Source: Marivirga harenae (GTDB taxonomy: Bacteria > Bacteroidota > Bacteroidia > Cytophagales > Cyclobacteriaceae). From it: a stretch of DNA of 64,000 bases. How positions within the stretch are numbered: position 1 is the first letter of the stretch; the number at the start of each line of letters is the position of its first letter. The notes beneath the pieces are model-generated. The model was not told the origin of the DNA, ran no database searches, and saw only the letters and a list, made by a program, of their open reading frames with translations. Location: positions 517,501 through 581,500 of the forward strand of contig NZ_CP130565.1 in NCBI RefSeq assembly GCF_030534335.1, given 5' to 3'. The translations under genes were made by a program, and so were the position numbers. This document shows positions 1 to 64,000 of this stretch, piece after piece.

Positions 1-268
1 GAATTTCAAGCGCATAGCATAATCCTTTGGCAGTACTTAGACCAATCCGCAGACCAGTGTAGGAGCCTGGGCCAGATGACACTGCAATCGCCTCTAAATC
101 TTTCATCTTTAAATCACAATGTGATAAGAGTTGTTCTATTAAAGGTGTTAAGGAGTTCGAATGTGACTTCTCCAAATAAAGGTCCGCATTAGCCATTAAC
201 TTAGCATCATTATGAATTGCTACAGAACAAATAGGTGTTGAAGTTTCAATACTTAATATAATGCTCAT
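1..268 (-). CDS. tsaB: TsaB, tRNA threonylcarbamoyladenosine (t6A) biosynthesis protein, N-terminal part
   Basis: The gene runs off the left edge of the window; only the first 89 codons are present. The translation starts MSIILSIETSTPICSVAI and contains SSGPGSYTGLRIGLSTAKG, the N-terminal ASKHA-fold signature of TsaB/YeaZ. TsaB is the non-catalytic partner of TsaD in t6A formation at position 37 of ANN-decoding tRNAs. The ATG lies inside an ATGA overlap with the stop codon of the upstream TauE-type gene, so the two are translationally coupled and belong to the same minus-strand operon. The C-terminal half lies outside the window and cannot be judged. Confidence 0.93.
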   Translation of the reverse strand, partial: MSIILSIETSTPICSVAIHNDAKLMANADLYLEKSHSNSLTPLIEQLLSHCDLKMKDLEAIAVSSGPGSYTGLRIGLSTAKGLCYALEI

Positions 269-1077
269 ATCAATTCTAATAACTTTTTAACAATCACTAA
301 AACAATGAAAGCGGAGAAAAGATAACTTACTGCAGAGGCTTTCATTTTTCTACTTAATTTCACTCCGATTCTTGCAGTAATCAAAGTCCCTACAATCAGT
401 GGGCCTGTCACTTGGAATAGAATGTAGCCAGTATGATTAACTGCCACCGCTTGCATGGGTTGTTGAAAGAGATTAAAAACCACCATAGACAAAGATGTAA
501 TGGTGATCACTCCTAGAGAAATAGCTTTTGCTTTTTTTACTCCCATTTTAAACCCCTGATTTAAAAACGGGATGATAATAATTCCACCTCCTAATCCAGT
601 TAGTGAAGCGGTTAATCCAGCTGATAAACCGGTTAAGCTCAACAATCTTTTTACTCTAACGCTCGTCTCCTGAAAATCCACTTGCTTTTTAGCGTTAGAT
701 AAAGTTGAAAAAAGCATTAAACCTAATAAAACGATTACAACCACATTAAACACTTCAACAGAATAAAAGGGTGTATTTACGATAAAATAAAGTGATAACA
801 ATCCTGCTGTGATGGAAGAAATGCTAATGATTATTATCTGCTTAGGATAAAATTCCCCATGCTTGTAGTGATTATAGGTAGCGAAAAGCCCGGCAAAAAA
901 TGTCCCAAACAATGAATTGGCAATTGTAAACTGTGCTATTTCTTGATTGGGGATTCCAATAAATTGGAATGCGATAGGGAGAATCAATATATATATAATG
1001 CCTCCGCCAACGCCAAGTAAGCCCGATATTAATCCACCAATTAAACCTGCTAAGAATAAAAGAAAGTAAAAATCCAT
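265..1077 (-). CDS. TauE/SafE (DUF81) family membrane transporter
   Basis: A 270-residue, strongly hydrophobic protein with about eight membrane segments in two halves. Each half opens with the glycine-rich motif of the TauE/SafE family: GLLGVGGGIIYI near residue 20 and LTGLGGGIIIIPFL near residue 160. Family members are inner-membrane permeases proposed to export sulfite, sulfoacetate or other organic anions; the substrate here cannot be read from the sequence. The start codon shares one base with the stop of the S41 protease gene (TAATG), and the 3' end overlaps tsaB by four bases (ATGA), so all three are probably co-transcribed. Length is normal for the family. Confidence 0.85.
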   Translation of the reverse strand: MDFYFLLFLAGLIGGLISGLLGVGGGIIYILILPIAFQFIGIPNQEIAQFTIANSLFGTFFAGLFATYNHYKHGEFYPKQIIIISISSITAGLLSLYFIVNTPFYSVEVFNVVVIVLLGLMLFSTLSNAKKQVDFQETSVRVKRLLSLTGLSAGLTASLTGLGGGIIIIPFLNQGFKMGVKKAKAISLGVITITSLSMVVFNLFQQPMQAVAVNHTGYILFQVTGPLIVGTLITARIGVKLSRKMKASAVSYLFSAFIVLVIVKKLLELI

Positions 1078-2738
1078 TACTTTTTAACTTCTAGGAGATT
1101 TTGATACTTTACTTTATCATTTAAAAGTGAAATAGCTTCTTCGACTTCCTCATCGTTTTCAAAAGATGATTCTATCATGCCTTGTCTTTTATGATAGCGT
1201 GAAATGATCTCCTCCTTTAAGGCTCTTTTAATTTCAGACTGGAACACTGTCAAATCTTCATTTTTATGATCTTGGATTTCCTTTTCCAGCATCTCAATTT
1301 CCTTTTTGATAAAACCGAAATATTTGTCGTTATCCGCAGTTTCTTTTAGCTCTTTAATTGTTTCTTCTGTGGCAGTCGTATAGCTGTAATCTTTACCTGA
1401 AACCCAATTGGTAAAATCTTGATATATTTTCTCGGAAATTCTAAAATTCTTTGGGTCTGGTTTTGATTCTAAATTACTGTAATAATATTCAGTAGCGAAA
1501 TCAAAGACGAAACCTTTTTTTATTAATTGAATTGTGATTGGGGCATATCCCTTGGTAATTACTTCATGATCAGGTGAAACTCCTCCTCCGTCATAAACTA
1601 ATCTTCCACCTTTGGTTTCAAATTCTGTCTTCAACGAATCTGGAATTTTCCCGATGCTTCCATCCTCATTGCGGTGACTGTAATCAATTGCTTGAATACA
1701 TCTACCGCTTGGAATATAATATTTTGCAGTCGTTATTTTCAATTGACTATTATAACTCAGAGGACGGGTTGCTTGCACCAATCCTTTTCCGAAGCTTCTT
1801 TGCCCAACCAAAATACCTCTATCATAATCTTGCATAACCCCCGCTACAATCTCTGAAGCCGAAGCACTATTATTACTAATTAAAACAGCTAGCCGAATAT
1901 TGACATCAACTGGATTTTTATTAGAGGTATAGGATTTATTCCATTCCTCAATTTTCCCCTTAGTGCTTACCACTTCTAATCCTTTAGGAATAAACACATT
2001 GGAAACCTCAATAGATTCATTAAGCAAGCCGCCAGGATTTCCTCGAAGGTCCAGAATTACCTTTTTAGCTCCTTCCCCCTTCAATTCCACTAGGGCCGAT
2101 CGTACTGAAGCCCCAGCTCCACTGGAGAATTCTGTTAGTCTGATATAGGCAATATCTTCGCCTATCATTCCATAATAAGGCACGCTTTCAATATTTATAC
2201 TTTCTCTATTTAAAGAGAATTTTAGCGGTTTTTTGGAATCCTTTCTTTTGACTTTCACATCCACATTGGTACCTATTTGCCCCTTAAGAAGCGTATTGAT
2301 TTCATCTGTATCGTAGTCTTCAATTACGTTATCATTAATTTCAATTACTTCATCGCCAATTTTCAATCCTGACTTTTCTGCTGGAGAGCCTTCAAAAACC
2401 ATCATGACCACATGTCTATCTTCAATTTTCCCCATTGTGGTTCCAATTCCAGCATATTGGCCAGTGGACATGATCCGGTAGTCCTCGATTCGGTCTTCAG
2501 GAATAAAGTTGGTGTATGGATCTAAAGACTCAAGCATAGCCTCAATGCCCGTTTCAATTATTTCCGTAGGATTGATTTCATCTACATAGTAAGTGTTGAG
2601 TTCTTTATATAAAGTAGTGAAGACATCAAGGTTTTTAATGATTTCAAAGTATCGGTCGTTTTTCTTTACTTGGAATGATACTAAGCCGATAAAGGTTAGG
2701 GCTAAAAGTGTGATTATTATTTTATTTGATAGCTTCAT
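1077..2738 (-). CDS. S41-family C-terminal processing peptidase (Ctp/Prc type)
   Basis: A 553-residue periplasmic serine protease. An uncleaved N-terminal hydrophobic segment (about residues 6-22) anchors it. A PDZ domain follows (about 90-170, core GSPAEKSGLKIGDEVIEIN), then the S41 catalytic domain (about 190-370). The motif NNSASASEIVAG places the nucleophile at Ser293, and SFGKG places the general base at Lys318. Their 25-residue spacing equals that of the Ser/Lys dyad of E. coli Prc. The C-terminal 180 residues are charged and helical. Such proteases trim or degrade envelope proteins from their C-termini. The gene is upstream of tauE-like and tsaB with coupled start/stop codons; the link to tsaB is positional only. 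Confidence 0.93.
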   Translation of the reverse strand: MKLSNKIIITLLALTFIGLVSFQVKKNDRYFEIIKNLDVFTTLYKELNTYYVDEINPTEIIETGIEAMLESLDPYTNFIPEDRIEDYRIMSTGQYAGIGTTMGKIEDRHVVMMVFEGSPAEKSGLKIGDEVIEINDNVIEDYDTDEINTLLKGQIGTNVDVKVKRKDSKKPLKFSLNRESINIESVPYYGMIGEDIAYIRLTEFSSGAGASVRSALVELKGEGAKKVILDLRGNPGGLLNESIEVSNVFIPKGLEVVSTKGKIEEWNKSYTSNKNPVDVNIRLAVLISNNSASASEIVAGVMQDYDRGILVGQRSFGKGLVQATRPLSYNSQLKITTAKYYIPSGRCIQAIDYSHRNEDGSIGKIPDSLKTEFETKGGRLVYDGGGVSPDHEVITKGYAPITIQLIKKGFVFDFATEYYYSNLESKPDPKNFRISEKIYQDFTNWVSGKDYSYTTATEETIKELKETADNDKYFGFIKKEIEMLEKEIQDHKNEDLTVFQSEIKRALKEEIISRYHKRQGMIESSFENDEEVEEAISLLNDKVKYQNLLEVKK

Positions 2739-2885
2739 GAAAAGTTATTTACTAATTTTTTACTTTACAAAACTCATACTATTTCGTTTGAACTTCGATT
2801 TAGAAACTGAGAATGACAGATTAAAAACATTATGACTTAGTTTCTATACTATTATCAATTTATATCTCTAGGCCTTCGTTGGCTT

Positions 2886-2948
2886 GTCTGCGCAAGCAGA
2901 CCCGCTAAACTTTCATCCCTCCCGCTTTTCCGAGGTCCTCGGAAGCGG
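2886..2948. repeat. GC-rich double palindrome in rnpA-protease spacer
   Basis: Two adjacent hairpins sit in an AT-rich 275-base spacer. The first is a perfect 6-bp stem with a GCAA tetraloop (GTCTGC at 2886-2891, GCAGAC at 2896-2901). The second pairs CCGCTT (2922-2927) with AAGCGG (2943-2948) and CCGAGG (2930-2935) with CCTCGG (2937-2942), leaving a TT bulge. No T-run follows on either strand, so a simple intrinsic terminator is unlikely. It resembles a dispersed REP-like palindromic unit. Copy number cannot be known from this window; no second copy was noticed here. Confidence 0.6.
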
Positions 2949-3013
2949 TCGAGTTAGTATTTCGCCACTATTATTATGACAAATTTTAGTTTCTGTCCAC
3001 AATATTACAGAAT

Positions 3014-3415
3014 TTACACTGTGAATTCTTGGTGCAAACGCTCTAAAGTCTTTTTTAGTTTTTTTGTTAACACATCAGATGGCATTTTTTTATCAGAAGT
3101 GTAAATATAAGCAATCCTCAAATTTCTATTAAGTTTTTCTGGATCAATCAGAATTTTATGCTGTCTGTAGGCTTCTCTTACTTGCCTTTTAATGAAATTT
3201 CGGTCGGGGGCTTTTTTAAATTTCCTTTTGGGTACGGAAATCAATATTTGCTGAGGATTGACTTTGGCTTCAAATGGATCAGCAATATAAATGACTTTAA
3301 ATGGGTACAAATAAAAAGAGGAGCCCTTTTTAAAAAGCTCCTGAATTTCATTTCTATGATATAAGCGCTCATTCTTCTTAAAAGAGAAATCGTTATTGTC
3401 CGAGATTACAGACAT
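3014..3415 (-). CDS. rnpA: Ribonuclease P protein component
   Basis: A basic 133-residue protein, the protein cofactor that helps RNase P RNA cleave the 5' leader of pre-tRNAs. The family's conserved RNR helix is visible at residues 72-84 (RNFIKRQVREAYR), and the N-terminal part KNERLYHRNEIQELFKKG fits the substrate-binding region. It lies 21 bases downstream of rpmH, the usual bacterial order, so it is expressed from the rpmH promoter at 3643-3673. Confidence 0.95.
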   Translation of the reverse strand: MSVISDNNDFSFKKNERLYHRNEIQELFKKGSSFYLYPFKVIYIADPFEAKVNPQQILISVPKRKFKKAPDRNFIKRQVREAYRQHKILIDPEKLNRNLRIAYIYTSDKKMPSDVLTKKLKKTLERLHQEFTV

Positions 3416-3436
3416 GCGCTTTTCTGCATTGCAGAA

Positions 3437-3598
3437 TTATTTTCTGTGCTTACCTTTTTCGTCAGAAACAGTTAATTTATGACGACCTTTCGCTCTTCTT
3501 CTCGCCAAAACGTTTCTTCCATTAGCTGATTCCATTCTAGTTCTGAATCCATGCTTATTTTTTCTTTTCCTTTGAGAAGGCTGAAATGTACGTTTCAT
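3437..3598 (-). CDS. rpmH: 50S ribosomal protein L34
   Basis: A 53-codon gene. The translation begins [18 protein letters not shown] and continues [19 protein letters not shown], the near-invariant L34 sequence, ending in a short Bacteroidota-style tail ([14 protein letters not shown]). It is the first gene of the rpmH-rnpA unit and is preceded by a well-formed Bacteroidota promoter. The start ATG is set by alignment to the universal MKRTFQPS start. Confidence 0.97.
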
Positions 3599-3642
3599 AT
3601 CTTTATATATTTAAATTTTCTCTTGTTCTTTATTAAGGGATG

Positions 3643-3673
3643 CAAAGATAGACAGTTAATTTGTTTCTGCAAA
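3643..3673 (-). promoter_or_regulatory. Bacteroidota-type promoter of rpmH-rnpA
   Basis: On the minus strand TTTG (3670-3673) is followed after exactly 19 bases by TATCTTTG (3643-3650), matching the Bacteroidota sigma-ABfr consensus TTTG-N19/21-TAnnTTTG. Transcription should start near 3636, giving a leader of about 38 nt before the rpmH ATG at 3598. Confidence 0.75.
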
Positions 3674-3774
3674 ATACTTTCACAAAATACTAAAAGAATA
3701 TCTCGTTTTATATCTGCTTATAAATCATCAACTTTACACCTCAAATTTAAGATGATTATTTAAATATATCGATA

Positions 3775-5475
3775 ATGATTCAATATAGATTATCACAAAA
3801 GTTTCCCCACGATTCCTTTTTACAAGTAGAAATACGATTAAAATCCTCAAACCCAACTTTTGAGATGAAATTGCCCAATTGGAGGCCAGGTAGATATCAA
3901 TTGGGAAATTTCTCTAAATACTTGAGAAACTTTCAGGCATTTGATCACAATGGTGAAGCAATAGATTTCAGTAAAACTAATAAAAACACCTGGAGAATTA
4001 ATTGTCCAGAAAATCAATGCATTATTCGATATGAAATTTATACATCAATTATTGATGGCGGAAGCACATATGTAGATGAAGAACATTGGTATTTGAACTT
4101 CATCAATTGTATGCTATACGAACCTAATGAAATGCATAGATCACATGAAATTGAATTATCGATTCCAGGTGATTGGGAAATCGCTTGCAGCTTAGAGAGG
4201 AATGGAAAGAAATTACTCGCCAAAAGCTTTTACGAATTGGTAGATAGCCCTTTGCTAGCTGGAAAAAATCTACAGCATCTTCAATACAAAGTGAATGACA
4301 TAAATTTTCATTTATGGTTTAGAGGAAAAGTAGACTTAAATAATAAAGAACAGATTATAACTGATTTTGAAAAATTCACTGCCTTGCAAATCGATACAAT
4401 GGGAGCATTTGAAAGCACAGATTATCACTTTCTGTTTCAAATACCAGATGAAAAGGCTTATCACGGAGTCGAACACTTAAATAGCACTTGTATAGTTTTG
4501 GGTCCCTCAAAGGAATTTAATTCGGAAGCATTTTACAATAACTTTCTAGGGATCAGCTCACACGAATTATTTCATTATTGGAATATTATTAGAATTAGGC
4601 CGAAAGAAATGTATCCCTACAATTTTGAAACGGAAAATTATTTTAGCACAGGCTACGTAGCGGAAGGCGTAACCACCTATTATGGTGATCTTTTCCTAGT
4701 GAGGAGTGGTGTGAAAGATTTAGATTGGTATCTAACAGAAATCAATCTTCTTTTTAAACGTCATTTTGAAAATTACGGGAGATTTAATGCATCAGTAGCA
4801 GAATCATCATGGGATTTATGGCTTGATGGATATGAAGCTGGGATCCCACATAGAAAAGTATCCATATATGTAAAAGGAGCTTTAATTGCCCTCATCCTAG
4901 ATTTAAGAATCATTTTAGAAAGCAAAGGAGAAAAAAGTCTAGATGATGTCATGCGAAAACTATGGAATGATTTCTACACAAAAGATCAAGGCTACAGCCC
5001 TGAAGATTATTTAAGAACAGCGGAAGAAATTATAGGTCATGATTTGACAGCATATTCCAAGTTGTATATTGAAGGGTGTGAACCCTTAGAAAAAGAGTTG
5101 CAAGAATTATTAAATCAATTCGGGTTTAAAATGGAATTGAAGTCAAATGAAAATTTATTGGCTCATCATTTTGGTTTCAAATCAAATGAAGGGAAAATTA
5201 TTTCCATTGCCCCTGATAGTCCGGCCGAAAAGACTTTAAGAATTGGAGATGAAATAATCAGTATAGACAATCAAAAATTTGAAGAGATCGATGAAGAAGT
5301 ATTTCTACTACAGGATAAAACAGAATATAGGATTCAGTTCTTCAGAAATAATTTACAAAAGGAAGTAAGGATAAATTCAGGAAATGATAATTACTACAGC
5401 CGATATATCATCAAAGAGAATGATAGCATTACCGAAAAAGAAAGTTTGATGAGAACGAAGTGGTTGAATGTATGA
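3775..5475 (+). CDS. M61-family metallopeptidase with C-terminal PDZ domain
   Basis: A 566-residue protein of the M61 (glycyl aminopeptidase) family. An N-terminal beta domain (about 1-175) has the family signature KLPNWRPGRYQLGNFSK. The gluzincin catalytic domain carries HELFH at residues 263-267 followed by WNIIRIRP, and the downstream EGVTTYYGDL supplies the third zinc ligand (Glu). A PDZ-like domain lies at about 460-535 (ISIAPDSPAEKTLRIGDEIISID). No signal peptide is visible, so a cytoplasmic location is inferred unless the start is mis-set. It is transcribed alone, divergently from rpmH, and ends at a strong terminator. Substrate unknown. Confidence 0.88.
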   Translation: MIQYRLSQKFPHDSFLQVEIRLKSSNPTFEMKLPNWRPGRYQLGNFSKYLRNFQAFDHNGEAIDFSKTNKNTWRINCPENQCIIRYEIYTSIIDGGSTYVDEEHWYLNFINCMLYEPNEMHRSHEIELSIPGDWEIACSLERNGKKLLAKSFYELVDSPLLAGKNLQHLQYKVNDINFHLWFRGKVDLNNKEQIITDFEKFTALQIDTMGAFESTDYHFLFQIPDEKAYHGVEHLNSTCIVLGPSKEFNSEAFYNNFLGISSHELFHYWNIIRIRPKEMYPYNFETENYFSTGYVAEGVTTYYGDLFLVRSGVKDLDWYLTEINLLFKRHFENYGRFNASVAESSWDLWLDGYEAGIPHRKVSIYVKGALIALILDLRIILESKGEKSLDDVMRKLWNDFYTKDQGYSPEDYLRTAEEIIGHDLTAYSKLYIEGCEPLEKELQELLNQFGFKMELKSNENLLAHHFGFKSNEGKIISIAPDSPAEKTLRIGDEIISIDNQKFEEIDEEVFLLQDKTEYRIQFFRNNLQKEVRINSGNDNYYSRYIIKENDSITEKESLMRTKWLNV

Positions 5476-5501
5476 TTAAAATACAAAAGGGTAGGAAAAG
5501 C

Positions 5502-5534
5502 GAAAGGCAGCTCCCCAGCTGCCTTTCTATTTCA
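5502..5534 (+). terminator. Intrinsic terminator after M61 peptidase gene
   Basis: A perfect 11-bp stem (GAAAGGCAGCT at 5502-5512, complement at 5517-5527) with a CCCC loop, followed by a T-rich stretch. It lies 27 bases after the stop codon. Confidence 0.8.
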
Positions 5535-5701
5535 ACCAAAACCTTACAAAGTCATTGACTTGTATAAGATATTGTAAATGTAAAATGAATTATTTAAAGG
5601 GTCAAGCCCAAAAAAGATTTTTTTTGAGTTTTATTGAAAAATTACTATTTTTAAGGTTATTTTCTTTTAAAAGTGCAATATAAATACACTGTTGATACAT
5701 A

Positions 5702-6481
5702 TTATTTTAAACTTCCTTTAAAAGCTTCCCAATCAACAGCAATGGGGATTTCCTCAATGGAATCACCAACATTTTCAGAAACAAACTCAATTCTTTCTTT
5801 AAGCGCTGGATGTGAAGAAATCCATTCTAAACTTTCGGGGATTTCTCTGTTTTTTTGTTTTAGCTTTAGAAAAAACTGAGTTAATCTATTGGGGTTGATC
5901 TTGGCATCCTTTAAATACTGAATTGCATATTCATCCGCCTCTTTTTCCATACTTCTGCTAAAGCCACTGCTGACCACCAGCTTAGTTATTTCTTGCATAA
6001 TGACGGGGTCTCCACCAGAAATAATCAATATTAAAGAATTGAGCCCAATCTCCTTAACCAGATTCTTTATTACATGCCTTTTTTCAGCATGAGCTAATTC
6101 ATGTGCCAAAACTGCCGCCAACTCTTCAGGAGTTTCCGTTTGGTCAATTAAGCCGGTAAAGACAAAAAGTTGTCCATTAAAGGCAGTGAACGCATTTACC
6201 TGATCAGACTTTAAGACATAAATATTATAATCATATCTAAGGGAATCCATAGGATCAGTTAAGCGACTAAAGACAATATTCATTACGGAATCGGTCAGTC
6301 CAACATCCAAAGAGTCATATTCCCTAAATATTTGTCGATTGAAAAAGTCCGCAATATCCTCTTCTTGCTCTAAAGAAACTAAATCTTGTTTTTCAGTAGT
6401 TGTTGAGATATAAGTAAAACCAGCCCAGATAGCAAAAGCAATTATAACTATTACTGTTAAATCCCTTATATTCTTATTCAT
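5702..6481 (-). CDS. M48-family zinc metalloprotease, membrane-anchored
   Basis: A 259-residue protein with one N-terminal hydrophobic anchor (about residues 7-25) and an M48 peptidase domain. The zinc site is HELAH at 127-131, with the third ligand in EKEADEYA (Glu181). The region VNAFTAFNGQLFVFTGLI is typical of M48 proteins related to BepA/LoiP/Oma1, which degrade misfolded envelope proteins. The gene starts three bases after the DUF4870-like gene, which follows a DUF4389 gene, suggesting a three-gene membrane operon. The catalytic domain should face the periplasm (inference). Confidence 0.9.
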   Translation of the reverse strand: MNKNIRDLTVIVIIAFAIWAGFTYISTTTEKQDLVSLEQEEDIADFFNRQIFREYDSLDVGLTDSVMNIVFSRLTDPMDSLRYDYNIYVLKSDQVNAFTAFNGQLFVFTGLIDQTETPEELAAVLAHELAHAEKRHVIKNLVKEIGLNSLILIISGGDPVIMQEITKLVVSSGFSRSMEKEADEYAIQYLKDAKINPNRLTQFFLKLKQKNREIPESLEWISSHPALKERIEFVSENVGDSIEEIPIAVDWEAFKGSLK

Positions 6482-6483
6482 GA

Positions 6484-6975
6484 TTACATTTTAGGGGGTT
6501 GGTTTACTGTTTTTTTGGCATCAGTTTCTTCTTTCTTAAAAACAGATTGATAGGAAACTCGGCCAAAGAAGAGAAAGTAATACATTTCTCCTTTCCTTGC
6601 TTTTACAGCGCCAATGATACTAAAAATAATGTAAATCAAATTGGCTATCCCAACCAACCACAAATATCCTTTAAAAACATCCGTAAAAGCATAATCAAAA
6701 AACACTATTCTTGCTCCCCAAAATACCGCAACAGCATTCAAAATGCTTGTTGGGAGTTGACTGAGTAAAGATTGCAGGGAATGGAAACGAACAAACAAAC
6801 TTTTTCCCTTATTGATGTAGTAATAAACGATTGCTGCAATCAAATTTAAAATAGGCAAAGGGAGACCAGCCCCTAATGCTGCGAACATCATTAGGTAGGC
6901 TCCCATTGCATCTTCTTTCTCCCGAATATCCATTTCATCGGGCTGTGGTATTGTGTGAAAGTTTTCTGTTGTCAT
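6484..6975 (-). CDS. DUF4870-like small membrane protein
   Basis: A 163-residue protein (from the chosen start) with three or four membrane segments. The stretch AIVYYYINKGKSLFVRFHSLQ resembles the DUF4870 (Tic20-like) family, in which a conserved F-V-x-F-H-S/A-x-Q element lies between helices. The start at 6975 (MTTENFHT) is preferred because it follows the upstream stop codon by four bases. An in-frame ATG at 7011 would overlap the upstream gene by 32 bases, yielding 175 residues. Function is unknown. The short basic C-terminal tail KKEETDAKKTVNQPPKM is cytoplasmic if the helices are even in number. Confidence 0.72.
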   Translation of the reverse strand: MTTENFHTIPQPDEMDIREKEDAMGAYLMMFAALGAGLPLPILNLIAAIVYYYINKGKSLFVRFHSLQSLLSQLPTSILNAVAVFWGARIVFFDYAFTDVFKGYLWLVGIANLIYIIFSIIGAVKARKGEMYYFLFFGRVSYQSVFKKEETDAKKTVNQPPKM

Positions 6976-6979
6976 AATT

Positions 6980-7567
6980 TCATGGTTTTCCTGAAAAAGG
7001 GGGATACTCATCAGTCATATAAGACATATATAAATTCACTCTAGTTTGCCATCTTAAAGTTCCGACAATAAATTCATGCCAGGATGTGGGGAATTCCCCG
7101 GTAAATAAAACCACCCACCATGCAATAAAAGCCAGTATCTGCGTCCAAATAAGTCTAAAGAACAGTATAAAAACATGAGGTATTAGCACATAAATGACTC
7201 CGAAAAATAACCTAAGCAGCACCAAGCCTCTACTAATTCGTTCTGGATATTTAACATCAACATCTACAAATTCATCTTTAGCCTCCAATCCAAAGGGAGG
7301 ATAATCATCAGATAAGTTTAAAATTCGTGCATTTACTCTAGTATTCCAACGAAGCAATTTTACTTGGTATTCAAAAAAACTTTGCGGGTACCTACCAGTA
7401 AATAAAATCACCCAAAAAGCAATGAAGCTCAGGATAGCCCCCCATAAGCTCATAAAAAACAATAAAAACATATGAGGAATTAGGATGTACAGCCACCCAA
7501 AAAAAGTACGTAACAACAACTCGCCTCGAGAGTAGCGGTCTTGATGTTTAATTTCAAAAGTTAACAT
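6980..7567 (-). CDS. DUF4389 protein with two tandem copies of the domain
   Basis: A 195-residue protein built from two similar halves of about 85 residues. The first half runs YSRGELLLRTFFGWLYILIP, then LRWNTRVNARIL and DDYPPFG. The second runs RISRGLVLLRLFFGVIYVLIP, then LRWQTRVNLYM and DEYPPFS. Each half contains two hydrophobic helices. This is the DUF4389 architecture; the biochemical role is unknown. It is the first gene of the DUF4389 / DUF4870 / M48 set, which points to a shared envelope role. The internal duplication is clear at protein level. Confidence 0.85.
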   Translation of the reverse strand: MLTFEIKHQDRYSRGELLLRTFFGWLYILIPHMFLLFFMSLWGAILSFIAFWVILFTGRYPQSFFEYQVKLLRWNTRVNARILNLSDDYPPFGLEAKDEFVDVDVKYPERISRGLVLLRLFFGVIYVLIPHVFILFFRLIWTQILAFIAWWVVLFTGEFPTSWHEFIVGTLRWQTRVNLYMSYMTDEYPPFSGKP

Positions 7568-7663
7568 AGTGAAGATTGGTTTAGTGAAGCCCGAATTTGT
7601 GAAATATTATGATTAAATACAATTATCTCACTATTTAATTACACGTTCATCAAATACTATTAC

Positions 7664-7692
7664 GCATAAAAAAAGCTCGAATAAATTCGAGC
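7664..7692 (-). terminator. Intrinsic terminator of beta-oxidation operon
   Basis: The stem GCTCGAAT (7675-7682) pairs with ATTCGAGC (7685-7692). Read on the minus strand it is followed by a run of seven T. It lies 31 bases beyond the acyl-CoA dehydrogenase stop codon. Confidence 0.8.
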
Positions 7693-7723
7693 CTTTCAAA
7701 ATAAAAACTATGCTTTTTTACAA

Positions 7724-9526
7724 TTAGAATTCATAAGCTTGCTTTTCTAGCACATGATCAGCTATTGATCTCCTTACTTCTTTAAGGTTCATAGGATCAA
7801 TTTTAGTGAATCTCTTTAAACCTAAAAGCATCATCCGCTGCTCGTCTCCTTCTGCAAACGCAAAGATGGCTTCTTTACCGGCTTTATTAGCAATTTCAAC
7901 TGCTCTGTGCATATATAACTTTGTCATGTTGATTTGTTGCTTACACGCCTCTTCTCCTTTAATACCAACCAATTTCTCAGTTCTTAATAAAGCAGATTCT
8001 GCAGCATAAACTTCAATCAACATATCAGCAAGGTTCATCAAGATTTCCTGTTCTTGAGAAAGCTTTTGCATATACTTTTGAACAGCAGCACCTGAAATCA
8101 TCAATCCAGCTTTTTTCAAATTAGCCAAGACCTTTTTCTCCTTTGCAAACATGGCATCATCTTCATCGGCTCCAAAGTCTGGTATTGAAGTCAATTCTTT
8201 TTGTACATTCATGGCCGGTGTCATTAAATCTAACTTACCTTTCATGGCGCGCTTCAACAACATGTCAATAGTTAACATTCGGTTGATTTCGTTCGTACCT
8301 TCGAAGATTCTGTTGATTCGGGCATCACGATAAGCTCTGTCCATAGGTGCATCAGCTGAAAAGCCCATTCCACCATAAGTTTGAACACCTTCGTCCACTA
8401 CGTAGTCCAAAGTTTCTGATCCATGGACTTTTAGGATTGCACATTCAATAGCAAATTCTTCTACTGATTTCAATTTAGCTTCTGCTTCTGACATTCCACC
8501 AGCCACTAAATCATCGTAAGCATCATCGATGTTTTGACCTGCTCTATAAGCTGCTGATTCTGACGCATAAGTTCTTGCCGCCATCTCAGCCAATTTGTGC
8601 TTAATTGCACCAAAGCTACCTATAGATGTTCCGAACTGCTTCCTTTCAGTGGCATATTGAGCCGCATTTCCAATGATTCCTTTGCAAGCACCGATTGTAG
8701 AAGCAGCCAACTTGATTCTACCGATGTTTAAAATATTTACAGCAATTTTAAAACCGTTTTCTCTTTCAGAAAGCATGTTTTCAACTGGTACTTTACAATC
8801 GTTAAAGAATACCTGACGCGTAGAAGATCCTTTTATACCCATTTTGGCTTCTTCCTCATTCATAGTCACTCCACCAAAATCTTTCTCCACTATAAAAGCA
8901 GAAAGATTTTTGTCATCATCAATTTTAGCAAAAACAATGAAAATGTCAGCGAAACCACCATTGGTGATCCACATTTTCTGACCATTCAAGATATAGTGCT
9001 TTTTATCTTCCGTTAAAACTGCCTTCGTTTTAGCTGCATTAGCATCGGAACCAGAATCCGGTTCTGTTAAACAGTATGAAGCTTTCCATTCACCAGTAGC
9101 TAATTTTGGCAAATATTTTTTCTTCTGTGCATCATCACCATAAAACAGAATGGGTAGTGTACCAATTCCAGTATGTGCGGATAAAGCAACGGCAAAGGAA
9201 TGACCCGCACCAATTACTTCAGCAACCAGCATAGAAGTATTGAAGTCCATTCCGAATCCACCATATTCTTCTGGGACTGAGGTTCCTAATAGTCCTAATT
9301 CACCTGATTTATCCAATAATTCCGGCATAATATCAGGGTTTCCTTTTACATCATCAATTTCATCCAAACGTGGGTAAACTTCCTGATCCAAGAAATCTTT
9401 ACAAGTTTGGGCAATCATTTTTTGTTCTTCCGTCCATTCTTCTGGAGTGAAAACTGCCTGAGCTGGAGTTTCTTCTATTAAGAAAGCTCCACCCTTTGCT
9501 GTGTATTTTTTATCAACTTTTTCCAT
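7724..9526 (-). CDS. Acyl-CoA dehydrogenase, long (600-residue) type
   Basis: An FAD flavoenzyme catalysing the first, alpha-beta dehydrogenation step of fatty-acid beta-oxidation. The N-terminal helical domain (about 30-150) is followed by the beta domain (CLTEPDSGSDANA at 152-164, MWITNGGFADIFIVFAK at 185-201) and the C-terminal helical domain with YGGMGFSADAPMDRAYRDAR. The catalytic base is Glu409 in FEGTNEINR. A further 170-residue C-terminal extension, as in VLCAD-type enzymes, gives the long size. It is the last gene of the marR-HAD/ECH-4HB-thiolase-ACAD operon. The electron acceptor (ETF) is not in the window. Confidence 0.94.
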   Translation of the reverse strand: MEKVDKKYTAKGGAFLIEETPAQAVFTPEEWTEEQKMIAQTCKDFLDQEVYPRLDEIDDVKGNPDIMPELLDKSGELGLLGTSVPEEYGGFGMDFNTSMLVAEVIGAGHSFAVALSAHTGIGTLPILFYGDDAQKKKYLPKLATGEWKASYCLTEPDSGSDANAAKTKAVLTEDKKHYILNGQKMWITNGGFADIFIVFAKIDDDKNLSAFIVEKDFGGVTMNEEEAKMGIKGSSTRQVFFNDCKVPVENMLSERENGFKIAVNILNIGRIKLAASTIGACKGIIGNAAQYATERKQFGTSIGSFGAIKHKLAEMAARTYASESAAYRAGQNIDDAYDDLVAGGMSEAEAKLKSVEEFAIECAILKVHGSETLDYVVDEGVQTYGGMGFSADAPMDRAYRDARINRIFEGTNEINRMLTIDMLLKRAMKGKLDLMTPAMNVQKELTSIPDFGADEDDAMFAKEKKVLANLKKAGLMISGAAVQKYMQKLSQEQEILMNLADMLIEVYAAESALLRTEKLVGIKGEEACKQQINMTKLYMHRAVEIANKAGKEAIFAFAEGDEQRMMLLGLKRFTKIDPMNLKEVRRSIADHVLEKQAYEF

Positions 9527-9580
9527 TTTACTATCTTTTTAAAATCTATAACATTTTTTGTCTGAATGAGAAATTGATTC

Positions 9581-9603
9581 AAGAGTCTAGAATATAGATT
9601 CTC
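9581..9603. repeat. TCTAGA-rich short repeat between thiolase and ACAD genes
   Basis: The spacer holds GAGTCTAGAATATAGATTCT, a short imperfect palindromic stretch built from the same TCTAGA/GATTCTA words that make up the arrays at 10791-10822 and 11189-11221 on either side of the four-helix-bundle gene. It contains no gene. Confidence 0.6.
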
Positions 9604-9606
9604 CTT

Positions 9607-10776
9607 TTACATCATTTCGTAAATGCCGGCAATTCCTTGGCCACCACCAATACAAGCAGTAACCATCCCGTATTTGCCATTGGTTCTTTTCAATTCATTC
9701 ATTACTTGAACCGAAAGTTTTGCACCTGAGCAACCTAAAGGGTGTCCTAAAGCTATCGCTCCACCATTAACATTTAATTTACTTTGATCAATATCCAACT
9801 CACGAATTACCGCTAATGATTGAGCCGCAAATGCTTCATTTAATTCAATCAAATCAATATCATTCAATTTTAACCCTGCGCTTTTCAATGCTTTTGGCAC
9901 TGCTTCCACAGGACCTATACCCATGATTCTTGGTTCAACACCTGCTACGCCAAAGCCCACCATTCTGGCAATTGGCTTTACGTTTAATTCTTTCACCATT
10001 CTTTCGGACATTACCATCGTAAATGAGGCTCCGTCATTTGTTGGAGAAGAATTTCCAGCAGTTACTGATCCCCCCTGTGCAAAAACTGGTCTCAGTTTTC
10101 CTAATACATCAGTACTTGTTCCCGCTCGTGGTCCTTCGTCTTTATCTACAGTATAATCACGTGTTTTCTTCTTTCCATCTTCCACATAAGTTTCTTTGAC
10201 ATTGATAGGTACAATTTCATTATCGAATTTACCCTCTTTCTGTGCATTGATTGCCTTCATGTGAGAGTTATATGCAAACTCATCCTGATCTTCACGAGAT
10301 ATTTTCCATTGCTGAGCAATTTGCTCTGCAGTTAAACCCATTGAGGTGTAGTAATCTGGAGTTTCAGTAGCTATTTTGTAATTAAGAGCCGTTTTGTAAC
10401 CCATAATTGGTACCATAGACATTGATTCCGTTCCACCAGCAATAATGATATCGGCATAACCAGCCTGAATTTTTGAAGCCGCTATATTTATAGCCTCCAA
10501 TCCTGATCCACAATACCTATTGATTACCATGCCTGGTACTTCTTTACCAAGCGCTAAGAGTGAAATCATACGCCCCATTTGCATTCCCTGCTCTGCTTCT
10601 TGCACAGCATTCCCTACAATTAGGTCGTCTACCATTTTATTTTCTACACCCTCCACTTGGGAAACCAGGTGTTTGATTACATCGGAGGCTAGATCATCCG
10701 GTCGGTAAAATCTGAAGCCACCTTTTTTGGCTCTTGTTACTGCCGTTCTATATCCTGCTACTATATATGCGTCCAT
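9607..10776 (-). CDS. fadA: Acetyl-CoA C-acyltransferase (beta-ketothiolase)
   Basis: A 389-residue thiolase that cleaves 3-ketoacyl-CoA with CoA, the last step of beta-oxidation. The start MDAYIVAGYRTAVTRAKKGG is chosen by family alignment; a longer in-frame reading to 10830 would run through the TCTAGA repeat and overlap the next gene, so it is rejected. The nucleophile is Cys89 in INRYCGSGLEA. The second-half motifs NGGAIALGHPLGCSGA (His) and TACIGGGQG (Cys) complete the catalytic set. It sits between the four-helix-bundle gene and the ACAD gene in the operon. The symbol is given on role; a degradative acetyl-CoA acetyltransferase is also possible. Confidence 0.92.
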   Translation of the reverse strand: MDAYIVAGYRTAVTRAKKGGFRFYRPDDLASDVIKHLVSQVEGVENKMVDDLIVGNAVQEAEQGMQMGRMISLLALGKEVPGMVINRYCGSGLEAINIAASKIQAGYADIIIAGGTESMSMVPIMGYKTALNYKIATETPDYYTSMGLTAEQIAQQWKISREDQDEFAYNSHMKAINAQKEGKFDNEIVPINVKETYVEDGKKKTRDYTVDKDEGPRAGTSTDVLGKLRPVFAQGGSVTAGNSSPTNDGASFTMVMSERMVKELNVKPIARMVGFGVAGVEPRIMGIGPVEAVPKALKSAGLKLNDIDLIELNEAFAAQSLAVIRELDIDQSKLNVNGGAIALGHPLGCSGAKLSVQVMNELKRTNGKYGMVTACIGGGQGIAGIYEMM

Positions 10777-10790
10777 TTTTTTAAATTTTG

Positions 10791-10822
10791 AGATTATAGA
10801 ATCTAGAACATAGAGTCTAGAC
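10791..10822. repeat. Left inverted short-repeat array flanking four-helix-bundle gene
   Basis: TCTAGA-rich stretch. The reverse complement of 10791-10815 matches 11189-11213 at 21 of 25 bases, counted by hand, so the two flank the four-helix-bundle gene as imperfect inverted repeats. The array begins 14 bases upstream of the thiolase ATG and contains the stop codon (TAG, 10817-10819) of the four-helix-bundle gene. Confidence 0.7.
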
Positions 10823-11176
10823 TTCTGCATTCGTTTTCTTTATAAAAGAGTTAAGCATTTTTTGAATTTCATCTAATGCGTTCTTAACCGCATCAAAATC
10901 ACTTTCTGACACAAAATTCAGTTCTTTACTTAACAGCAATTGAGTTTCTAACTCAAAACTAGAACCAATAGATATTCTTAAGAACCTAGAAAAATCTTTG
11001 CTTGAATCTCTAGAAGAGCCTTCTGCAATATTAGATGGGATTGAAACAGCACACCTTCTAATTTGAGATATCAATCCAAATCTTTCCTCGCTAGGAAAAG
11101 TACTTGTGACTTGATATATCAATAGAGATAACTCCATTGATTTCTCCCAAACTTTAAGTTTCTTATAATTGTGCAT
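10817..11176 (-). CDS. Four-helix-bundle protein (23S rRNA intervening-sequence protein family)
   Basis: A 119-residue all-helical protein of the S23 / 23S-rRNA-IVP family (PF05635-like). Hallmarks are YKKLKVWEKSMELSLLIY at the N-terminus, FGLISQIRRCAVSIPSNIAEG in the middle and FLRISIGSSFELETQLLL. The family fold is a small up-down helical bundle, known also from rRNA intervening sequences and as an Avd-like accessory protein of diversity-generating retroelements; the role of stand-alone copies is unknown. It lies inside the beta-oxidation operon, in the same orientation, and is bracketed by inverted TCTAGA-rich arrays, which suggests it was inserted as a unit. No catalytic residues are apparent. 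Confidence 0.9.
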   Translation of the reverse strand: MHNYKKLKVWEKSMELSLLIYQVTSTFPSEERFGLISQIRRCAVSIPSNIAEGSSRDSSKDFSRFLRISIGSSFELETQLLLSKELNFVSESDFDAVKNALDEIQKMLNSFIKKTNAEV

Positions 11177-11188
11177 TTTCGATCTTTA

Positions 11189-11221
11189 TTCTATGTTCTA
11201 GGTTCTAGGATCTAAAGTCTA
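11189..11221. repeat. Right inverted short-repeat array flanking four-helix-bundle gene
   Basis: Three imperfect TTCTAGG/TTCTAGA-like units in a row. This is the inverted partner of the array at 10791-10815 (21 of 25 bases identical). Its outer end runs into the stop codon (TAG, 11219-11221) of the upstream HAD/ECH gene, so spacer and repeat coincide. Confidence 0.7.
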
Positions 11222-13621
11222 GTTTCTAAGCGGTTTTCCTCCTTGCAATACGGCTTGAATTCTTTCCAGTGTTTTCTTTTCTCCTAACAGGGATAAGAAA
11301 GCTTCTCTTTCAAGATCCAATAAGTATTGCTCTGAAACTTCTTGAGGATACGATAAATCTCCGCCACACATTACGTACGCTAGTTTATCTGCTATCTTCT
11401 GATCGTGTTCTGAAATGTATCGCCCCATCTTCATACCGGACACCCCCGCTTTAAATAAAGCAATACCAGTTTTTCCTTGCACTTTTATATCAGTCCTTTG
11501 AACTGGCATGGTATATCCAGCATCTGCCAATCTTATAGCAGCAGCTTTAGCATCAGCGATCTGACGGCTCCTATTCATACTGATTCCATCAGAAGGACGT
11601 AGAATCCCCATATCTCTTGCTTCATGAGCCGAGGTGGCAACTTTAGCCATGGCTATATTCATATAAGCATTTTGCAAAGCGTTCAGCTCAACATCTCCGT
11701 CCTGATATCTATCAGCTACTCGTAGAGCATTTTCTTTGGTACCTCCACCACCTGGAATGACACCAACGCCTACTTCAACCAAACCGATATAAGTTTCAGC
11801 TGAAGCTTGAACGTGGTCAGCATGCATGGATAATTCACATCCTCCACCTAAAGCCATATTATGTGGTGCTACTACAACAGGTACTGCTGAGTATCTTGCT
11901 CGCATCATAGTTTGTTGGAACTGACGAATCATGAAATCTAACTCATCATAATCTTGTTCGATGGCATACATGAAGATCATTCCCAAATTGGCGCCCACAG
12001 AAAAGTTCGAACCCTCGTTAGAGATTACTACTCCACGATACTTCTCCTCTCCCATCGAAATAGCCTTATTGATGGCTTCTATCACACCGCCACCGAGGGA
12101 ATTTGATTTAGAACGGAATTCTACATTAATAATACCGTCACCCAAATCGATAATTCCCGCTTCTGCATTGCTCCATATTTCTTTACCACTCTCTTTCAAG
12201 TTTTCAAGAATAATGAATTCCTCAGTTCCCGGGATATTTACATATTTCTTACTATCAAGATCATAGTATTGCTTTTGACCTGCTTCAACTTTATAGAAAG
12301 AATCTGCGCCAGAATCGAGCATATCATAAACCCATTGGTTTGGCTTATAACCTGCTTCTTCCATTTTCTCCACAGTCTTTTTAACACCTAGAGTATCCCA
12401 AGTCTCAAATGGTCCAATTTCCCAACCAAAGCCAGTGCAAACTGCTTGGTCAATTCTATATAATTCATCAGAAATCTCGGGAATTCTATTAGATGCATAT
12501 TTGAATAAACCATAGAAGGAATCTCTGTAGAATTCACCCGCTTTATCCTTACCTCCTAATAAAACAGGAAATCTCTCTTTTAGATTAGATATCTGCTTGG
12601 TGGACTCAAGGGTAGAGAATTTAGGCTTGCTCTTAGGCTTGTATTCCATTGACTCCAAATCCAAAGTAAGGATTTCAGTCTTTCCATCTTTTTTGGTCTT
12701 CTTATAAAAACCTTGCCCTGTTTTATCTCCTAACCATTTGTTGTCTTCTAACTTCCCGATTACATCCGGCAAATTGAAAGTTTCTCTAGCTTCATCATTT
12801 GGAAGATTTTCATATAAACCATTGGCTACTTTTATCAAGGTATCCAAACCAACTACATCAGAGGTTCTGAAAGTAGCAGATTTTGGTCGCCCAATAACAG
12901 GCCCTGTCAATTTATCAATCTCATCGATATTCATGCCTAATTTTTGCATGGACTCTACAACTTTCAAAATTGCATAGATACCTACTCTATTTGCGATAAA
13001 TGCAGGAGTATCTTTACATAAAACCGTTGTTTTGCCCAAATACAAATCTCCATAATGCATCAAGAAATCAGTAATCGCTTGATCCGTTTTTGGTGTAGGA
13101 ATGATTTCCAATAATTTTAAATAACGAGGCGGATTGAAGAAGTGTGTTCCAATAAAGTGCTTTTGGAAATCCTCACTTCTTTCTTCTAGCATCATATGAA
13201 TTGGAATACCTGAAGTGTTGGAGGATATAATAGTACCTTTAGTTCTGTGTTCTTCAACTTTTGAAAAAACTTTCTTTTTAATATCCAGTCGCTCCACAAC
13301 AGCTTCTAGCACCCAGTCACAATCTTTGATTTTGTGCATATCATCATCAAAATTTCCCAATGAAATTCTATTGGCAAAATCTTTATGATATAATGAAGCA
13401 GGCTTACCTTTCAAGGTAGATTCAAAAGCCTCATTCACGATACGATTGCGCACTTGCGGATCTTCCTTCGTCAGGCCCTTGTCTTTCTCGGCATCCGTAA
13501 GTTCAAAAGGCACGATATCAAGCAAGAGCACTTCCACACCAATATTGGCAAAGTGGCAGGCAATTCTTGATCCCATAATCCCCGAACCTAAAACGGCTAC
13601 TTTTTTAATGTTTCGTTTCAT
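11219..13621 (-). CDS. Bifunctional 3-hydroxyacyl-CoA dehydrogenase / enoyl-CoA hydratase
   Basis: An 800-residue fusion for the two middle steps of beta-oxidation. The NAD-binding 3HCDH domain comes first (GSGIMGS at residues 12-18, then SNTSGIPI and HFIGTHFFNPPRYLKLLEIIP), followed by the 3HCDH C-terminal domains (about 200-420). An enoyl-CoA hydratase/isomerase domain lies at about 490-690 (SNEGSNFSVGANLG and APHNMALGGGCELSMHADHV, forming the oxyanion hole). The order HAD-then-ECH is the reverse of E. coli FadB. It is the first enzyme gene after marR, and the following four-helix-bundle gene and thiolase are in the same orientation. Confidence 0.93.
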   Translation of the reverse strand: MKRNIKKVAVLGSGIMGSRIACHFANIGVEVLLLDIVPFELTDAEKDKGLTKEDPQVRNRIVNEAFESTLKGKPASLYHKDFANRISLGNFDDDMHKIKDCDWVLEAVVERLDIKKKVFSKVEEHRTKGTIISSNTSGIPIHMMLEERSEDFQKHFIGTHFFNPPRYLKLLEIIPTPKTDQAITDFLMHYGDLYLGKTTVLCKDTPAFIANRVGIYAILKVVESMQKLGMNIDEIDKLTGPVIGRPKSATFRTSDVVGLDTLIKVANGLYENLPNDEARETFNLPDVIGKLEDNKWLGDKTGQGFYKKTKKDGKTEILTLDLESMEYKPKSKPKFSTLESTKQISNLKERFPVLLGGKDKAGEFYRDSFYGLFKYASNRIPEISDELYRIDQAVCTGFGWEIGPFETWDTLGVKKTVEKMEEAGYKPNQWVYDMLDSGADSFYKVEAGQKQYYDLDSKKYVNIPGTEEFIILENLKESGKEIWSNAEAGIIDLGDGIINVEFRSKSNSLGGGVIEAINKAISMGEEKYRGVVISNEGSNFSVGANLGMIFMYAIEQDYDELDFMIRQFQQTMMRARYSAVPVVVAPHNMALGGGCELSMHADHVQASAETYIGLVEVGVGVIPGGGGTKENALRVADRYQDGDVELNALQNAYMNIAMAKVATSAHEARDMGILRPSDGISMNRSRQIADAKAAAIRLADAGYTMPVQRTDIKVQGKTGIALFKAGVSGMKMGRYISEHDQKIADKLAYVMCGGDLSYPQEVSEQYLLDLEREAFLSLLGEKKTLERIQAVLQGGKPLRN

Positions 13622-13650
13622 TTAGTCGCTATGGTTTAAATTTTAAAAAA

Positions 13651-14106
13651 TTAATGAACTGATTCGTTATTATTGTAAATCTCGTTTGAGTCGATTATGC
13701 CATTCACTCTGTTGATGACATCAAAAAAAGCTTCTAATTTTTCAGGTTCAATAGTTTTGAATACCTCTTCATTGAAAGCTTTTACCGTTTCCCTTGACAC
13801 CGCCTTTTTCTCTATCCCTAAATCTGTTAAAAAAATTCTGACCGAACGTTTATCTTCAGGATCAGGCTTCTTATGAATAAGACCCTTTTCTTCCATACTT
13901 TTTAGCATACGGGTCAAACTCCTACTTTCTAAGCCCATCAGTGGCGCTATTTTGGTAGCAGGTGTCCCTTCTTTGGAATTGATATTTAATAACACAAACC
14001 CTATGGAAGTAGTAATTCCATATTTTACAGCTTGTTGGTTGTACATACGTGAAATAGCATGCCAGGCCGCCTTAATATTGTAGTCGATGGATTCTTCTCT
14101 CTTCAT
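13651..14106 (-). CDS. MarR-family transcriptional regulator of the beta-oxidation operon
   Basis: A 151-residue winged-helix protein (from MKREESIDYNIK). The recognition region TPATKIAPLMGLESRSLTRMLKSMEEKGLIHKKP and wing PEDKRSVRIFLTDLG are standard MarR features. A longer in-frame start at 14142 is rejected because its first codons run through the palindromic operator at 14124-14151. The gene is 29 bases upstream of the HAD/ECH gene and likely controls the operon and itself; the ligand may be an acyl-CoA or fatty acid, which is inference from context only. Confidence 0.9.
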   Translation of the reverse strand: MKREESIDYNIKAAWHAISRMYNQQAVKYGITTSIGFVLLNINSKEGTPATKIAPLMGLESRSLTRMLKSMEEKGLIHKKPDPEDKRSVRIFLTDLGIEKKAVSRETVKAFNEEVFKTIEPEKLEAFFDVINRVNGIIDSNEIYNNNESVH

Positions 14107-14123
14107 GGAAGTCAAATATACAA

Positions 14124-14151
14124 AAATATAGTATGCATGCATACTATATTT
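14124..14151. promoter_or_regulatory. 28-bp perfect palindrome, probable MarR operator
   Basis: The half-site AAATATAGTATGCA (14124-14137) is followed directly by its exact reverse complement (14138-14151). It is 17 bases upstream of the marR ATG, and a possible -7 box TATATTTG (14113-14120, minus strand) adjoins it, so a bound MarR dimer would block the promoter. The length and symmetry fit a MarR-dimer site. Confidence 0.8.
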
Positions 14152-14336
14152 GAAAAAAATATTAAATTCTGTATTAAAAAAATATATGGACTATATTTAG
14201 TCTCTTAAACGACAATTTCAAAATATTAGATGCACGATAATGATTTTCACCAAAAGATCAGTTAATTGATCCCAAGTAACAAATAACTCCAAAAAGAGTA
14301 TGTACTTGGAACTACATCCATATAAAAATTTCAATT

Positions 14337-14777
14337 ATGAAAAAGAAAGCAGTTTTATCATTTTGCTTAAGCCTAGTCTTCACTTTACTATCTACATCAG
14401 TGGTCATAGGACAAACTCGTACAGAAATGATCGGTTCAATAGACGATAAAGTAAGTCTGAAAAGAGATGGAGATCAATACTTACTTACATATCGCAACAA
14501 TAATCTAAATTCTGATAAAGCAGACAATCAGTTGACTATTAAAGATAAAGAAACTCTCGATAATCTTTATACCTTCATCATCGAAGGTTTTGATTCAATG
14601 AACCCCGGCCCAGTTCAATTTGAGATGGACAAAAATGAATTAAGACTATATTATAATAAGAAATTCTTAGGAAAAGACTTAGTCGAAATCATTCATGAGA
14701 ATAAAGAAACAGAGGAAACTGGCACCATATATAGGCTGAGCCAGAAGGACGTTCAAGAGTTATTCGGGAAAAGTTAA
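14337..14777 (+). CDS. Small secreted protein of unknown function
   Basis: A 146-residue protein with a clear signal peptide (MKKKAVLSFCLSLVFTLLSTSVVIGQ, cleavage likely after GQ or before it). The mature part is acidic and contains a repeated flavour of short beta strands (KRDGDQYLLTYRNN, ELRLYYNKKFLGKDLVEII). No family was recognised. It is transcribed alone, divergently from the beta-oxidation operon. Confidence 0.75.
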   Translation: MKKKAVLSFCLSLVFTLLSTSVVIGQTRTEMIGSIDDKVSLKRDGDQYLLTYRNNNLNSDKADNQLTIKDKETLDNLYTFIIEGFDSMNPGPVQFEMDKNELRLYYNKKFLGKDLVEIIHENKETEETGTIYRLSQKDVQELFGKS

Positions 14778-14974
14778 AATTATAGGAACTTATACCTTTA
14801 GAGTGGAAATGGTTTTTTGCGGCTAATTAAGTCAGTTGACTAATCATGAATTGCTTAAACTCGTATTGAAAAACAGGCAGCAATATTGGCATAAAGCGGC
14901 ATAACGCGCTTTTATACAATATTAAGTAACAGCTAGGGCTTATAGACGTTCAAAAATAAAAACTCTTTGAAGCC

Positions 14975-15157
14975 ATGAACATTTTACAACTTTTAGCTCA
15001 AATACCACAAGGTGTTCCACATCCTGATGACAGTGAGCCCTTACTATTACAAACTCCTTTTGATTATATACTATATGTGGGTTTACCCATCCTGATTTTG
15101 GTTGGAGGATATTTATGGTGGAGAAGGAAAAAAAGAAGAGAGAAGGAAGAAGACTAA
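14975..15157 (+). CDS. Single-pass membrane microprotein, 60 residues
   Basis: The protein has a short periplasmic-type N-terminus rich in Pro/Asp (PQGVPHPDDSEPLLL), one hydrophobic helix (about residues 32-49, YILYVGLPILILVGGYLWW) and a highly basic end RRKKRREKEED. The ORF is followed immediately by a strong terminator, and its composition is protein-like, so it is likely real. I recall similar tiny proteins in Cytophagales but cannot confirm it here. Function unknown. Confidence 0.65.
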   Translation: MNILQLLAQIPQGVPHPDDSEPLLLQTPFDYILYVGLPILILVGGYLWWRRKKRREKEED

Positions 15158-15162
15158 ACAAA

Positions 15163-15186
15163 AAAAGGGGCTTACAGGCCCCTTTT
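15163..15186. terminator. Bidirectional intrinsic terminator
   Basis: AAAAGGGGC (15163-15171) pairs with GCCCCTTTT (15178-15186). It has A-runs before and T-runs after, so it can serve both the plus-strand microprotein gene and the minus-strand nqrF gene, which ends 23 bases away. Confidence 0.85.
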
Positions 15187-15209
15187 ACGTTATCAATTAA
15201 TATATAGAA

Positions 15210-16514
15210 TTATCCACCGAAATCATCAAATCGGATATTTTCTGGCGGAACACCCATATCGTCTAACATCTTTAGTACTGCTGCATTCATCATTGGAGGA
15301 CCACATAAGTAAAATTCTACTTCTTCTGGTTCTTTATGGTGCTTAAGATAGTTATCGTACAAGGCATTATGAATAAATCCAGTGTAACCATCACCATCTT
15401 TATCGTCTAAGCTCTTTTTAATTTTCCAATTATCCTCTTCTAATGGCTCAGAAAGGGCTACTTGAAAATCGAAATTCGGATTCTTTTCCTCAATATTTCT
15501 AAAGTGATCGACATAGAACAGCTCCCTTTTAGATCTACCACCATACCAGTAGGAAACTTTTCTATCAGTTCCTTGTGTGTGGAATAAATGGAAAATATGA
15601 GAACGTAATGGAGCCATACCGGCACCACCACCAATATAAATCATTTCAGCTTCAGATTCATTAATGAAGAATTCACCGTATGGACCTGAAATAGTCACTT
15701 TATCCCCCGGCTTTCTAGTGAAAACATAAGAAGAGCAAATTCCAGGATTTACATCCATCCATGTGTTTTTAGCTCTGTCCCACGGTGGAGTAGCAATTCT
15801 AATATTCAACATAATGATATCACCTTCTGCAGGGTGATTCGCCATTGAGTAAGCTCTAAATATAGGCTCATCATTTTTCATCACTAAATCCCACAAACCG
15901 AAGTTATCCCAATCTTCCTGGAAGATATCTTCTTTGTGTCCTAAATCAGGATGTGGAGTAATCTCTATATCTTTAAATTCACAAGTGATAGCAGGTACAT
16001 CAATTTGGATATATCCACCTGACTCAAAATCTAAAGTTTCACCTTCCGGCAATTGCACTACAAATTCTTTAATGAATGTAGATACGTTATAATTAGATTT
16101 AACTGTGCACTCCCATTTCTTAATACCGAAAATTTCTTCAGGTATGCGGATGTGCATGTCTTCTTTAACTTTAACTTGGCAAGAAAGCCTCACGTTTTCT
16201 TTCTTTTCAGAACGACTTAAGTGACCTTCCTCTGTAGGCAGAACATCTCCAGCTCCATCTTCTACCACACATTTACACATGGCACAAGTACCACCACCAC
16301 CACAAGCTGATGGTAAATAGATATCTTGACCAGACAATGTAGATAGTAAAGTGGATCCTGCAGTTGTAACTATAGGATTGTCTTCATCTCCATTAACATA
16401 AATATTAACGGGGCCAGACTGAACTAATTTCGATTGCGCAAACAATAGTATCAATACCAATAAGAGTATTAGCACTGTGAAGGCAATAATTGAAGTGATA
16501 ATTACTGATGTCAT
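15210..16514 (-). CDS. nqrF: Na+-translocating NADH:quinone reductase subunit F
   Basis: A 434-residue subunit that takes electrons from NADH via FAD to a 2Fe-2S centre, the entry point of the Na+-pumping NQR complex. An N-terminal helix (about 5-27) anchors it. The ferredoxin domain carries Cys71, Cys77, Cys80 ([11 protein letters not shown]) and Cys112, matching the Vibrio NqrF spacing. The FAD site RAYSMANHP and the NADH-binding C-terminal part ([29 protein letters not shown]) follow. nqrA-E are not next to it; the upstream neighbour is a radical SAM gene. A -7-like TATATTTG lies at 16556-16563. Confidence 0.96.
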
Positions 16515-16665
16515 GAACTTTATTTTTGTTCTTAATGATTCAATTAATTGAGTTGCAAATATATTATATAAAATGTAAACCTATAAGCTCGGTTCAATAT
16601 TTTTATTATAATATATTCGAAAAGCTAACAGTATGAACATTCAAAAAGTTGGCGAAATGTGGAAA

Positions 16666-17646
16666 TTATTGCAAAATATTTTTCCAAGTCCCTTTAAGCC
16701 TATTGTATTTGATTGTAGATGGAAGAGCTTTCCAAAAATATTGGTTCATTTCGACTGCAAATGAAGGCTGCATATAGCAATTGATAGCACAGCCCTCACA
16801 TTCGGGAAGCTTACCTTCTAATGCTGCTAATTTCTGTACCTCATCTGACTTATATAGTTTAAATAAATCTCCATCAATAGCGAAATCCTTTTTTCCTAAA
16901 TGATAGCAAGGAAGGACCAGTTCGTTTTTGGGTGATATTACAAGAGCAGATGAAGCCGCTTTACAAACAGGGTCCTCTACGTGATTACCTCCATTTTTAC
17001 GTAGTTCTATAAAAGCATCATTGAGATAAATTTTTTTTCTCTTGCCCATTCGGCTCAGGTATTCTAGATTTTCTTTTGTCAATCCTCCTCCAGTTTTGAC
17101 GGTATTGTAATCAAAAATCGGATTAACGATTAGTACCAAATCGTTTGGAAGGCAAATACTTTCATAAATTTTATTGAGCTCATCTATATTTTCATTCATG
17201 GCCGTAAACAAAATATCGGGCCTTTCTCCTAATGCTATTGCCGCCTCAATTGATTTCATGACAAAATCAAAACATCCTACACCTCTCACTTCATCGTGCT
17301 GAGCCGAATCTGCGAAATCTAGCGAAAAATGAAGCATATCAACTAACCCTTTTAATTTTTCGGCTTTTTTTGGATAAAGTAAGCCGTTGGTTGTGATTGT
17401 CGTAATGAAGCCAAGATCTTTAGCCATTTTCAGAAAAACCTCAATTTCATTATGTAATAGAGGCTCCCCACCGGTAAAATCAATTACTTTAACACCAAGC
17501 TTTTTAAGTGCCTTCAGATTCTGGGCTACGTCTTCCTTTTTTATGTATGGACTTGGTTTTTCCCATATATCGCAGAAATAGCAACTGGCGTTGCATCGAT
17601 AAGTCACATAATAATTACATAGTACAGGCTTCTTTATTAAACGCAT
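16666..17646 (-). CDS. Radical SAM protein with C-terminal SPASM-like cysteines
   Basis: A 326-residue enzyme. The 4Fe-4S-binding motif is Cys18-x3-Cys22-x2-Cys25 (CNASCYFC), followed by the SAM-binding DFTGGEPLL. The C-terminal region has further cysteines (DPVCKAASSALVISPKNELVLPCYHLG, CEGCAINCYMQP) expected to bind auxiliary clusters, as in the SPASM/twitch group that modifies peptides or small molecules. No precursor peptide was recognised next to it. The substrate is unknown. It is divergent from the HEAT-like gene at 17699. Confidence 0.85.
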   Translation of the reverse strand: MRLIKKPVLCNYYVTYRCNASCYFCDIWEKPSPYIKKEDVAQNLKALKKLGVKVIDFTGGEPLLHNEIEVFLKMAKDLGFITTITTNGLLYPKKAEKLKGLVDMLHFSLDFADSAQHDEVRGVGCFDFVMKSIEAAIALGERPDILFTAMNENIDELNKIYESICLPNDLVLIVNPIFDYNTVKTGGGLTKENLEYLSRMGKRKKIYLNDAFIELRKNGGNHVEDPVCKAASSALVISPKNELVLPCYHLGKKDFAIDGDLFKLYKSDEVQKLAALEGKLPECEGCAINCYMQPSFAVEMNQYFWKALPSTIKYNRLKGTWKNILQ

Positions 17647-17698
17647 TTTGCTAATTTAGAAATAAGGCTTTCGAAATGCTAAACTGGCCTTAGGAATT

Positions 17699-18226
17699 AT
17701 GGATTTAAAAACTAAATTAAAAATAAGAGTTAGTAAACAAGAAATAGAGAACTTAATCAGAGGTTTTGAAGATCAAAATTTTTCATTTGATGAATTGATT
17801 GACTGCCTGCAAGTTAAAGAATCTAAATTTCAAGCCTCCTGGCTGATGACTCACTTAGTGGAAAAACATCCTAACATTTTGAATAAATCACACCTAAAAG
17901 TGTTTGGTGACCTAGTGAAAAACAATAAACATGAAGGCTTGGAAAGAAATATTTGGCGAACGCTTAGCTTTGTTGATATACCACCAGAAAGTCATGAAGA
18001 CTGGATTAATCTGGCCTTTGACAGGCTGGAACAGCAAAATACCGCAATCGCTATTCAAGCTTTTGCTATGACTGTTTTGGAAAAGCTTTTAACAAATGAA
18101 AATGAATTACGATCGGCTCTCAAAGAAATCCTGGAACTAAAATTAGAGCGCCAGCCCAGTCCTGGCATTAGATCCATAGCAACGAAAACAATCAAAAAAA
18201 TAAATTCAAAAGCAGATAAACAGTAA
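17699..18226 (+). CDS. Helical-repeat (HEAT-like) protein of unknown function
   Basis: A 175-residue soluble, all-helical protein without signal peptide. The pattern of paired helices (FQASWLMTHLVEKHPNIL, HEGLERNIWRTLSFVDIP, TAIAIQAFAMTVLEKLL, PGIRSIATKTIKKI) resembles HEAT or DNA-alkylation-repeat proteins, usually protein-interaction scaffolds. No catalytic motif. Ends 21 bases before a bidirectional terminator. Confidence 0.7.
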   Translation: MDLKTKLKIRVSKQEIENLIRGFEDQNFSFDELIDCLQVKESKFQASWLMTHLVEKHPNILNKSHLKVFGDLVKNNKHEGLERNIWRTLSFVDIPPESHEDWINLAFDRLEQQNTAIAIQAFAMTVLEKLLTNENELRSALKEILELKLERQPSPGIRSIATKTIKKINSKADKQ

Positions 18227-18247
18227 GTCGCTGGATACCTAATAAAA

Positions 18248-18274
18248 AAATGCCAATTGGTCAAATTGGCATTT
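18248..18274. terminator. Bidirectional intrinsic terminator
   Basis: AAATGCCAATT (18248-18258) pairs perfectly with AATTGGCATTT (18264-18274) around a 5-base loop. It separates the convergent HEAT-like gene and accD. Confidence 0.8.
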
Positions 18275-18299
18275 ATAAATAATTATAAGAAATAGAAAT

Positions 18300-19139
18300 T
18301 TATTTCAACATCTTCAATAAAGTGGTCAATTTAGTTTTTAGTTGCCTTCTGTCCACAATAAAATCCAAGAACCCATGTTCCAGTACAAATTCCGAACTCT
18401 GGAAACCCTTAGGTAAATCTTTCCCAATAGTTTCTCTAATTACCCGAGGACCAGCAAAACCTATTAAGGCACCTGGTTCAGCAATATTAAAATCCCCTAG
18501 CATAGCATAAGAGGCAGTTACCCCGCCAGTTGTAGGATCAGTTAATAAGGAAATATACGGAACTTTTGCTTCTGAAAGCTGCGCCAACTTAGCAGAAGTT
18601 TTTGCCATTTGCATCAATGAAAATCCAGCTTCCATCATTCTTGCACCGCCCGATTTTGAAATCATTAAAAACGGAACTTTCTTCTTGATAGAATAATCAA
18701 TTGCTCTTGCAATCTTTTCACCCACAACAGAACCCATAGACCCTCCAATAAAACCAAAATCCATACAGGCCACACATAAATCTAGACCGTTGATTTTGCC
18801 GTGAGCTGACCTAACTGCGTCCTTCAAATCTGATTTTTCCTGAGACTGCTTAATTCTAACTGGGTAAGGTTTACTATCTACAAATTCCAAAGGATCACCA
18901 GAAGTCATATCCTTATCAAGCTCTGTGAATTTATTATCATCAAAAAGGATTTCAAAATATTCCTTAGAACCAATGCGAACATGGTACTCATCATCAGGAC
19001 TCACATAAGCATTTTGCTTAAGCTCCCGCATGTGAATAATTTTTCCGTTCGGGGTTTTATACCACAAACCATCTGGTGCTTCTTTTTTATTTTCAGTAGG
19101 AGTTAGAATCCCTTTATTTTGTCGCCTAAACCAAGCCAT
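18300..19139 (-). CDS. accD: Acetyl-CoA carboxylase carboxyltransferase subunit beta
   Basis: A 279-residue subunit that, with AccA, transfers carboxyl from carboxybiotin to acetyl-CoA in fatty-acid synthesis. The carboxyltransferase core is clear ([56 protein letters not shown]). The N-terminal domain aligns with the usual zinc ribbon, but all four Cys positions are replaced: Thr29, Gly32, Ser47 and Asp50 in [10 protein letters not shown] and [14 protein letters not shown] recall the same loss in other Bacteroidota AccD proteins, so it is probably lineage-typical and not decay. Confidence 0.95.
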
Positions 19140-19188
19140 ATTGTTTCAATTTTTTATTAAAACCCATATCAGGTTTTAGATGGAGGGT

Positions 19189-19221
19189 CAAAGATAAATG
19201 AATTGCTTGTCAATTGCCAAA
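19189..19221 (-). promoter_or_regulatory. Bacteroidota-type promoter of accD
   Basis: TTTG (19218-19221) and TATCTTTG (19189-19196) on the minus strand are 21 bases apart, matching the Bacteroidota consensus. The start of transcription should be near 19182, leaving a leader of about 43 nt. A small inverted repeat (AAAACC at 19159-19164 with GGTTTT at 19172-19177) lies in that leader. Confidence 0.7.
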
Positions 19222-19546
19222 GTAAAAGTTTAAAACCCATCAGGATAATTAATTTTCTTCCCTATCATCAAGTATTTAATATATTAGGTGGGCAACCCAT
19301 ATTTCCAGTGAAAACAACAAATTTTGGATTTCAATCCACTATTTTGCTGGTAAATTCCCCCTTTCTAACGGTAACGCTTTCAATAAAACCGACTCATTCA
19401 ATTGTCAAGCACTATTCCTAATTAGCAGATTCTGAAGTTTACAAAAAAATAAAAGGGATTCCCTAACAAACGTTAGTATCTGATACACAACATTTTAAAA
19501 AATTATCTCTAAAATTTTGATTATATAAAATAACAATTCAAATTTA
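19222..19546. other. Intergenic region, no gene seen
   Basis: The AT-rich spacer between the accD promoter and the TetR gene. A short plus-strand reading frame at 19203-19421 has no family resemblance, no leader and atypical composition, so it is not called. The promoter of the TetR gene must lie in the last 60 bases, but no clean -33/-7 pair is evident. Confidence 0.5.
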
Positions 19547-19566
19547 CGGAATGAACGTTCATTCCG
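19547..19566. promoter_or_regulatory. 20-bp perfect palindrome, probable TetR operator
   Basis: CGGAATGAACGTTCATTCCG is an exact inverted repeat (TGAACGTTCA core, a form common in TetR-family sites). It overlaps the ATG of the TetR gene at 19551, so bound regulator would block its own initiation or promoter clearance. Confidence 0.75.
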
Positions 19567-20141
19567 CAATCGAAAACAAGCTTGACAAAAAGACATTAAT
19601 ACTGGAGACAACGCTAAAACTGATTTCAGAAAACGGTTTTCACGGGACTCCTATTTCCATGATTGCAGAAACAGCAGGGATTGGTGCTGGTACTATCTAT
19701 CGATATTTTGAGAATAAGGAAGATTTAATCAATGAACTGTTTAAAGAGATCAAAAGACAAATCATGCATGCTATGCTAGCCGATTACAACGAAAATGACA
19801 GCTTTAAAGAAAGATTCAAGCATCTGTGGATGAATCTAATCACTTTTTTTATGCAGCACCCAAAAGCATTTCAATTCATCGAGCAGCACAGATACGCCAG
19901 TTATATGAGTAAATTAACAAGAGAGGAAAGTTTTATGATCATGTCTCCTGTTATGATGTTCTTTATTGAAGCCAAGCGAGAGAAGGCTATGAAAGACCTT
20001 CCAGTTTACACCATAATTTCTTTATCATATGGACCAATAACCTCTTTAGCAAAGCTGCAAATTGATCATCAACAACACTTAAGTAAAGAACGCATTGAAC
20101 AAGCTGCAGATGCCTGTTGGGATGCTGTCAGAAGAATTTAA
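19551..20141 (+). CDS. TetR/AcrR-family transcriptional regulator
   Basis: A 196-residue repressor-type protein. The N-terminal HTH is typical: ILETTLKLISENGFHGTPISMIAETAGIGAGTIYRYFENKEDLINEL (about 16-62). The C-terminal ligand-binding domain is divergent. The start codon lies inside the palindromic operator; no other Met occurs before the HTH, so this start is kept. The gene is 22 bases upstream of a ketoacyl-ACP-synthase-III-like gene, so a role in controlling lipid synthesis is plausible (inference). Confidence 0.92.
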   Translation: MNVHSAIENKLDKKTLILETTLKLISENGFHGTPISMIAETAGIGAGTIYRYFENKEDLINELFKEIKRQIMHAMLADYNENDSFKERFKHLWMNLITFFMQHPKAFQFIEQHRYASYMSKLTREESFMIMSPVMMFFIEAKREKAMKDLPVYTIISLSYGPITSLAKLQIDHQQHLSKERIEQAADACWDAVRRI

Positions 20142-20163
20142 ATAAAATTACAAACATACAATT

Positions 20164-21240
20164 ATGAAGACACCAAATGTAGTTTTTAACGGAATTGGCT
20201 CTTATATTCCAGATAAGATCATTCCAAATGCACATTTCTTAAATCATGAGTTTTACCAGGAGGATGGAAAACCGTTTGAAGTCCCTAATGAAGAAATCAT
20301 TCAAAAATTTGAAAAAATTACGGGAATCAAAGAGCGAAGATATGCCAATGATGACCAATTAAATTCTGACTTAGGTGCAATAGCCGCAAAAAACGCTTTA
20401 AAGAACAGCACTATTGATAAAGAGGAATTAGATTATATTATTTATGCTCAAAACTTTGGGGACATAGAGGCTCATACTAACAGGATTGACAATATGCCCA
20501 GTCTGGCGGCAAAGGTCAAAAACAAACTTGGAATTCAAAATCCTGATGTAGTATGTTATGACATTATATTTGGTTGTCCAGGGTGGGTCCAAGGTGTGAT
20601 TCAAGCTTACCAAATGATCAGAAGTGGGTTTTGCCGACATATAATGGTCATTGGTGCAGAAACACTTAGCAGATGTGTTGATCCACATGATAGAGATGGA
20701 ATGATATTCTCTGATGGAGCTGGAGCGACCATAGTTTCGGCTTCATATGATGACGATCGTAAAGGAATATTAGGTTTTGCAAACAGAACTGATGCCAATG
20801 AAGAGTTGAGTTATTTGGCAATGGGCAAATCCAATAAACCTGGCATGGACAATGATGCTCGTTACATTAAAATGAAAGGCCGTAAAATATACGAATATGC
20901 TTTGGATGAGGTAGCCACAGCCATGCAATCAGCCCTCAAACGTTCTGGTATTTTTATGGAAAATATCAAAAAGGTGTTGATCCATCAAGCCAACGAGAAG
21001 ATGGATGAAGCTATTTTAAGAAAGCTTGGTCAACTATATGATCTAAGACTAGAAGCCAAAGATATGATGCCCATGACGATCCAAAAATTTGGTAATAATT
21101 CAGTAGCAACAGTGCCAGTCATGCTAGATTTAGTTTTAAAGGGAGAAATTGAAGGCCATGAAATTAAGGAGGGAGATGATATCATCTTTGCATCAGTTGG
21201 TGCAGGGATGCATATTAACGCCATTATCTATAGAATGTAA
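20164..21240 (+). CDS. 3-oxoacyl-ACP synthase III (FabH-like) enzyme
   Basis: A 358-residue thiolase-fold condensing enzyme. The catalytic triad is visible as Cys138 (IIFGCPGWVQG), His274 (LIHQANEKM) and Asn311 (FGNNSVATV). KAS III enzymes join an acyl-CoA starter to malonyl-ACP. An N-terminal insertion (EVPNEEIIQKFEKITGIKERRY) is typical of the longer KASIII/HMG-CoA-synthase-like subgroup, so a specialised lipid or branched-chain role is possible rather than housekeeping FabH. It is co-transcribed with the TetR regulator and ends at a terminator. Confidence 0.9.
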   Translation: MKTPNVVFNGIGSYIPDKIIPNAHFLNHEFYQEDGKPFEVPNEEIIQKFEKITGIKERRYANDDQLNSDLGAIAAKNALKNSTIDKEELDYIIYAQNFGDIEAHTNRIDNMPSLAAKVKNKLGIQNPDVVCYDIIFGCPGWVQGVIQAYQMIRSGFCRHIMVIGAETLSRCVDPHDRDGMIFSDGAGATIVSASYDDDRKGILGFANRTDANEELSYLAMGKSNKPGMDNDARYIKMKGRKIYEYALDEVATAMQSALKRSGIFMENIKKVLIHQANEKMDEAILRKLGQLYDLRLEAKDMMPMTIQKFGNNSVATVPVMLDLVLKGEIEGHEIKEGDDIIFASVGAGMHINAIIYRM

Positions 21241-21250
21241 TTTAGACAAA

Positions 21251-21276
21251 AAAAAGACCGCAAATGCGGTCTTTTC
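21251..21276. terminator. Bidirectional intrinsic terminator
   Basis: AAAGACCGC (21253-21261) pairs with GCGGTCTTT (21266-21274) around AAAT, with A- and T-runs outside. It separates the convergent KASIII-like gene and the acidic lipoprotein gene. Confidence 0.85.
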
Positions 21277-21298
21277 AAACTCTTGAATTGTAAAAGAA

Positions 21299-21559
21299 TT
21301 AACCTTCTACTTCTTCTTCAACCTCTTCAGCTGCTTCTTCCATTTCTTCTCCACCTTCTTCTACTTTATCCTCTGCTTCTTCTTTGATTTCTTCAGCAGC
21401 ATCACCCATTTCATCACCAGCATCTTCTACTGCATCTTTGATTTCTTCAGTTGATTCTTCAATCTGATCTTTTGCTTCTTCTTTTTCGCTTTTGTTATCG
21501 CAAGCAACTACTGCTAAGGTGAAAGCACCTAATAAAAACAATGTGAATAATTTTTTCAT
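21299..21559 (-). CDS. Small glutamate-rich lipoprotein
   Basis: An 86-residue protein. The signal sequence MKKLFTLFLLGAFTLAVVAC ends in a lipobox-like VVAC with Cys20 as the lipidated residue. The mature part is almost entirely Glu, Asp, Lys and Ala in heptad-like spacing (EEIKDAVEDAGDEMGDAAEE), so it is likely a charged helix or coiled coil on the envelope. No known function; low complexity makes family assignment unsafe. Confidence 0.8.
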   Translation of the reverse strand: MKKLFTLFLLGAFTLAVVACDNKSEKEEAKDQIEESTEEIKDAVEDAGDEMGDAAEEIKEEAEDKVEEGGEEMEEAAEEVEEEVEG

Positions 21560-21624
21560 AGTTTAATCGATTATGGTTTAAAGTGTAAATGTATCTAATT
21601 ATTTAGATTGACAAAAGTATCTAT

Positions 21625-22932
21625 CTATTTTTTTCTAAAAACAAGCTTGATTGGCACCCCTTCAAAGTCAAAATTCTCCCTTAATCTGTTCTCAAGGTAC
21701 CTTTCGTAAGGTGGCTTTATGTATTGAGGAAGATTACAAAAGAATGCAAAAGTTGGTGTATATGTTGGTAACTGTGTTACGTATTTTATCTTAATATACT
21801 TCCCTTTAAGGGCAGGAGGCGGATATTTTTCAATCTCTTTTAGCATTACTTCATTCAAAGCTGAGGTACTCACCTTTTCAGTTCGACTGAAATAAATTTT
21901 TGTAGCCAGTTCAATAGCTTGAAATATTCGCTGCTTTTCAGTTACAGATGTGAAAATAATCGGAATATAATCTAATGGCCCTAATTTCTCCTGAATTTCT
22001 TTTTTGAATTTATCGTGAGTTTTTCCATCTTTCTCAATCAAATCCCACTTATTAACCATGATCATAATGCCCTTTTTGTTCTTATGGGCGAGACCAATAA
22101 TTTGCATGTCCTGGGATTCAAATCCACGTGTAGCATCAATCATGATAATACAAACGTCACTATCTTGCAGTGCTTGAATGGCCCGAATCGTTGAATAGAA
22201 CTCTATATCATCCTTTGTTTTAGTTTTTTTCCTCAAACCAGCCGTGTCCGTCAGGATAAAATCCTTTCCATACAGCTTATAATGAGTATTTATAGAATCA
22301 CGTGTAGTTCCTGCTATATCAGTTACAATAGTTCTTTCATCTCCTAGTAAAGCATTTAAAAATGAAGATTTACCTGCATTAGGGCGTCCCAAAATTGCTA
22401 ATCTGGGAATTCCTTCAAATGGATCTTTGTGGTCATCGTTAGGAAATAGTTCTACTACAGCATCTAGCACTTCTCCTGTCCCAGATCCGCTGGCAGAGGA
22501 CATGCTAAAAACTTCATCAAAACCTAAACCATAAAACTCTCCTGCCATGTAGCTTTTTTCTGTGCTGTCTGCTTTATTGGCAATTACGAACACGGGTTTA
22601 CCAACTTCTCTAACGATATTAGCAAAATCTTTATCCATATCGGTCAAGCCCGTATGGCAATCCACCATAAACAAAATCACAGTGGCTTCTTTCAGCGCTT
22701 CTTTTACTTGTTTTCGAATTTCTTTTTCGAAGATATCACTAGAACCTGTAACGTAACCACCGGTATCAATGACGGTGAACTTTTTACCTGTCCATTGCGC
22801 TTCACCGTATTGTCGATCTCGCGTAACGCCCGATTCGTTATCCATAATCGCTTGCTTTCGCTCTACTAAACGATTAAAAAAAGTGGATTTTCCGACATTC
22901 GGTCTTCCTACTATTGCTACTATGTTTGACAT
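21625..22932 (-). CDS. der: Ribosome-biogenesis GTPase Der (EngA)
   Basis: A 435-residue GTPase with two tandem G domains, unique to Der. P-loops are GRPNVGKST (residues 9-17) and GRPNAGKSS (about 180). Other G motifs include DTGG, DTAGLRKK, NKAD and NKWD. A C-terminal KH-like domain ends in FEGVPIKLVFRKK. Der acts in late 50S subunit assembly. The ATG is three bases from an inverted repeat that bounds the four-helix-bundle pseudogene separating der from era. Confidence 0.97.
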   Translation of the reverse strand: MSNIVAIVGRPNVGKSTFFNRLVERKQAIMDNESGVTRDRQYGEAQWTGKKFTVIDTGGYVTGSSDIFEKEIRKQVKEALKEATVILFMVDCHTGLTDMDKDFANIVREVGKPVFVIANKADSTEKSYMAGEFYGLGFDEVFSMSSASGSGTGEVLDAVVELFPNDDHKDPFEGIPRLAILGRPNAGKSSFLNALLGDERTIVTDIAGTTRDSINTHYKLYGKDFILTDTAGLRKKTKTKDDIEFYSTIRAIQALQDSDVCIIMIDATRGFESQDMQIIGLAHKNKKGIMIMVNKWDLIEKDGKTHDKFKKEIQEKLGPLDYIPIIFTSVTEKQRIFQAIELATKIYFSRTEKVSTSALNEVMLKEIEKYPPPALKGKYIKIKYVTQLPTYTPTFAFFCNLPQYIKPPYERYLENRLRENFDFEGVPIKLVFRKK

Positions 22933-22935
22933 TTT

Positions 22936-22976
22936 TAATTACGAATTAATAATTTTTTAATTACGAACTGGAAATG
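22936..22976. repeat. Left inverted repeat array of four-helix-bundle element 2
   Basis: Contains TAATTACGAATTA (22936-22948) and a second TTAATTACGAA unit (22957-22967). The first unit is the exact reverse complement of 23433-23445, giving 13-bp perfect inverted termini. The outer end is three bases from the der start codon. Confidence 0.7.
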
Positions 22977-22987
22977 AGCACTGAACT

Positions 22988-23344
22988 TTATTCCATCTTC
23001 GCTTTTGTAGTTTTTTGTATTGAACCAATGATTTTCAATATTTCTTCACACATCTCAATCATAATTGATGCAGTATTAGGTTCTAATAATCAAGAATCTT
23101 TTATTAGCCTTAACCAATAATGTGTTTCTCTTGCCTCTTTGTATGAAATTGAAAGTTTAGCTAAAAAGTCCTTTCTTGATTGAGCGCCAATCGCTTCCTC
23201 GACATTTGCCCCGATAGAAGTACCTGATCTTAATACTTGGGAGGATATCTCAAAATGAGTTCCCCTTTTTAATAATTGAGCAATTCTAATAACCTCTAGA
23301 GCAAATTGATAACTTTTTAATTGAATTACATTTTGCGATTTCAT
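22988..23344 (-). pseudogene. Four-helix-bundle (23S rRNA IVP family) gene with in-frame TGA
   Basis: The open part (23090-23344) encodes 84 residues with family features SSQVLRSGTSIGANVEEAIG, SRKDFLAKLSISYKEARE and HYWLRLIKDS, then stops at TGA (23090-23092). Reading on in the same frame gives 33 more codons (LLEPNTASIMIEMCEEILK onward) to TAA at 22988-22990. The restored 118-residue product has normal family length, and its last helix (EMCEEILKIIGSI) fits the family C-terminus. The simplest view is one GGA-to-TGA change at the usual Lys-Asp-Ser-Gly position. It lies between era and der, in the same orientation, inside inverted TTCGTAATT arrays. Confidence 0.85.
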
Positions 23345-23425
23345 TTTTGGGGATGTTTAGTTGAAAATTTTTCATGAGATGAAGTTAATAAAAACTATCA
23401 ATGTCATCTCAAATTTCCCAATTGA

Positions 23426-23445
23426 TAATTCGTAATTCGTAATTA
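23426..23445. repeat. Right inverted repeat array of four-helix-bundle element 2
   Basis: TAATTCGTAATTCGTAATTA: two overlapping copies of TAATTCGTAATT. The outer 13 bases are the perfect inverted partner of 22936-22948. One base separates it from the era stop codon (23447-23449), so the element fills the whole era-der spacer. Confidence 0.7.
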
Positions 23446-23446
23446 T

Positions 23447-24331
23447 CTAATAACCAAATCTCTTCAACTTCAAATCCTTTTTCCGCCAGTCTTGCTCTAC
23501 TTTTACGAAGGTTTCCAGGTGGATTTGCTTATTGAAGAATGTTTCTAGATCCTTGCGAGATTCAATTCCTACCTTCTTAATCGCTTCTCCTGCCTTTCCT
23601 ATAATAATCCCCTTTTGAGATTTTCTTTCTACATATATTTCTGCTCTTATTCGTATGATCTTCTCATCCTCTTTAAATTCAGTCACTACAACCTCACAGC
23701 TGTAGGGAACCTCCTTTTTATAATTTTGAAATATTTTTTCCCTAATGATCTCCTCCACAAAAAACTTCTCCGGCTTATCTGTCATTTCCTCTTTTGGGAA
23801 ATAGGCCGGATGTACTGGCAATAGATCAATCAACTTCCCGAAAAGCTCTTCTATATTGACCTTCTCTAGAGCCGAAATCATAATTTGGTGATCGGGCTCA
23901 ATAATTTCTGCCCAATACTTCATTTTGTCTTCCGCTTGAGAACCTTTTGATTGATCAATTTTATTCATAACCAAAATTATAGGTACTCCGCTTTTCTTGA
24001 TTCTATCAATCAAATCATCATCTTCCTCGTATTTTTCGTATAAATCCGTCACAAAAAGCAAAATATCTGCATCCTCTAGTGCTGATTTCACGAATCGCAT
24101 CATAGAATTATGCAGTTCATATTGCGGACTTAGAATACCAGGTGTATCAGAATAAACCACCTGAAAATCCTTCCCGCTCAAAATCCCCATAATTCTATGA
24201 CGAGTTGTTTGGGCTTTGGAAGTAATAATAGAAAGACGCTCTCCTACTAAAGCGTTCATTAATGTAGACTTTCCTACATTTGGCTTCCCCACTATACTTA
24301 CAAATCCGGCTTTATGCTGATTTTCTGACAT
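23447..24331 (-). CDS. era: GTPase Era
   Basis: A 294-residue GTPase for 16S rRNA maturation and 30S assembly. G1 is GKPNVGKST (residues 15-23), G2/G3 are TTRHR and YSDTPG, and G4 is NKID. The C-terminal KH domain has IGKAGEAIKKVGIESRKDLE. A -7-like TACCTTTG (24350-24357, minus strand) lies just upstream, facing the tRNA promoter. era is first in an era - 4HB pseudogene - der unit. Confidence 0.96.
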   Translation of the reverse strand: MSENQHKAGFVSIVGKPNVGKSTLMNALVGERLSIITSKAQTTRHRIMGILSGKDFQVVYSDTPGILSPQYELHNSMMRFVKSALEDADILLFVTDLYEKYEEDDDLIDRIKKSGVPIILVMNKIDQSKGSQAEDKMKYWAEIIEPDHQIMISALEKVNIEELFGKLIDLLPVHPAYFPKEEMTDKPEKFFVEEIIREKIFQNYKKEVPYSCEVVVTEFKEDEKIIRIRAEIYVERKSQKGIIIGKAGEAIKKVGIESRKDLETFFNKQIHLETFVKVEQDWRKKDLKLKRFGY

Positions 24332-24358
24332 TAATTAAAATTTATTTTGCAAAGGTAC

Positions 24359-24389
24359 TTGATTTTTCGAAAACCTTATCATACCTTTG
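24359..24389 (+). promoter_or_regulatory. Promoter of tRNA-fMet
   Basis: TTG (24359-24361) is 20 bases before TACCTTTG (24382-24389), a good Bacteroidota -33/-7 pair. The start of transcription should be near 24396. The minus-strand -7 box of era (24350-24357) overlaps the edge of this promoter, so the two genes diverge from one short region. Confidence 0.6.
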
Positions 24390-24441
24390 TAATCCTTTTG
24401 AGAGAAACACGAGAAAAAGTGTTGAAATCAAGAGTTTATAT

Positions 24442-24514
<73 letters not shown>

Positions 24515-24525
24515 CTAAAATCACT

Positions 24526-24556
24526 AACCAGTCTTACGTTTAAGACTGGTTTTTTT
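24526..24556 (+). terminator. Intrinsic terminator of tRNA-fMet
   Basis: AACCAGTCTTA (24526-24536) pairs perfectly with TAAGACTGGTT (24541-24551), followed by T5. Confidence 0.9.
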
Positions 24557-24607
24557 ATGCCCAAATCTTTATAAAAATGCTCGTTGGACTCTTATCCTAT
24601 GGCACCA

Positions 24608-25036
24608 CTAGTCCTCGTTTGTAACGAGGATTCCTAAACTATGAGTTTTTAACTCCGAAAGCTAATTGGCACCAAAACAGCCCGCCCAGCATAATCTCTT
24701 GCTGAACTATATACATATTCTTCTGCATGATCAACAATTAACGCTTATACAGGATCATGATGAATATAATCAACTCTTTCTTTTTAGAATATTACAAAAT
24801 ACATAGCATTTTGATCTGCTATTTTATATCGGTCGCCAGACATAATTTTGGTTGATTAATTGCCTTTTAGTTTATCCTACAAAAAACCATTTTTTTTAAA
24901 AAAATTCACTTGATTTAGATAAATTACGCCTCTTAAGCATTGCAAATGATTGCTTATGTGTAGTAGAATGTACTCTTATCTCTATATAGCATTACAAATG
25001 CTTGGATTAGGCATCCTCGTTACAAACGAGGACGAG
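24608..25036 (-). mobile_element. Internally deleted REP-associated transposase element, copy 1
   Basis: A 429-bp unit. Each end carries a REP palindrome (CCTCGTT-TGT-AACGAGG), inverted with respect to each other and embedded in about 29-bp near-identical termini. On the minus strand between them lies a remnant of an IS200-like Y1 REP-associated transposase (RAYT): MSGDRYKIADQNAMYFVIF from ATG 24843, stop, then in the same frame ERVDYIHHDPV, stop, ALIVDHAEEYVYSSARDYAG. These are the first and last parts of a protein that is about 180 residues in intact relatives, so the catalytic middle is deleted. No active transposase can be made. Confidence 0.82.
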
Positions 25037-25160
25037 ATAGGAGTCTGTCCTTCTACAGATCTCATAAATTGTAATTTCGCTGTATTTAATTCCCATTATT
25101 AGCTTTATTTGTGTAAAGCTATTTCAGGACAAGACAGTCCTTATTTAAATTTAACCGTAA

Positions 25161-25610
25161 TTATTTCCACTTATCAGATATTACTTGTACATTTTTATTT
25201 AACATTCTTAAGTTTTTAATTAAAATTTGAAAATCCATACCTGACGTAAAATAAAAAGATTTTTTCTTACCATTTGTAAGATAAATTTTTATGATTTCAA
25301 AACTCGATGGTGTATTATTAGAACCAAAATAAAAGTATTCTATATTATTTAATTCATATCTAAAATACAAAAACGGCAAAAAGTTATATTTTATCACTAT
25401 ATGAGACCTTCTTAATATCACCTCCTTAGCATCTAACAAACTAAATGGGATTAATAATATATTTATTAAAGTAAAGTATTCAAAAAATAATTCTCCTTGA
25501 TAAAATATAAAGAAAATTGCATTTGTAATAAGAATATACCAAACAGTATCACTAAATTTATCTTTATTACTTTTATAGAGCGTTTTATTGTTCAATATAT
25601 TCTTGGTCAT
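25161..25610 (-). CDS. Small membrane protein of unknown function, immunity-like position
   Basis: A 149-residue protein from MTKNILNNKTLYKSNKDKF. Two hydrophobic segments (VWYILITNAIFFIFYQ and FTLINILLIPFSLL) are followed by a soluble part with short beta strands (VILRRSHIVIKYNFLPFLYFRY, IEYFYFGSN, IIKIYLTNGKKKSFYF) resembling a bacterial PH-like fold. It overlaps the end of the upstream orphan gene tail by 26 bases, as coupled toxin-immunity pairs often do. The composition is markedly AT- and Lys/Asn-rich compared with neighbouring housekeeping genes. Immunity function is inference from position only. A longer start at 25694 is possible but less likely. Confidence 0.55.
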   Translation of the reverse strand: MTKNILNNKTLYKSNKDKFSDTVWYILITNAIFFIFYQGELFFEYFTLINILLIPFSLLDAKEVILRRSHIVIKYNFLPFLYFRYELNNIEYFYFGSNNTPSSFEIIKIYLTNGKKKSFYFTSGMDFQILIKNLRMLNKNVQVISDKWK

Positions 25611-25798
25611 TATTTTGGTACTTATTTTCTTTTGTCTTATTGTAAAAATCTTTCCCAACAATCCCGATTGAAATAGACTCCTTGACCTTATCAATTGGAG
25701 ATTTTGATTTACGAATTTTCTTTAAACTATTTCTTACAGAATATATCATTACACCAGTCTCAGTATAATCATAAACCTTTCCAGCATTTTCACCTCCG
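25585..25798 (-). pseudogene. Orphan C-terminal gene fragment cut at a transposon end
   Basis: An open frame of about 71 codons with no start of its own, entering from the left terminus of transposon copy 2 and ending at TAA (25585-25587). It reads GGENAGKVYDYTETGVMIYS, then a basic stretch (SLKKIRKSKSPIDKVKES), ending in NKYQNNDQEYIEQ. No family was recognised. The lack of a start and the exact junction with the element suggest the 3' remnant of a larger gene, possibly a secreted toxin C-terminus given the small membrane-protein gene that overlaps its end. Confidence 0.5.
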
Positions 25799-26228
25799 CT
25801 AGTCCTCGTTTGTAACGGGGATTCCTAAACTATGAGTTTTTAACTCCGAAAGCTAATTGGCACCAAAACAGCCCGTTCAGCATAATCCCTTGCTGAACTA
25901 TATACATATTCTTCTGCATGATCAACAATTAACGCCTATACAGGATTATGATGAATATAATCAACTCTTTCATTTTAGAATATTACAAAATATAAAGCAT
26001 TTTGATCTGCTATTTTATATCGGTCGCCAGACATAGTTTTGGTTGATTAAGTGTCTTTAGGTTAATGCTACAAAGAAATGGTTTTTTTGAAAAGCATCTA
26101 ATTTATTTCCAGAAATTATACTTTTGAGGCATTACAAATACTTCGTAATTTGTACAAAAATGTGCTCTTATCTTTATATAGCATTACAAATGCTTGGATT
26201 AGGCATCCTCGTTACAAACGAGGACGAG
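25799..26228 (-). mobile_element. Internally deleted REP-associated transposase element, copy 2
   Basis: A 430-bp copy of the same unit as 24608-25036, same orientation and same internal deletion junction (VIF, stop, NERVDYIHHNPV, stop). One end palindrome has a point change (AACGGGG in place of AACGAGG, near 25817). The conserved YIHHNPV is the C-terminal hallmark of REP-associated transposases. Its left terminus abuts the orphan fragment at 25585-25798. Confidence 0.82.
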
Positions 26229-26373
26229 ATGGGGGCTATTTACCATGTTTACATTATCGGTAATGACTGCAAGCACATTGCCCTGCCTACAGTGAGTGTA
26301 CTAAACAGCAATTAGCAAGGTTTTGCTTCGCTACTCGCGCTAGTGGGTGTGGGTATTTTAGTAGATACAGGTT

Positions 26374-26577
26374 TCATTTTTTTATCACTAAAAATACTAT
26401 CCAAAACAAAACGAATAAAAAAATCACCAGTTTTATTCTTTTCATTCTAATTTCATTCATCTTTTCCTGATCAACCTCTCTCTCTTTGTAGTATCGATTC
26501 ATTTCTTCGTTGGAAATTTCAGGGTAAGAAAACAAGTCATCAAAAAAATCCTTAATAAAATTTATTATTTTTCTCAT
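26374..26577 (-). CDS. Small membrane protein of unknown function, immunity-like position
   Basis: A 67-residue protein from MRKIINFIKDFFDDLFSYPE with an acidic-basic soluble N-terminus, a charged linker and one C-terminal membrane helix (LVIFLFVLFWIVFLVIKK). It starts four bases after the stop codon of an orphan gene tail. The arrangement copies that at 25161-25798: transposon end, headless tail, small membrane protein. Function is unknown; immunity-like is a positional guess. Confidence 0.5.
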   Translation of the reverse strand: MRKIINFIKDFFDDLFSYPEISNEEMNRYYKEREVDQEKMNEIRMKRIKLVIFLFVLFWIVFLVIKK

Positions 26578-26581
26578 TAAA

Positions 26582-26709
26582 TTAATACTTAACTGGTTGA
26601 GCATTATTAATTTCATTAATTACGGCATTAAAATCTTTTGTATCTTCTATACCAAAAGATAAATTAATGCTATTTCTATCTGCTTTATCCGTTAATTTAT
26701 CAGACCCCA
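26582..26709 (-). pseudogene. Orphan C-terminal gene fragment cut at a transposon end
   Basis: About 42 codons open from the left terminus of transposon copy 3 to TAA at 26582-26584, without a start: GSDKLTDKADRNSINLSFGI, ending AVINEINNAQPVKY. Not recognised. It is probably the 3' end of a gene whose front was lost when the element arrived or by recombination between elements. Confidence 0.45.
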
Positions 26710-27139
26710 CTAGTCCTCGTTTGTAACGAGGATTCCTAAACTATGAGTTTTTAACTCCGAAAGCTAATTGGCACCAAAACAGCCCGTCCAGCATAATCCC
26801 TTGCTGAACTATATACATATTCTTCTGCATGATCAACAATTAACGCCTATATAGGATTATGATGAATATAATCAACTCTTTCATTTTAGAATATTACAAA
26901 ATACATAGCATTTTGATCTGCTATTTTATATCGGTCGCCAGACATAATTTCGGTTGATTAATTGCCTTTTTGCTAATCCTACAAAGAAATGATTTTTTTG
27001 AAAAACAGCTACTTGATTTTGATAAATTATGCTTTTTATGCATTGCAAATGATTGATTATGTGTACCAGAATGTGGTATTGTCTCTGTATAGCATTACAA
27101 ATGCTTGAATTAGTCATCCTAGTTACAAACGAGGACGAG
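26710..27139 (-). mobile_element. Internally deleted REP-associated transposase element, copy 3
   Basis: A 430-bp copy of the same unit with the same orientation and deletion junction as copies 1 and 2. The right palindrome has one change (CCTAGTT in place of CCTCGTT, near 27121). The shared junction shows that all three copies descend from one already-deleted ancestor, so they multiplied or were duplicated after losing transposase function. Confidence 0.82.
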
Positions 27140-27194
27140 ACAGTGTTCTAAACAGCAAATAGCAAGCGTTTTGCTTCGCAATGCGCGCTAGTGG

Positions 27195-27209
27195 CGCGTT
27201 TGTAACGCG
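27195..27209. repeat. Variant REP palindrome
   Basis: CGCGTT-TGT-AACGCG preceded by CTAGTGG. It shares the CTAGT...CGTTTGTAACG frame with the element termini but has a different stem. The flank TTTTGCTTCGC..GCGCGCTAGTGG recurs at about 26322-26344 in degenerate form, where the palindrome is lost. Confidence 0.6.
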
Positions 27210-27292
27210 TGAAAATTCGCTTTCCTTGTATCGTCTTGAAATTTCTTAAACTCTCATAAGGATTAGCAGTTTAAGAAGGCATATACTAATTT

Positions 27293-27943
27293 ATGGTTAC
27301 AATATCTTTAATCCACTTCTCTAAAAACAAATACTGGGCATTTAAACAAATGCAATTATTACCTCCTCGATTATCTAAAACGGACGGATGCTCTTTTGCT
27401 AAATTATTGGGTACTGGTAGCGGTTTTGGATTTAGCCTATGGCCTGATTTTTCCACCTATGCTCTGTTGATGAAATGGGAATCTCCAGAAAATGCTGCCC
27501 ATTTTTTTGAACACTCAGAGCTTTTTGAAGAACTAGAAAATAAGTCAAACCATATCGAAACACATTTTTTAGAGTCCCTGGGAGCTCACGGGAGTTGGTA
27601 TGGAAAAAATCCATTCCATGAAAAAGCAGAATATAGTGGAGGAAAAATAGCCGTAATTACAAGAGCTAGAATCAACATTCATAAACTGCCGCGTTTTTGG
27701 CAGTTTGTCCCCAAAGCCAGCAAAGCCATTGAAAATGCAAATGGCTTAGTTTATACCAAAGGAATAGGAGAATGGCCTTTAATTGAGCAAGCGACCTTCA
27801 GTATTTGGGAAAATGAACAAGCCATGAAAAATTATGCTTACGCTGATATACATAAAGAAATCATAGGAAAAGTGAAAAAGGAAAATTGGTATAAAGAGGA
27901 ACTTTTTAGTCGATTTAATTACCTTAAGTCCATTAAACACTAA
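27293..27943 (+). CDS. Spheroidene monooxygenase (CrtA)-like protein
   Basis: A 216-residue protein resembling the CrtA family: FAKLLGTGSGFGFSLWPDFSTYALLMKWES near the N-terminus and LPRFWQFVPKASKAIENANG...YTKGIGEWPLIEQATFSIWEN in the second half. The two halves suggest a tandem ferredoxin-like (dimeric alpha-beta barrel) fold. CrtA oxygenates acyclic carotenoids in phototrophs; Bacteroidota homologues are widespread, and their substrate is not established. No other carotenoid gene is in the window. It is the first gene of a pair with the lipoprotein 55 bases downstream. Confidence 0.8.
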   Translation: MVTISLIHFSKNKYWAFKQMQLLPPRLSKTDGCSFAKLLGTGSGFGFSLWPDFSTYALLMKWESPENAAHFFEHSELFEELENKSNHIETHFLESLGAHGSWYGKNPFHEKAEYSGGKIAVITRARINIHKLPRFWQFVPKASKAIENANGLVYTKGIGEWPLIEQATFSIWENEQAMKNYAYADIHKEIIGKVKKENWYKEELFSRFNYLKSIKH

Positions 27944-27998
27944 CACGAGAAGCTACTATCCGTTATCAATGCATACTAACTCAAATCATCTTAGCATG

Positions 27999-28904
27999 AG
28001 AAATATCTTAATCATTTCCTTTCTTTTTGTTCTATTTCAAGCATGTGGACAGAAAAATGAAAAAGTTACAACAGAGAAAATCAATTTTTCTCTATCTGAA
28101 AAATTTGGCGACTATTGGTATCAAGGAAAAGCAGAATTATCATCCTATGATTTGGAACAAGTTCGCTATGGGCAAAAAAGAGATGGAGAAGCTGTACTGA
28201 TTTTTGTTACTGAAGATTTCTCTAAAAGTAAGCAAGTGAAATTGGATAATCCTTCTGCAAATCCTGAAGATGCAGAAAAAGTCTTGAAACTCAATTTCAC
28301 CAAAAAATTTAATACGGGCATTTATCCATATTCGATGATGACTTCGGTCTTCGCTCCTGTATATCCCAAAACAGATTTACACGCGAGGAAAATAACTACC
28401 TCCGTACAGGAATGGTGCGGTCATGTATTTATGCAACTCAACAATGAAGAGGACAAGTACAATCTTTTTAGCAGATCATATTTTGAAAGCGAAGGCGATA
28501 TTGACATGAGCTTGGATAAAATCTGGCTCGAAGACGAATTATGGACCTTACTCCGCTTAGACCCTTCTCTAATACCTACCGGGGAAGTACAACTTTTGCC
28601 TTCTACACAGTATTTAAGACTCAAGCACAAAGAATCAAAACCCTACACATCTCAGATTACAATTATTGAAAAGGACACTGTTAATGAGCTGAAAATTGAA
28701 ATCCCTGAGTTAAAGCGAAAAGTATCGATTATTTATCAGAATCAGCACCCCTATCAAATTGAAAGCTGGAAAGAAAGCTATCCTGAAGGAGGAGAAATCA
28801 TGACAACTTCCGCCAAGCTAAAAAAACGAATAATGTTAGACTACTGGAATCGCAATGGTATGAAAGACAGTGTGTACAGGGAAGAATTACAGTTAGGTTT
28901 TTAA
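27999..28904 (+). CDS. Conserved lipoprotein, unknown function
   Basis: A 301-residue protein from MRNILIISFLFVLFQACGQK, whose lipobox FQAC gives a lipid-anchored Cys; an in-frame ATG ten codons earlier (27969) would spoil the signal sequence. The mature domain (FSLSEKFGDYWYQGKAELSSYDLEQVRYGQKRDGEAVLIFVTEDFS) resembles Bacteroidota proteins that databases often label 'septum formation inhibitor Maf', a label not supported by any Maf motif here. Follows the CrtA-like gene in the same direction. Confidence 0.75.
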   Translation, partial: RNILIISFLFVLFQACGQKNEKVTTEKINFSLSEKFGDYWYQGKAELSSYDLEQVRYGQKRDGEAVLIFVTEDFSKSKQVKLDNPSANPEDAEKVLKLNFTKKFNTGIYPYSMMTSVFAPVYPKTDLHARKITTSVQEWCGHVFMQLNNEEDKYNLFSRSYFESEGDIDMSLDKIWLEDELWTLLRLDPSLIPTGEVQLLPSTQYLRLKHKESKPYTSQITIIEKDTVNELKIEIPELKRKVSIIYQNQHPYQIESWKESYPEGGEIMTTSAKLKKRIMLDYWNRNGMKDSVYREELQLGF

Positions 28905-29114
28905 AATTGCCCAAAGCTCTAAACCTTGGAATAGTTTAAAAATCTTAATACTTACATATGAATTCCACTTTAGCGTTGCCTGACCAACGCCCATCTCTTC
29001 CATTTCCTTGTACAGTTCAATGCGTGCACCCAATTGAACTATAGCTATTTGCTACTAGTTTGTGGCTTGGTAGTTCATGAATAAAAAAAAATTATATTTT
29101 ACTTCCAATTTCCT

Positions 29115-30287
29115 TTATTTTGAAGCTTTTAGTGCTTGTTCAAAATCTTCAATGATATCATTTACATTTTCCAAACCGACTGAAAGCCGAATTAAACCAT
29201 CTGCGATTCTCACCCTGTGCCGTTCTTCTTCACTCAGTTTGCTATGAGTAGTGGAAGCTGGATGCGTAACTATCGTTCGCGTATCTCCCAGATTTGAAGT
29301 AACCGAAAGCATTTGCAGATTATTGACAAATTTGCTGCATCGTTCCCCTCCCCCTTTCACAATGAAAGTGAGAATACCGCCTCCTTTTAGCATCTGTTTT
29401 TTGGCTAAATCAAACTGAGGATGCGATTTCAAGAAGGGGTATTTCACGCTTTCCAATTCGGTATGTCCTTCCAAATATTCCGCAATTTTCAAGGCACTTT
29501 CGCAATGCCTGTCCATGCGCACCGCCAGAGTTTCCAAACTTTTGGAAAGTACCCAAGCATTAAAAGGCGAAATAGCCGGCCCCGTATGGCGACTGAAAAA
29601 GCGTACATCTTTGATTAATTCTTTAGAGCCCAGAATCAGACCACCTAATACTCTTCCTTGTCCATCAATAAATTTGGTGGCACTATGAGAGACAATATGA
29701 GCACCCCATTTGGCTGGTCGTTGCAAATAGGGAGTGGCAAAGCAATTGTCTACCACTAAAATCAGATTGTGTGCTTCCGCCAATTTCCCCAACCATTCCA
29801 GATCAATGATTTCCAATCCGGGATTGGAAGGCGTTTCCACAAAAATCATTTTGGTTTCCGGCTTAATTAAGCTTTCCCATTCATGTGTTCTGCTGATATC
29901 CGCATAAGTATGAGAAATACCCCATTTCGGAAAAATTTGTGTCAATAGTTGATGCGTAGAGCCAAATAATGACCTAGCCGCCAAAATATGATCGCCTTGT
30001 TGGAGCAATGCAGCCATGCTTCCAAACATAGCTGCCATTCCAGTTGCCGTGGCAAAACCATCTTCTAAGCCTTCTAAACGAGCCATTTTATCAATCAACT
30101 CTGAACTATTGGGATTAGAAAAGCGAGAATAAATATTACCTTCCTCCTCATCATTGAATAAGGCCTTTGCCTGTTCGGCATTTTCAAAAGTGAAGGAAGA
30201 AGTCAAATAAAGCGGCACAGCATGCTCTCTGTTGCCACTTTGGGCAGCCTGGGTACAGATAGCCTGGGTTTCGAAATGTTGAGACAT
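29115..30287 (-). CDS. metZ: PLP-dependent O-succinylhomoserine (or O-acetylhomoserine) sulfhydrylase
   Basis: A 390-residue Cys/Met-metabolism enzyme. The PLP lysine is Lys205 in SHSATKFIDGQG; the phosphate-binding ATGMAAMFGSM and the ETPSNPGLEIIDL motif are also present. It forms homocysteine from activated homoserine and sulfide, ahead of methionine. Gamma-synthase or gamma-lyase activity cannot be excluded from sequence. The SAM-I riboswitch and Cys-rich small ORF in its 400-nt leader strongly support a methionine/cysteine-regulated sulfur-assimilation role. Confidence 0.9.
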   Translation of the reverse strand: MSQHFETQAICTQAAQSGNREHAVPLYLTSSFTFENAEQAKALFNDEEEGNIYSRFSNPNSSELIDKMARLEGLEDGFATATGMAAMFGSMAALLQQGDHILAARSLFGSTHQLLTQIFPKWGISHTYADISRTHEWESLIKPETKMIFVETPSNPGLEIIDLEWLGKLAEAHNLILVVDNCFATPYLQRPAKWGAHIVSHSATKFIDGQGRVLGGLILGSKELIKDVRFFSRHTGPAISPFNAWVLSKSLETLAVRMDRHCESALKIAEYLEGHTELESVKYPFLKSHPQFDLAKKQMLKGGGILTFIVKGGGERCSKFVNNLQMLSVTSNLGDTRTIVTHPASTTHSKLSEEERHRVRIADGLIRLSVGLENVNDIIEDFEQALKASK

Positions 30288-30431
30288 AAAAATATTGGTT
30301 ATTGTTTTCCCTTGAAGGGATATAAAATTTGAAAAATTGATTTTGAAATGCTTTAAGAGTGCGTATTGAAACTGCCCAAGATTATAATCCTGTACAAATT
30401 GTACTGATTACCTAAAAGCTAAAATTGGAAA

Positions 30432-30560
30432 TCAACAGCAATTGCTACAACAGCAAATGCTCATTTGATTAGTTGATTGAGAAATAGCCATGAATTCCAA
30501 TGATCGATCGTTCAAATCAATTTGGAGATTGTGCGAAATGTAAATTTTCTGTTTGTTCAT
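30432..30560 (-). CDS. 42-residue upstream ORF ending in a cysteine run
   Basis: ATG at 30560, TGA at 30432-30434. The product begins MNKQKIYISHNLQIDLND and ends SICCCSNCC, five Cys in the last seven residues. It starts 12 nt after the 3' strand of the SAM aptamer P1 and ends 144 nt before the metZ start. A short ORF with clustered Cys codons in a sulfur-gene leader suggests a cysteine-sensing leader peptide; a small metal-binding protein is the alternative. Small hairpins (GTACAA/TTGTAC at 30392-30404) follow. No homologues could be checked. Confidence 0.55.
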   Translation of the reverse strand: MNKQKIYISHNLQIDLNDRSLEFMAISQSTNQMSICCCSNCC

Positions 30561-30571
30561 TGTTTTACCGT

Positions 30572-30671
30572 TTTATATTTCCCTTCGTTGGGCAGGAATT
30601 GGCACCTTTCCAAATTGCTTGGGGGTTGCCAGAGGGTCAACGAGCCTGTTCTCTCACCTCATCTATATAAA
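30572..30671 (-). ncRNA. SAM-I (S-box) riboswitch aptamer
   Basis: On the minus strand the S-box signatures are present in order: GAGGTGAGAGAACAGGC, then GACCCTCTGGCAACC, then AAGGTGCCAATTCCTGCCC. P1 is TTTATAT (30665-30671) with ATATAAA (30572-30578). The aptamer is in the 5' leader of metZ. SAM binding should lower expression. The expression platform is not obvious: no T-run terminator follows P1, and the Cys-rich ORF begins almost at once. Confidence 0.9.
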
Positions 30672-30695
30672 TCGATCGAAACCGATATGATGGAT

Positions 30696-30727
30696 CAAAT
30701 ATAGAAACTTGATTTTGACTTAAACAA
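30696..30727 (-). promoter_or_regulatory. Bacteroidota-type promoter of the metZ leader
   Basis: TTG (30725-30727) lies 21 bases before TATATTTG (30696-30703) on the minus strand. Transcription should begin near 30689, about 18 nt before the aptamer, so the transcript carries riboswitch, Cys-rich ORF and metZ. Confidence 0.65.
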
Positions 30728-30958
30728 GTATGTTTCGAAATATTTTTACTGAAGCGCGCCTTTTAATTTTGTAAGCTATTAAAAAACAGCCTTCTAACAT
30801 GCTGATGTAGGTATAATTACAGCACGAAATGGGGAGGTCACACTTGCCGGATAATCAAGGAAATACTACAGAGTAGCTCGATTGAAAATTCATTTTTTCT
30901 ATTTTTACAATTCTATAATTCGATTTATTGCATTATAGCCCCAGTTAAAAAGCAGTAT

Positions 30959-31789
30959 ATGAGACATATATTTTATAGCATTCTACTTTTTTTAATAGCT
31001 CACTTATCATGTGGTCAAACAATACCTGAGAAAATGAGTGAAACTGATTTCACAATAGGTAAGATCGTTAGTATCAATTCAAAAATTTTGAATGAAACCA
31101 GAACCCTAAATATTTACCTACCTTCCAATTATCAAGCTGATAGTTCAAAAGAATATCCCGTGATTTATTTGCTGGATGGCTCTAGAGATGAAGATTTTAT
31201 TCATATTTCAGGACTTGTTCAATTTGGATCCTTTCCCTGGATTAATATGATACCAGAATCCATTGTGGTAGGCATTGCAAATATTGATAGAAAAAGAGAT
31301 TTCACATATCCTTCTGAAAATAAACTAGACCAAAAAGAATTCCCCACCTCTGGAAAATCAGAAAAATTCACAAGCTTTTTGGAAAAGGAACTTCAACCAT
31401 TTATTGACTCAGTCTATCGGACAAAATCAAGCAAAACGATAATTGGACAATCTTTAGGGGGACTGTTAGCCACTGAAATATTATTTAAAAAACCTGAACT
31501 TTTCGATATCTACATAATTGTCAGTCCGAGTTTGTGGTGGGATAATGAAAATCTTTTGGAAAGTGATCCAAAATGCTACGGTTCCACAAAATCAATCTAT
31601 GTGGCAGTAGGAAAGGAAGGTGAAGTAATGGAACGTACTGCTAAAGAATTATTTGAAAAATTAATAAAAAACAAAAATCAGAACACGCAGCTGTACTTCG
31701 ATTTTTTAGAAGATAAAACCCATGGTGATGCGCTACACATTGCAGTGTACAATGCGTTTGAAAAAATATTTGAATCGAAAAATGATTAA
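30959..31789 (+). CDS. Secreted alpha/beta-hydrolase esterase (putative esterase / EstD-IroE type)
   Basis: A 276-residue protein. The first 20 residues form a signal sequence ending HLSCGQ, possibly a relaxed lipobox. The fold is shown by LNIYLPSNYQADSSKEYPVIYLLDG and the nucleophile elbow GQSLGG (Ser165). The acid and His are likely in the last third (His in KTHGDALH). Family members (PF00756-like) hydrolyse esters or siderophores; the substrate is not predictable. Transcribed alone. Confidence 0.85.
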   Translation: MRHIFYSILLFLIAHLSCGQTIPEKMSETDFTIGKIVSINSKILNETRTLNIYLPSNYQADSSKEYPVIYLLDGSRDEDFIHISGLVQFGSFPWINMIPESIVVGIANIDRKRDFTYPSENKLDQKEFPTSGKSEKFTSFLEKELQPFIDSVYRTKSSKTIIGQSLGGLLATEILFKKPELFDIYIIVSPSLWWDNENLLESDPKCYGSTKSIYVAVGKEGEVMERTAKELFEKLIKNKNQNTQLYFDFLEDKTHGDALHIAVYNAFEKIFESKND

Positions 31790-31903
31790 AAATAGGTGCG
31801 TAATATTTTTCAGAAGCAGTGGCTGGCAACATTCTAATCAGCTACCTTTAACACGAGAAGTGAAGCTATAGCAGTCAGGGCATTCTTCTTACAAAAAGAA
31901 AAG

Positions 31904-33151
31904 CTAAACGGCCGCAGCAGCCTGCAAAAGCAACCCACAAATATAAGCCGCATAAGTACCCAAAGCATAACCAAGCACTGCCAGCAATACTCCAACAGGA
32001 GCTAAGCTAGGATGAAATGCACCAGCTACAATTGGCGCTGAAGCTGCGCCTCCTACATTAGCCTGGCTTCCAACTGCCACGAAAAAATAAGGGGCTTTAA
32101 TTATTTTTGCTACACCTAATAATACAATCACATGCACTGCCATCCAAATTAGACCTACCATAAAGAAACCTGGATTATCAAAAATAGCCGTCACATCCAT
32201 TAACATTCCTATGGAAGCTACCAACACGTAAATCATCACACTTCCCAAGCGTGAGGCTCCTACACCTTCCAGTTTTCTGGCTTTGGTAAAAGATAAACTT
32301 AAGCCAATGGTAGTAGCAATGACCACCAACCAAAAGAATGAAGAAGTTAAACTGAATTTTTCTAATTGAGGAGCCATTTCTCCTATCCAAGGAGCGATCA
32401 AATCTGCTCCAAAGTGGGCGATTGCAGTAGCTCCGAAACCAACTCCTAATACCGTCATCACTTCTGCTAAAGTAGGTATTTTCATAATGGAAGCTTGATA
32501 CTTCTCTATGCCTTGTTTCACTTCCTCAATTGACGAAGCATCTGCCTTTAAACGTTTATCGAGCTTTTTAGAAATTCCCACACCGTAAAGTAAAAAAGCC
32601 ATCCAGATATTAGCAACTATAACATCTACGGTAATCATGGTAGCAAATAAATCTTCACTGGCTCCAAATGTTTCAAACATAGCCGCTTGATTAGCCCCTC
32701 CACCAATCCAACTACCGGCAATAGTAGCCATTCCTCGCCAAACGGCTTCCGGCCCCACTCCTCCTACTATATCGGGGGCAAAAGAAGAAACAATTAAAAT
32801 CGAAAGTGGGCCACCGATTACAATCCCGGTGGTTCCAGCTAAAAACATGATAATGGCTTTTTTTCCTAATCTGGCAATCGCCTTAAGATCAATACTTAGT
32901 GTCAATAAAACCAAAGCTGTAGGCAATAGATAGCGAGATGACATAAAATAAAGATTGGATTCATCCCCCGAAATGATTCCAAAAGTATTGAAGAGAGAAG
33001 GAATAAAATAACAAAGTAGAACGGATGGTACAAAACGATAAAATTTTTGCCAGCCAGTTTTTTTGCTTGAAGCAGTGATGAAAACAGCTGCTAATATTAA
33101 CAATAGCAAGCCCAAAACTACGGCATCATTGGTGATCAGTGGTTTTTCCAT
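31904..33151 (-). CDS. DUF819 family multi-pass membrane protein
   Basis: A 415-residue integral membrane protein with about ten helices, arranged as two halves separated by a charged loop (KKLDKRLKADASSIEEVKQGIEK, about residues 195-217). Conserved glycine-rich segments (IAGSWIGGGANQAAM and VGSQANVGGAASAPIVAG) mark the DUF819 family and look like ion- or substrate-binding loops. Function is unknown; the two-half layout suggests a transporter. The start shares one base with the stop of the NUDIX gene (TAATG), so they are translationally coupled. Confidence 0.87.
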   Translation of the reverse strand: MEKPLITNDAVVLGLLLLILAAVFITASSKKTGWQKFYRFVPSVLLCYFIPSLFNTFGIISGDESNLYFMSSRYLLPTALVLLTLSIDLKAIARLGKKAIIMFLAGTTGIVIGGPLSILIVSSFAPDIVGGVGPEAVWRGMATIAGSWIGGGANQAAMFETFGASEDLFATMITVDVIVANIWMAFLLYGVGISKKLDKRLKADASSIEEVKQGIEKYQASIMKIPTLAEVMTVLGVGFGATAIAHFGADLIAPWIGEMAPQLEKFSLTSSFFWLVVIATTIGLSLSFTKARKLEGVGASRLGSVMIYVLVASIGMLMDVTAIFDNPGFFMVGLIWMAVHVIVLLGVAKIIKAPYFFVAVGSQANVGGAASAPIVAGAFHPSLAPVGVLLAVLGYALGTYAAYICGLLLQAAAAV

Positions 33152-33780
33152 TATGTATAATGTTCTTTCAAAATTTCAACAAATTCACTTAAAATCATGG
33201 CGGTAGCGCCCCAAACTACTTTTTCTTCAATATCAAAAAAAGGGGCTTTCAGTCTAACTCTTTCTGCTACCGTTAATTCAGTAACTTGCAAAGTTTCAGG
33301 ATGGATCAAGTGTTCTACTTCGGCTTTAAATATATGCTCTACTTCTCTTGGATCTCTTATAAATTCAGGTTTACTCTTCAATATGCTAATCACGGGCCTG
33401 ACTATGAAATTACTAGCAGTTACATTTAAATCAGACAGAGTTCCAATTACTTCATTATCAGCAATAGTCACACCAATCTCTTCATAAGTCTCTCTTATAG
33501 CTGTTTCAATGAGATTGGAATCGGCATCTTCCTTTTTTCCACCTGGCAAACTGACTTGCCCACCATGAACCCCTTGATACGGAGGTCTCTGCATTAATGG
33601 AAAATAAATCTTACCTTCATCCGGATAGAGTGCAATCATGACAGCTCCTTTCTTAGGGGGCTTATCATATTTCATATTAAAGCGCTCACCAATCGGTTGT
33701 GCCATCATTTGTTGATGTGCAACATCACCAGGAAGTGGCTTTTTTAATCTGTCTTTAAGAAAAGCACCGATGTCTATCAT
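33151..33780 (-). CDS. NUDIX hydrolase, CoA-pyrophosphatase type
   Basis: A 209-residue hydrolase. The NUDIX box is complete (GGKKEDADSNLIETAIRETYEEIGV), preceded by HGGQVSLPGG, and the local pattern LMQRPPYQGVHGGQVSLPGG fits the NUDT7/NUDT8/YeaB CoA-diphosphatase group. The enzyme would split CoA or acyl-CoA into 3',5'-ADP and 4'-phosphopantetheine. It is first in a two-gene unit with the DUF819 protein. Confidence 0.88.
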   Translation of the reverse strand: MIDIGAFLKDRLKKPLPGDVAHQQMMAQPIGERFNMKYDKPPKKGAVMIALYPDEGKIYFPLMQRPPYQGVHGGQVSLPGGKKEDADSNLIETAIRETYEEIGVTIADNEVIGTLSDLNVTASNFIVRPVISILKSKPEFIRDPREVEHIFKAEVEHLIHPETLQVTELTVAERVRLKAPFFDIEEKVVWGATAMILSEFVEILKEHYT

Positions 33781-34057
33781 TAAAATAAAACTATTGGGAA
33801 ATCTATAATTAAGAATTTAGCTCAAATTAAAGCCTAATAATAATTAAAACAAAAATACATTTTAAATATGAGCATTTTCAATAACCAAAGGTGTATCCAG
33901 TGACAGATTAGAACTACTTATTGCCTCGCTAAAGCCCTATAACAAACAAAAAAATCTTAAGTCAATCATTTTTAATAAATTACATTTTTTTCTTCCATTA
34001 TAACACAAATTATTCATAATATATTTATATCTTTACATAGAACTAAGAGCATTCCCC

Positions 34058-37000
34058 ATGTATAAATTCTTTTGCACATCTATACTACTTATTTTTTCTT
34101 TTGCTTTTTCGGGTAAATTATCAGCACAGAATGAGTTTACCACCACTTGGGAAACTGAAAACGGGGAAATCACCATTCCCATTATTTCGATTGATAGTTT
34201 GACCTACAATTATGATATTGAATGGGCGAATTTAACAAATCCAGGACAGGGAGATGGATCTGATGCAGGGATTTCTACCGCATATACCATTTCCGGTTTA
34301 AACAATAATGACACCTACGAAATAAAAATTTCTGGCGCTTTTCCGGCCATTTATTTTTTGGGTTCAGCGGATGCTGCAAAAATTCAAACCATAGAGCAAT
34401 GGGGTAATATTCAATGGGAAACCATGTATTTCGCATTTTATGGCTGTACCAATTTAATCTCTAATGCCACTGATACGCCAAACCTAGAGCAAGTATCAAG
34501 TATGATAGGGATGTTTGCATTAGCTACTACTTTTAATAGCGACTTAAATAATTGGGATGTAGGTAATGTTAGCAACTTTATAGGTGTTTTTTTCAATGCT
34601 TCTAGCTTTAATGGGAATATCGATGATTGGGACCTTAGCAATGCCACTGATATGAGACAAATGTTTGATGGAGCTACCTCATTCAACGGAGATCTAAATA
34701 ATTGGGATGTATCTAATGTCATAGACATGAGCGCATTGTTTAGAGGCGCAACCTCCTTCAACGGCAATATAAGCAACTGGAATACCACAAGTGCAGAAAA
34801 TATGAGCAATATGTTTTCAGGAGCCACGTCCTTCAATCAGGATGTAAATGATTGGAATGTATTTGATGTCCTGAATATGAGCGGCATGTTTCAGAATGCT
34901 ATAGCTTTTAATAGTGAATTAGACGATTGGTTTACAGGCACCGTGACCAACATGACTAATATGTTTTCCGGGGCTAGTTCATTTGATCAATCACTAGGCG
35001 ATTGGAATATAGGCGATGTTACCAATATGACGGGGATGTTGGATAATTGTGGCATGTCAAAATTAAATTATGATGCGACTTTGAGAGGATGGGAGTCTTC
35101 ATTCTCCACACCAATAGGAATCTCCTTAGGTGCAGCAGGACTACAGTACTGTAATGCAGCGGATACTAGGGCTATATTAACGGGGACAGGAGGCTATAGC
35201 TGGATTATAAATGGAGATAATTTGCAATGCGACCCTTTCATTACTACTTGGCAAACAACTGATAATGAAATAACAATCCCAACTCCAACCTTTGGGGCTG
35301 ACCCATATGCCTATTCGATTTCTTGGGTTAATCTTACTACTCCTGGCCTAGGCGATGGCTCAGATTCCGGTATCACTGGAGATTATACAATTGGTCAATT
35401 AAATAATAATGATATTTACGAAGTTTCGATTTCGGGTGATTTTCCGAGAATCTATTTCTTAAATTTCAACCACCCTGACGAAAGAGTAAAAATATTAAGT
35501 ATTGAGCAATGGGGGGATCAGGAATGGACAAATATGAGTAATGCATTCTACAATTGCGTTAATTTGGTTTCTAATGCATCAGATTCACCCATTCTAATTA
35601 ATGCTACTAACCTAAATTCAATGTTTTCAGGGGCTACCTCCTTTACAGGTGATTTAAGTAATTGGGATGTTAGCACCATAGAAGATATGAGCGATATGTT
35701 TCAAGGCGCAAGCTCATTTAATAGTAATTTAAATGACTGGGACGTTAGTAATGTTACTGACATGAACTCCATGTTTACTGGGGCTTCGAGTTTTAATAGT
35801 GACCTAAGCAATTGGGATGTTGGAAATGTGAATGCAATGTTTTCAATGTTTAGAGACGCAACTTCTTTTAATCAAAGCTTAAATTCTTGGCAAGTAAACA
35901 GTGTAAATTCAATGTCATCTATGTTTGACGGAGCCTCATCATTTAATGGTGATATTAGCAATTGGAGTGTAAATAATGTAACCTCTATGAGTAGAATGTT
36001 TAAAGATGCAACATCCTTCAACGGTGACCTGAGCGATTGGAATATTGGAAATGTGATGTACATTGATGAAATGTTTGCTAATGCCACATCCTTTAGTGGC
36101 GACCTAAGTGATTGGGATGTTAGAAACGTTTTAGAAATGAGACTTATGTTCCATGGAGCTACTGCTTTTAATAGCGATATCAGTGAATGGAATATTGCTA
36201 AAGTTCAACAAATGGGAGGAATGTTCTGGAATGCAACCTCATTTAACCAAAACCTTGGTAGCTGGGATATCAGTTCAGTTGAACCATTCGAGGAGGAAGC
36301 TAGTCCCCCGCTGGGAATTGATTCACTATTTACAAATTCCGGTATGTCAACTTTTAATTATGATTCCACACTAATCGGATGGTCAACTTTGACCGCAGAG
36401 GAAGTGCGAATCCCCTTAAATCTAAGTTTAGGAGCCCACGGTTTAAATTTCTGTCAATCTAGTATCGAACGGACAGAACTAATTGAAGATTTTGGCTGGA
36501 CAATATATGATAATGGGCCTGGGTGTCCGGTTCCTACTTCACAAGCCTCTAATATTTCATTTAGTAATGTCACCACCTCTGAAATGGAAATTTCTTGGAC
36601 AAATGGTAACGGGACTAACAGAATTGTTGTAGCTAGAGCAGGAAATGCTGTCAGCTCTAATCCTACTAATCTAACCACTTACTCTGCTAACCCCAGTTTT
36701 AGCGATGGAGATGGATTAGGGAGTGGAAATTTTGTAGTTTATAAAGGTAATGGAAATAGTTTTACACTTACAGGTCTAACTGATGGCACTACATATCATC
36801 TTAGAGTTTATGAATATAATGGGGCAAATGGTCTAGAGGTATACTTAAAAAGTACTGCTGTGGGAAATCCCGCTTCACAAACAACGATAGCTGTGCCAAA
36901 TATTATTGATTTTACTCCATCTTCTGCAGGCACAGCTGATACAGTCACAATAACTGGAAGCGGATTTACAGATGCAAGCCTTATCAACTTTGGCGGAACA

Positions 37001-39028
37001 AATGCAGCATCTTTTACCGTGCTTTCCGATACTGAAATAGAGGCCATTGTGGGTTCAGGGACTTCTGGAGATGTGTTAGTGAACACTCCTGCTGGTACGG
37101 CAACACAAGGGGGGTTTGAATATATTCCTGCTCCAGTTATTTCCTCTTTCCTTCCAACCGCTGCCGCTCAAGGGGATACAGTTATCATCACCGGAACTAA
37201 TTTTACAGAGGCAGAAGTAGTTAGCTTTGGAGGAACGGTCCCCGATACTTTCAACATAGTCTCTGACACTGAAATCATGGCTATCGTAGCAGAGGGTACT
37301 TCAGGAGATGTATCCGTGACTACTTTAGGTGGTACTGCTACTCTAACAGGGTTTGAATTTATTCCCGCTCCTTTTATTTCAAACTTTTCACCCACTTCGG
37401 CACCAGAGGGAGGAACTGTGACTATCATCGGCTTAAATTTTACAGATGCCAGTGTAGTACACTTTGGAGGAACAGCAGCCACATCTTTCACTTTAGTCTC
37501 TGATACCGAAATTTCAGCTGTTGTCAATTCAGGTACATCTGGCGATGTATTAGTGACCACTCCTGGTGGTACCGCAACGCAAGAAGGTTTTGTATTTATC
37601 CCCGCACCTACTATAAGCTCTTTCTCTCCTACAACAGCAGCACAAGGCGATACCGTTACAATATCTGGTTTCCATTTTACAGCGGCAAGTATTGTAAGCT
37701 TTGGAGGTGCTGATGCTGAGTCTTTTACAGTAGTTTCTGATTCTGAAATTAACGCAGTGTTAGGGAATGGTGATTCTGGTGATGTAGCTGTGACTACAGC
37801 GGGCGGCATGGCAAGTCAAGCTGGTTTTGATTTTATTGCACAACCTCAAATTATTTCTTTCTCGCCAAACTCAGCTAAATCAGGGGAAACAGTAGAGATA
37901 TCAGGGTCTAACTTTACTAACGCGAGCGCAGTCAGCTTTGGGGGCATTGACGCATCTTCGTTTACAGTAATTTCAGACAGCTTAATCAATGCGACCGTAG
38001 GCTCCGGCTCATCAGGAATCGTATCGGTAATTACTCCAGGAGGTACTGGTTCTAAAGAAGGTTTTACATTGTTATTCTCTCAAATAGCTTTATTCTGGGG
38101 TAACAATATCTCTATTGAAAACAATCAAACAAACCCAATAGATCTTGGCAAAGCCCCAATCGGAGAAAGTATTCAAAACCAATTCATCATATTGAATAAT
38201 GGAAATACTGATTTGGTCATTTCAAGTCTGAGTTCCTCAGAGGATGAATTCGAACTCATATCAACTGTAGATACAGTTAAATCCGGTTTCCCCGCTCCTA
38301 TCACCGTAAACTTTAATTCAACGATTGTAGGACTATATGAAACTGAAATAAGAATCATAAATAACAGCATAAACAGTCCTGAATTCATTTTTCCCATTAG
38401 AGCAGAACTAACTGGTCTTAACATCATTGATGACGAAACAGATTCTCTGGTGATCTCAAATCAAGACATTAACTTAGGTTCGACCTTGATCAATGTAAAT
38501 GTCGATAAGAATTTCAATATTGAAAATCTAAGTTCGACTTCCACTATTGAAATCTTAAGTATCACAGTGGATAATCCTGTATTTCAAATCATAAATGCGC
38601 CAAATTCAATAGCGCCATCTTCTTCAGAAGAATTCACAGTAAGACTTAACGCGAGTGCTGTAGGTGAGTACAGAGGAACTGTGACAGTCGCTACCAATTT
38701 AAATGATTTCAGATTTGGTGTGGAAGGTATTGTTTTAGCAGAATTATCAACTGACATTAAAGTGTATAATGTTGTCACTCCCAATGGTGATGGCAGGCAT
38801 GATTTTCTACTGATTGATAATATAACAGAGTATCAAAATAATAATGTTAGTATTTTCAACCGGCTGGGCAACAGAGTCTTTGAAATTGACAATTACGATA
38901 ATTCATCTCGAATTTTTGAAGGCAATTCGAACAGTGGTGAACAACTACTTACTGGAAATTATTATTATGTGATTGACAAAGGCAATGGTGAAAAAAGAAT
39001 TAGTGGCTTTCTAATTATAAAAAGATGA
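34058..39028 (+). CDS. Giant type IX-secreted adhesin: DUF285, fibronectin III, TIG repeats, sorting domain
   Basis: A 1656-residue surface protein. Signal peptide (1-23, ending LSAQ); two BspA-like DUF285 blocks (about 26-392 and 393-822) made of repeats of the form FNGDLNNWDVSNVIDMSALF; a fibronectin type III domain (about 822-940); five IPT/TIG domains (about 941-1337, each opening like ISSFSPTTAAQGDTVTISG); two Ig-like choice-of-anchor-D domains (about 1341-1560); and a type-B C-terminal sorting domain (about 1565-1656: VVTPNGDGRHDFLL, VSIFNRLGNRVFE, GNYYYVID, end IIKR). It should cross the outer membrane through the type IX system and stay surface-bound or be released. The stop overlaps the SprF-like gene by four bases (ATGA). 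Confidence 0.93.
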   Translation: MYKFFCTSILLIFSFAFSGKLSAQNEFTTTWETENGEITIPIISIDSLTYNYDIEWANLTNPGQGDGSDAGISTAYTISGLNNNDTYEIKISGAFPAIYFLGSADAAKIQTIEQWGNIQWETMYFAFYGCTNLISNATDTPNLEQVSSMIGMFALATTFNSDLNNWDVGNVSNFIGVFFNASSFNGNIDDWDLSNATDMRQMFDGATSFNGDLNNWDVSNVIDMSALFRGATSFNGNISNWNTTSAENMSNMFSGATSFNQDVNDWNVFDVLNMSGMFQNAIAFNSELDDWFTGTVTNMTNMFSGASSFDQSLGDWNIGDVTNMTGMLDNCGMSKLNYDATLRGWESSFSTPIGISLGAAGLQYCNAADTRAILTGTGGYSWIINGDNLQCDPFITTWQTTDNEITIPTPTFGADPYAYSISWVNLTTPGLGDGSDSGITGDYTIGQLNNNDIYEVSISGDFPRIYFLNFNHPDERVKILSIEQWGDQEWTNMSNAFYNCVNLVSNASDSPILINATNLNSMFSGATSFTGDLSNWDVSTIEDMSDMFQGASSFNSNLNDWDVSNVTDMNSMFTGASSFNSDLSNWDVGNVNAMFSMFRDATSFNQSLNSWQVNSVNSMSSMFDGASSFNGDISNWSVNNVTSMSRMFKDATSFNGDLSDWNIGNVMYIDEMFANATSFSGDLSDWDVRNVLEMRLMFHGATAFNSDISEWNIAKVQQMGGMFWNATSFNQNLGSWDISSVEPFEEEASPPLGIDSLFTNSGMSTFNYDSTLIGWSTLTAEEVRIPLNLSLGAHGLNFCQSSIERTELIEDFGWTIYDNGPGCPVPTSQASNISFSNVTTSEMEISWTNGNGTNRIVVARAGNAVSSNPTNLTTYSANPSFSDGDGLGSGNFVVYKGNGNSFTLTGLTDGTTYHLRVYEYNGANGLEVYLKSTAVGNPASQTTIAVPNIIDFTPSSAGTADTVTITGSGFTDASLINFGGTNAASFTVLSDTEIEAIVGSGTSGDVLVNTPAGTATQGGFEYIPAPVISSFLPTAAAQGDTVIITGTNFTEAEVVSFGGTVPDTFNIVSDTEIMAIVAEGTSGDVSVTTLGGTATLTGFEFIPAPFISNFSPTSAPEGGTVTIIGLNFTDASVVHFGGTAATSFTLVSDTEISAVVNSGTSGDVLVTTPGGTATQEGFVFIPAPTISSFSPTTAAQGDTVTISGFHFTAASIVSFGGADAESFTVVSDSEINAVLGNGDSGDVAVTTAGGMASQAGFDFIAQPQIISFSPNSAKSGETVEISGSNFTNASAVSFGGIDASSFTVISDSLINATVGSGSSGIVSVITPGGTGSKEGFTLLFSQIALFWGNNISIENNQTNPIDLGKAPIGESIQNQFIILNNGNTDLVISSLSSSEDEFELISTVDTVKSGFPAPITVNFNSTIVGLYETEIRIINNSINSPEFIFPIRAELTGLNIIDDETDSLVISNQDINLGSTLINVNVDKNFNIENLSSTSTIEILSITVDNPVFQIINAPNSIAPSSSEEFTVRLNASAVGEYRGTVTVATNLNDFRFGVEGIVLAELSTDIKVYNVVTPNGDGRHDFLLIDNITEYQNNNVSIFNRLGNRVFEIDNYDNSSRIFEGNSNSGEQLLTGNYYYVIDKGNGEKRISGFLIIKR

Positions 39029-39942
39029 TGAAAAAATCTAGACTTCTGTTCCTTACTTTTATATTTCTGCCATTCTGTTTGAACGCCCAGCAGGATCCGC
39101 TCTACAACCAGTATTTCTTTAATCAGGCCATGATCAACCCTGCATACACTGGGCTCAATAATGTTTTTAATACAACAGCTATTAGCCGACTTCAATGGGC
39201 CGGAATTGATGGAGCACCCACTACAAATACTCTGAATGTAAGCAGCTCGGCCTTTAAAAATAAAGTGGGACTTGGGGCAAGTCTTATTTATGATTCTTAT
39301 GGAATCAACAGTAATACAGAATTTAATATCGCCTACTCTTACAAAATAGCTACGCCAACTGGTGATGTCTTTTCAATGGGACTCCAAGCTGGTTTGGTTA
39401 ACATCAACTACGATTACAATCGTTTAACTCTTCAATATGTAGATGATGTGATTTTGAATAATGCTCAAGCTAGCGTAACCGAAGAAAACTTTGGTGTTGG
39501 ATTCTGGTACATGAGCAAAGATTACTATGTCGGCCTATCTGTTCCTAGAATGCTGGATATAAATATAAATGATGGTGGTATGGAAAGCACGAGATACAGA
39601 AGACATTATTACCTCAGTGCTGGCTATGTGTTCGATCAGTTGTTTGCCCTGAAATTCAAACCTTCCATTCTGCTTATGTATATGGATAAAGATAATTACG
39701 CATTTGATGTAAATGCCTCCTTTCTCTTAAACGAGGCTATCTGGCTTGGAGCTTCTTTCAGAAATTTTGGTACTGTCGGGCTCAACACTCAAATGAAAGT
39801 AGGAGAAACTCTTAAATTGGGATATGCATTCGAATTACCCGTTAATAACACCGCATTAACAGGATTCGGTACACATTCCCTTATGGTTTCTCTGGACCTT
39901 GAACTATTGGGCAGACATGGATTAGGTAGAAGGTTCTTCTAG
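39025..39942 (+). CDS. PorP/SprF-family outer-membrane protein
   Basis: A 305-residue protein with signal peptide (MMKKSRLLFLTFIFLPFCLNAQ) and a beta-barrel body. QDPLYNQYFFNQAMINPAYTG is the diagnostic N-terminus of the PorP/SprF family. SprF is needed to secrete or attach the adhesin SprB in gliding Bacteroidota, so this protein is the probable partner of the adhesin with which it overlaps. Six amino acids differ from the copy at 47715-48632. Confidence 0.92.
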   Translation: MMKKSRLLFLTFIFLPFCLNAQQDPLYNQYFFNQAMINPAYTGLNNVFNTTAISRLQWAGIDGAPTTNTLNVSSSAFKNKVGLGASLIYDSYGINSNTEFNIAYSYKIATPTGDVFSMGLQAGLVNINYDYNRLTLQYVDDVILNNAQASVTEENFGVGFWYMSKDYYVGLSVPRMLDININDGGMESTRYRRHYYLSAGYVFDQLFALKFKPSILLMYMDKDNYAFDVNASFLLNEAIWLGASFRNFGTVGLNTQMKVGETLKLGYAFELPVNNTALTGFGTHSLMVSLDLELLGRHGLGRRFF

Positions 39943-40392
39943 CACTTTGTTTAGTACTAATCTATAGTAGCCACTAAGAACGACTTTACTTCAAACTAAA
40001 TCCAACTCCTTACATTTAGCTCCACCTTAGCAAGCGAATATAGCTTCACCCTAATTTTCACTCAAACGTGGCTCCCAATTCCAGCCTTATAAAAAGTGTA
40101 ATGCAATTACCCTCCCAGCCTTTAGTTGTTTGGACATTTTTACTGGGTAAAGAAAATAGGGGCTTCGGACACAAAACCTATAGCTTCGTCCTAGATCGCT
40201 TCTTCTTTACAGAATAAATCAATTATTTGACAATAGAACAACCTGCTGTTAACCTCTTCTTGAATGAGAGAATTCACATTCTTAATGTTCAAGGCAGTTT
40301 TTCGGAGCAACATTACCCATTGCTCAATTCATTACAAAAAGTAAAGTTAAATACATCAAATATTTAAATTTAATGATAAAAGAAAATTTTAT
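39943..40392. other. Spacer between adhesin modules, no gene seen
   Basis: 450 bases with frequent stops in all frames. No strong terminator or clear -33/-7 pair was found. Two similar strings TATAGCTTCACCCTA (about 40047) and TATAGCTTCGTCCTA (about 40179) recur, meaning unknown. It must contain the end signal of module 1 and the promoter of module 2. Confidence 0.4.
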
Positions 40393-43300
40393 ATGAAACA
40401 ATTTCCTACTATTTGCTGCTTCTTAGTGATCTTTGTTTTATTATCAATGGGTGCAGCATTTGCTCAAGCGCCCACAATCACAAGTCTTTCTCCATCATCA
40501 GGACCACTCGGAACAAGCATTACTATTGCTGGTAACAACTTTAATCCCTCTGGACCAAATGATGTATTTTTTGGATCTATAAAAGTAACTGCAAACGCAA
40601 ATGCGGCAGGTACACAAATCATAGTGAATGTACCAGCCGGTGCTTCGTCAATAACACCCATAATTATCAGAAATAATGTTTCAGGATTGCAGGCAAGTTC
40701 CTTACAATCAACTACTCCTTTTTTTAGTCTAACTCATTCCCCAACGATTCCTATAACAACCTCAAGTTACAATGAAACTAGATACAATACCTTCGTCTCT
40801 TTTCCTGCCTTAAGTAGCGGAGACTTTGATAATGATGGTTATGCTGATATTGTTACTGGTGGAGGACAAACAGCAATAAGACTGTACAGAAATAATAGAT
40901 TAGGTGGCTTTTCATTCAGCTCAACTTTACCATTGACTGGTACAAGTGGTGCTTCTACTATCGTTACTGCTGACATCAATGCTGATGGTAATTTGGATAT
41001 TGCTGTAGGAAAAACTGGTATAGGTGAGTTGGACATTTTTTTAGGAAATGGAGATGGATCTTTTGTGGTAGGTACCAGCATCGCATTTGTATCGGGTGGC
41101 AGTGCAGGTTTAGCTCTAGAAGATATTAACAACGATGGCCATCTTGATTTAATAAGCAATTATTTCAATGAACTTCACATCCAGATAGGAAATGGTACGG
41201 GAAATTTTACTCCAGCATCAGGTTCCCCGAAAAATCTTTCCCCCTTTTTTAACCCTGGGGAATTAGCTATTGCAGATTTCAACGAAGACGGCTTTATTGA
41301 TATCGTCACCATGGGTGGAAGCCCAGGATCGGTGCTTGTATTACTCAATAACCAGGATAACACTTTCGCTGACCCATTGCTTTACCCCGCTGGCGAGAAT
41401 GGGTTTGAAATCGTTGTAGGAGACTATAATGCAGATGAAAATATTGATATTGCGGTCTTAAGTTTTGATAGTCAAAATATCACCACATTAAGTGGCGATG
41501 GACTAGGCGGATTTACAGCTTTTCCAGCAAGTCCTATCGATATGCCGGGTATTAATCTAGGCTTATCGCAAGGAGATTTTGATGGAGATGGTATAATTGA
41601 TCTGGTTGTAGGAGGGAATACAACAAATCTAGTACCCCTATTGCGGGGCGATGGTTCTGGTGACTTTAATTCATTTCCGACTTTTCCCCTGAATGTTAGT
41701 CCCGCTCAGCCTTACGGGATACTTTCTGATGATTTCAATAATGATGGCGTGGCTGATATTGCGTTTGCCGGAAATAGCGCATTTCATATCTTACTTTCAC
41801 CGTCCAGCTTTAGGACTACGTGGGTCACTACAGACGGAGAGATCAACATTCCTACGACTGGGGCAGGATATAACTACGATGTGATTTGGAGTAATCTTAC
41901 CAACCTAGGAGTCGGAAATGGAGCTGCTTCAAACCTTACGGGTGATTACACTATAACAGGTCTAAGCAATGGAGATACTTATCAGTTACTAATTAAAGGT
42001 GACTTCCCTAGGATCAATTTTAATAATGGAGGGGATAAAGATAAAATATTTACAATAGAGGAATGGGGGGATAATCAATGGTCGACTATGCAGACGGCAT
42101 TTTATGGTTGTACAAACCTAACTGTGCCTGCAGTTGATGCGCCTAATTTATCAAGCACTTTGTCACTAAATCAAATGTTTCGTGGCGCTAGCAGTTTTAA
42201 TGAATCCATTGACCACTGGGACGTAAGTAACATCATTTTGTTTTTCGGGATGTTCCAGGACGCAACATCTTTCAACCAACCCCTAAACAGTTGGGATATT
42301 TCCAGTGCCACAAGTATCTCTAATATGTTTCAAGGTGCAACAAGTTTCAATCAACCATTAAGCAATTGGGTCACAACGGGTTTGACTGATATAAAAGTAA
42401 TGTTTAAAGACGCTACAAGTTTTAATCAATCCGTCAACAATTTTGACGTAAGTCTTGTGACAGATTTTGCTGGTACTTTCGAAGGAGCAACTTCTTTTGA
42501 TCAACCCTTGAATAATTGGGATGTTAGTTCTGCCAATAGCTTAGCTCTAATGTTCTATAGAGCAAGTGCTTTCAACCAAGATCTAAGCTCTTGGGATGTA
42601 AGTAATGCCACTAGCATGGCCTACATGTTCGGCTTCGCTAGCAGTTTTGATCAGGATCTAGGCGGATGGGATATAGGACAAGTCACAAGCATGATCGATA
42701 TGCTCTGGCTGTCAAATTTATCAATTAGTAATTATGACAATGCATTGATCGGTTGGTCCACTATCAGCGGTAGTGAAACTCAAATTCCTAGTGGGATAAC
42801 ATCCTTCAGATCTAATGGACTTTCTTATTGCAATGGTGAAGCTGCAAGACAGTTTTTGATTGACAATCAGGGCTGGGCGATTACGCTCGATTCCAAAAGT
42901 GTAAGCTGTCCGCCAAACATTATATCATTTACACCAACAAGTGCAGCTAGCGGAGCTACAGTCACTATTACTGGAACAAGCTTTACTGGAACTACGGCTG
43001 TTAGTTTTGGAGGAACAGCGGCTGCTTCTTTTTCTGTCAATTCTGACACTGAAATCACGGCTGTGGTAGCCAATGGAACTTCTGGTAGCATAGAAGTTAC
43101 CACTTCAGAAGGTACAAGCACATTAGCAGGATTCACTTTTATACCACCTCCTACTATCACCTCTTTTGCCCCTACATTTGGAAATGAAGGAGAAACTATC
43201 ACCATTACAGGAGTAGATTTTACGGGAGCAACTGCAGTTAGTTTTGGGGGCATTGCTGCAACTTCTTATACTGTTATTTCTGACACTGAAATATCTGCAG

Positions 43301-46300
43301 TAATTGCAGCAAGCTCATCATCCGGAAATATTGAGGTCACCACAGCAAATGGTACTGCTCTTTTGAACGGCTTTATGTTTAATCCATTCATTACCACTTG
43401 GGTTACCGATAACAGCAGCATTATCATACCTACAACGGGAGGTGGATATAATTATGATGTCAGTTGGACCAATCTTACAACTGCTGGGGTAGGTGACGGA
43501 ACTCTGACCGGTCGAACCGGAAATACTTCTATATTTGGATTAACCACTGGGGACGTCTATCAAGTTCGAATCACAGGAGTATTTCCCAGAATTTACTTCG
43601 AGGGAAGCACTTTTCAAAACCAACAGAAAATAAGGAGTATTGAACAATGGAGTAATAATAATTGGACAAGCATGGAAGGGGCTTTTTCCAGTTGTCGTAA
43701 TATGGTTATTAACGCAAACGATTCCCCCGACCTTTCAAACGTCACTAGTTTGAGCAGCATGTTTGTTGGAGTATTAGAAACTAATGCATTTACCAATACT
43801 GACCTAACGTCCTGGGATGTGAGCAACATAACAGACATGAGTTATCTCTTCAACTTTGCATGGTATTTTAATCAGGATATAAGCAGCTGGGACGTGAGTC
43901 AAGTGACTAATATGGCATATATGTTCGGTGGAGCATATTATTTTAATCAACCGCTAAATTCTTGGGATGTCAGCAATGTTATAAATATGGAACTCATGTT
44001 TTTTGAACTATTAGAGTTTAATCAACCGCTAGATCAATGGGATGTGAGCAATGTACAGTTTATGAACGGAATGTTTTCTTATACAGAAGCATTTAATCAG
44101 CCTTTAGACAATTGGGATGTGAGCAATGTTACCAATATGCAAGAAATGTTTGCAGGCTCGCTTGTTTTTAACCAGCCGTTAAACTTATGGAATGTAAGCT
44201 CAGTAACGGATATGAGTTTAATGTTTCAGAGTGCAGAGGCCTTTGATCAGCCCTTGGATAATTGGAATGTGAGCAACGTAACTGAAATGTGGGCAATGTT
44301 CCAATTTAATGATATTTTCAATCAAAATATCAGCAATTGGAATGTAAGCAACGTGACAGATATGTGGCGAATGTTTCAAGAGGCTTCAGTTTTCGATCAA
44401 GACCTCGGTGTATGGGACGTGAGCAATGTATTTGATATGGACAATATGCTAAGTAATTCCGGCTTGTCAATCGCAAATTACGATGCCACCCTAATAGGTT
44501 GGTCAAGTTTATCCTCTTTACAACCTAGCATCAGCTTTGGTGCACTATCTTTAAACTACTGCGAAGGAGAAACTGCTAGAAATTCAATTATTGGCACTTT
44601 CGGCTGGACTTTCAATGATGCTGGCAAAAACTGCATACCAAGCATTGCTTCTTTTACTCCTACTTTAGGCGGAACTGGAGCAACAGTGACGATTACTGGA
44701 AATAATCTTATTAGCGCTACCAATGTCAGTTTTGGCGGGACAGCTGCTAGTTCCTTCACAGTTGTTAATAATACGACCATCAATGCAGTATTAGGTTCTG
44801 GTTCGAGCGGAGATCTTGAAGTTATTACTCCTGATGGAACAGCCACGCTCTCAGGATTTGTGTATATTCCTGCGCCAAATATAACCTCATTTACTCCTAC
44901 GAGTGCTGCCAGCGCAGGCACTGTTACCATTGCTGGAAGTAATCTTAATGGCGCTACATCAGTAACTTTCGGAGGTACAAATGCTACAACTTTTACTGTT
45001 GTTTCAGCGACTGAAATTACCGCAGTCGTTGCATCTGGAACTTCTGGTAGTATCGAAATCACTACTCCAGGAGGAACTGCCTCCATCAGCAACTTTACCT
45101 TTATCGCTGCTCCAACAATATCTTCTTTTTCTCCTCTAACCGCTGCTCAAGGTGAAACTGTAACCATCTCTGGGACCAATTTAACTGGGGCAACTGCTGT
45201 AACCTTTGGAGGAACTGCTGCTGCTTCTTTCTCTGTAAATTCTGATACTGAAATTAGTGCTGTCGTAGCTAATGGAACTTCTGGAAATATCGAGATCACT
45301 ACACCAGGAGGAACTGCTTCCATTATAAACTTTATCTTCATCGCTGCTCCTACAATATCTTCTTTTTCTCCTCTGACTGCTGCACAAGGTGAAACTATCT
45401 CTATCACAGGAACCAATTTCACAGGAACTACGGAAGTTAAATTCGGTGGAACACCGACCAGTTCTTTTTCGGTGGTCTCAGCTACTGAAATCACTGCTGT
45501 TGTTGGAAATGGAAGCTCAGGTAATATTGAAGTAACTACTGCAGGAGGAACATTTTCAGTTCCAAACTTTATCTTCATTCCTGCACCAGGCATAGATTCT
45601 TTTTCTCCAGGTTCAGCGGGACAAGGTGAAACTGTTACTATCACAGGAACCAATTTCACAGGAACTACGGAAGTTAATTTCGGTGGAACACCGGCCACTT
45701 CTTTTTCGGTGGTCTCTGCTACTGAAATAACAGCTGTTGTAGCGAATGGAAGCTCAGGTAATATTGAAGTAACTACTGCAGGAGGAACATTTTCAGTTCC
45801 AAACTTTATCTTCATTCCTGCTCCAGGCATAGATTCTTTTTCTCCCAGTTCAGCAGGACAAGGTGAAACTGTTACTATCACAGGAACCAATTTCACAGGA
45901 ACTACGGAAGTTAATTTCGGTGGAACACCGGCCACTTCTTTTTCGGTGGTCTCAGCTACTGAAATCACCGCTGTTGTAGCGAATGGAAGCTCAGGTAATA
46001 TTGAAGTAACTAATGTAGGAGGAACATTTTCAGTTCCAAACTTTATCTTCATTCCTGCTCCAGGCATAGATTCTTTTTCTCCATTAACCGCTGCTCAAGG
46101 TGAAACTGTAACCATCTCTGGGGCCAATTTAACTGGGGCAACTGCTGTAACCTTTGGAGGAACTGCTGCTGCTTCTTTCTCTGTAAATTCTGATACTGAA
46201 ATCAGTGCTGTCGTAGCTAATGGAACTTCTGGAAATATCGAAATCACTACACCAGGAGGAACTGCTTCCATTATAAACTTTATCTTCATCGCTGCTCCTA

Positions 46301-47718
46301 CAATATCTTCTTTTTCTCCTCTGACTGCTGCACAAGGTGAAACTGTTACTATCACAGGAAACAATTTCACAGGAACTACGGAAGTTAATTTCGGTGGAAC
46401 ACCTGCCACTTCTTTTTCGGTGGTCTCAGCTACTGAAATAACAGCTGTTGTAGCGAATGGAAGCTCAGGTAATATTGAAGTAACTACTGCAGGAGGAACT
46501 ACTTCTATTCCAAATTTTTTATTTATCTCTAACCCTACAATAGATTCTTTTTCTCCCCTTTCGGCTGCTGAAGGAGAAAATGTGACAATAACCGGTACTA
46601 ATTTTACTGGCACTAGTGCAGTTAGTTTTGGTGGGACAGCAGCTACCTCATTTACTGTAATTGCTGATAATATGATTAATGCCGTGGTAGGTGAAGGGTC
46701 CTCAGGGGCTGTAATGGTCACTACACCAGCTGGCACCGCCTCTCTGGAAGGATTTACCTTAATCTTTTCACAAATAGGCGTAATCTGGAATGATAACGTT
46801 GAAATCGAAAATAATCAATCTGAAGCTATCAACTTTGGAGCAGTGTCAGTTGGTGGTGAAATCGAAAAACAAATTGTAATATTAAATACTGGCAATAAAA
46901 ATCTTGAGATTTCTAACATAAGTTCTTCCGCAGAGGCATTTACAGTTCAATCGACACTAGGTGTTGTAGAATCTGGTTTCCAAGCATCTATCACAATACT
47001 ATTTAGTGCAGCTAATGTAGGAGTTTATGAAAGTGAAATAAGAATAAATAATAATAGTCGAAACAGTCCAGAGTTTATTTTTACTATCTCAGCAGAACTA
47101 ACTGGCCTCAATATCATTGATGGGGAAACGGATTCTCTGGTGATCTCAAATCAAGATATTAACTTAGGTTCTACAGTGATCAATGTGAATGTCGATAAGA
47201 ATTTTAATATTGAAAATTTAAGTTCAACTTCCATAATTGAAATATTGAGCATAGATGTAGACAACCCTGTTTTTCGTATTATTAATGCACCTGCCTCCAT
47301 CGCCCCCGCCTCATCTGAAGTATTTACCGTGAGATTAACTGCTAATTCACTAGGAGAATATAGCGGCCTTGTGACAGTCAAAACCAACTTGAACGATTTT
47401 ACTTTTAGAGTCACTGGGACAGTAATTGAGGAATTATCAACTGACATTAAAGTGTATAATGTTGTCACCCCCAATGGTGATGGCAGGCATGATTTTCTTC
47501 TGATCGATAATATAACAGAATACCAAAATAATAATGTTAGTATTTTCAACCGATTGGGTAACAGAGTCTTTGAAATTGACAATTACGATAATTCATCTCG
47601 CATTTTTGAAGGCAATTCGAACAGTGGTGAACAACTACTTACTGGAAATTATTATTATGTGATTGACAAAGGCAATGGTGAAAAAAGAATTAGTGGCTTT
47701 TTAATTATAAAAAGATGA
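40393..47718 (+). CDS. Giant type IX-secreted adhesin: TIG, FG-GAP, DUF285, TIG array, sorting domain
   Basis: A 2441-residue surface protein. Signal peptide (1-24, ending AFAQ); one TIG domain (25-115); about seven FG-GAP/VCBS repeats (136-472) with calcium-type DxDxDG loops (DFDNDGYADIVTGG, DINADGNLDIAVGK, DFDGDGIIDLVVGG); DUF285 block 1 (475-837); two TIG domains (840-995); DUF285 block 2 (998-1412) with very regular FNQPLDNWDVSNVTNMQEMF units; nine TIG domains (1416-2122); choice-of-anchor-D domains (2126-2345); and the type-B sorting domain (2350-2441), identical to that of the first adhesin. The FG-GAP part is absent from the first adhesin, so the two differ in surface binding. Stop overlaps the second SprF-like gene (ATGA). 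Confidence 0.93.
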   Translation: MKQFPTICCFLVIFVLLSMGAAFAQAPTITSLSPSSGPLGTSITIAGNNFNPSGPNDVFFGSIKVTANANAAGTQIIVNVPAGASSITPIIIRNNVSGLQASSLQSTTPFFSLTHSPTIPITTSSYNETRYNTFVSFPALSSGDFDNDGYADIVTGGGQTAIRLYRNNRLGGFSFSSTLPLTGTSGASTIVTADINADGNLDIAVGKTGIGELDIFLGNGDGSFVVGTSIAFVSGGSAGLALEDINNDGHLDLISNYFNELHIQIGNGTGNFTPASGSPKNLSPFFNPGELAIADFNEDGFIDIVTMGGSPGSVLVLLNNQDNTFADPLLYPAGENGFEIVVGDYNADENIDIAVLSFDSQNITTLSGDGLGGFTAFPASPIDMPGINLGLSQGDFDGDGIIDLVVGGNTTNLVPLLRGDGSGDFNSFPTFPLNVSPAQPYGILSDDFNNDGVADIAFAGNSAFHILLSPSSFRTTWVTTDGEINIPTTGAGYNYDVIWSNLTNLGVGNGAASNLTGDYTITGLSNGDTYQLLIKGDFPRINFNNGGDKDKIFTIEEWGDNQWSTMQTAFYGCTNLTVPAVDAPNLSSTLSLNQMFRGASSFNESIDHWDVSNIILFFGMFQDATSFNQPLNSWDISSATSISNMFQGATSFNQPLSNWVTTGLTDIKVMFKDATSFNQSVNNFDVSLVTDFAGTFEGATSFDQPLNNWDVSSANSLALMFYRASAFNQDLSSWDVSNATSMAYMFGFASSFDQDLGGWDIGQVTSMIDMLWLSNLSISNYDNALIGWSTISGSETQIPSGITSFRSNGLSYCNGEAARQFLIDNQGWAITLDSKSVSCPPNIISFTPTSAASGATVTITGTSFTGTTAVSFGGTAAASFSVNSDTEITAVVANGTSGSIEVTTSEGTSTLAGFTFIPPPTITSFAPTFGNEGETITITGVDFTGATAVSFGGIAATSYTVISDTEISAVIAASSSSGNIEVTTANGTALLNGFMFNPFITTWVTDNSSIIIPTTGGGYNYDVSWTNLTTAGVGDGTLTGRTGNTSIFGLTTGDVYQVRITGVFPRIYFEGSTFQNQQKIRSIEQWSNNNWTSMEGAFSSCRNMVINANDSPDLSNVTSLSSMFVGVLETNAFTNTDLTSWDVSNITDMSYLFNFAWYFNQDISSWDVSQVTNMAYMFGGAYYFNQPLNSWDVSNVINMELMFFELLEFNQPLDQWDVSNVQFMNGMFSYTEAFNQPLDNWDVSNVTNMQEMFAGSLVFNQPLNLWNVSSVTDMSLMFQSAEAFDQPLDNWNVSNVTEMWAMFQFNDIFNQNISNWNVSNVTDMWRMFQEASVFDQDLGVWDVSNVFDMDNMLSNSGLSIANYDATLIGWSSLSSLQPSISFGALSLNYCEGETARNSIIGTFGWTFNDAGKNCIPSIASFTPTLGGTGATVTITGNNLISATNVSFGGTAASSFTVVNNTTINAVLGSGSSGDLEVITPDGTATLSGFVYIPAPNITSFTPTSAASAGTVTIAGSNLNGATSVTFGGTNATTFTVVSATEITAVVASGTSGSIEITTPGGTASISNFTFIAAPTISSFSPLTAAQGETVTISGTNLTGATAVTFGGTAAASFSVNSDTEISAVVANGTSGNIEITTPGGTASIINFIFIAAPTISSFSPLTAAQGETISITGTNFTGTTEVKFGGTPTSSFSVVSATEITAVVGNGSSGNIEVTTAGGTFSVPNFIFIPAPGIDSFSPGSAGQGETVTITGTNFTGTTEVNFGGTPATSFSVVSATEITAVVANGSSGNIEVTTAGGTFSVPNFIFIPAPGIDSFSPSSAGQGETVTITGTNFTGTTEVNFGGTPATSFSVVSATEITAVVANGSSGNIEVTNVGGTFSVPNFIFIPAPGIDSFSPLTAAQGETVTISGANLTGATAVTFGGTAAASFSVNSDTEISAVVANGTSGNIEITTPGGTASIINFIFIAAPTISSFSPLTAAQGETVTITGNNFTGTTEVNFGGTPATSFSVVSATEITAVVANGSSGNIEVTTAGGTTSIPNFLFISNPTIDSFSPLSAAEGENVTITGTNFTGTSAVSFGGTAATSFTVIADNMINAVVGEGSSGAVMVTTPAGTASLEGFTLIFSQIGVIWNDNVEIENNQSEAINFGAVSVGGEIEKQIVILNTGNKNLEISNISSSAEAFTVQSTLGVVESGFQASITILFSAANVGVYESEIRINNNSRNSPEFIFTISAELTGLNIIDGETDSLVISNQDINLGSTVINVNVDKNFNIENLSSTSIIEILSIDVDNPVFRIINAPASIAPASSEVFTVRLTANSLGEYSGLVTVKTNLNDFTFRVTGTVIEELSTDIKVYNVVTPNGDGRHDFLLIDNITEYQNNNVSIFNRLGNRVFEIDNYDNSSRIFEGNSNSGEQLLTGNYYYVIDKGNGEKRISGFLIIKR
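45150..46560 (+). repeat. Nearly identical 237-bp tandem repeats encoding TIG domains
   Basis: Within the second adhesin gene, about six consecutive TIG-coding units repeat at 237-bp steps (79 codons). The string AGGAACTACGGAAGTTAATTT recurs near 45659, 45896 and 46373. A second-order repeat is also visible: the unit starting near 45150 (GGTGAAACTGTAACCATCTC) recurs near 46098, 948 bases (four units) later. The pattern implies recent expansion by unequal recombination. Confidence 0.85.
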
Positions 47719-48632
47719 TGAAAAAATCTAGACTTCTGTTCCTTACTTTTATACTGCTGCCATTCTGCTTGAATGCCCAGCAGGATCCGCTCTACAACCA
47801 ATATTTCTTTAATCAGGCCATGATCAACCCTGCCTATACGGGGGTCAATAATGTGTTTAATGCAACAGCTATTAGCCGACTTCAATGGGCCGGAATTGAT
47901 GGGGCCCCCACTACAAATACTCTGAATGTAAGCAGCTCAACCTTTAAAAATAAAGTGGGACTTGGGGCAAGTCTTATTTATGATTCTTATGGAATCAACA
48001 GTAACACAGAATTTAATATCGCCTACTCTTACAAAATAGCTACCCCAACTGGTGATGTCTTTTCAATGGGACTCCAAGCTGGTTTGGTTAACATCAACTA
48101 CGATTACAATCGCTTAACTCTTCAATATGTAGATGATGTGATTTTGAATAATGCTCAAGCTAGCGTAACCGAAGAAAACTTTGGTGTTGGATTCTGGTAC
48201 ATGAGCAAAGATTACTATGTCGGCCTATCTGTTCCTAGAATGCTGGATATAAATATAAATGATGGTGGTATGGAAAGCACGAGATACAGAAGACATTATT
48301 ACCTCAGCGCTGGCTATGTGTTCGATCAGTTGTTTGCCCTGAAATTCAAACCTTCCATTCTGCTTATGTATATGGATAAAGATAATTACGCATTTGATGT
48401 AAATGCCTCCTTTCTCTTAAACGAGGCTATCTGGCTTGGAGCTTCTTTCAGAAATTTTGGTACTATCGGGCTCAACACTCAAATGAAAGTAGGAGAAACT
48501 CTTAAATTGGGATATGCATTCGAATTACCCGTTAATAACACGGCCTTAACAGGATTCGGTACACATTCCCTTATGGTTTCTCTGGACCTTGCGCTATTGG
48601 GCAGACATGGTTTAGGTAGAAGATTTTTCTAA
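47715..48632 (+). CDS. PorP/SprF-family outer-membrane protein, second copy
   Basis: A 305-residue near-twin of the protein at 39025-39942 (differences seen at six positions: Phe/Leu in the signal peptide, then Leu/Val, Thr/Ala, Ala/Thr, Val/Ile and Glu/Ala). Same signal peptide and PorP/SprF signature. It overlaps the second adhesin by four bases and should serve it; with near-identical sequence the two SprF copies are probably interchangeable. It ends at a terminator 5 bases downstream. Confidence 0.92.
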   Translation: MMKKSRLLFLTFILLPFCLNAQQDPLYNQYFFNQAMINPAYTGVNNVFNATAISRLQWAGIDGAPTTNTLNVSSSTFKNKVGLGASLIYDSYGINSNTEFNIAYSYKIATPTGDVFSMGLQAGLVNINYDYNRLTLQYVDDVILNNAQASVTEENFGVGFWYMSKDYYVGLSVPRMLDININDGGMESTRYRRHYYLSAGYVFDQLFALKFKPSILLMYMDKDNYAFDVNASFLLNEAIWLGASFRNFGTIGLNTQMKVGETLKLGYAFELPVNNTALTGFGTHSLMVSLDLALLGRHGLGRRFF

Positions 48633-48637
48633 AGAAA

Positions 48638-48668
48638 AAAGGCAGTAAACTATAAATCTACTGCCTTT
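48638..48668. terminator. Bidirectional intrinsic terminator
   Basis: AAAGGCAGTA (48638-48647) pairs with TACTGCCTTT (48659-48668). It lies between the convergent SprF-like and superoxide dismutase genes. Confidence 0.8.
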
Positions 48669-48694
48669 CCAATATTTAGAACTTATACAAAAAT

Positions 48695-49300
48695 CTATTT
48701 GCCTTCTTCATATCTCTTAGATACTTCACCCCAATTAATTACGTTAAAGAAAGCTGAAATGTAATCAGGCCTCCTATTTTGGTAGTTTAAGTAGTATGCA
48801 TGTTCCCAAACATCAAGACCTAAAATTGGAGTTCCGCCACATCCTACATTTGGCATAACTGGGTTATCCTGATTCGGAGAAGAACAAACCTCAACTTTTC
48901 CGCCAGCATGAACACATAACCAAGCCCATCCTGATCCGAAACGAGTTGCGGCTGCGTTTGAGAACTCTTCTTTAAATTTTTCGAATGAACCATAAGCTGC
49001 ATTGATAGCATCAGCCAAGGCTCCAGATGGTTCACCTCCACCATCAGGACTCATTACAGACCAGAATAAGGAATGATTAAAATGACCACCGCCATTATTC
49101 CTAACTGCATTGTTATCACTATTATTTTTAAGCAATTCTTCTAAAGATTTGCCTTCCATATCTGTACCTTCAACAGCACCATTTAATTTCGTAACATATC
49201 CATTATGATGCTTACCATGGTGGATTTCCATAGTTTTTGCATCAATATGTGGTTCTAAAGCATCTTTAGCATATGGTAATGCTGGTAATTCAAAAGCCAT
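48695..49300 (-). CDS. Superoxide dismutase, Fe/Mn family
   Basis: A 201-residue enzyme converting superoxide to oxygen and peroxide. The first metal ligand is His27 in MEIHHGKHH. The Asp and His ligands lie in [21 protein letters not shown]; the second His is in NHSLFW. The gene could be called sodA or sodB, because metal preference is not settled by the sequence. No signal peptide, so cytoplasmic. Single-gene unit. Confidence 0.95.
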
Positions 49301-49338
49301 AATATTTATAAATTATAGGTTAAACATTTATTAAAAAT

Positions 49339-49797
49339 TCAATTCTTATTTTTCCTCATTTTCGCAAAAAAATCATCGATCAACTTTTTACTTTCTGCCG
49401 CCAATAAACCACTTTTAACTTTGGTTTTAGGATGAATCATCTGAGGATTAATTTTGGTAAACCCTTTTTTTTCATCCTCTAAAGCATAAACAATTTGATC
49501 TATTTGCGACCAATTCAATGCACCTGCGCACATTCCGCAAGGCTCTAAACTGACATAAAGCGTACAATCTGTCAAGTATTTACCACCTAAGTGATTTGCT
49601 GCTGATGTAATAGCCAACATCTCTGCATGTGCAGTAACGTCATTCAACCTCTCAGTTTGATTATAAGCTTTAGCAATAATTTTTTTCTGGCAAACAACGA
49701 CAGCACCCACAGGAATTTCTCCTTCATCGAATGCTATTTCGGCCTGACGAAGTGCTTCGCTCATATAGTGCTCGTCAGAATTAACGGTGAGTTCCAT
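49339..49797 (-). CDS. tadA: tRNA-adenosine deaminase TadA-type nucleoside deaminase
   Basis: A 152-residue zinc deaminase from MELTVNSDEHYMSEALRQAE. Zinc and catalytic residues are in TAHAEMLAI (His, Glu) and LEPCGMCAGA (two Cys). TadA converts A34 to inosine in tRNA-Arg; closely related guanine deaminases share the motifs, but the N-terminal Y-M-x-x-A-L-x-x-A pattern favours TadA. The start is placed at 49797, seven bases after the upstream stop, not at the in-frame 49842 that would overlap it. Confidence 0.87.
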   Translation of the reverse strand: MELTVNSDEHYMSEALRQAEIAFDEGEIPVGAVVVCQKKIIAKAYNQTERLNDVTAHAEMLAITSAANHLGGKYLTDCTLYVSLEPCGMCAGALNWSQIDQIVYALEDEKKGFTKINPQMIHPKTKVKSGLLAAESKKLIDDFFAKMRKNKN

Positions 49798-49804
49798 TTT
49801 ATGT

Positions 49805-50338
49805 TTACCGGAATTTGGTGGTTTCGAACATTTTCTGAGCAATTGGCTCCCACTTAGATTTAAGGTAGGGAGGACATGAAAAGCTTATGACTACCAATCC
49901 ATTTTTATGAATCGTATAAAGCAGATAGGTATAGCGTTCTTCTGCAGATCGATTTCCTTCAGCATCTGGTTTTCCATCAAATTGATAGGCCGCATATTCC
50001 TTTTCATTTATAGTCACTAATTCCTTTTGGGAAAAATCAATTTCCTGAAATAAGTTAGGAATACTTGAATCGTAAAATTCTTTGAGCAATGCAACATCTC
50101 CATCTTGCCAAAAAGTAGGCGATGCGGTGATAGTAAATTCTACAGCTGATTGCTCGTCAGTCATGGCAATATCTGGAATTCTGGCCCCAAGAAATTTGGC
50201 CGAAAGTTCTTGCTCAGTCATTTTCCTAAGCTCAGTGGAAACTTCCATGCTTATGTAATCAGTAAGCTTTTGCTTTTTAAGAGTAGGCTCTTGAACAAAA
50301 AAGTACATCAAAAATATTAAACCAATTGATTTAATCAT
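49805..50338 (-). CDS. Small exported protein of unknown function
   Basis: A 177-residue protein with a short N-terminal hydrophobic stretch (IKSIGLIFLMYFFVQ) acting as signal or anchor. The rest alternates beta strands and helices (VEFTITASPTFWQDGDVALLKEFY, KEYAAYQFDGKPDAEG, YLLYTIHKNGLVVISFSCPPY), reminiscent of PsbP/DcrB-like (DUF1795) domains. The assignment is tentative. It is positioned between the ABC permease and tadA, all on the minus strand. Confidence 0.7.
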   Translation of the reverse strand: MIKSIGLIFLMYFFVQEPTLKKQKLTDYISMEVSTELRKMTEQELSAKFLGARIPDIAMTDEQSAVEFTITASPTFWQDGDVALLKEFYDSSIPNLFQEIDFSQKELVTINEKEYAAYQFDGKPDAEGNRSAEERYTYLLYTIHKNGLVVISFSCPPYLKSKWEPIAQKMFETTKFR

Positions 50339-50365
50339 CTACTTATATTTAATAATTCAAAAAAA

Positions 50366-51613
50366 TTATGCTCTAATTGCGATTACAGGGTCTAGTTTCG
50401 CTGCCATTCCGGCCGGTACAATTCCCGATAATGTGCCTATAATCACTGAAACTCCCACACCAAGAATTATATTACCCACGGAAAGACTCAATTCTAGACT
50501 TCCTAATGAAGCAAAACTCAGTAAATACACCAACAATAATCCAAAAAGACCTCCTAATAAGGAAAGGAATACTGCTTCAAACAAAAACTGAAATAGGATA
50601 AAGAAATTCTTGGCCCCTAATGACTTTTGAATGCCTATTATATTGGTTCGTTCTTTTACAGAGACAAACATAATATTGGCAATACCAAAACCCCCTACCA
50701 AAATCGAAAAGCTACCAATCACCCATCCTGCTAAAGAAATAACTCCAAAGATTGAGCCTATAACTTCTCCAAATGCTTCTGGTCTATTAATAGCGAAATT
50801 TGTTGCCTCTCTGGGACGTAAGCCTCTTTTCTGCCGAAGCAAACCTGTTATTTCCCCTTCTAGGTTTTTAAGTCCTTCGTCATCCGGATATCCTTTTAAG
50901 GCAATAATTGATTCTACACCAAAATTGCCTTGGCCTGAATACATTTTAAAGAAAGTATTATAGGGAACATAACAAAAGTCATCGGCACTTGGTGCATCTA
51001 TAACGCTTGCCCCTTGTTTTTCCATCACTCCTATCACTCTAAATTTCAATCCTCGTAACTTAACTTCATTACCGATAGGATTTGAAGTTGGAAATAATGT
51101 TTTAGCAACCTCCGCCCCTATGATGGTTACATTTGCTCCCTTCTCAACCTCTTGCAGTCCAAAATAACGGCCTGTTTGGACAGGAATTTCAAACACGTCT
51201 TTATGCTGATATGCGACACCAGAAACTATTGCCCCACTCAAGCTATTACTTTCATGCTTTACTGTCACTCCAAATCTTTCAGCAAAAATGGTAACTGCGC
51301 TAGCCTGGTCAGAATTATTTTTCAAAAATTGATACTCACTAAATTGTGCCTTAGGTCGGTTTACATATTTCCACCAGGGATAATTATCTTCGAAAATCCA
51401 AGGAAACTTTTCTATACGAATCACATCATCTCCCAAAAAGTTAAGGCTATCTCTAATATTTTTTTCCAAAGAATCCACAAGAGTGAATACAGTAATGATG
51501 GAAAAAATCCCTACTGTTACGCCAAGTAGCGAAAGAATAGTTCTTAATAAATTGGCTCGCAATGCACTTAAAGCAAATCGAAAACTCTCCAGAAGCAGAT
51601 GAATATAAATCAT
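50366..51613 (-). CDS. MacB/FtsX-type ABC transporter permease
   Basis: A 415-residue permease with the MacB layout: one N-terminal helix (LRTILSLLGVTVGIFSIITV), a large periplasmic core (about 45-270, with GRYFGLQEVEKGANVTIIG and LFPTSNPIGNEVKLRG) and three C-terminal helices (FtsX domain, INIMFVSVKERTNIIGIQKSLGA-like). Such permeases drive lipoprotein or peptide export together with an ATPase, which is not encoded next to it. Confidence 0.9.
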   Translation of the reverse strand: MIYIHLLLESFRFALSALRANLLRTILSLLGVTVGIFSIITVFTLVDSLEKNIRDSLNFLGDDVIRIEKFPWIFEDNYPWWKYVNRPKAQFSEYQFLKNNSDQASAVTIFAERFGVTVKHESNSLSGAIVSGVAYQHKDVFEIPVQTGRYFGLQEVEKGANVTIIGAEVAKTLFPTSNPIGNEVKLRGLKFRVIGVMEKQGASVIDAPSADDFCYVPYNTFFKMYSGQGNFGVESIIALKGYPDDEGLKNLEGEITGLLRQKRGLRPREATNFAINRPEAFGEVIGSIFGVISLAGWVIGSFSILVGGFGIANIMFVSVKERTNIIGIQKSLGAKNFFILFQFLFEAVFLSLLGGLFGLLLVYLLSFASLGSLELSLSVGNIILGVGVSVIIGTLSGIVPAGMAAKLDPVIAIRA

Positions 51614-51714
51614 ATGTAAATATAAAAATATAAAGCTACAAGTTTACAAAAACTATTCTTAACTTTGCCCTCTTAAATTTTTAAACCTAACCACTTAATA
51701 CCGTAATATTAAGT

Positions 51715-52761
51715 ATGAAATTATCAGAATTCAAATTCGAATTACCACTTAAATTAGTGGCACAACATCCGGCAGAAGACAGAGACTTAGCAAAGCTAAT
51801 GGTTTTGCACAAAGATACCGGTGAAATTGAACACAAAACTTTTAAAGACATTGTTGATTACTTTGACGAAGGTGACATATTAGTGACCAACAACACCAAA
51901 GTATTTCCGGCTCGTCTTTATGGGAACAAGGAGAAAACTGGCGCCCAAATCGAGGTTTTCCTTTTGAGAGAACTTAATAAGGAAATGCACCTTTGGGATG
52001 TATTAGTTGATCCTGCTCGTAAAATCCGTGTTGGTAACAAATTGTATTTTGGAGATGGTGAATTAGTAGCTGAAGTTATTGACAACACCACTTCAAGAGG
52101 GCGAACTATCAAGTTTTTGTATGATGGAGATGACCAAGATTTCTACAAATTAGTAGATTCATTGGGTGAAACCCCACTTCCAAAATACATAAAAAGACCA
52201 GTAGAAGAAGCGGATCGGGAAAGATTCCAAACAATTTATGCTGAAGAAGTAGGGGCTGTGGCAGCTCCAACTGCAGGAATGCACTTCACGCGTCAGGTCT
52301 TGAAGAGAATGGAATTGAAAGGTATTAAAACCAGTCCCATTACATTACATATTGGCTTAGGCACTTTCCGTCCTGTTGATGTGGAAGATTTAACCAAGCA
52401 CAAGATGGACTCTGAAAACTTTAAGGTTCCGAAGAAAACCGCAGAATTGGTGAACGAGTCTTTGGACAGCAAGAAAAAAGTTTGTGCGGTGGGTACTACA
52501 GCTATGCGTTCAATGGAATCTTCTGTAACGGCCAATAATCATTTAAAAGAAAATGAAGGCTGGACAGATCGTTTCATATTCCCTCCTTACGAGTTTAAAA
52601 TTTGTAATGCATTATTGACGAATTTCCACATGCCAGAATCTACCTTATTGATGATGGCAGCCGCTTTTGGAGGATATGAAAATGTAATGAATGCATATCA
52701 AGAGGCCATTAAGAATAAATATAGATTCCTATCATATGGGGATGCTATGTTGATTATATAA
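51715..52761 (+). CDS. queA: S-adenosylmethionine:tRNA ribosyltransferase-isomerase
   Basis: A 348-residue enzyme that transfers and isomerises the ribosyl of SAM onto 7-aminomethyl-7-deazaguanine in tRNA to form epoxyqueuosine. Signatures include [23 protein letters not shown] at the start, [21 protein letters not shown] and the end [11 protein letters not shown] -7-like TAACTTTG is at 51660-51667. It is followed by a strong terminator. Confidence 0.96.
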
Positions 52762-52783
52762 TTTGGAAATCATTAAAATGAGG

Positions 52784-52822
52784 CTGCCATGCACAATTAT
52801 TAGGGCATGGCAGTTTTATTTT
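52784..52822 (+). terminator. Intrinsic terminator after queA
   Basis: CTGCCATGC (52784-52792) pairs with GCATGGCAG (52805-52813), followed by TTTTATTTTT. Confidence 0.85.
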
Positions 52823-52888
52823 TACTCAGAACAAACATTTCTTCGAAACATGCTGTTAGCCCAATAACAACAGCAAATCCAATTTCAG

Positions 52889-53611
52889 ATGACAGTTTTA
52901 CCCTACAAAGACAAGGAAACAGGCAAAAAGCAACAGGTGGCAGATATGTTCGACAACATTAGCCACAAATATGATTTCCTTAATCATTTCCTCAGCTTAG
53001 GAATCGATATCAGATGGAGAAAAAAAGCCATAAAACTTCTTAAGGAAATCCAACCCAAGCAAATTTTGGATATTGCTACTGGAACTGGGGATTTCGCAAT
53101 TGAATCTTTGAAATTAAATCCAGACCATGTAACTGGTGTTGATATTTCTGAGGGAATGCTAAACGTTGGACGAGAGAAGCTTAAGAAAAGGAAATTAGAT
53201 GATAGAATCACTCTAACTTCTGGAGACTCTGAAAATCTCCCATTTGAAGATAATAAGTTTGATGCAATCATCGTTGCATTTGGGGTAAGGAATTTCGAAA
53301 ATCTGGAAAAAGGATTAGCAGAAATGTTTAGAGTCTTGAGACCGGGAGGAAAAGTAGTGGTCTTGGAGTTTTCTAAGCCAAAAAGCTTTCCATTTAAACA
53401 GCTATATAATTTCTATTTTAAAAATATCTTACCTACTTTAGGAAAAACAATTTCAAAAGATAACGCGGCTTATACTTATCTTCCTGAATCTGTAAAGTCA
53501 TTTCCAGATGGAAAAGATTTTACTTCGATATTGGATAAGTTAAGCTTCAAAAATACAGAATGCAAACCTTTAACCTTTGGCATAAGCTCAATCTATACTG
53601 GAATAAAGTAA
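52889..53611 (+). CDS. ubiE: Demethylmenaquinone methyltransferase
   Basis: A 240-residue class I SAM methyltransferase (also named menG) for the last step of menaquinone synthesis. [20 protein letters not shown] is the family signature, with SAM-binding [14 protein letters not shown] and [11 protein letters not shown], and the C-terminal [14 protein letters not shown]. Its 3' end overlaps the PorT gene by 52 bases. The ubiE-porT adjacency is, as I recall, common in Bacteroidota. Confidence 0.95.
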
Positions 53612-54300
53612 TATTATTCGGACTAGCGATATTGATAAGTTTTCAAGCATCATCTCAAGTTTATGAGCAAGAAAACTTACCCAATTATGATAATGATTTA
53701 ATTCATTACGGTTTCTATTTGGGTGGCCATACCGCTAATTTAAAGGTTAGATACAATGAAGCTTACCTGAGCAATCAGTTTGATTCTTTACATTCAGTAA
53801 TACCAGAAAGTGCACCAGGATTTACTGTTGGGTTTATTTTCAATTTAAGAATTGCTCAATATTTAGATTTTAGAACTCTGCCAGGAGTAGGTTTGTATCA
53901 ATATACGCTAAATTACAACACTTACGATCGAGCAGAGGAAGTTACTTATCAAGGGAAGAAAGAAGCCTTTTATGCCGAATTACCACTATTATTAAAATAT
54001 AAATCACAAAGAAGAAAGAACTTCAGAGCTTACATGATTGGAGGTGCAAAACCCTCATTTGAAGTAAGCGGTAAAAGACCTTCCGAAATTAATGAAGATG
54101 TTTTACTAATCAATACATTTAATTTGGCTTTGGAAATCGGCTTTGGAATAGACATATATTACGAACTATTTAAATTCTCCCCAGAAATCCGTTTTTCAAG
54201 AGGTTTGACCAATGCACTTTTTGAAAGGCAGAATAGTTACAGCAGCCCTATTAATGAATTGGTGACAAATAGCGTATCTATCTACTTTCAGTTCCAATAA
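53560..54300 (+). CDS. porT: Type IX secretion system protein PorT
   Basis: A 246-residue outer-membrane beta-barrel protein. The signal sequence [17 protein letters not shown] is followed by [20 protein letters not shown], the PorT-family start, and by strands ending in QFQ. PorT is needed for the type IX secretion system that exports the adhesins in this window. The ATG at 53560 gives a 17-residue extension before the hydrophobic core; no later Met precedes the core, so this start, with its 52-base overlap with ubiE, is accepted. Confidence 0.87.
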
Positions 54301-54314
54301 ACCACTGTGTTCTT

Positions 54315-55067
54315 TCACTGATCTAGCCAATTCTTCATGTTAGCCACCTTTTCCCTGCTAACTAAAATATCATTATCAGTGCAGTGCTTTATATTTATTT
54401 TCAGCCGACTGTTAGAGTAGGTGATGATTTCTTCTATTGCGTTCAAGCTTACAATATATTTTCTGTTTAACCTGAAAAACTCTTTAGGATTCATTTCCGA
54501 TTCCAATTGATCAAGCGTATGATCAATGAGATATTTTTTTTGGTCGTAGGTTTGAATAAAAGTAGCTTTTTGAGCACTATAAAAAAATGAGACATCAGTT
54601 GTTGGAACACTATGGATTTTCTCCCCAACCTTGACCATAAAGCGCTCTTTGTATTGCTTCTGATCGCCTTGGATCATGGATTGCAACAATTGAACATCTA
54701 TAGCAGCTGGTTTCAATTGATTTTTATACTTCTGAACAGCTATGTCCAACTCATCAGGATCAATAGGTTTAAGTAGATAATCAATGGAATTTAGCTTAAA
54801 TGCTTTAATTGCGAACTGATCATAAGCAGTCGTGAAAATAATAGGACTCTTAATATCCAATTGCTTAAAAATCTCAAAACTTTGACCGTCAGCCAATTCA
54901 ATATCACTCAAAATCAAATCAGGTGCAGGGTTCGAATTCAACCATTTTATTGATTCTTCAATACTATCGATATGTCCAAATATCTCAGCAGTCGGTAATA
55001 ACTCTCTCAGCAAATTTATTATTCTTGTCGCAGCCGGTCTTTCGTCCTCGATGACTAATATTTTCAT
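54315..55067 (-). CDS. LytTR-family response regulator
   Basis: A 250-residue regulator. The receiver domain (1-120) has acidic residues at the start (IEDERPAA), the phosphorylation site Asp55 (LILSDIEL) and Lys103 in YLLKPID. A LytTR DNA-binding domain follows (about 140-250, with FFRLNRKYIVSLNAIEEI). The gene starts inside the end of the kinase gene (ATGA overlap), so they form a two-component pair. Targets are not known. Confidence 0.93.
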   Translation of the reverse strand: MKILVIEDERPAATRIINLLRELLPTAEIFGHIDSIEESIKWLNSNPAPDLILSDIELADGQSFEIFKQLDIKSPIIFTTAYDQFAIKAFKLNSIDYLLKPIDPDELDIAVQKYKNQLKPAAIDVQLLQSMIQGDQKQYKERFMVKVGEKIHSVPTTDVSFFYSAQKATFIQTYDQKKYLIDHTLDQLESEMNPKEFFRLNRKYIVSLNAIEEIITYSNSRLKINIKHCTDNDILVSREKVANMKNWLDQ

Positions 55068-56128
55068 TCCTCCAATTTTAGTAAAGGTAATTTAACTGTA
55101 AAGAAATCTTCATTTTGATCCACTTCCAACTTGTGTTCTCCCAGTAATTGATATCTTTTCTTTATATTTTCGAGCCCAATTCCTGTATTATTTTGATCGC
55201 CTTTCTTTGGTCTCCAATTGTTTATAACAAACAACCAATCCTTATCTTGCTTAATTTCTACAATCAGTGGATGAGCAGCACTTGCAGTCGTATGCTTTAC
55301 AGCATTCTCCAAAAGCAATTGTAAAGACAAGGGCGGTAAATGATAAGAAGCTATATCTTGTACCGAAATTTCAAATTTCAATTTATCCTCAAACCGTATT
55401 TGTTGAAGTCCTAAGTAATTTTTTGCGAAATTCAATTCCTTTTCTAGCGGTACTAATTCCTCGCTTTGTACTTCTAATACATATCTGTAAATCTTTGAAA
55501 GTTGCTGAATAAACTTTGAGGATCTCTCAGGACTTTCAAAAACCAGGCTATTTAGGGTATTCAAAGAATTGAATAGAAAATGAGGATTTAGCTGGTCCTT
55601 TAAGGATTGGTTTTGACTTGCTAAAACAGTTCTTTTTAGTTGCTCGGCTTCTAAGACAGACTTTCGCCACTCCATCAGCCACGATCTGGTTGTAAAAATA
55701 CTGTTAATTATTACCGCAATAAAAACAGGGTTTAAAGCTTCTTTAGCAAAATGAAGTAAATTCAATTCTTCAAATGTCAATTCGGAATTTCGTACCCAAA
55801 CATAACTGGTGATTACGACAAAACTTGCCAAAAAAGAATAAATCGAGTATGTAATTAAGGTGCCAATCAATCGCGTAATAGGTTTCTCAACCCATTTGAA
55901 TTTTTTTTCAAAAAGCTTATCGACAAGAAACCCTCCATAGGACAATGTGGATGACAATAGAAGTGCATTGACAAAACTGGGAACTATGTATTTCATTTGA
56001 TCGAGCTTAAAAAAACAGCTCGGACAAAATATGAACACCAATACAACAGAAATTCCTAGATTCAGGATTAAGAACCTTTTCAAATTTCCAAATACAGAAG
56101 AAGGAGATGTTGTAGCCTTAGTAGTCAT
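55064..56128 (-). CDS. LytS-type membrane histidine kinase
   Basis: A 354-residue kinase of the His_kinase (PF06580) type. Four hydrophobic segments in the first 150 residues form the membrane sensor. The phospho-accepting His183 is in DQLNPHFLFNSLNTLNSL, and the ATPase end has LPPLSLQLLLENAVKH and NNTGIGLENIKKRY. No periplasmic sensor domain is seen. It is coupled to the LytTR regulator downstream. Confidence 0.93.
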   Translation of the reverse strand: MTTKATTSPSSVFGNLKRFLILNLGISVVLVFIFCPSCFFKLDQMKYIVPSFVNALLLSSTLSYGGFLVDKLFEKKFKWVEKPITRLIGTLITYSIYSFLASFVVITSYVWVRNSELTFEELNLLHFAKEALNPVFIAVIINSIFTTRSWLMEWRKSVLEAEQLKRTVLASQNQSLKDQLNPHFLFNSLNTLNSLVFESPERSSKFIQQLSKIYRYVLEVQSEELVPLEKELNFAKNYLGLQQIRFEDKLKFEISVQDIASYHLPPLSLQLLLENAVKHTTASAAHPLIVEIKQDKDWLFVINNWRPKKGDQNNTGIGLENIKKRYQLLGEHKLEVDQNEDFFTVKLPLLKLEE

Positions 56129-56156
56129 TGATTCAAATATACAGTTTTGTTTTAAA

Positions 56157-56190
56157 GTCTCTGCCGGAATACAATAATTCCAACAGAGAC
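56157..56190 (-). terminator. Stem-loop, possible terminator or leader structure
   Basis: GTCTCTG (56157-56163) pairs with CAGAGAC (56184-56190), with an inner GGAAT/ATTCC stem (56166-56170 / 56177-56181). On the minus strand it is followed by TTTAAAAC, only a weak T-tract. It stands between the TPR-like gene and the kinase gene and could end the former or act in the kinase leader. Confidence 0.4.
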
Positions 56191-56359
56191 ATTTAGTATT
56201 ATGGATTTTAGGAATTCAGTCAGCGATTAAAAATAACTGGTATTGTAGGTTCTCTATTATCAGAATATTGAATGACTTTAATTTTCGTTTCCTAGTTTTA
56301 GAAGTCAATTTAAAGAACCTGAAGCCATGACTATACCGATTCTAATATCTGTTTTTTTA

Positions 56360-57013
56360 CTATTTACATGAAGCAATTACAGCTTCCGCAGACTCTTTTC
56401 CCCACTTAGGTGCAAACGGATCAGAAGAGTCCTGACTGCCTTCATTTTCAAAGTATTGAAGACTTTGCTTTGCCAAGCTACAAGCCTTCTCAGGTCCTTC
56501 TCCAAAGAATCTAGCCATTCCTAATTGCATCTGAGCCATCATGGCCATTGCTCGTGGGTTTTCCGGCTCAAGCTTTAATGCTCTGCCAAAGGCTTGCATG
56601 ACCAATCCAGATAATTGTTGTCCTCTGGTCTGCGGATCGACCGCAAGTTCACCCATTAAAGCAAACCCTTTCAGTGCAACCAGTTCTGCATTTTCACCTG
56701 TTCTGGCTATGCATTCATCAATAACTTTCTCAGCAAGTTTGAAATTATCGTCCTGAGCATTTTTATTTCCTTCAAGTATAAATCCTGCCCTTGTATATGC
56801 TAAAGCAGCATAATAATCAGGCAACCATTTATCAGGGTTCATTTGAGCTATTCTGGTAAACCCATTTGCCACGGCCTTAAAATCTGCGGGTGTAGTTGAC
56901 TCATTCATAGCTTTAAGCTGTGCTTCCATAGCTGAATTATAGGCCGGATCAAAAGCCCATAACGAGCTTGACATTAAAAATAAAATTGCGAGTAATGTGA
57001 ATTTAGTTTTCAT
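56360..57013 (-). CDS. Exported tetratricopeptide-like protein
   Basis: A 217-residue protein with signal peptide MKTKFTLLAILFLMSSSLWA and a helical-repeat body (DYYAALAYTRAGFI, ENAELVALKGFALMGELAV, QAFGRALKLEPENPRAMAMM). The LEPENPRA element fits TPR repeats. It is 129 bases downstream of the TonB-dependent receptor gene in the same direction, so it may be its periplasmic partner; unproven. Confidence 0.78.
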   Translation of the reverse strand: MKTKFTLLAILFLMSSSLWAFDPAYNSAMEAQLKAMNESTTPADFKAVANGFTRIAQMNPDKWLPDYYAALAYTRAGFILEGNKNAQDDNFKLAEKVIDECIARTGENAELVALKGFALMGELAVDPQTRGQQLSGLVMQAFGRALKLEPENPRAMAMMAQMQLGMARFFGEGPEKACSLAKQSLQYFENEGSQDSSDPFAPKWGKESAEAVIASCK

Positions 57014-57142
57014 AATTATTAAGATTTAGATGTTAAATAGTGCCTCTTAGGCTATTAAAATGTGAAAGTTTTGTATCTATCTGTTTCATTTACCATTAGA
57101 TAGATTTTAGTGAAATTAATTATCAGCTTCTGCATCATATTT

Positions 57143-59293
57143 TTATAAGTTATTTAATTGATTAGCACTTTTATCTTTGGAAAGGGTTAAGAACACTCCC
57201 AGAAACAGAAATCTCGGAGCTCCTTGCATTATAGGAGAAGAAGCGAAAACACCTTCTTCATTGGCCTGATTCGCATATTGATATCCGAACCTATTGTCCC
57301 TTCCTAATACGTTATTGCAGGCAAAATGTATTATTAAATAGGGTTTTGGCAGATAGCTCCAGGACAAACTCAATGATTGAAAGCTTTGGGTTTTTGAATT
57401 TTGTTCCCCATCAATATTTGGATTTGTATAAGCGTAGCCATCATTCAAGGAAAATGAACCTCCTAATTGGGAGTTTAAAGCAGTTATAAAATGCTTGACC
57501 ACTACAGAACCATTATGGCGCGGTGCGTAACTTGGTTGAACCAGTGATTGAAAGTGATTGAATTGTCGCTTGGAATCTACAAAACTGTAAGTAATCCAAA
57601 AATCTGTATTTTTTATGCTTTCTCTGTCTCTAAAGAAGAAATCTATACCCTTGGCGTAACCATCTCCTTTCACTTGTAGATTAGTGGGATTTTGATTTGT
57701 TCCGTTATAGGTAATCAAATTATTGTATTCTTTATGAAAAGCCTCAGCCCTAAATGTTCGGTTATTTTTAGCAATGAAGTAATTTAAGATATAATGGCTT
57801 GCTTCAGTATTACCTAAATCATTATTGAGTACTCTAAAATTAGATTCTGGAAGTTGACTAAATTCACCATATGCCAAAGACAGTTGTCCTTCATTTTTAA
57901 ATTTATAACTTAAGGAAGCTCTAGGATCAAACCATTGGTCTTTAATTAATTGGCTATGTCCTGCTCTTAGTCCTGCTCTAACTATCAAATTATTGCTCAA
58001 ATAATAATCTGATTCTACAAATAAATTGACTTGAGGATCCTCAAAACTTCTGCTCAGATCTTCTAAAACTAAGGTCTCCTCATACTTATTCCAATATGAT
58101 TCTACCCCAAGTTTGGTTGAAAAAGCATCTGAAAAATCCTTTATAGCGACTCCCTTTGCATGAAAAAGTTGAGTATTTTGTTGCACTTCCAAGCCATCAA
58201 TATCGAAGAAATCGCTATTTTGGGTATATCCGAATCCACCAGTGAAACTCCAATCATCTTTAGCTACCTGCTTGAAAGAAACTTGACCTACATTATAATC
58301 ATTGTTGATCTTAATTAATTGACCTCTGTCGGAACTACCCGGTTGAGACTGCCAAAGCTGCATACCACTTGATTCTTTCTGGAAAAAAGCTTTTATCATA
58401 CCACTATTTCCCCATTTCTGTCTGCCTAATATCGAGACATCCCAACTATTGGGAGCACGCTTCCAGTCGAAATCTTGCTCGATCAATTGCTGATAAGGAC
58501 CCAAATCAAAGTAATTAGCATTTGCAGTTATACTGTTCCTTTTGCCCACTAAAGTCTGCGAAACCCCTCCGCCTAATGACATTAAACTAATATCTGCCTG
58601 ACTTCTAACTGGCATATCAATACTATTTAAAACTAGTGCTGAGGATAAAGCTTGCCCGTATTCAGCTGAATAACCTCCAGTTGAGAAAAAAGAACCCTTA
58701 AACATATTCGGACTGAATCGAGTGCGAGTGGGAACATTTCCCGCGGTCGTCCCAAAGGCATTGCTCACTTTTAATCCATCTATGAAAATAGCTGTTTCTG
58801 AAGCATCTCCACCTCTGACAAATAATCTGCCGTCATTACCTACAGTGCTTGTTCCAGGCAAAGTCTGAAAAGCCCCCACTATATCACCAATAGCAGATGG
58901 AGTGGTCACTATATCGATAGGCTTCAATACCACAGCTTTTCTTTCATCAGAAGCTTCCATGGCCCCCGCTGTTATAGTCACAGCTTTCATTTGATCAATG
59001 GCTTGTTTCAATGAGAACTGAAAATTTAAAGGCTCACCTGTTAAGTTGACTGTTAAGGTTTCCTTTTTAAAACCAATAGATTGAACTACTAGGGTTTTTT
59101 CGCCTGTAATTTCAGTAGAGAACCGAAAACTTCCATCAGCAATAGTTGATGTTCCTTCATAAGTTCCTTCAATGTAAATATTGACACCAGGCAATGTCTC
59201 TCCGCTTTTATCTGTTACGATTCCCTTGATTACTGTCTGTCCGTAAACTATCGAAGTAAATAAAAATAAGGCTGTTAGGATTAAATATTTCAT
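57143..59293 (-). CDS. TonB-dependent receptor with carboxypeptidase-like N-terminal domain
   Basis: A 716-residue outer-membrane receptor. Signal peptide (1-18), then a carboxypeptidase-D-regulatory-like domain (about 20-100, GIVTDKSGETLPGVNIYIEG), a plug domain (about 105-230, with RLFVRGGDASETAIFIDGLKV) and a beta-barrel. It ends without the usual terminal aromatic (DKSANQLNNL). The ligand is unknown. It is preceded by an AlbA_2 gene and followed by the TPR-like protein; no SusD-type partner is present. Confidence 0.9.
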   Translation of the reverse strand: MKYLILTALFLFTSIVYGQTVIKGIVTDKSGETLPGVNIYIEGTYEGTSTIADGSFRFSTEITGEKTLVVQSIGFKKETLTVNLTGEPLNFQFSLKQAIDQMKAVTITAGAMEASDERKAVVLKPIDIVTTPSAIGDIVGAFQTLPGTSTVGNDGRLFVRGGDASETAIFIDGLKVSNAFGTTAGNVPTRTRFSPNMFKGSFFSTGGYSAEYGQALSSALVLNSIDMPVRSQADISLMSLGGGVSQTLVGKRNSITANANYFDLGPYQQLIEQDFDWKRAPNSWDVSILGRQKWGNSGMIKAFFQKESSGMQLWQSQPGSSDRGQLIKINNDYNVGQVSFKQVAKDDWSFTGGFGYTQNSDFFDIDGLEVQQNTQLFHAKGVAIKDFSDAFSTKLGVESYWNKYEETLVLEDLSRSFEDPQVNLFVESDYYLSNNLIVRAGLRAGHSQLIKDQWFDPRASLSYKFKNEGQLSLAYGEFSQLPESNFRVLNNDLGNTEASHYILNYFIAKNNRTFRAEAFHKEYNNLITYNGTNQNPTNLQVKGDGYAKGIDFFFRDRESIKNTDFWITYSFVDSKRQFNHFQSLVQPSYAPRHNGSVVVKHFITALNSQLGGSFSLNDGYAYTNPNIDGEQNSKTQSFQSLSLSWSYLPKPYLIIHFACNNVLGRDNRFGYQYANQANEEGVFASSPIMQGAPRFLFLGVFLTLSKDKSANQLNNL

Positions 59294-59429
59294 ACCGCTT
59301 TTGTTTTTTTCAAAGTTGCGGTATTTGAAGGCTTTTATAAATTAATACTTACCCAACTCTAATTTGGTTGGGATGAAGTGTAGAAATTAAGGAATGAATT
59401 GATTTTTGTTGAATTTGATTAGGCCCTTT

Positions 59430-60101
59430 TTAATGGTCAAAATTAATAGGCTGCATAGAAAAAGAGTCTTCTTTATCGGATGGGTGAATCATGAGAACAT
59501 TGGAGACTACCAAATTAACCAAGATTTTTGAGGCATTGTATCTATTCAGTTTAGCCAATTCCTGAAATTGACTGACCGTTATTTTATCAAACTCACCTAA
59601 ATACTTGAGGAGTAGTTTCTCCTTCTCATTAATCTCTAGCACTCTAGCATTTTTCCGTCTAGAAAACTTAATTACGTTCCGGACTTCTTTACTTGCTTGT
59701 ATGCTTTTGTCTGCCAAGCGTACATAAGCTTTTCCCCACTCGGCATTTTCATCAGGCAAGGCATAATGAGGTTTCTTTGTACTTTCGGCCACTTCATAAT
59801 GTACTACTGCTCTGCTCTCATGCTCATCTAATGGGATGATCGTGTACTCGTATTGTAATCTAGGCTTGCATAAGTTGGCAAGTGCTTTATCCAGGACATA
59901 TATCTCCTCCTCAGCATATTTTACTCCTGGAATATTTCCATTATCATCTACACCAATTAAGATATCTCCTCCTTTGGTATTAGCAAAAGCGACAAATTCA
60001 CGCACAATCTTCTCAGGATGAGCAGCTTTTCGTTTAAACTCCAATCTGTTGCCCTCTCCACGCTTTACCAGTCGATATAGTTCTTTTAGCTCCATTTCCA
60101 A
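59430..60101 (-). CDS. AlbA_2 (Schlafen-like) domain putative DNA-binding protein
   Basis: A 223-residue protein. The N-terminal AlbA_2 domain has LEFKRKAAHPEKIVREFVAFANTKGGDILIGVDDNG (about 18-60), the typical ATP/nucleic-acid-binding motif. The C-terminal 70 residues look like a winged helix (LLKYLGEFDKITVSQFQELAKL). Such proteins are often annotated as transcriptional regulators; targets are unknown. Confidence 0.83.
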   Translation of the reverse strand: MEMELKELYRLVKRGEGNRLEFKRKAAHPEKIVREFVAFANTKGGDILIGVDDNGNIPGVKYAEEEIYVLDKALANLCKPRLQYEYTIIPLDEHESRAVVHYEVAESTKKPHYALPDENAEWGKAYVRLADKSIQASKEVRNVIKFSRRKNARVLEINEKEKLLLKYLGEFDKITVSQFQELAKLNRYNASKILVNLVVSNVLMIHPSDKEDSFSMQPINFDH

Positions 60102-60170
60102 AAAGTAATATAGGCCATAACCAAAAGCTTAAGCTATCGGTTTTGTTAATCTGCATTTCGTATGAGAAAA

Positions 60171-60593
60171 TTATGAAGCGAAGATATCTTCGTCTTTCTT
60201 GAAGGATTTAAATTCTAGTGCATTGCCACTAGGATCTAAGAAGAACATGGTAGCTTGTTCACCAGCTTCACCCTTAAAACGAATATAGGGTTCAATTATG
60301 AAATCTGTTTTTGCTTCTTTTAATCGATCTGCCAGTTGATGCCATTGTTCCCACTCCAAAATAACTCCAAAGTGCTTGATAGGAACTGATTTTCCATCTA
60401 CCGGATTAGCGGCTGGCTCTTGAATAGGCTCATTAGTGAGATGTGCTGTAATTTGATGTCCATATAAATCAAAGTCAATCCATCTTTCAGAAGTACGCCC
60501 GATTTTGCAATCTAAAACTTCTTCGAAAAACTGGCGAGTCGCTTTTAAATCAGTAACCGGGAAAGCAACATGAAAGGGTCTGATATTTTTCAT
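60171..60593 (-). CDS. VOC-family (glyoxalase/dioxygenase-fold) protein
   Basis: A 140-residue protein with the VOC fold: [25 protein letters not shown] at the start, [11 protein letters not shown] in the middle and [15 protein letters not shown] at the end. Probable metal ligands are His8, a central His and the Glu of LEFKSF. The layout resembles fosfomycin-resistance-like or dioxygenase-like members; the substrate is unknown. Single gene. Confidence 0.85.
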
Positions 60594-60745
60594 CTACAAA
60601 TATTTTTAAAGAATCGTTCTATAAGATTACCAAATGCAAAAAGTCCTGTCCGGTTTAAATGCCTTACTAGCACCAAAGTGATTATCGTGCATCATTTCAA
60701 TTCTACAATCCGACAGACTTTTTATATAATTCGCTAAAAAATAAA

Positions 60746-60778
60746 AAAGCAGTCATGAATACTTTCACTAACTGCTTT
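60746..60778 (-). terminator. Intrinsic terminator of nfu
   Basis: AAAGCAGT (60746-60753) pairs with ACTGCTTT (60771-60778) with a long loop holding further weak pairing. On the minus strand it is followed by T6. It lies 18 bases beyond the nfu stop codon. Confidence 0.65.
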
Positions 60779-60796
60779 AAAATCTAAATCAATAAT

Positions 60797-61393
60797 TTAA
60801 ACGCCTTCCGCCTCTACTTCCTTCACATCATTCGGCAACATTCTTTTCAGCAGGTTTTCAATCCCAGCTTTCAACGTGATTGTAGAAGAGGGGCATCCAC
60901 TACATGACCCTTGCAATAGAACTTTTACTTTTTGAGCTTCCTTATCGTAGGAATGAAAAGAAATAGCTCCACCATCTTGCTCTACTGCCGGCTTGATATA
61001 TTCCTCTAAGATATTTTTAATTTGCTCCTCTAACTCTGCATTCTCGCTGGTATTAGTTTCCTCAAATAGATCTTTGGCTTGTAACTCAATTACTCGCTTA
61101 CCAGACTCTAAAAACTCCTTAATGGTATCCTTTACATCATTTTGTATCTCTACCCATTCGTATTCTGGCTTTTTGGTAACCGTCACAAAATTACTCATGT
61201 AGAATACTCTATCTACATATTCTTTGTGAAAAAGAATTTCTGCTAATGGCGCTTGAGCTGTGTCTTCAATAGATGGAAAATCAAAGGAATCACCTTCAGG
61301 CACCAACATCTGGTTAGTAGCGAATTTCAATGAATTCGGATTCGGATTGGCTTCCATATAAATGGTAACAGGTTGTTGTGTCTGTGTACTCAT
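60797..61393 (-). CDS. Nfu-type iron-sulfur cluster carrier
   Basis: A 198-residue protein. The N-terminal Nfu domain (NPNPNSLKFATNQML at about 16-30) is followed by a linker of charged residues and a C-terminal NifU domain (about 125-198: VEQDGGAISFHSYD, QGSCSGCPSSTITL) with the cluster ligands Cys164 and Cys167. It delivers 4Fe-4S clusters to client enzymes. It lies just downstream of the DAACS symporter gene in the same direction. Confidence 0.93.
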   Translation of the reverse strand: MSTQTQQPVTIYMEANPNPNSLKFATNQMLVPEGDSFDFPSIEDTAQAPLAEILFHKEYVDRVFYMSNFVTVTKKPEYEWVEIQNDVKDTIKEFLESGKRVIELQAKDLFEETNTSENAELEEQIKNILEEYIKPAVEQDGGAISFHSYDKEAQKVKVLLQGSCSGCPSSTITLKAGIENLLKRMLPNDVKEVEAEGV

Positions 61394-61418
61394 CTTCTTA
61401 ATTTATATTTTTCTAAAT

Positions 61419-62873
61419 TTATTTATTTGCAGGAACGTCATCGGGAACATTTAGTTCACCTTCTGACTTTGCAATTAATGTAGAAACAGTAGCATCGCCT
61501 GTAACGTTCACCACCGTTCTGAACATATCCAAAATTCTATCCACTGGGAAAATAATGGCTACCCAAGCTGGATTTAACCCAACTGAATTCAATACAATGA
61601 TCATCATCACCAATCCTGCACTTGGAACAGCTGCAGAGCCGATAGAAGCTAAAGTAGCTGTTAAAACTATGGTCAACTGCTGACCTAGCGTTAAGTCTAC
61701 CATGTGTAATTGTGCTAGAAAAACCACGGCAATCGCTTGGTACATACTGGTCCCATCCATATTAACTGTTGCACCGATTGGTAACACAAAACTGCTAATC
61801 TTTTTTGAAGCTCCCATATTTTCTTCCACGCATTCCATAGTTACAGGAAGTGTTGCGGCACTACTTGAGGTAGAAAAAGCTAAAAATTGAGCCGGACTGA
61901 TTCGCTTTAAAAATTCTCTATAGGTTAATTTCTTAATGAAGATTGAAACAATCAACGGATATAATACAAATATCATGAAAAGTAAGCCCACCAATAAGGT
62001 AATCGAATAGCTTCCCAGTCCTTTAAATATTTGTAGTACTTCTCCTGGTGTATCCGCCATTTTAGCAATTACCCCCGCTAACAAGGCAAACACAAAGAAG
62101 GGTGCCGCTTTCATAATGATATCTACCATTTTAAGAATAACCTCATTGGCACCGTTTACAAAACTAATTACCCCTGCTACTTTACTGCTTGGTAGCATTG
62201 CTAAACAAATCCCGAAGAACAAAGCAAAGAAAATAACTTGAAGCATATTGGCATTACTGTGAAAGGCGCCAAAAACGTTTTCGGGAACCATATCCACAAA
62301 AAACTTTAGCGGTCCTTGACTACTTGTTTCATCTGCAGATTCTGCCAACTGATCAACTCTGGCGTTAGAAGCTTCCGCTACATTTTTCAAGGAATCCATG
62401 GCGGACTCATTCATTGTTGAACTCACTAAATCTTGATATTGCTGCTCCTGCAAAAAGGACCGACCATCTTTAGGCTGTGGAACATCAGGGTTTTCACTAA
62501 CCCATAATTCATATTTGATTCGGTTTTTTACTCGTTGTTCCTCATTGACAAATTTTCCGGGTTTAACTAAATTGACCAAAGTCAATCCAATTCCTACTGC
62601 CAAAACAGTTGACATCAAATAGAATACTATAGTTTTCAGCCCTAGTTTCCCTAATTTATTGATGTCGGTCAAACTGGAAACCCCACTTATAATAGAGAGC
62701 AGTACCAGAGGAACTGCAATTGCTTTCAACACTCTTATAAATATAGTTCCAAAGGGATCAATCCAATCAATAGTGAATTGGTTCCAGCCTAAGTAGCTAG
62801 ATATAAAGGCCCAGGCAATTCCTAGTACCAGACCAATTATAATTTTTATATGTAGTGGTAATTTTTTCATCAA
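61419..62873 (-). CDS. DAACS-family dicarboxylate/amino-acid:cation symporter
   Basis: A 484-residue secondary transporter. The signature [19 protein letters not shown], the [18 protein letters not shown] helix and the last hairpin [18 protein letters not shown] define the glutamate/aspartate/C4-dicarboxylate symporter family. A charged insertion of about 100 residues (about 110-205) separates early helices, longer than in E. coli GltP. Substrate likely glutamate, aspartate or C4-dicarboxylate. The start overlaps the aroC stop by four bases (ATGA). Confidence 0.92.
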
Positions 62874-63946
62874 ATTTTATTCGTTTTAGCCCTTAATAAA
62901 AAGTCCGCAATCGTAATGGCGGCCATTGCTTCTACAATAGGCACTGCTCTTGGTACCACGCAAGGGTCGTGTCTTCCTTTGCCTTTCACAGTGACTTTAT
63001 TTCCATCTTTATCTATACTCTCTTGATCACTCATGATCGTGGCAATAGGTTTGAAAGCCACATTAAAATAAATATCTTGCCCATTTGAAATTCCACCTTG
63101 AATTCCACCTGAATGATTGGTAGTTGTTTTGACTATTCCATCTTCTGTTTCGAAGCGATCGTTGTGTTCCGAACCGTACATTTTCACTCCTTCAAACCCA
63201 CTACCGTATTCGAAACCCTTTACTGCGTTAATACTTAACATGGCTTGACCAAGCACTGCATGTAATTTATCAAATACTGGCTCTCCAAGACCTACTGGAG
63301 TTCCCTGGATTACACAACTTACGATTCCTCCAATGGTATCTTTATTTTTTCTCGTTTCATCTATATGCTGAATCATTCTTTCAGCCATTTCAGGATCAGG
63401 GCAACGAACAATATTTTCTTCCGCTTTACTTAAATTCATTTCCTTATAAGCCCTCTGAAGCCTTAAACCACCCACTTGTGATACAAATGCTTGAACCACA
63501 ACTCCAATTTGCCTTAAAAACATTTTAGCAATTGCCCCAGCGGCTACTCTGGCGGCAGTTTCTCGGGCTGAGCTTCTTCCCCCTCCTCTATAATCACGTA
63601 CACCATATTTTTCCTGATAAGTGAAATCAGCATGTGACGGACGAAAACTATCCTTGATATGAGAGTAATCTTTGCTTTTCTGATTAGTATTACGAATGCT
63701 AAGTGCAATTGGCGTTCCTGTTGTTACTCCCTCAAATATTCCAGATAGAACCTCTACCTCATCTTCTTCTTTCCGCTGCGTGGTGATTTTAGACTGACCA
63801 GGTTTTCTTCTTTGCATTTCAGATTGAAGAAATGTCTCATCAACCTTCACACCCGCAGGACAACCATCGATGATAACACCGATTCCTACGCCATGAGATT
63901 CACCGTAAGTAGTAATTTTGAAGATTTTACCGAAACTATTGCTCAT
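62870..63946 (-). CDS. aroC: Chorismate synthase
   Basis: A 358-residue enzyme catalysing the last step of the shikimate pathway (EPSP to chorismate, needing reduced FMN). Signatures: [18 protein letters not shown] at the start, [29 protein letters not shown] in the middle and [19 protein letters not shown] near the end. The start [19 protein letters not shown] is standard. First in an aroC-symporter-nfu series. Confidence 0.97.
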
Positions 63947-64000
63947 TTATACAAAAATTGATGCGCAATTTAGGATTTTTTCAGCAAGATGAACAAAGAA

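Follow-up and report, generated by a model that had tools for sequence, protein, structure and literature searches.

The closest described systems are the intervening sequences of 23S rRNA genes, in which an S23/IVP ORF is looped between terminal inverted repeats that are able to pair; the S23 ORF is missing from some intervening sequences. That of Coxiella has been reported to carry GACAGAT heptamers in its 5′ arm, to form a 28-bp stem and to be cleaved and removed by RNase III (PMC4990558), and IVP has been reported to be structurally homologous to Avd (PMC10053308). In Azospirillum (L357) an IVP gene inside the 23S rRNA is bounded by heptamer arms of the same design as the units discussed here, and thus 23S intervening sequences can share their anatomy; this comparison of heptamer arms covers two intervening sequences, the Azospirillum one taken from sequence and the Coxiella one from a paper.

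Other comparisons involve short repeats with or without a small gene. Cyanobacterial STRRs are intergenic tandem heptamer repeats, and REP hairpins with their RAYT transposases combine a small gene with short palindromic repeats, many of them solo, where the RAYTs recognize a conserved sequence. The TAACTGA repeats of Beggiatoaceae are intergenic heptamers for which a role in translational regulation has been suggested (PMC4679880), GGGAATC-type heptamer repeats have been described in Xanthomonas and Nostoc (PMC4692102), and slippage has been proposed as the cause of heptamer over-representation in bacteria (PMC4679880, PMC4692102).

The window analyzed here is a 64,000-nt stretch of the Marivirga harenae genome containing a spacer between two essential genes that, following the initial annotation, we take to be era and der. 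The spacer shares with the 23S intervening sequences an IVP gene between pairing inverted repeats, a 5′ arm with heptamer words and a transcribed place of insertion, but it lies between protein genes and behind a stop codon rather than inside an rRNA helix. The initial annotation knew of no described mechanism for such elements; the design is nevertheless not without precedent, since it is also that of 23S intervening sequences containing an S23 ORF, and no prior description of a heptamer-armed IVP unit in operon spacers was found in the literature searched. With the STRR, TAACTGA and GGGAATC-type repeats the unit shares intergenic tandem 7-nt words near start and stop codons, and the complement of TAACTGA fits the loose grammar YNAGWWN of the arms described below. 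The arrays of the era–der type differ in being paired, inverted and placed around an IVP gene, and a linked IVP gene is not mentioned in the available text of the TAACTGA and GGGAATC-type reports (PMC4679880, PMC4692102). One small gene, short palindromic repeats and many solo repeats recall REP/RAYT systems, but the word differs from one IVP unit to the next and no known transposase is encoded, IVP being the only gene recognized in the unit. The terminal repeats are not conserved between copies, unlike those of an insertion sequence, and one IVP protein compared with 50,697 phage records gave no match.

The era–der unit and its sister copy

The unit occupies the whole spacer from the era stop codon to the der start codon (22933–23446, minus strand), with era upstream (23447–24331, minus strand) and der downstream (21625–22932, minus strand). 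The initial annotation was right to treat the spacer as a single unit, which measures 514 bp rather than the 510 bp it gave, and its other observations, of a gene co-oriented with the operon and of 13-bp perfect outer inverted repeats (TAATTACGAATTA at 22936–22948 and the reverse complement at 23433–23445), are confirmed. The 5′ arm, a heptamer array of AATTACG words on the coding strand, abuts the era stop codon (23420–23446, minus strand); the 3′ arm carries the words inverted (TTCGTAATT), ends at the der start codon (22933–22967, minus strand) and includes two 14-nt copies at 22932–22945 and 22954–22967. Tandem analysis of the era side gives TAATTCG ×2.7 with period 7 (23426–23444). Longer arms of 18 nt are 89% complementary, with an inverted score matched by 5 of 2000 dinucleotide shuffles, and a leader hairpin with 16-nt arms (81% complementary) fills part of the gap between 5′ arm and gene (23375–23411, minus strand). 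In the predicted RNA fold a 13-bp helix of exactly the two outer repeats closes the entire spacer in one hairpin, from 1 nt past the era stop codon to 3 nt short of the der ATG, with an energy z of only −1.9 that 4 of 100 shuffles equal.

The gene inside the arms belongs, as had been annotated, to the four-helix-bundle family PF05635 (88.3 bits, cut-off 33.8) and reads in the operon direction. What the initial annotation overlooked is an in-frame TGA at 23090–23092, which truncates the gene after 84 codons (23090–23344, minus strand), the frame continuing beyond it for 33 codons and a stop (22988–23089, minus strand). The same spacer holds an uninterrupted ORF in seven of nine congeners, the intact ortholog in G006 scores 109.4 bits against a cut-off of 24 (PF05635/TIGR02436), and dN/dS values of 0.02–0.37, where defined, indicate purifying selection on the IVP gene in relatives. 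The window copy, lacking an intact frame, would rely on other copies or be decaying.

A sister unit (10791–11221) lies between genes presumed from their sequences to be thiolase and HADH, and the earlier view that it repeats the design with a different word holds (TTCTAGG versus TAATTCG). Its IVP gene is intact at 119 aa (10820–11176, minus strand; 142.4 bits), its 5′ arm consists of CTAGAAC words (11178–11222, minus strand), and its 34-nt 3′ arm (10788–10821, minus strand) is 79% complementary to 11183–11216; 1 of 2000 shuffles reaches its inverted score. The genome has five copies, each with its own word.

Arms and orientation across the gene family

Two copies had led the initial annotation to suggest a class of single-gene elements in operon spacers. 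The design extends far beyond two copies, although clear arms are not present in all members. Flanks were compared in a set of 81 PF05635-family members from searches of 60 genomes and a set of 80 named loci, with one locus common to both (L169 = L018). Inverted word arrays were found in both sets, and a general lack of them was not seen: inverted alignment gave 30.6 for own arms versus 18.0 for mismatched arms in the first set (31 for L081) and 30.8 versus 18.1 in the second. The rate of matches at lag 7 was 0.366 on the left and 0.369 on the right in the 81 elements, with echoes at 14, 21 and 28, and 0.365 and 0.355 in the named loci, compared with 0.259 in controls. Taken singly, 29 of 74 units in the first set and 16 of the 80 named loci exceeded the 99th percentile of mismatched pairs. 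These alignment scores are our main reliance; whole-unit folding and RNA duplex energies gave modest support, the latter (120-nt flanks) separating own from mismatched arms weakly, with 27/81 past the 5% point. The words vary from element to element within the grammar YNAGWWN. Exceptions include members without arms (L202, L230), with one arm (L349, L356) or with weak arms (L352), one whose arms are direct rather than inverted (L346), and two with period 8 (L354, L355).

Placement is equally regular. Where both neighbors are known, 132 of 142 units lie in sense between two same-direction genes and 4 lie antisense between such genes. Plasmid units likewise have period-7 inverted arms, and 3 of the 10 with annotated neighbors are antisense to both. 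In 86 of 101 cases no more than 10 nt separate the start of the left array from the upstream stop codon, and the stop triplet itself repeats at +7, +14, +21 and +28 in 16, 19, 13 and 13 of 112, as against 0–5 at other offsets; the era–der unit sits directly behind its operon gene's stop codon, in sense. Because the design recurs, with different words, around relatives in many bacteria of several phyla, on plasmids and inside at least one 23S rRNA gene, the unit looks like a widespread travelling insert.

Gain, loss and exchange among congeners

The unit comes, goes and is exchanged as one piece among congeners. Filled, empty, arms-only and swapped sites were all found, so that gain or loss of the unit was seen rather than a site without insertion or deletion. 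Over 506 aligned nt the era–der unit shares 97.8% identity with its G004 counterpart while the flanks are 85.0% and 81.8% identical, the G000/G004 exchange tract is barely longer than the unit, and the sole arm indel between the two is one 7-bp word, by which the 5′ arm exceeds that of G004. In the sister genomes G005 and G009 the flanks are more than 99% identical and the same spacer holds a different gene lineage, which is a swap of the cassette. The two arms of a unit co-vary across lineages; the pattern is clear at the AsnRS site and less so at era–der. Empty congener spacers are too diverged from filled ones for the base-by-base alignment that a check for target-site duplication involves.

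Such exchange could be entirely passive, by transformation and homologous recombination through conserved neighbors, with IVP giving no mobility, and we regard this as a serious possibility that falls somewhat short of probable. Sites are reused, both ends of the exchange tracts fall at or near conserved flanks, the proteins of the AsnRS site group in a single clade (support 99/90), as era–der proteins do weakly (80/24), and the complete one-contig genome has no match to the PF00078 reverse transcriptase. Passive spread is harder to reconcile with the brevity of the G000/G004 tract and with a design found across several phyla, on plasmids and within 23S rRNA. Three divergent IVP lineages also occur in the thiolase spacer and three in the E2/DLDH spacer, and new lineages thus seem to arrive, although one origin per site is still compatible with the well-supported branches alone. 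The G008 gene L077 sits 3′ of thiolase and outside this upstream-spacer count; the protein-tree label 's1' (thiolase site) still includes it.

Heptamer arrays, mechanism and significance

There is reason to ask whether the arrays are slippage microsatellites, in which polymerase slippage favors heptamer units, hairpin-templated correction makes the two sides similar, and the enclosed gene is an ordinary, immobile host gene. The published proposal of slippage for over-represented heptamers (PMC4679880, PMC4692102), the one-word arm indel and the existence of arrays apart from IVP are in keeping with this. None of 12 sampled solo arrays has an IVP gene within 800 bp or an IVP remnant beside it, and three are accompanied within 600 bp by an inverted partner (P < 0.06) while the other nine are not, for which reason it is not claimed that solo arrays are all relics. 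Yet in 464 kb of the genome only tandem arrays of period 7 pass the strict threshold, and an IVP arm is one of these three arrays. In 400-kb samples, two genomes without IVP have 0 arrays and four IVP-bearing genomes have 5, 5, 1 and 1, counts to be read with the differing G+C and with the fact that in the two genomes with one array each (G006, G009) period 7 does not exceed other periods. Slippage also leaves unexplained the arrays on both sides of one gene family, and the presence/absence and cassette swap observed speak against it. Generic slippage alone was rejected as insufficient because period 7 is marked on both sides near the IVP family in inverted register. We consider this account improbable as a whole; slippage probably accounts for changes in array length.

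A host regulatory module, in which IVP binds heptamer hairpins and tunes the operon, seems slightly more improbable still. Purifying selection, the position between stop and start codons and the translational role suggested for TAACTGA heptamers (PMC4679880) might be expected of such a module, but presence at any one operon is patchy among congeners, the host operons look unrelated and the words differ for each unit. Least probable is a retroelement whose folded transcript IVP delivers to a reverse transcriptase in trans, the copy entering behind the stop codons of genes that are transcribed: the strong sense bias and the reported kinship of IVP with Avd (PMC10053308) are suggestive, but three of four IVP proteins score 28.8, 21.3 and 19.1 bits with the Avd model (none is listed for the fourth), far under the equivalog cut-off of 80 and in this respect different from the Avd of diversity-generating retroelements, and the lack of a PF00078 match in the complete genome leaves this as a minor rival only.

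The unit is instead probably, though by no means firmly, the operon-spacer counterpart of the 23S intervening sequence, an S23/IVP gene between inverted arrays of 7-nt words and an insertion of a widespread kind. It would be read with the operon and without a promoter of its own, the arms would pair in the mRNA to enclose the insert in one hairpin, and RNase III may excise it as from 23S rRNA. We propose that this removal would leave both host cistrons usable, and that the insert is tolerated because it is enclosed in the hairpin formed by the arms. Pairing is not strictly required, since the arms are mismatched in some units (the G005 thiolase spacer and G007 era–der). As to the way in which the unit moves, we infer that the IVP protein, which is related to Avd and to a family with a solved five-fold structure, may act on the hairpins and aid persistence or spread.

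As read here, the unit brings together previously separate observations: 23S rRNA intervening sequences, intergenic heptamer repeats, and the S23/IVP genes scattered through operons and cas loci. The question of what the intervening-sequence protein does becomes testable, since each unit comes with a matched pair of arms in a word of its own, and the congeners offer sites that are empty, filled or swapped. A bolder suggestion, which we offer tentatively and think rather unlikely, is that IVP units form a mobile-DNA class of their own, with ends recognized by 7-nt period and hairpin shape, not by fixed sequence, and with the five-fold four-helix-bundle protein as sole mobility factor. If this were true, 23S intervening sequences, the IVP genes of cas loci and many of the puzzling cyanobacterial and Bacteroidota heptamer repeats would be insertions, their arms or their relics, and recognition of ends by period and hairpin instead of sequence would introduce a new rule for mobile DNA.

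The era–der unit and its arms

The era–der unit (22933–23446) occupies a 514-bp spacer on the minus strand between the era stop (23449–23447) and the der start (22932). It consists of a heptamer array adjoining the era stop (23446–23420, minus strand; the 5′ or left arm), a leader with a small hairpin (23375–23411, minus strand), a gene starting at 23344 (minus strand) for the S23 four-helix-bundle protein IVP (PF05635/TIGR02436), and an inverted array whose 3′ end lies at the der ATG (22967–22933, minus strand; the right arm). At 88.3 bits the gene scores above the PF05635 cut-off of 33.8, and its frame is broken by one in-frame TGA after codon 84. The 13-bp perfect inverted repeat lies exactly where the initial annotation had placed it (22936–22948 and 23433–23445), and in both the minimum-energy and centroid structures of the spacer RNA it forms the outermost helix, predicted to span from 1 nt past the era stop to 3 nt ahead of the der ATG. 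The total fold energy of the spacer is 1.9 SD better than shuffles, no more. The inverted score of the arms was reached by 5 of 2000 dinucleotide shuffles, and that of the sister unit in the thiolase/HADH spacer (10791–11221, word CTAGAAC/TTCTAGG) by 1 of 2000.

From these two copies the initial annotation had proposed a class of single-gene elements, with inverted word arrays expected around other family members, and both ideas are borne out by the arms of our genome's own genes and of two wider sets. The genome (4.37 Mb, one contig) holds five PF05635 genes, all flanked by inverted short words, with a different word in each; the era–der unit, with a score of 29, falls above the 95th percentile (24) and below the 99th (31) of mismatched left/right pairs, and the remaining four exceed the 99th. 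The first set comprised 74 genes from 60 genomes (our own and 59 relatives, 49 of them with a match) plus seven era–der orthologs; these 81 elements are about one third of at least 228 matches, mostly the best-scoring ones and those of genus members, and include near-copies from sister species. Compared as inverted repeats, the two flanks of one gene scored 30.6 (n = 74) against 18.0 for mismatched pairs (n = 2173) and 17.2 for 435 stretches from other parts of these loci, with 29 of the 74 individually above the 99th percentile of mismatched pairs. In a scan that covered genomes of 84,980 species at least 573 loci were confirmed, and the best 80 form the second set, which has one locus in common with the first and gave 30.8 against 18.1 (n = 6320 mismatched pairs), 39 of the 80 lying above the 95th and 16 above the 99th percentile. 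Going by record titles, Bacteroidota make up most of the 80; clear arms were also present in one record each of Omnitrophica, Betaproteobacteria, Chlorobiota and Clostridia, and were absent in the archaeal L202 and alphaproteobacterial L230, two loci among these best 80 of at least 573.

Periodicity and placement of the arrays

On both flanks, and in both sets, the sequence matches itself sharply at a lag of 7 nt, with echoes at the multiples 14, 21 and 28; this signal was lacking in the control sequence of both sets, and no peak was seen inside the genes of the first. The word itself is unconserved, yet heptamers aligned from the outer end inwards follow a loose grammar, YNAGWWN, in which one position is G in 83–91 per cent and C is rare. 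It derives from the arms that passed a period filter, 101 on the left and 100 on the right out of 161 elements for each side, and carries 3.24 and 3.41 bits against 2.4–2.6 for letter-shuffled words.

At a strict threshold, 464 kb of our own genome searched at periods of 4 to 12 nt held tandem arrays at period 7 only, three in number, one of them an arm of the 10791 unit. At a looser threshold, 400-kb samples of IVP-bearing genomes held five arrays (our own and the relative G045) or one (the congeners G006 and G009), and those of two genomes without IVP held 0 and 0. The tie between array abundance and IVP presence is suggestive only, because in G006 and G009 other tandem periods are as frequent as period 7 or more so and because the two IVP-free genomes have a higher G+C than the IVP-bearing ones sampled; that no IVP remnant was found within 800 bp of any of these 12 arrays speaks against a strict link. 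An operon of our own genome that resembles ilv by eye (L146:6725–7535) contains three word arrays; the two that were tested have no IVP remnant nearby, and the arrays may be arms-only remains. Tandem repetition of another kind occurs in the window at 44990–46638, where a 237-bp repeat is present in seven copies within a 2441-aa ORF (40393–47718).

Both neighbours lie within 500 bp for 142 units; of these, 132 share their direction with the gene on either side, and 4 run antisense to both neighbours. Where a left array has an upstream sense stop (n = 101), 86 start no more than 10 nt from it and 58 directly abut or overlap the stop, in a search that began 12 nt ahead of the stop and met short gaps, and is therefore biased to small distances. 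The host stop triplet is repeated at +7, +14, +21 and +28 in 16, 19, 13 and 13 of 112 cases, and no other offset between 3 and 29 has it in more than 5. This may mean that target sequence at the stop codon seeds the array, or that the incoming array brings the stop with it.

Filled, empty and exchanged sites

The initial annotation had suggested looking for empty sites in sister genomes, and filled, empty and arms-only states were all seen among the congeners. Of ten genomes compared within the genus, eight have an IVP ORF in the era–der spacer (broken in our own, uninterrupted in the other seven); in G007 (L040) there are arms of two different word types with the ORF replaced by other sequence (GGAGGGAGGAAAGTTTAGCGGGCC...), in G008 there is a short word residue, and in another genus (L046) era and der nearly adjoin. 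In a member of another family (G040, L049) the spacer is filled by more than 10 tandem copies of the 8-nt word AATTACAG, with no IVP ORF seen in the spacer sequence. The spacer upstream of thiolase has an IVP gene in 7 of 10 genomes (G002 counted without an open-frame check), representing three divergent lineages with the words CTAGA, TTAGATG or TTGACA, and has arms only in G006 and G007 and no ORF in G008. The E2/DLDH spacer is filled in five of ten, short and empty in four (G001, G003, G004 and G006), and likewise without an ORF in G007. The spacer behind AsnRS is empty in G004; a fifth site is filled, of ten genomes, in our own and G003 only, both genes being broken; and a further spacer holds an IVP unit in G009 and another word type with no ORF in G005. 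The IVP tree, built on few columns, is compatible in its well-supported branches alone with one origin per site. Several spacers of the genus also contain variant forms of a separate palindromic repeat (composed of GGTCAGACGGTAGTCAGACCGG and its complement) that resembles REP or MITE elements: it lies in the downstream spacer of L140 and L141, with variants in L126, L129 and L135.

Between our genome and G004 the era–der unit is 97.8 per cent identical over 506 nt, against 85.0 and 81.8 per cent in flanks of 500 and 800 nt; identity climbs where era ends and falls away within some 100 nt of der, and the sole arm indel is one heptamer. Exchange was flagged when a unit exceeded both flanks by more than 3 points with more than 300 nt aligned, which singled out 2 of 36 era–der pairs (nine genomes, G008 omitted), namely this pair and, mildly, our genome with G006, and none of 28, 21 and 10 pairs (8, 7 and 5 genomes) at three other sites. 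In the thiolase spacer, G005 and G009 have flanks 99.8 and 99.4 per cent identical and the same left arm and first nine gene bases; the remaining gene and right arm are of different IVP lineages, which makes G005 a chimera whose arms do not match. Across species, arms match within one word class, scoring 25–49 within and 17–22 between classes at the AsnRS site, and 26–47 against 20–40 at era–der, where the contrast is weaker, since the long array of G006 fits either class. Ordinary recombination is a serious alternative to movement by IVP as the explanation for the unit exchanges observed. The IVP genes are under purifying selection (dN/dS 0.02–0.37 where defined, saturated pairs being left undefined).

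Relation to 23S intervening sequences and a proposed working

A plasmid search with one IVP protein as query matched 38 records, many of them cyanobacterial. In the 12 whose arms were examined, seven units have strong period 7 (at least 18 of 24) in both arms, one more has period 8 in both, and seven have an inverted score of at least 46. Three of the 12, IVP genes on cyanobacterial plasmids (L346, L351 and L355), have cas neighbours: cas6 and cas4 in two cases, cas10 and a cmr3-type gene in the third. They carry 7- or 8-nt arrays, direct rather than inverted in L346; earlier reports of IVP genes in cas loci, as given in the available text (PMC3936711), may be so explained.

On plasmid AZO_p2 of Azospirillum lipoferum 4B (L357, 13498–15633) an IVP ORF lies inside a 23S rRNA gene, in a region blank in the gene table used, which omits RNA genes, between arms of the inverted heptamers AGGACGG and ATGACAG. 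For the Coxiella 23S intervening sequence (IVS), the available text describes a 28-bp stem, RNase III cleavage and tandem GACAGAT heptamers that vary in copy number among strains (PMC4990558). Heptamer arms occur in both settings, and thus the operon units and these 23S IVSs share one anatomy. The 23S IVS, heptamer repeats and IVP genes in cas loci are already known, but separately. Other heptamers are those of the tRNA-Leu intron and, reportedly, the STRRs of papers from 1990. Heptamer repeats also figure in the available text of two previous descriptions (PMC4679880; PMC4692102). No report tying IVP genes to heptamer arms in operons was found in the open-access library searched, and a four-word text search of PMC11270868 gave no hit.

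Among solved structures the IVP has matches in 2gsc (XCC0516) and 2rld, and nine diverse copies share invariant Q, R, S, N and E residues. The title of the XCC0516 structure paper speaks of five four-helix bundles. The IVP is a distant relative of Avd, as a weak profile match and the available text of one source (PMC10053308) indicate. It may be the mover of the unit or a mere passenger.

Alongside the observed position, direction, arms, exchange and selection of the units, a probable mode of working can be proposed. Insertion behind the stop codon of a transcribed operon would leave the proteins of both neighbours unharmed, and the insert would be transcribed by read-through from the operon. 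The arms would pair in the cell and enclose the insert, and RNase III could, by analogy with 23S rRNA, release the flanking messages.
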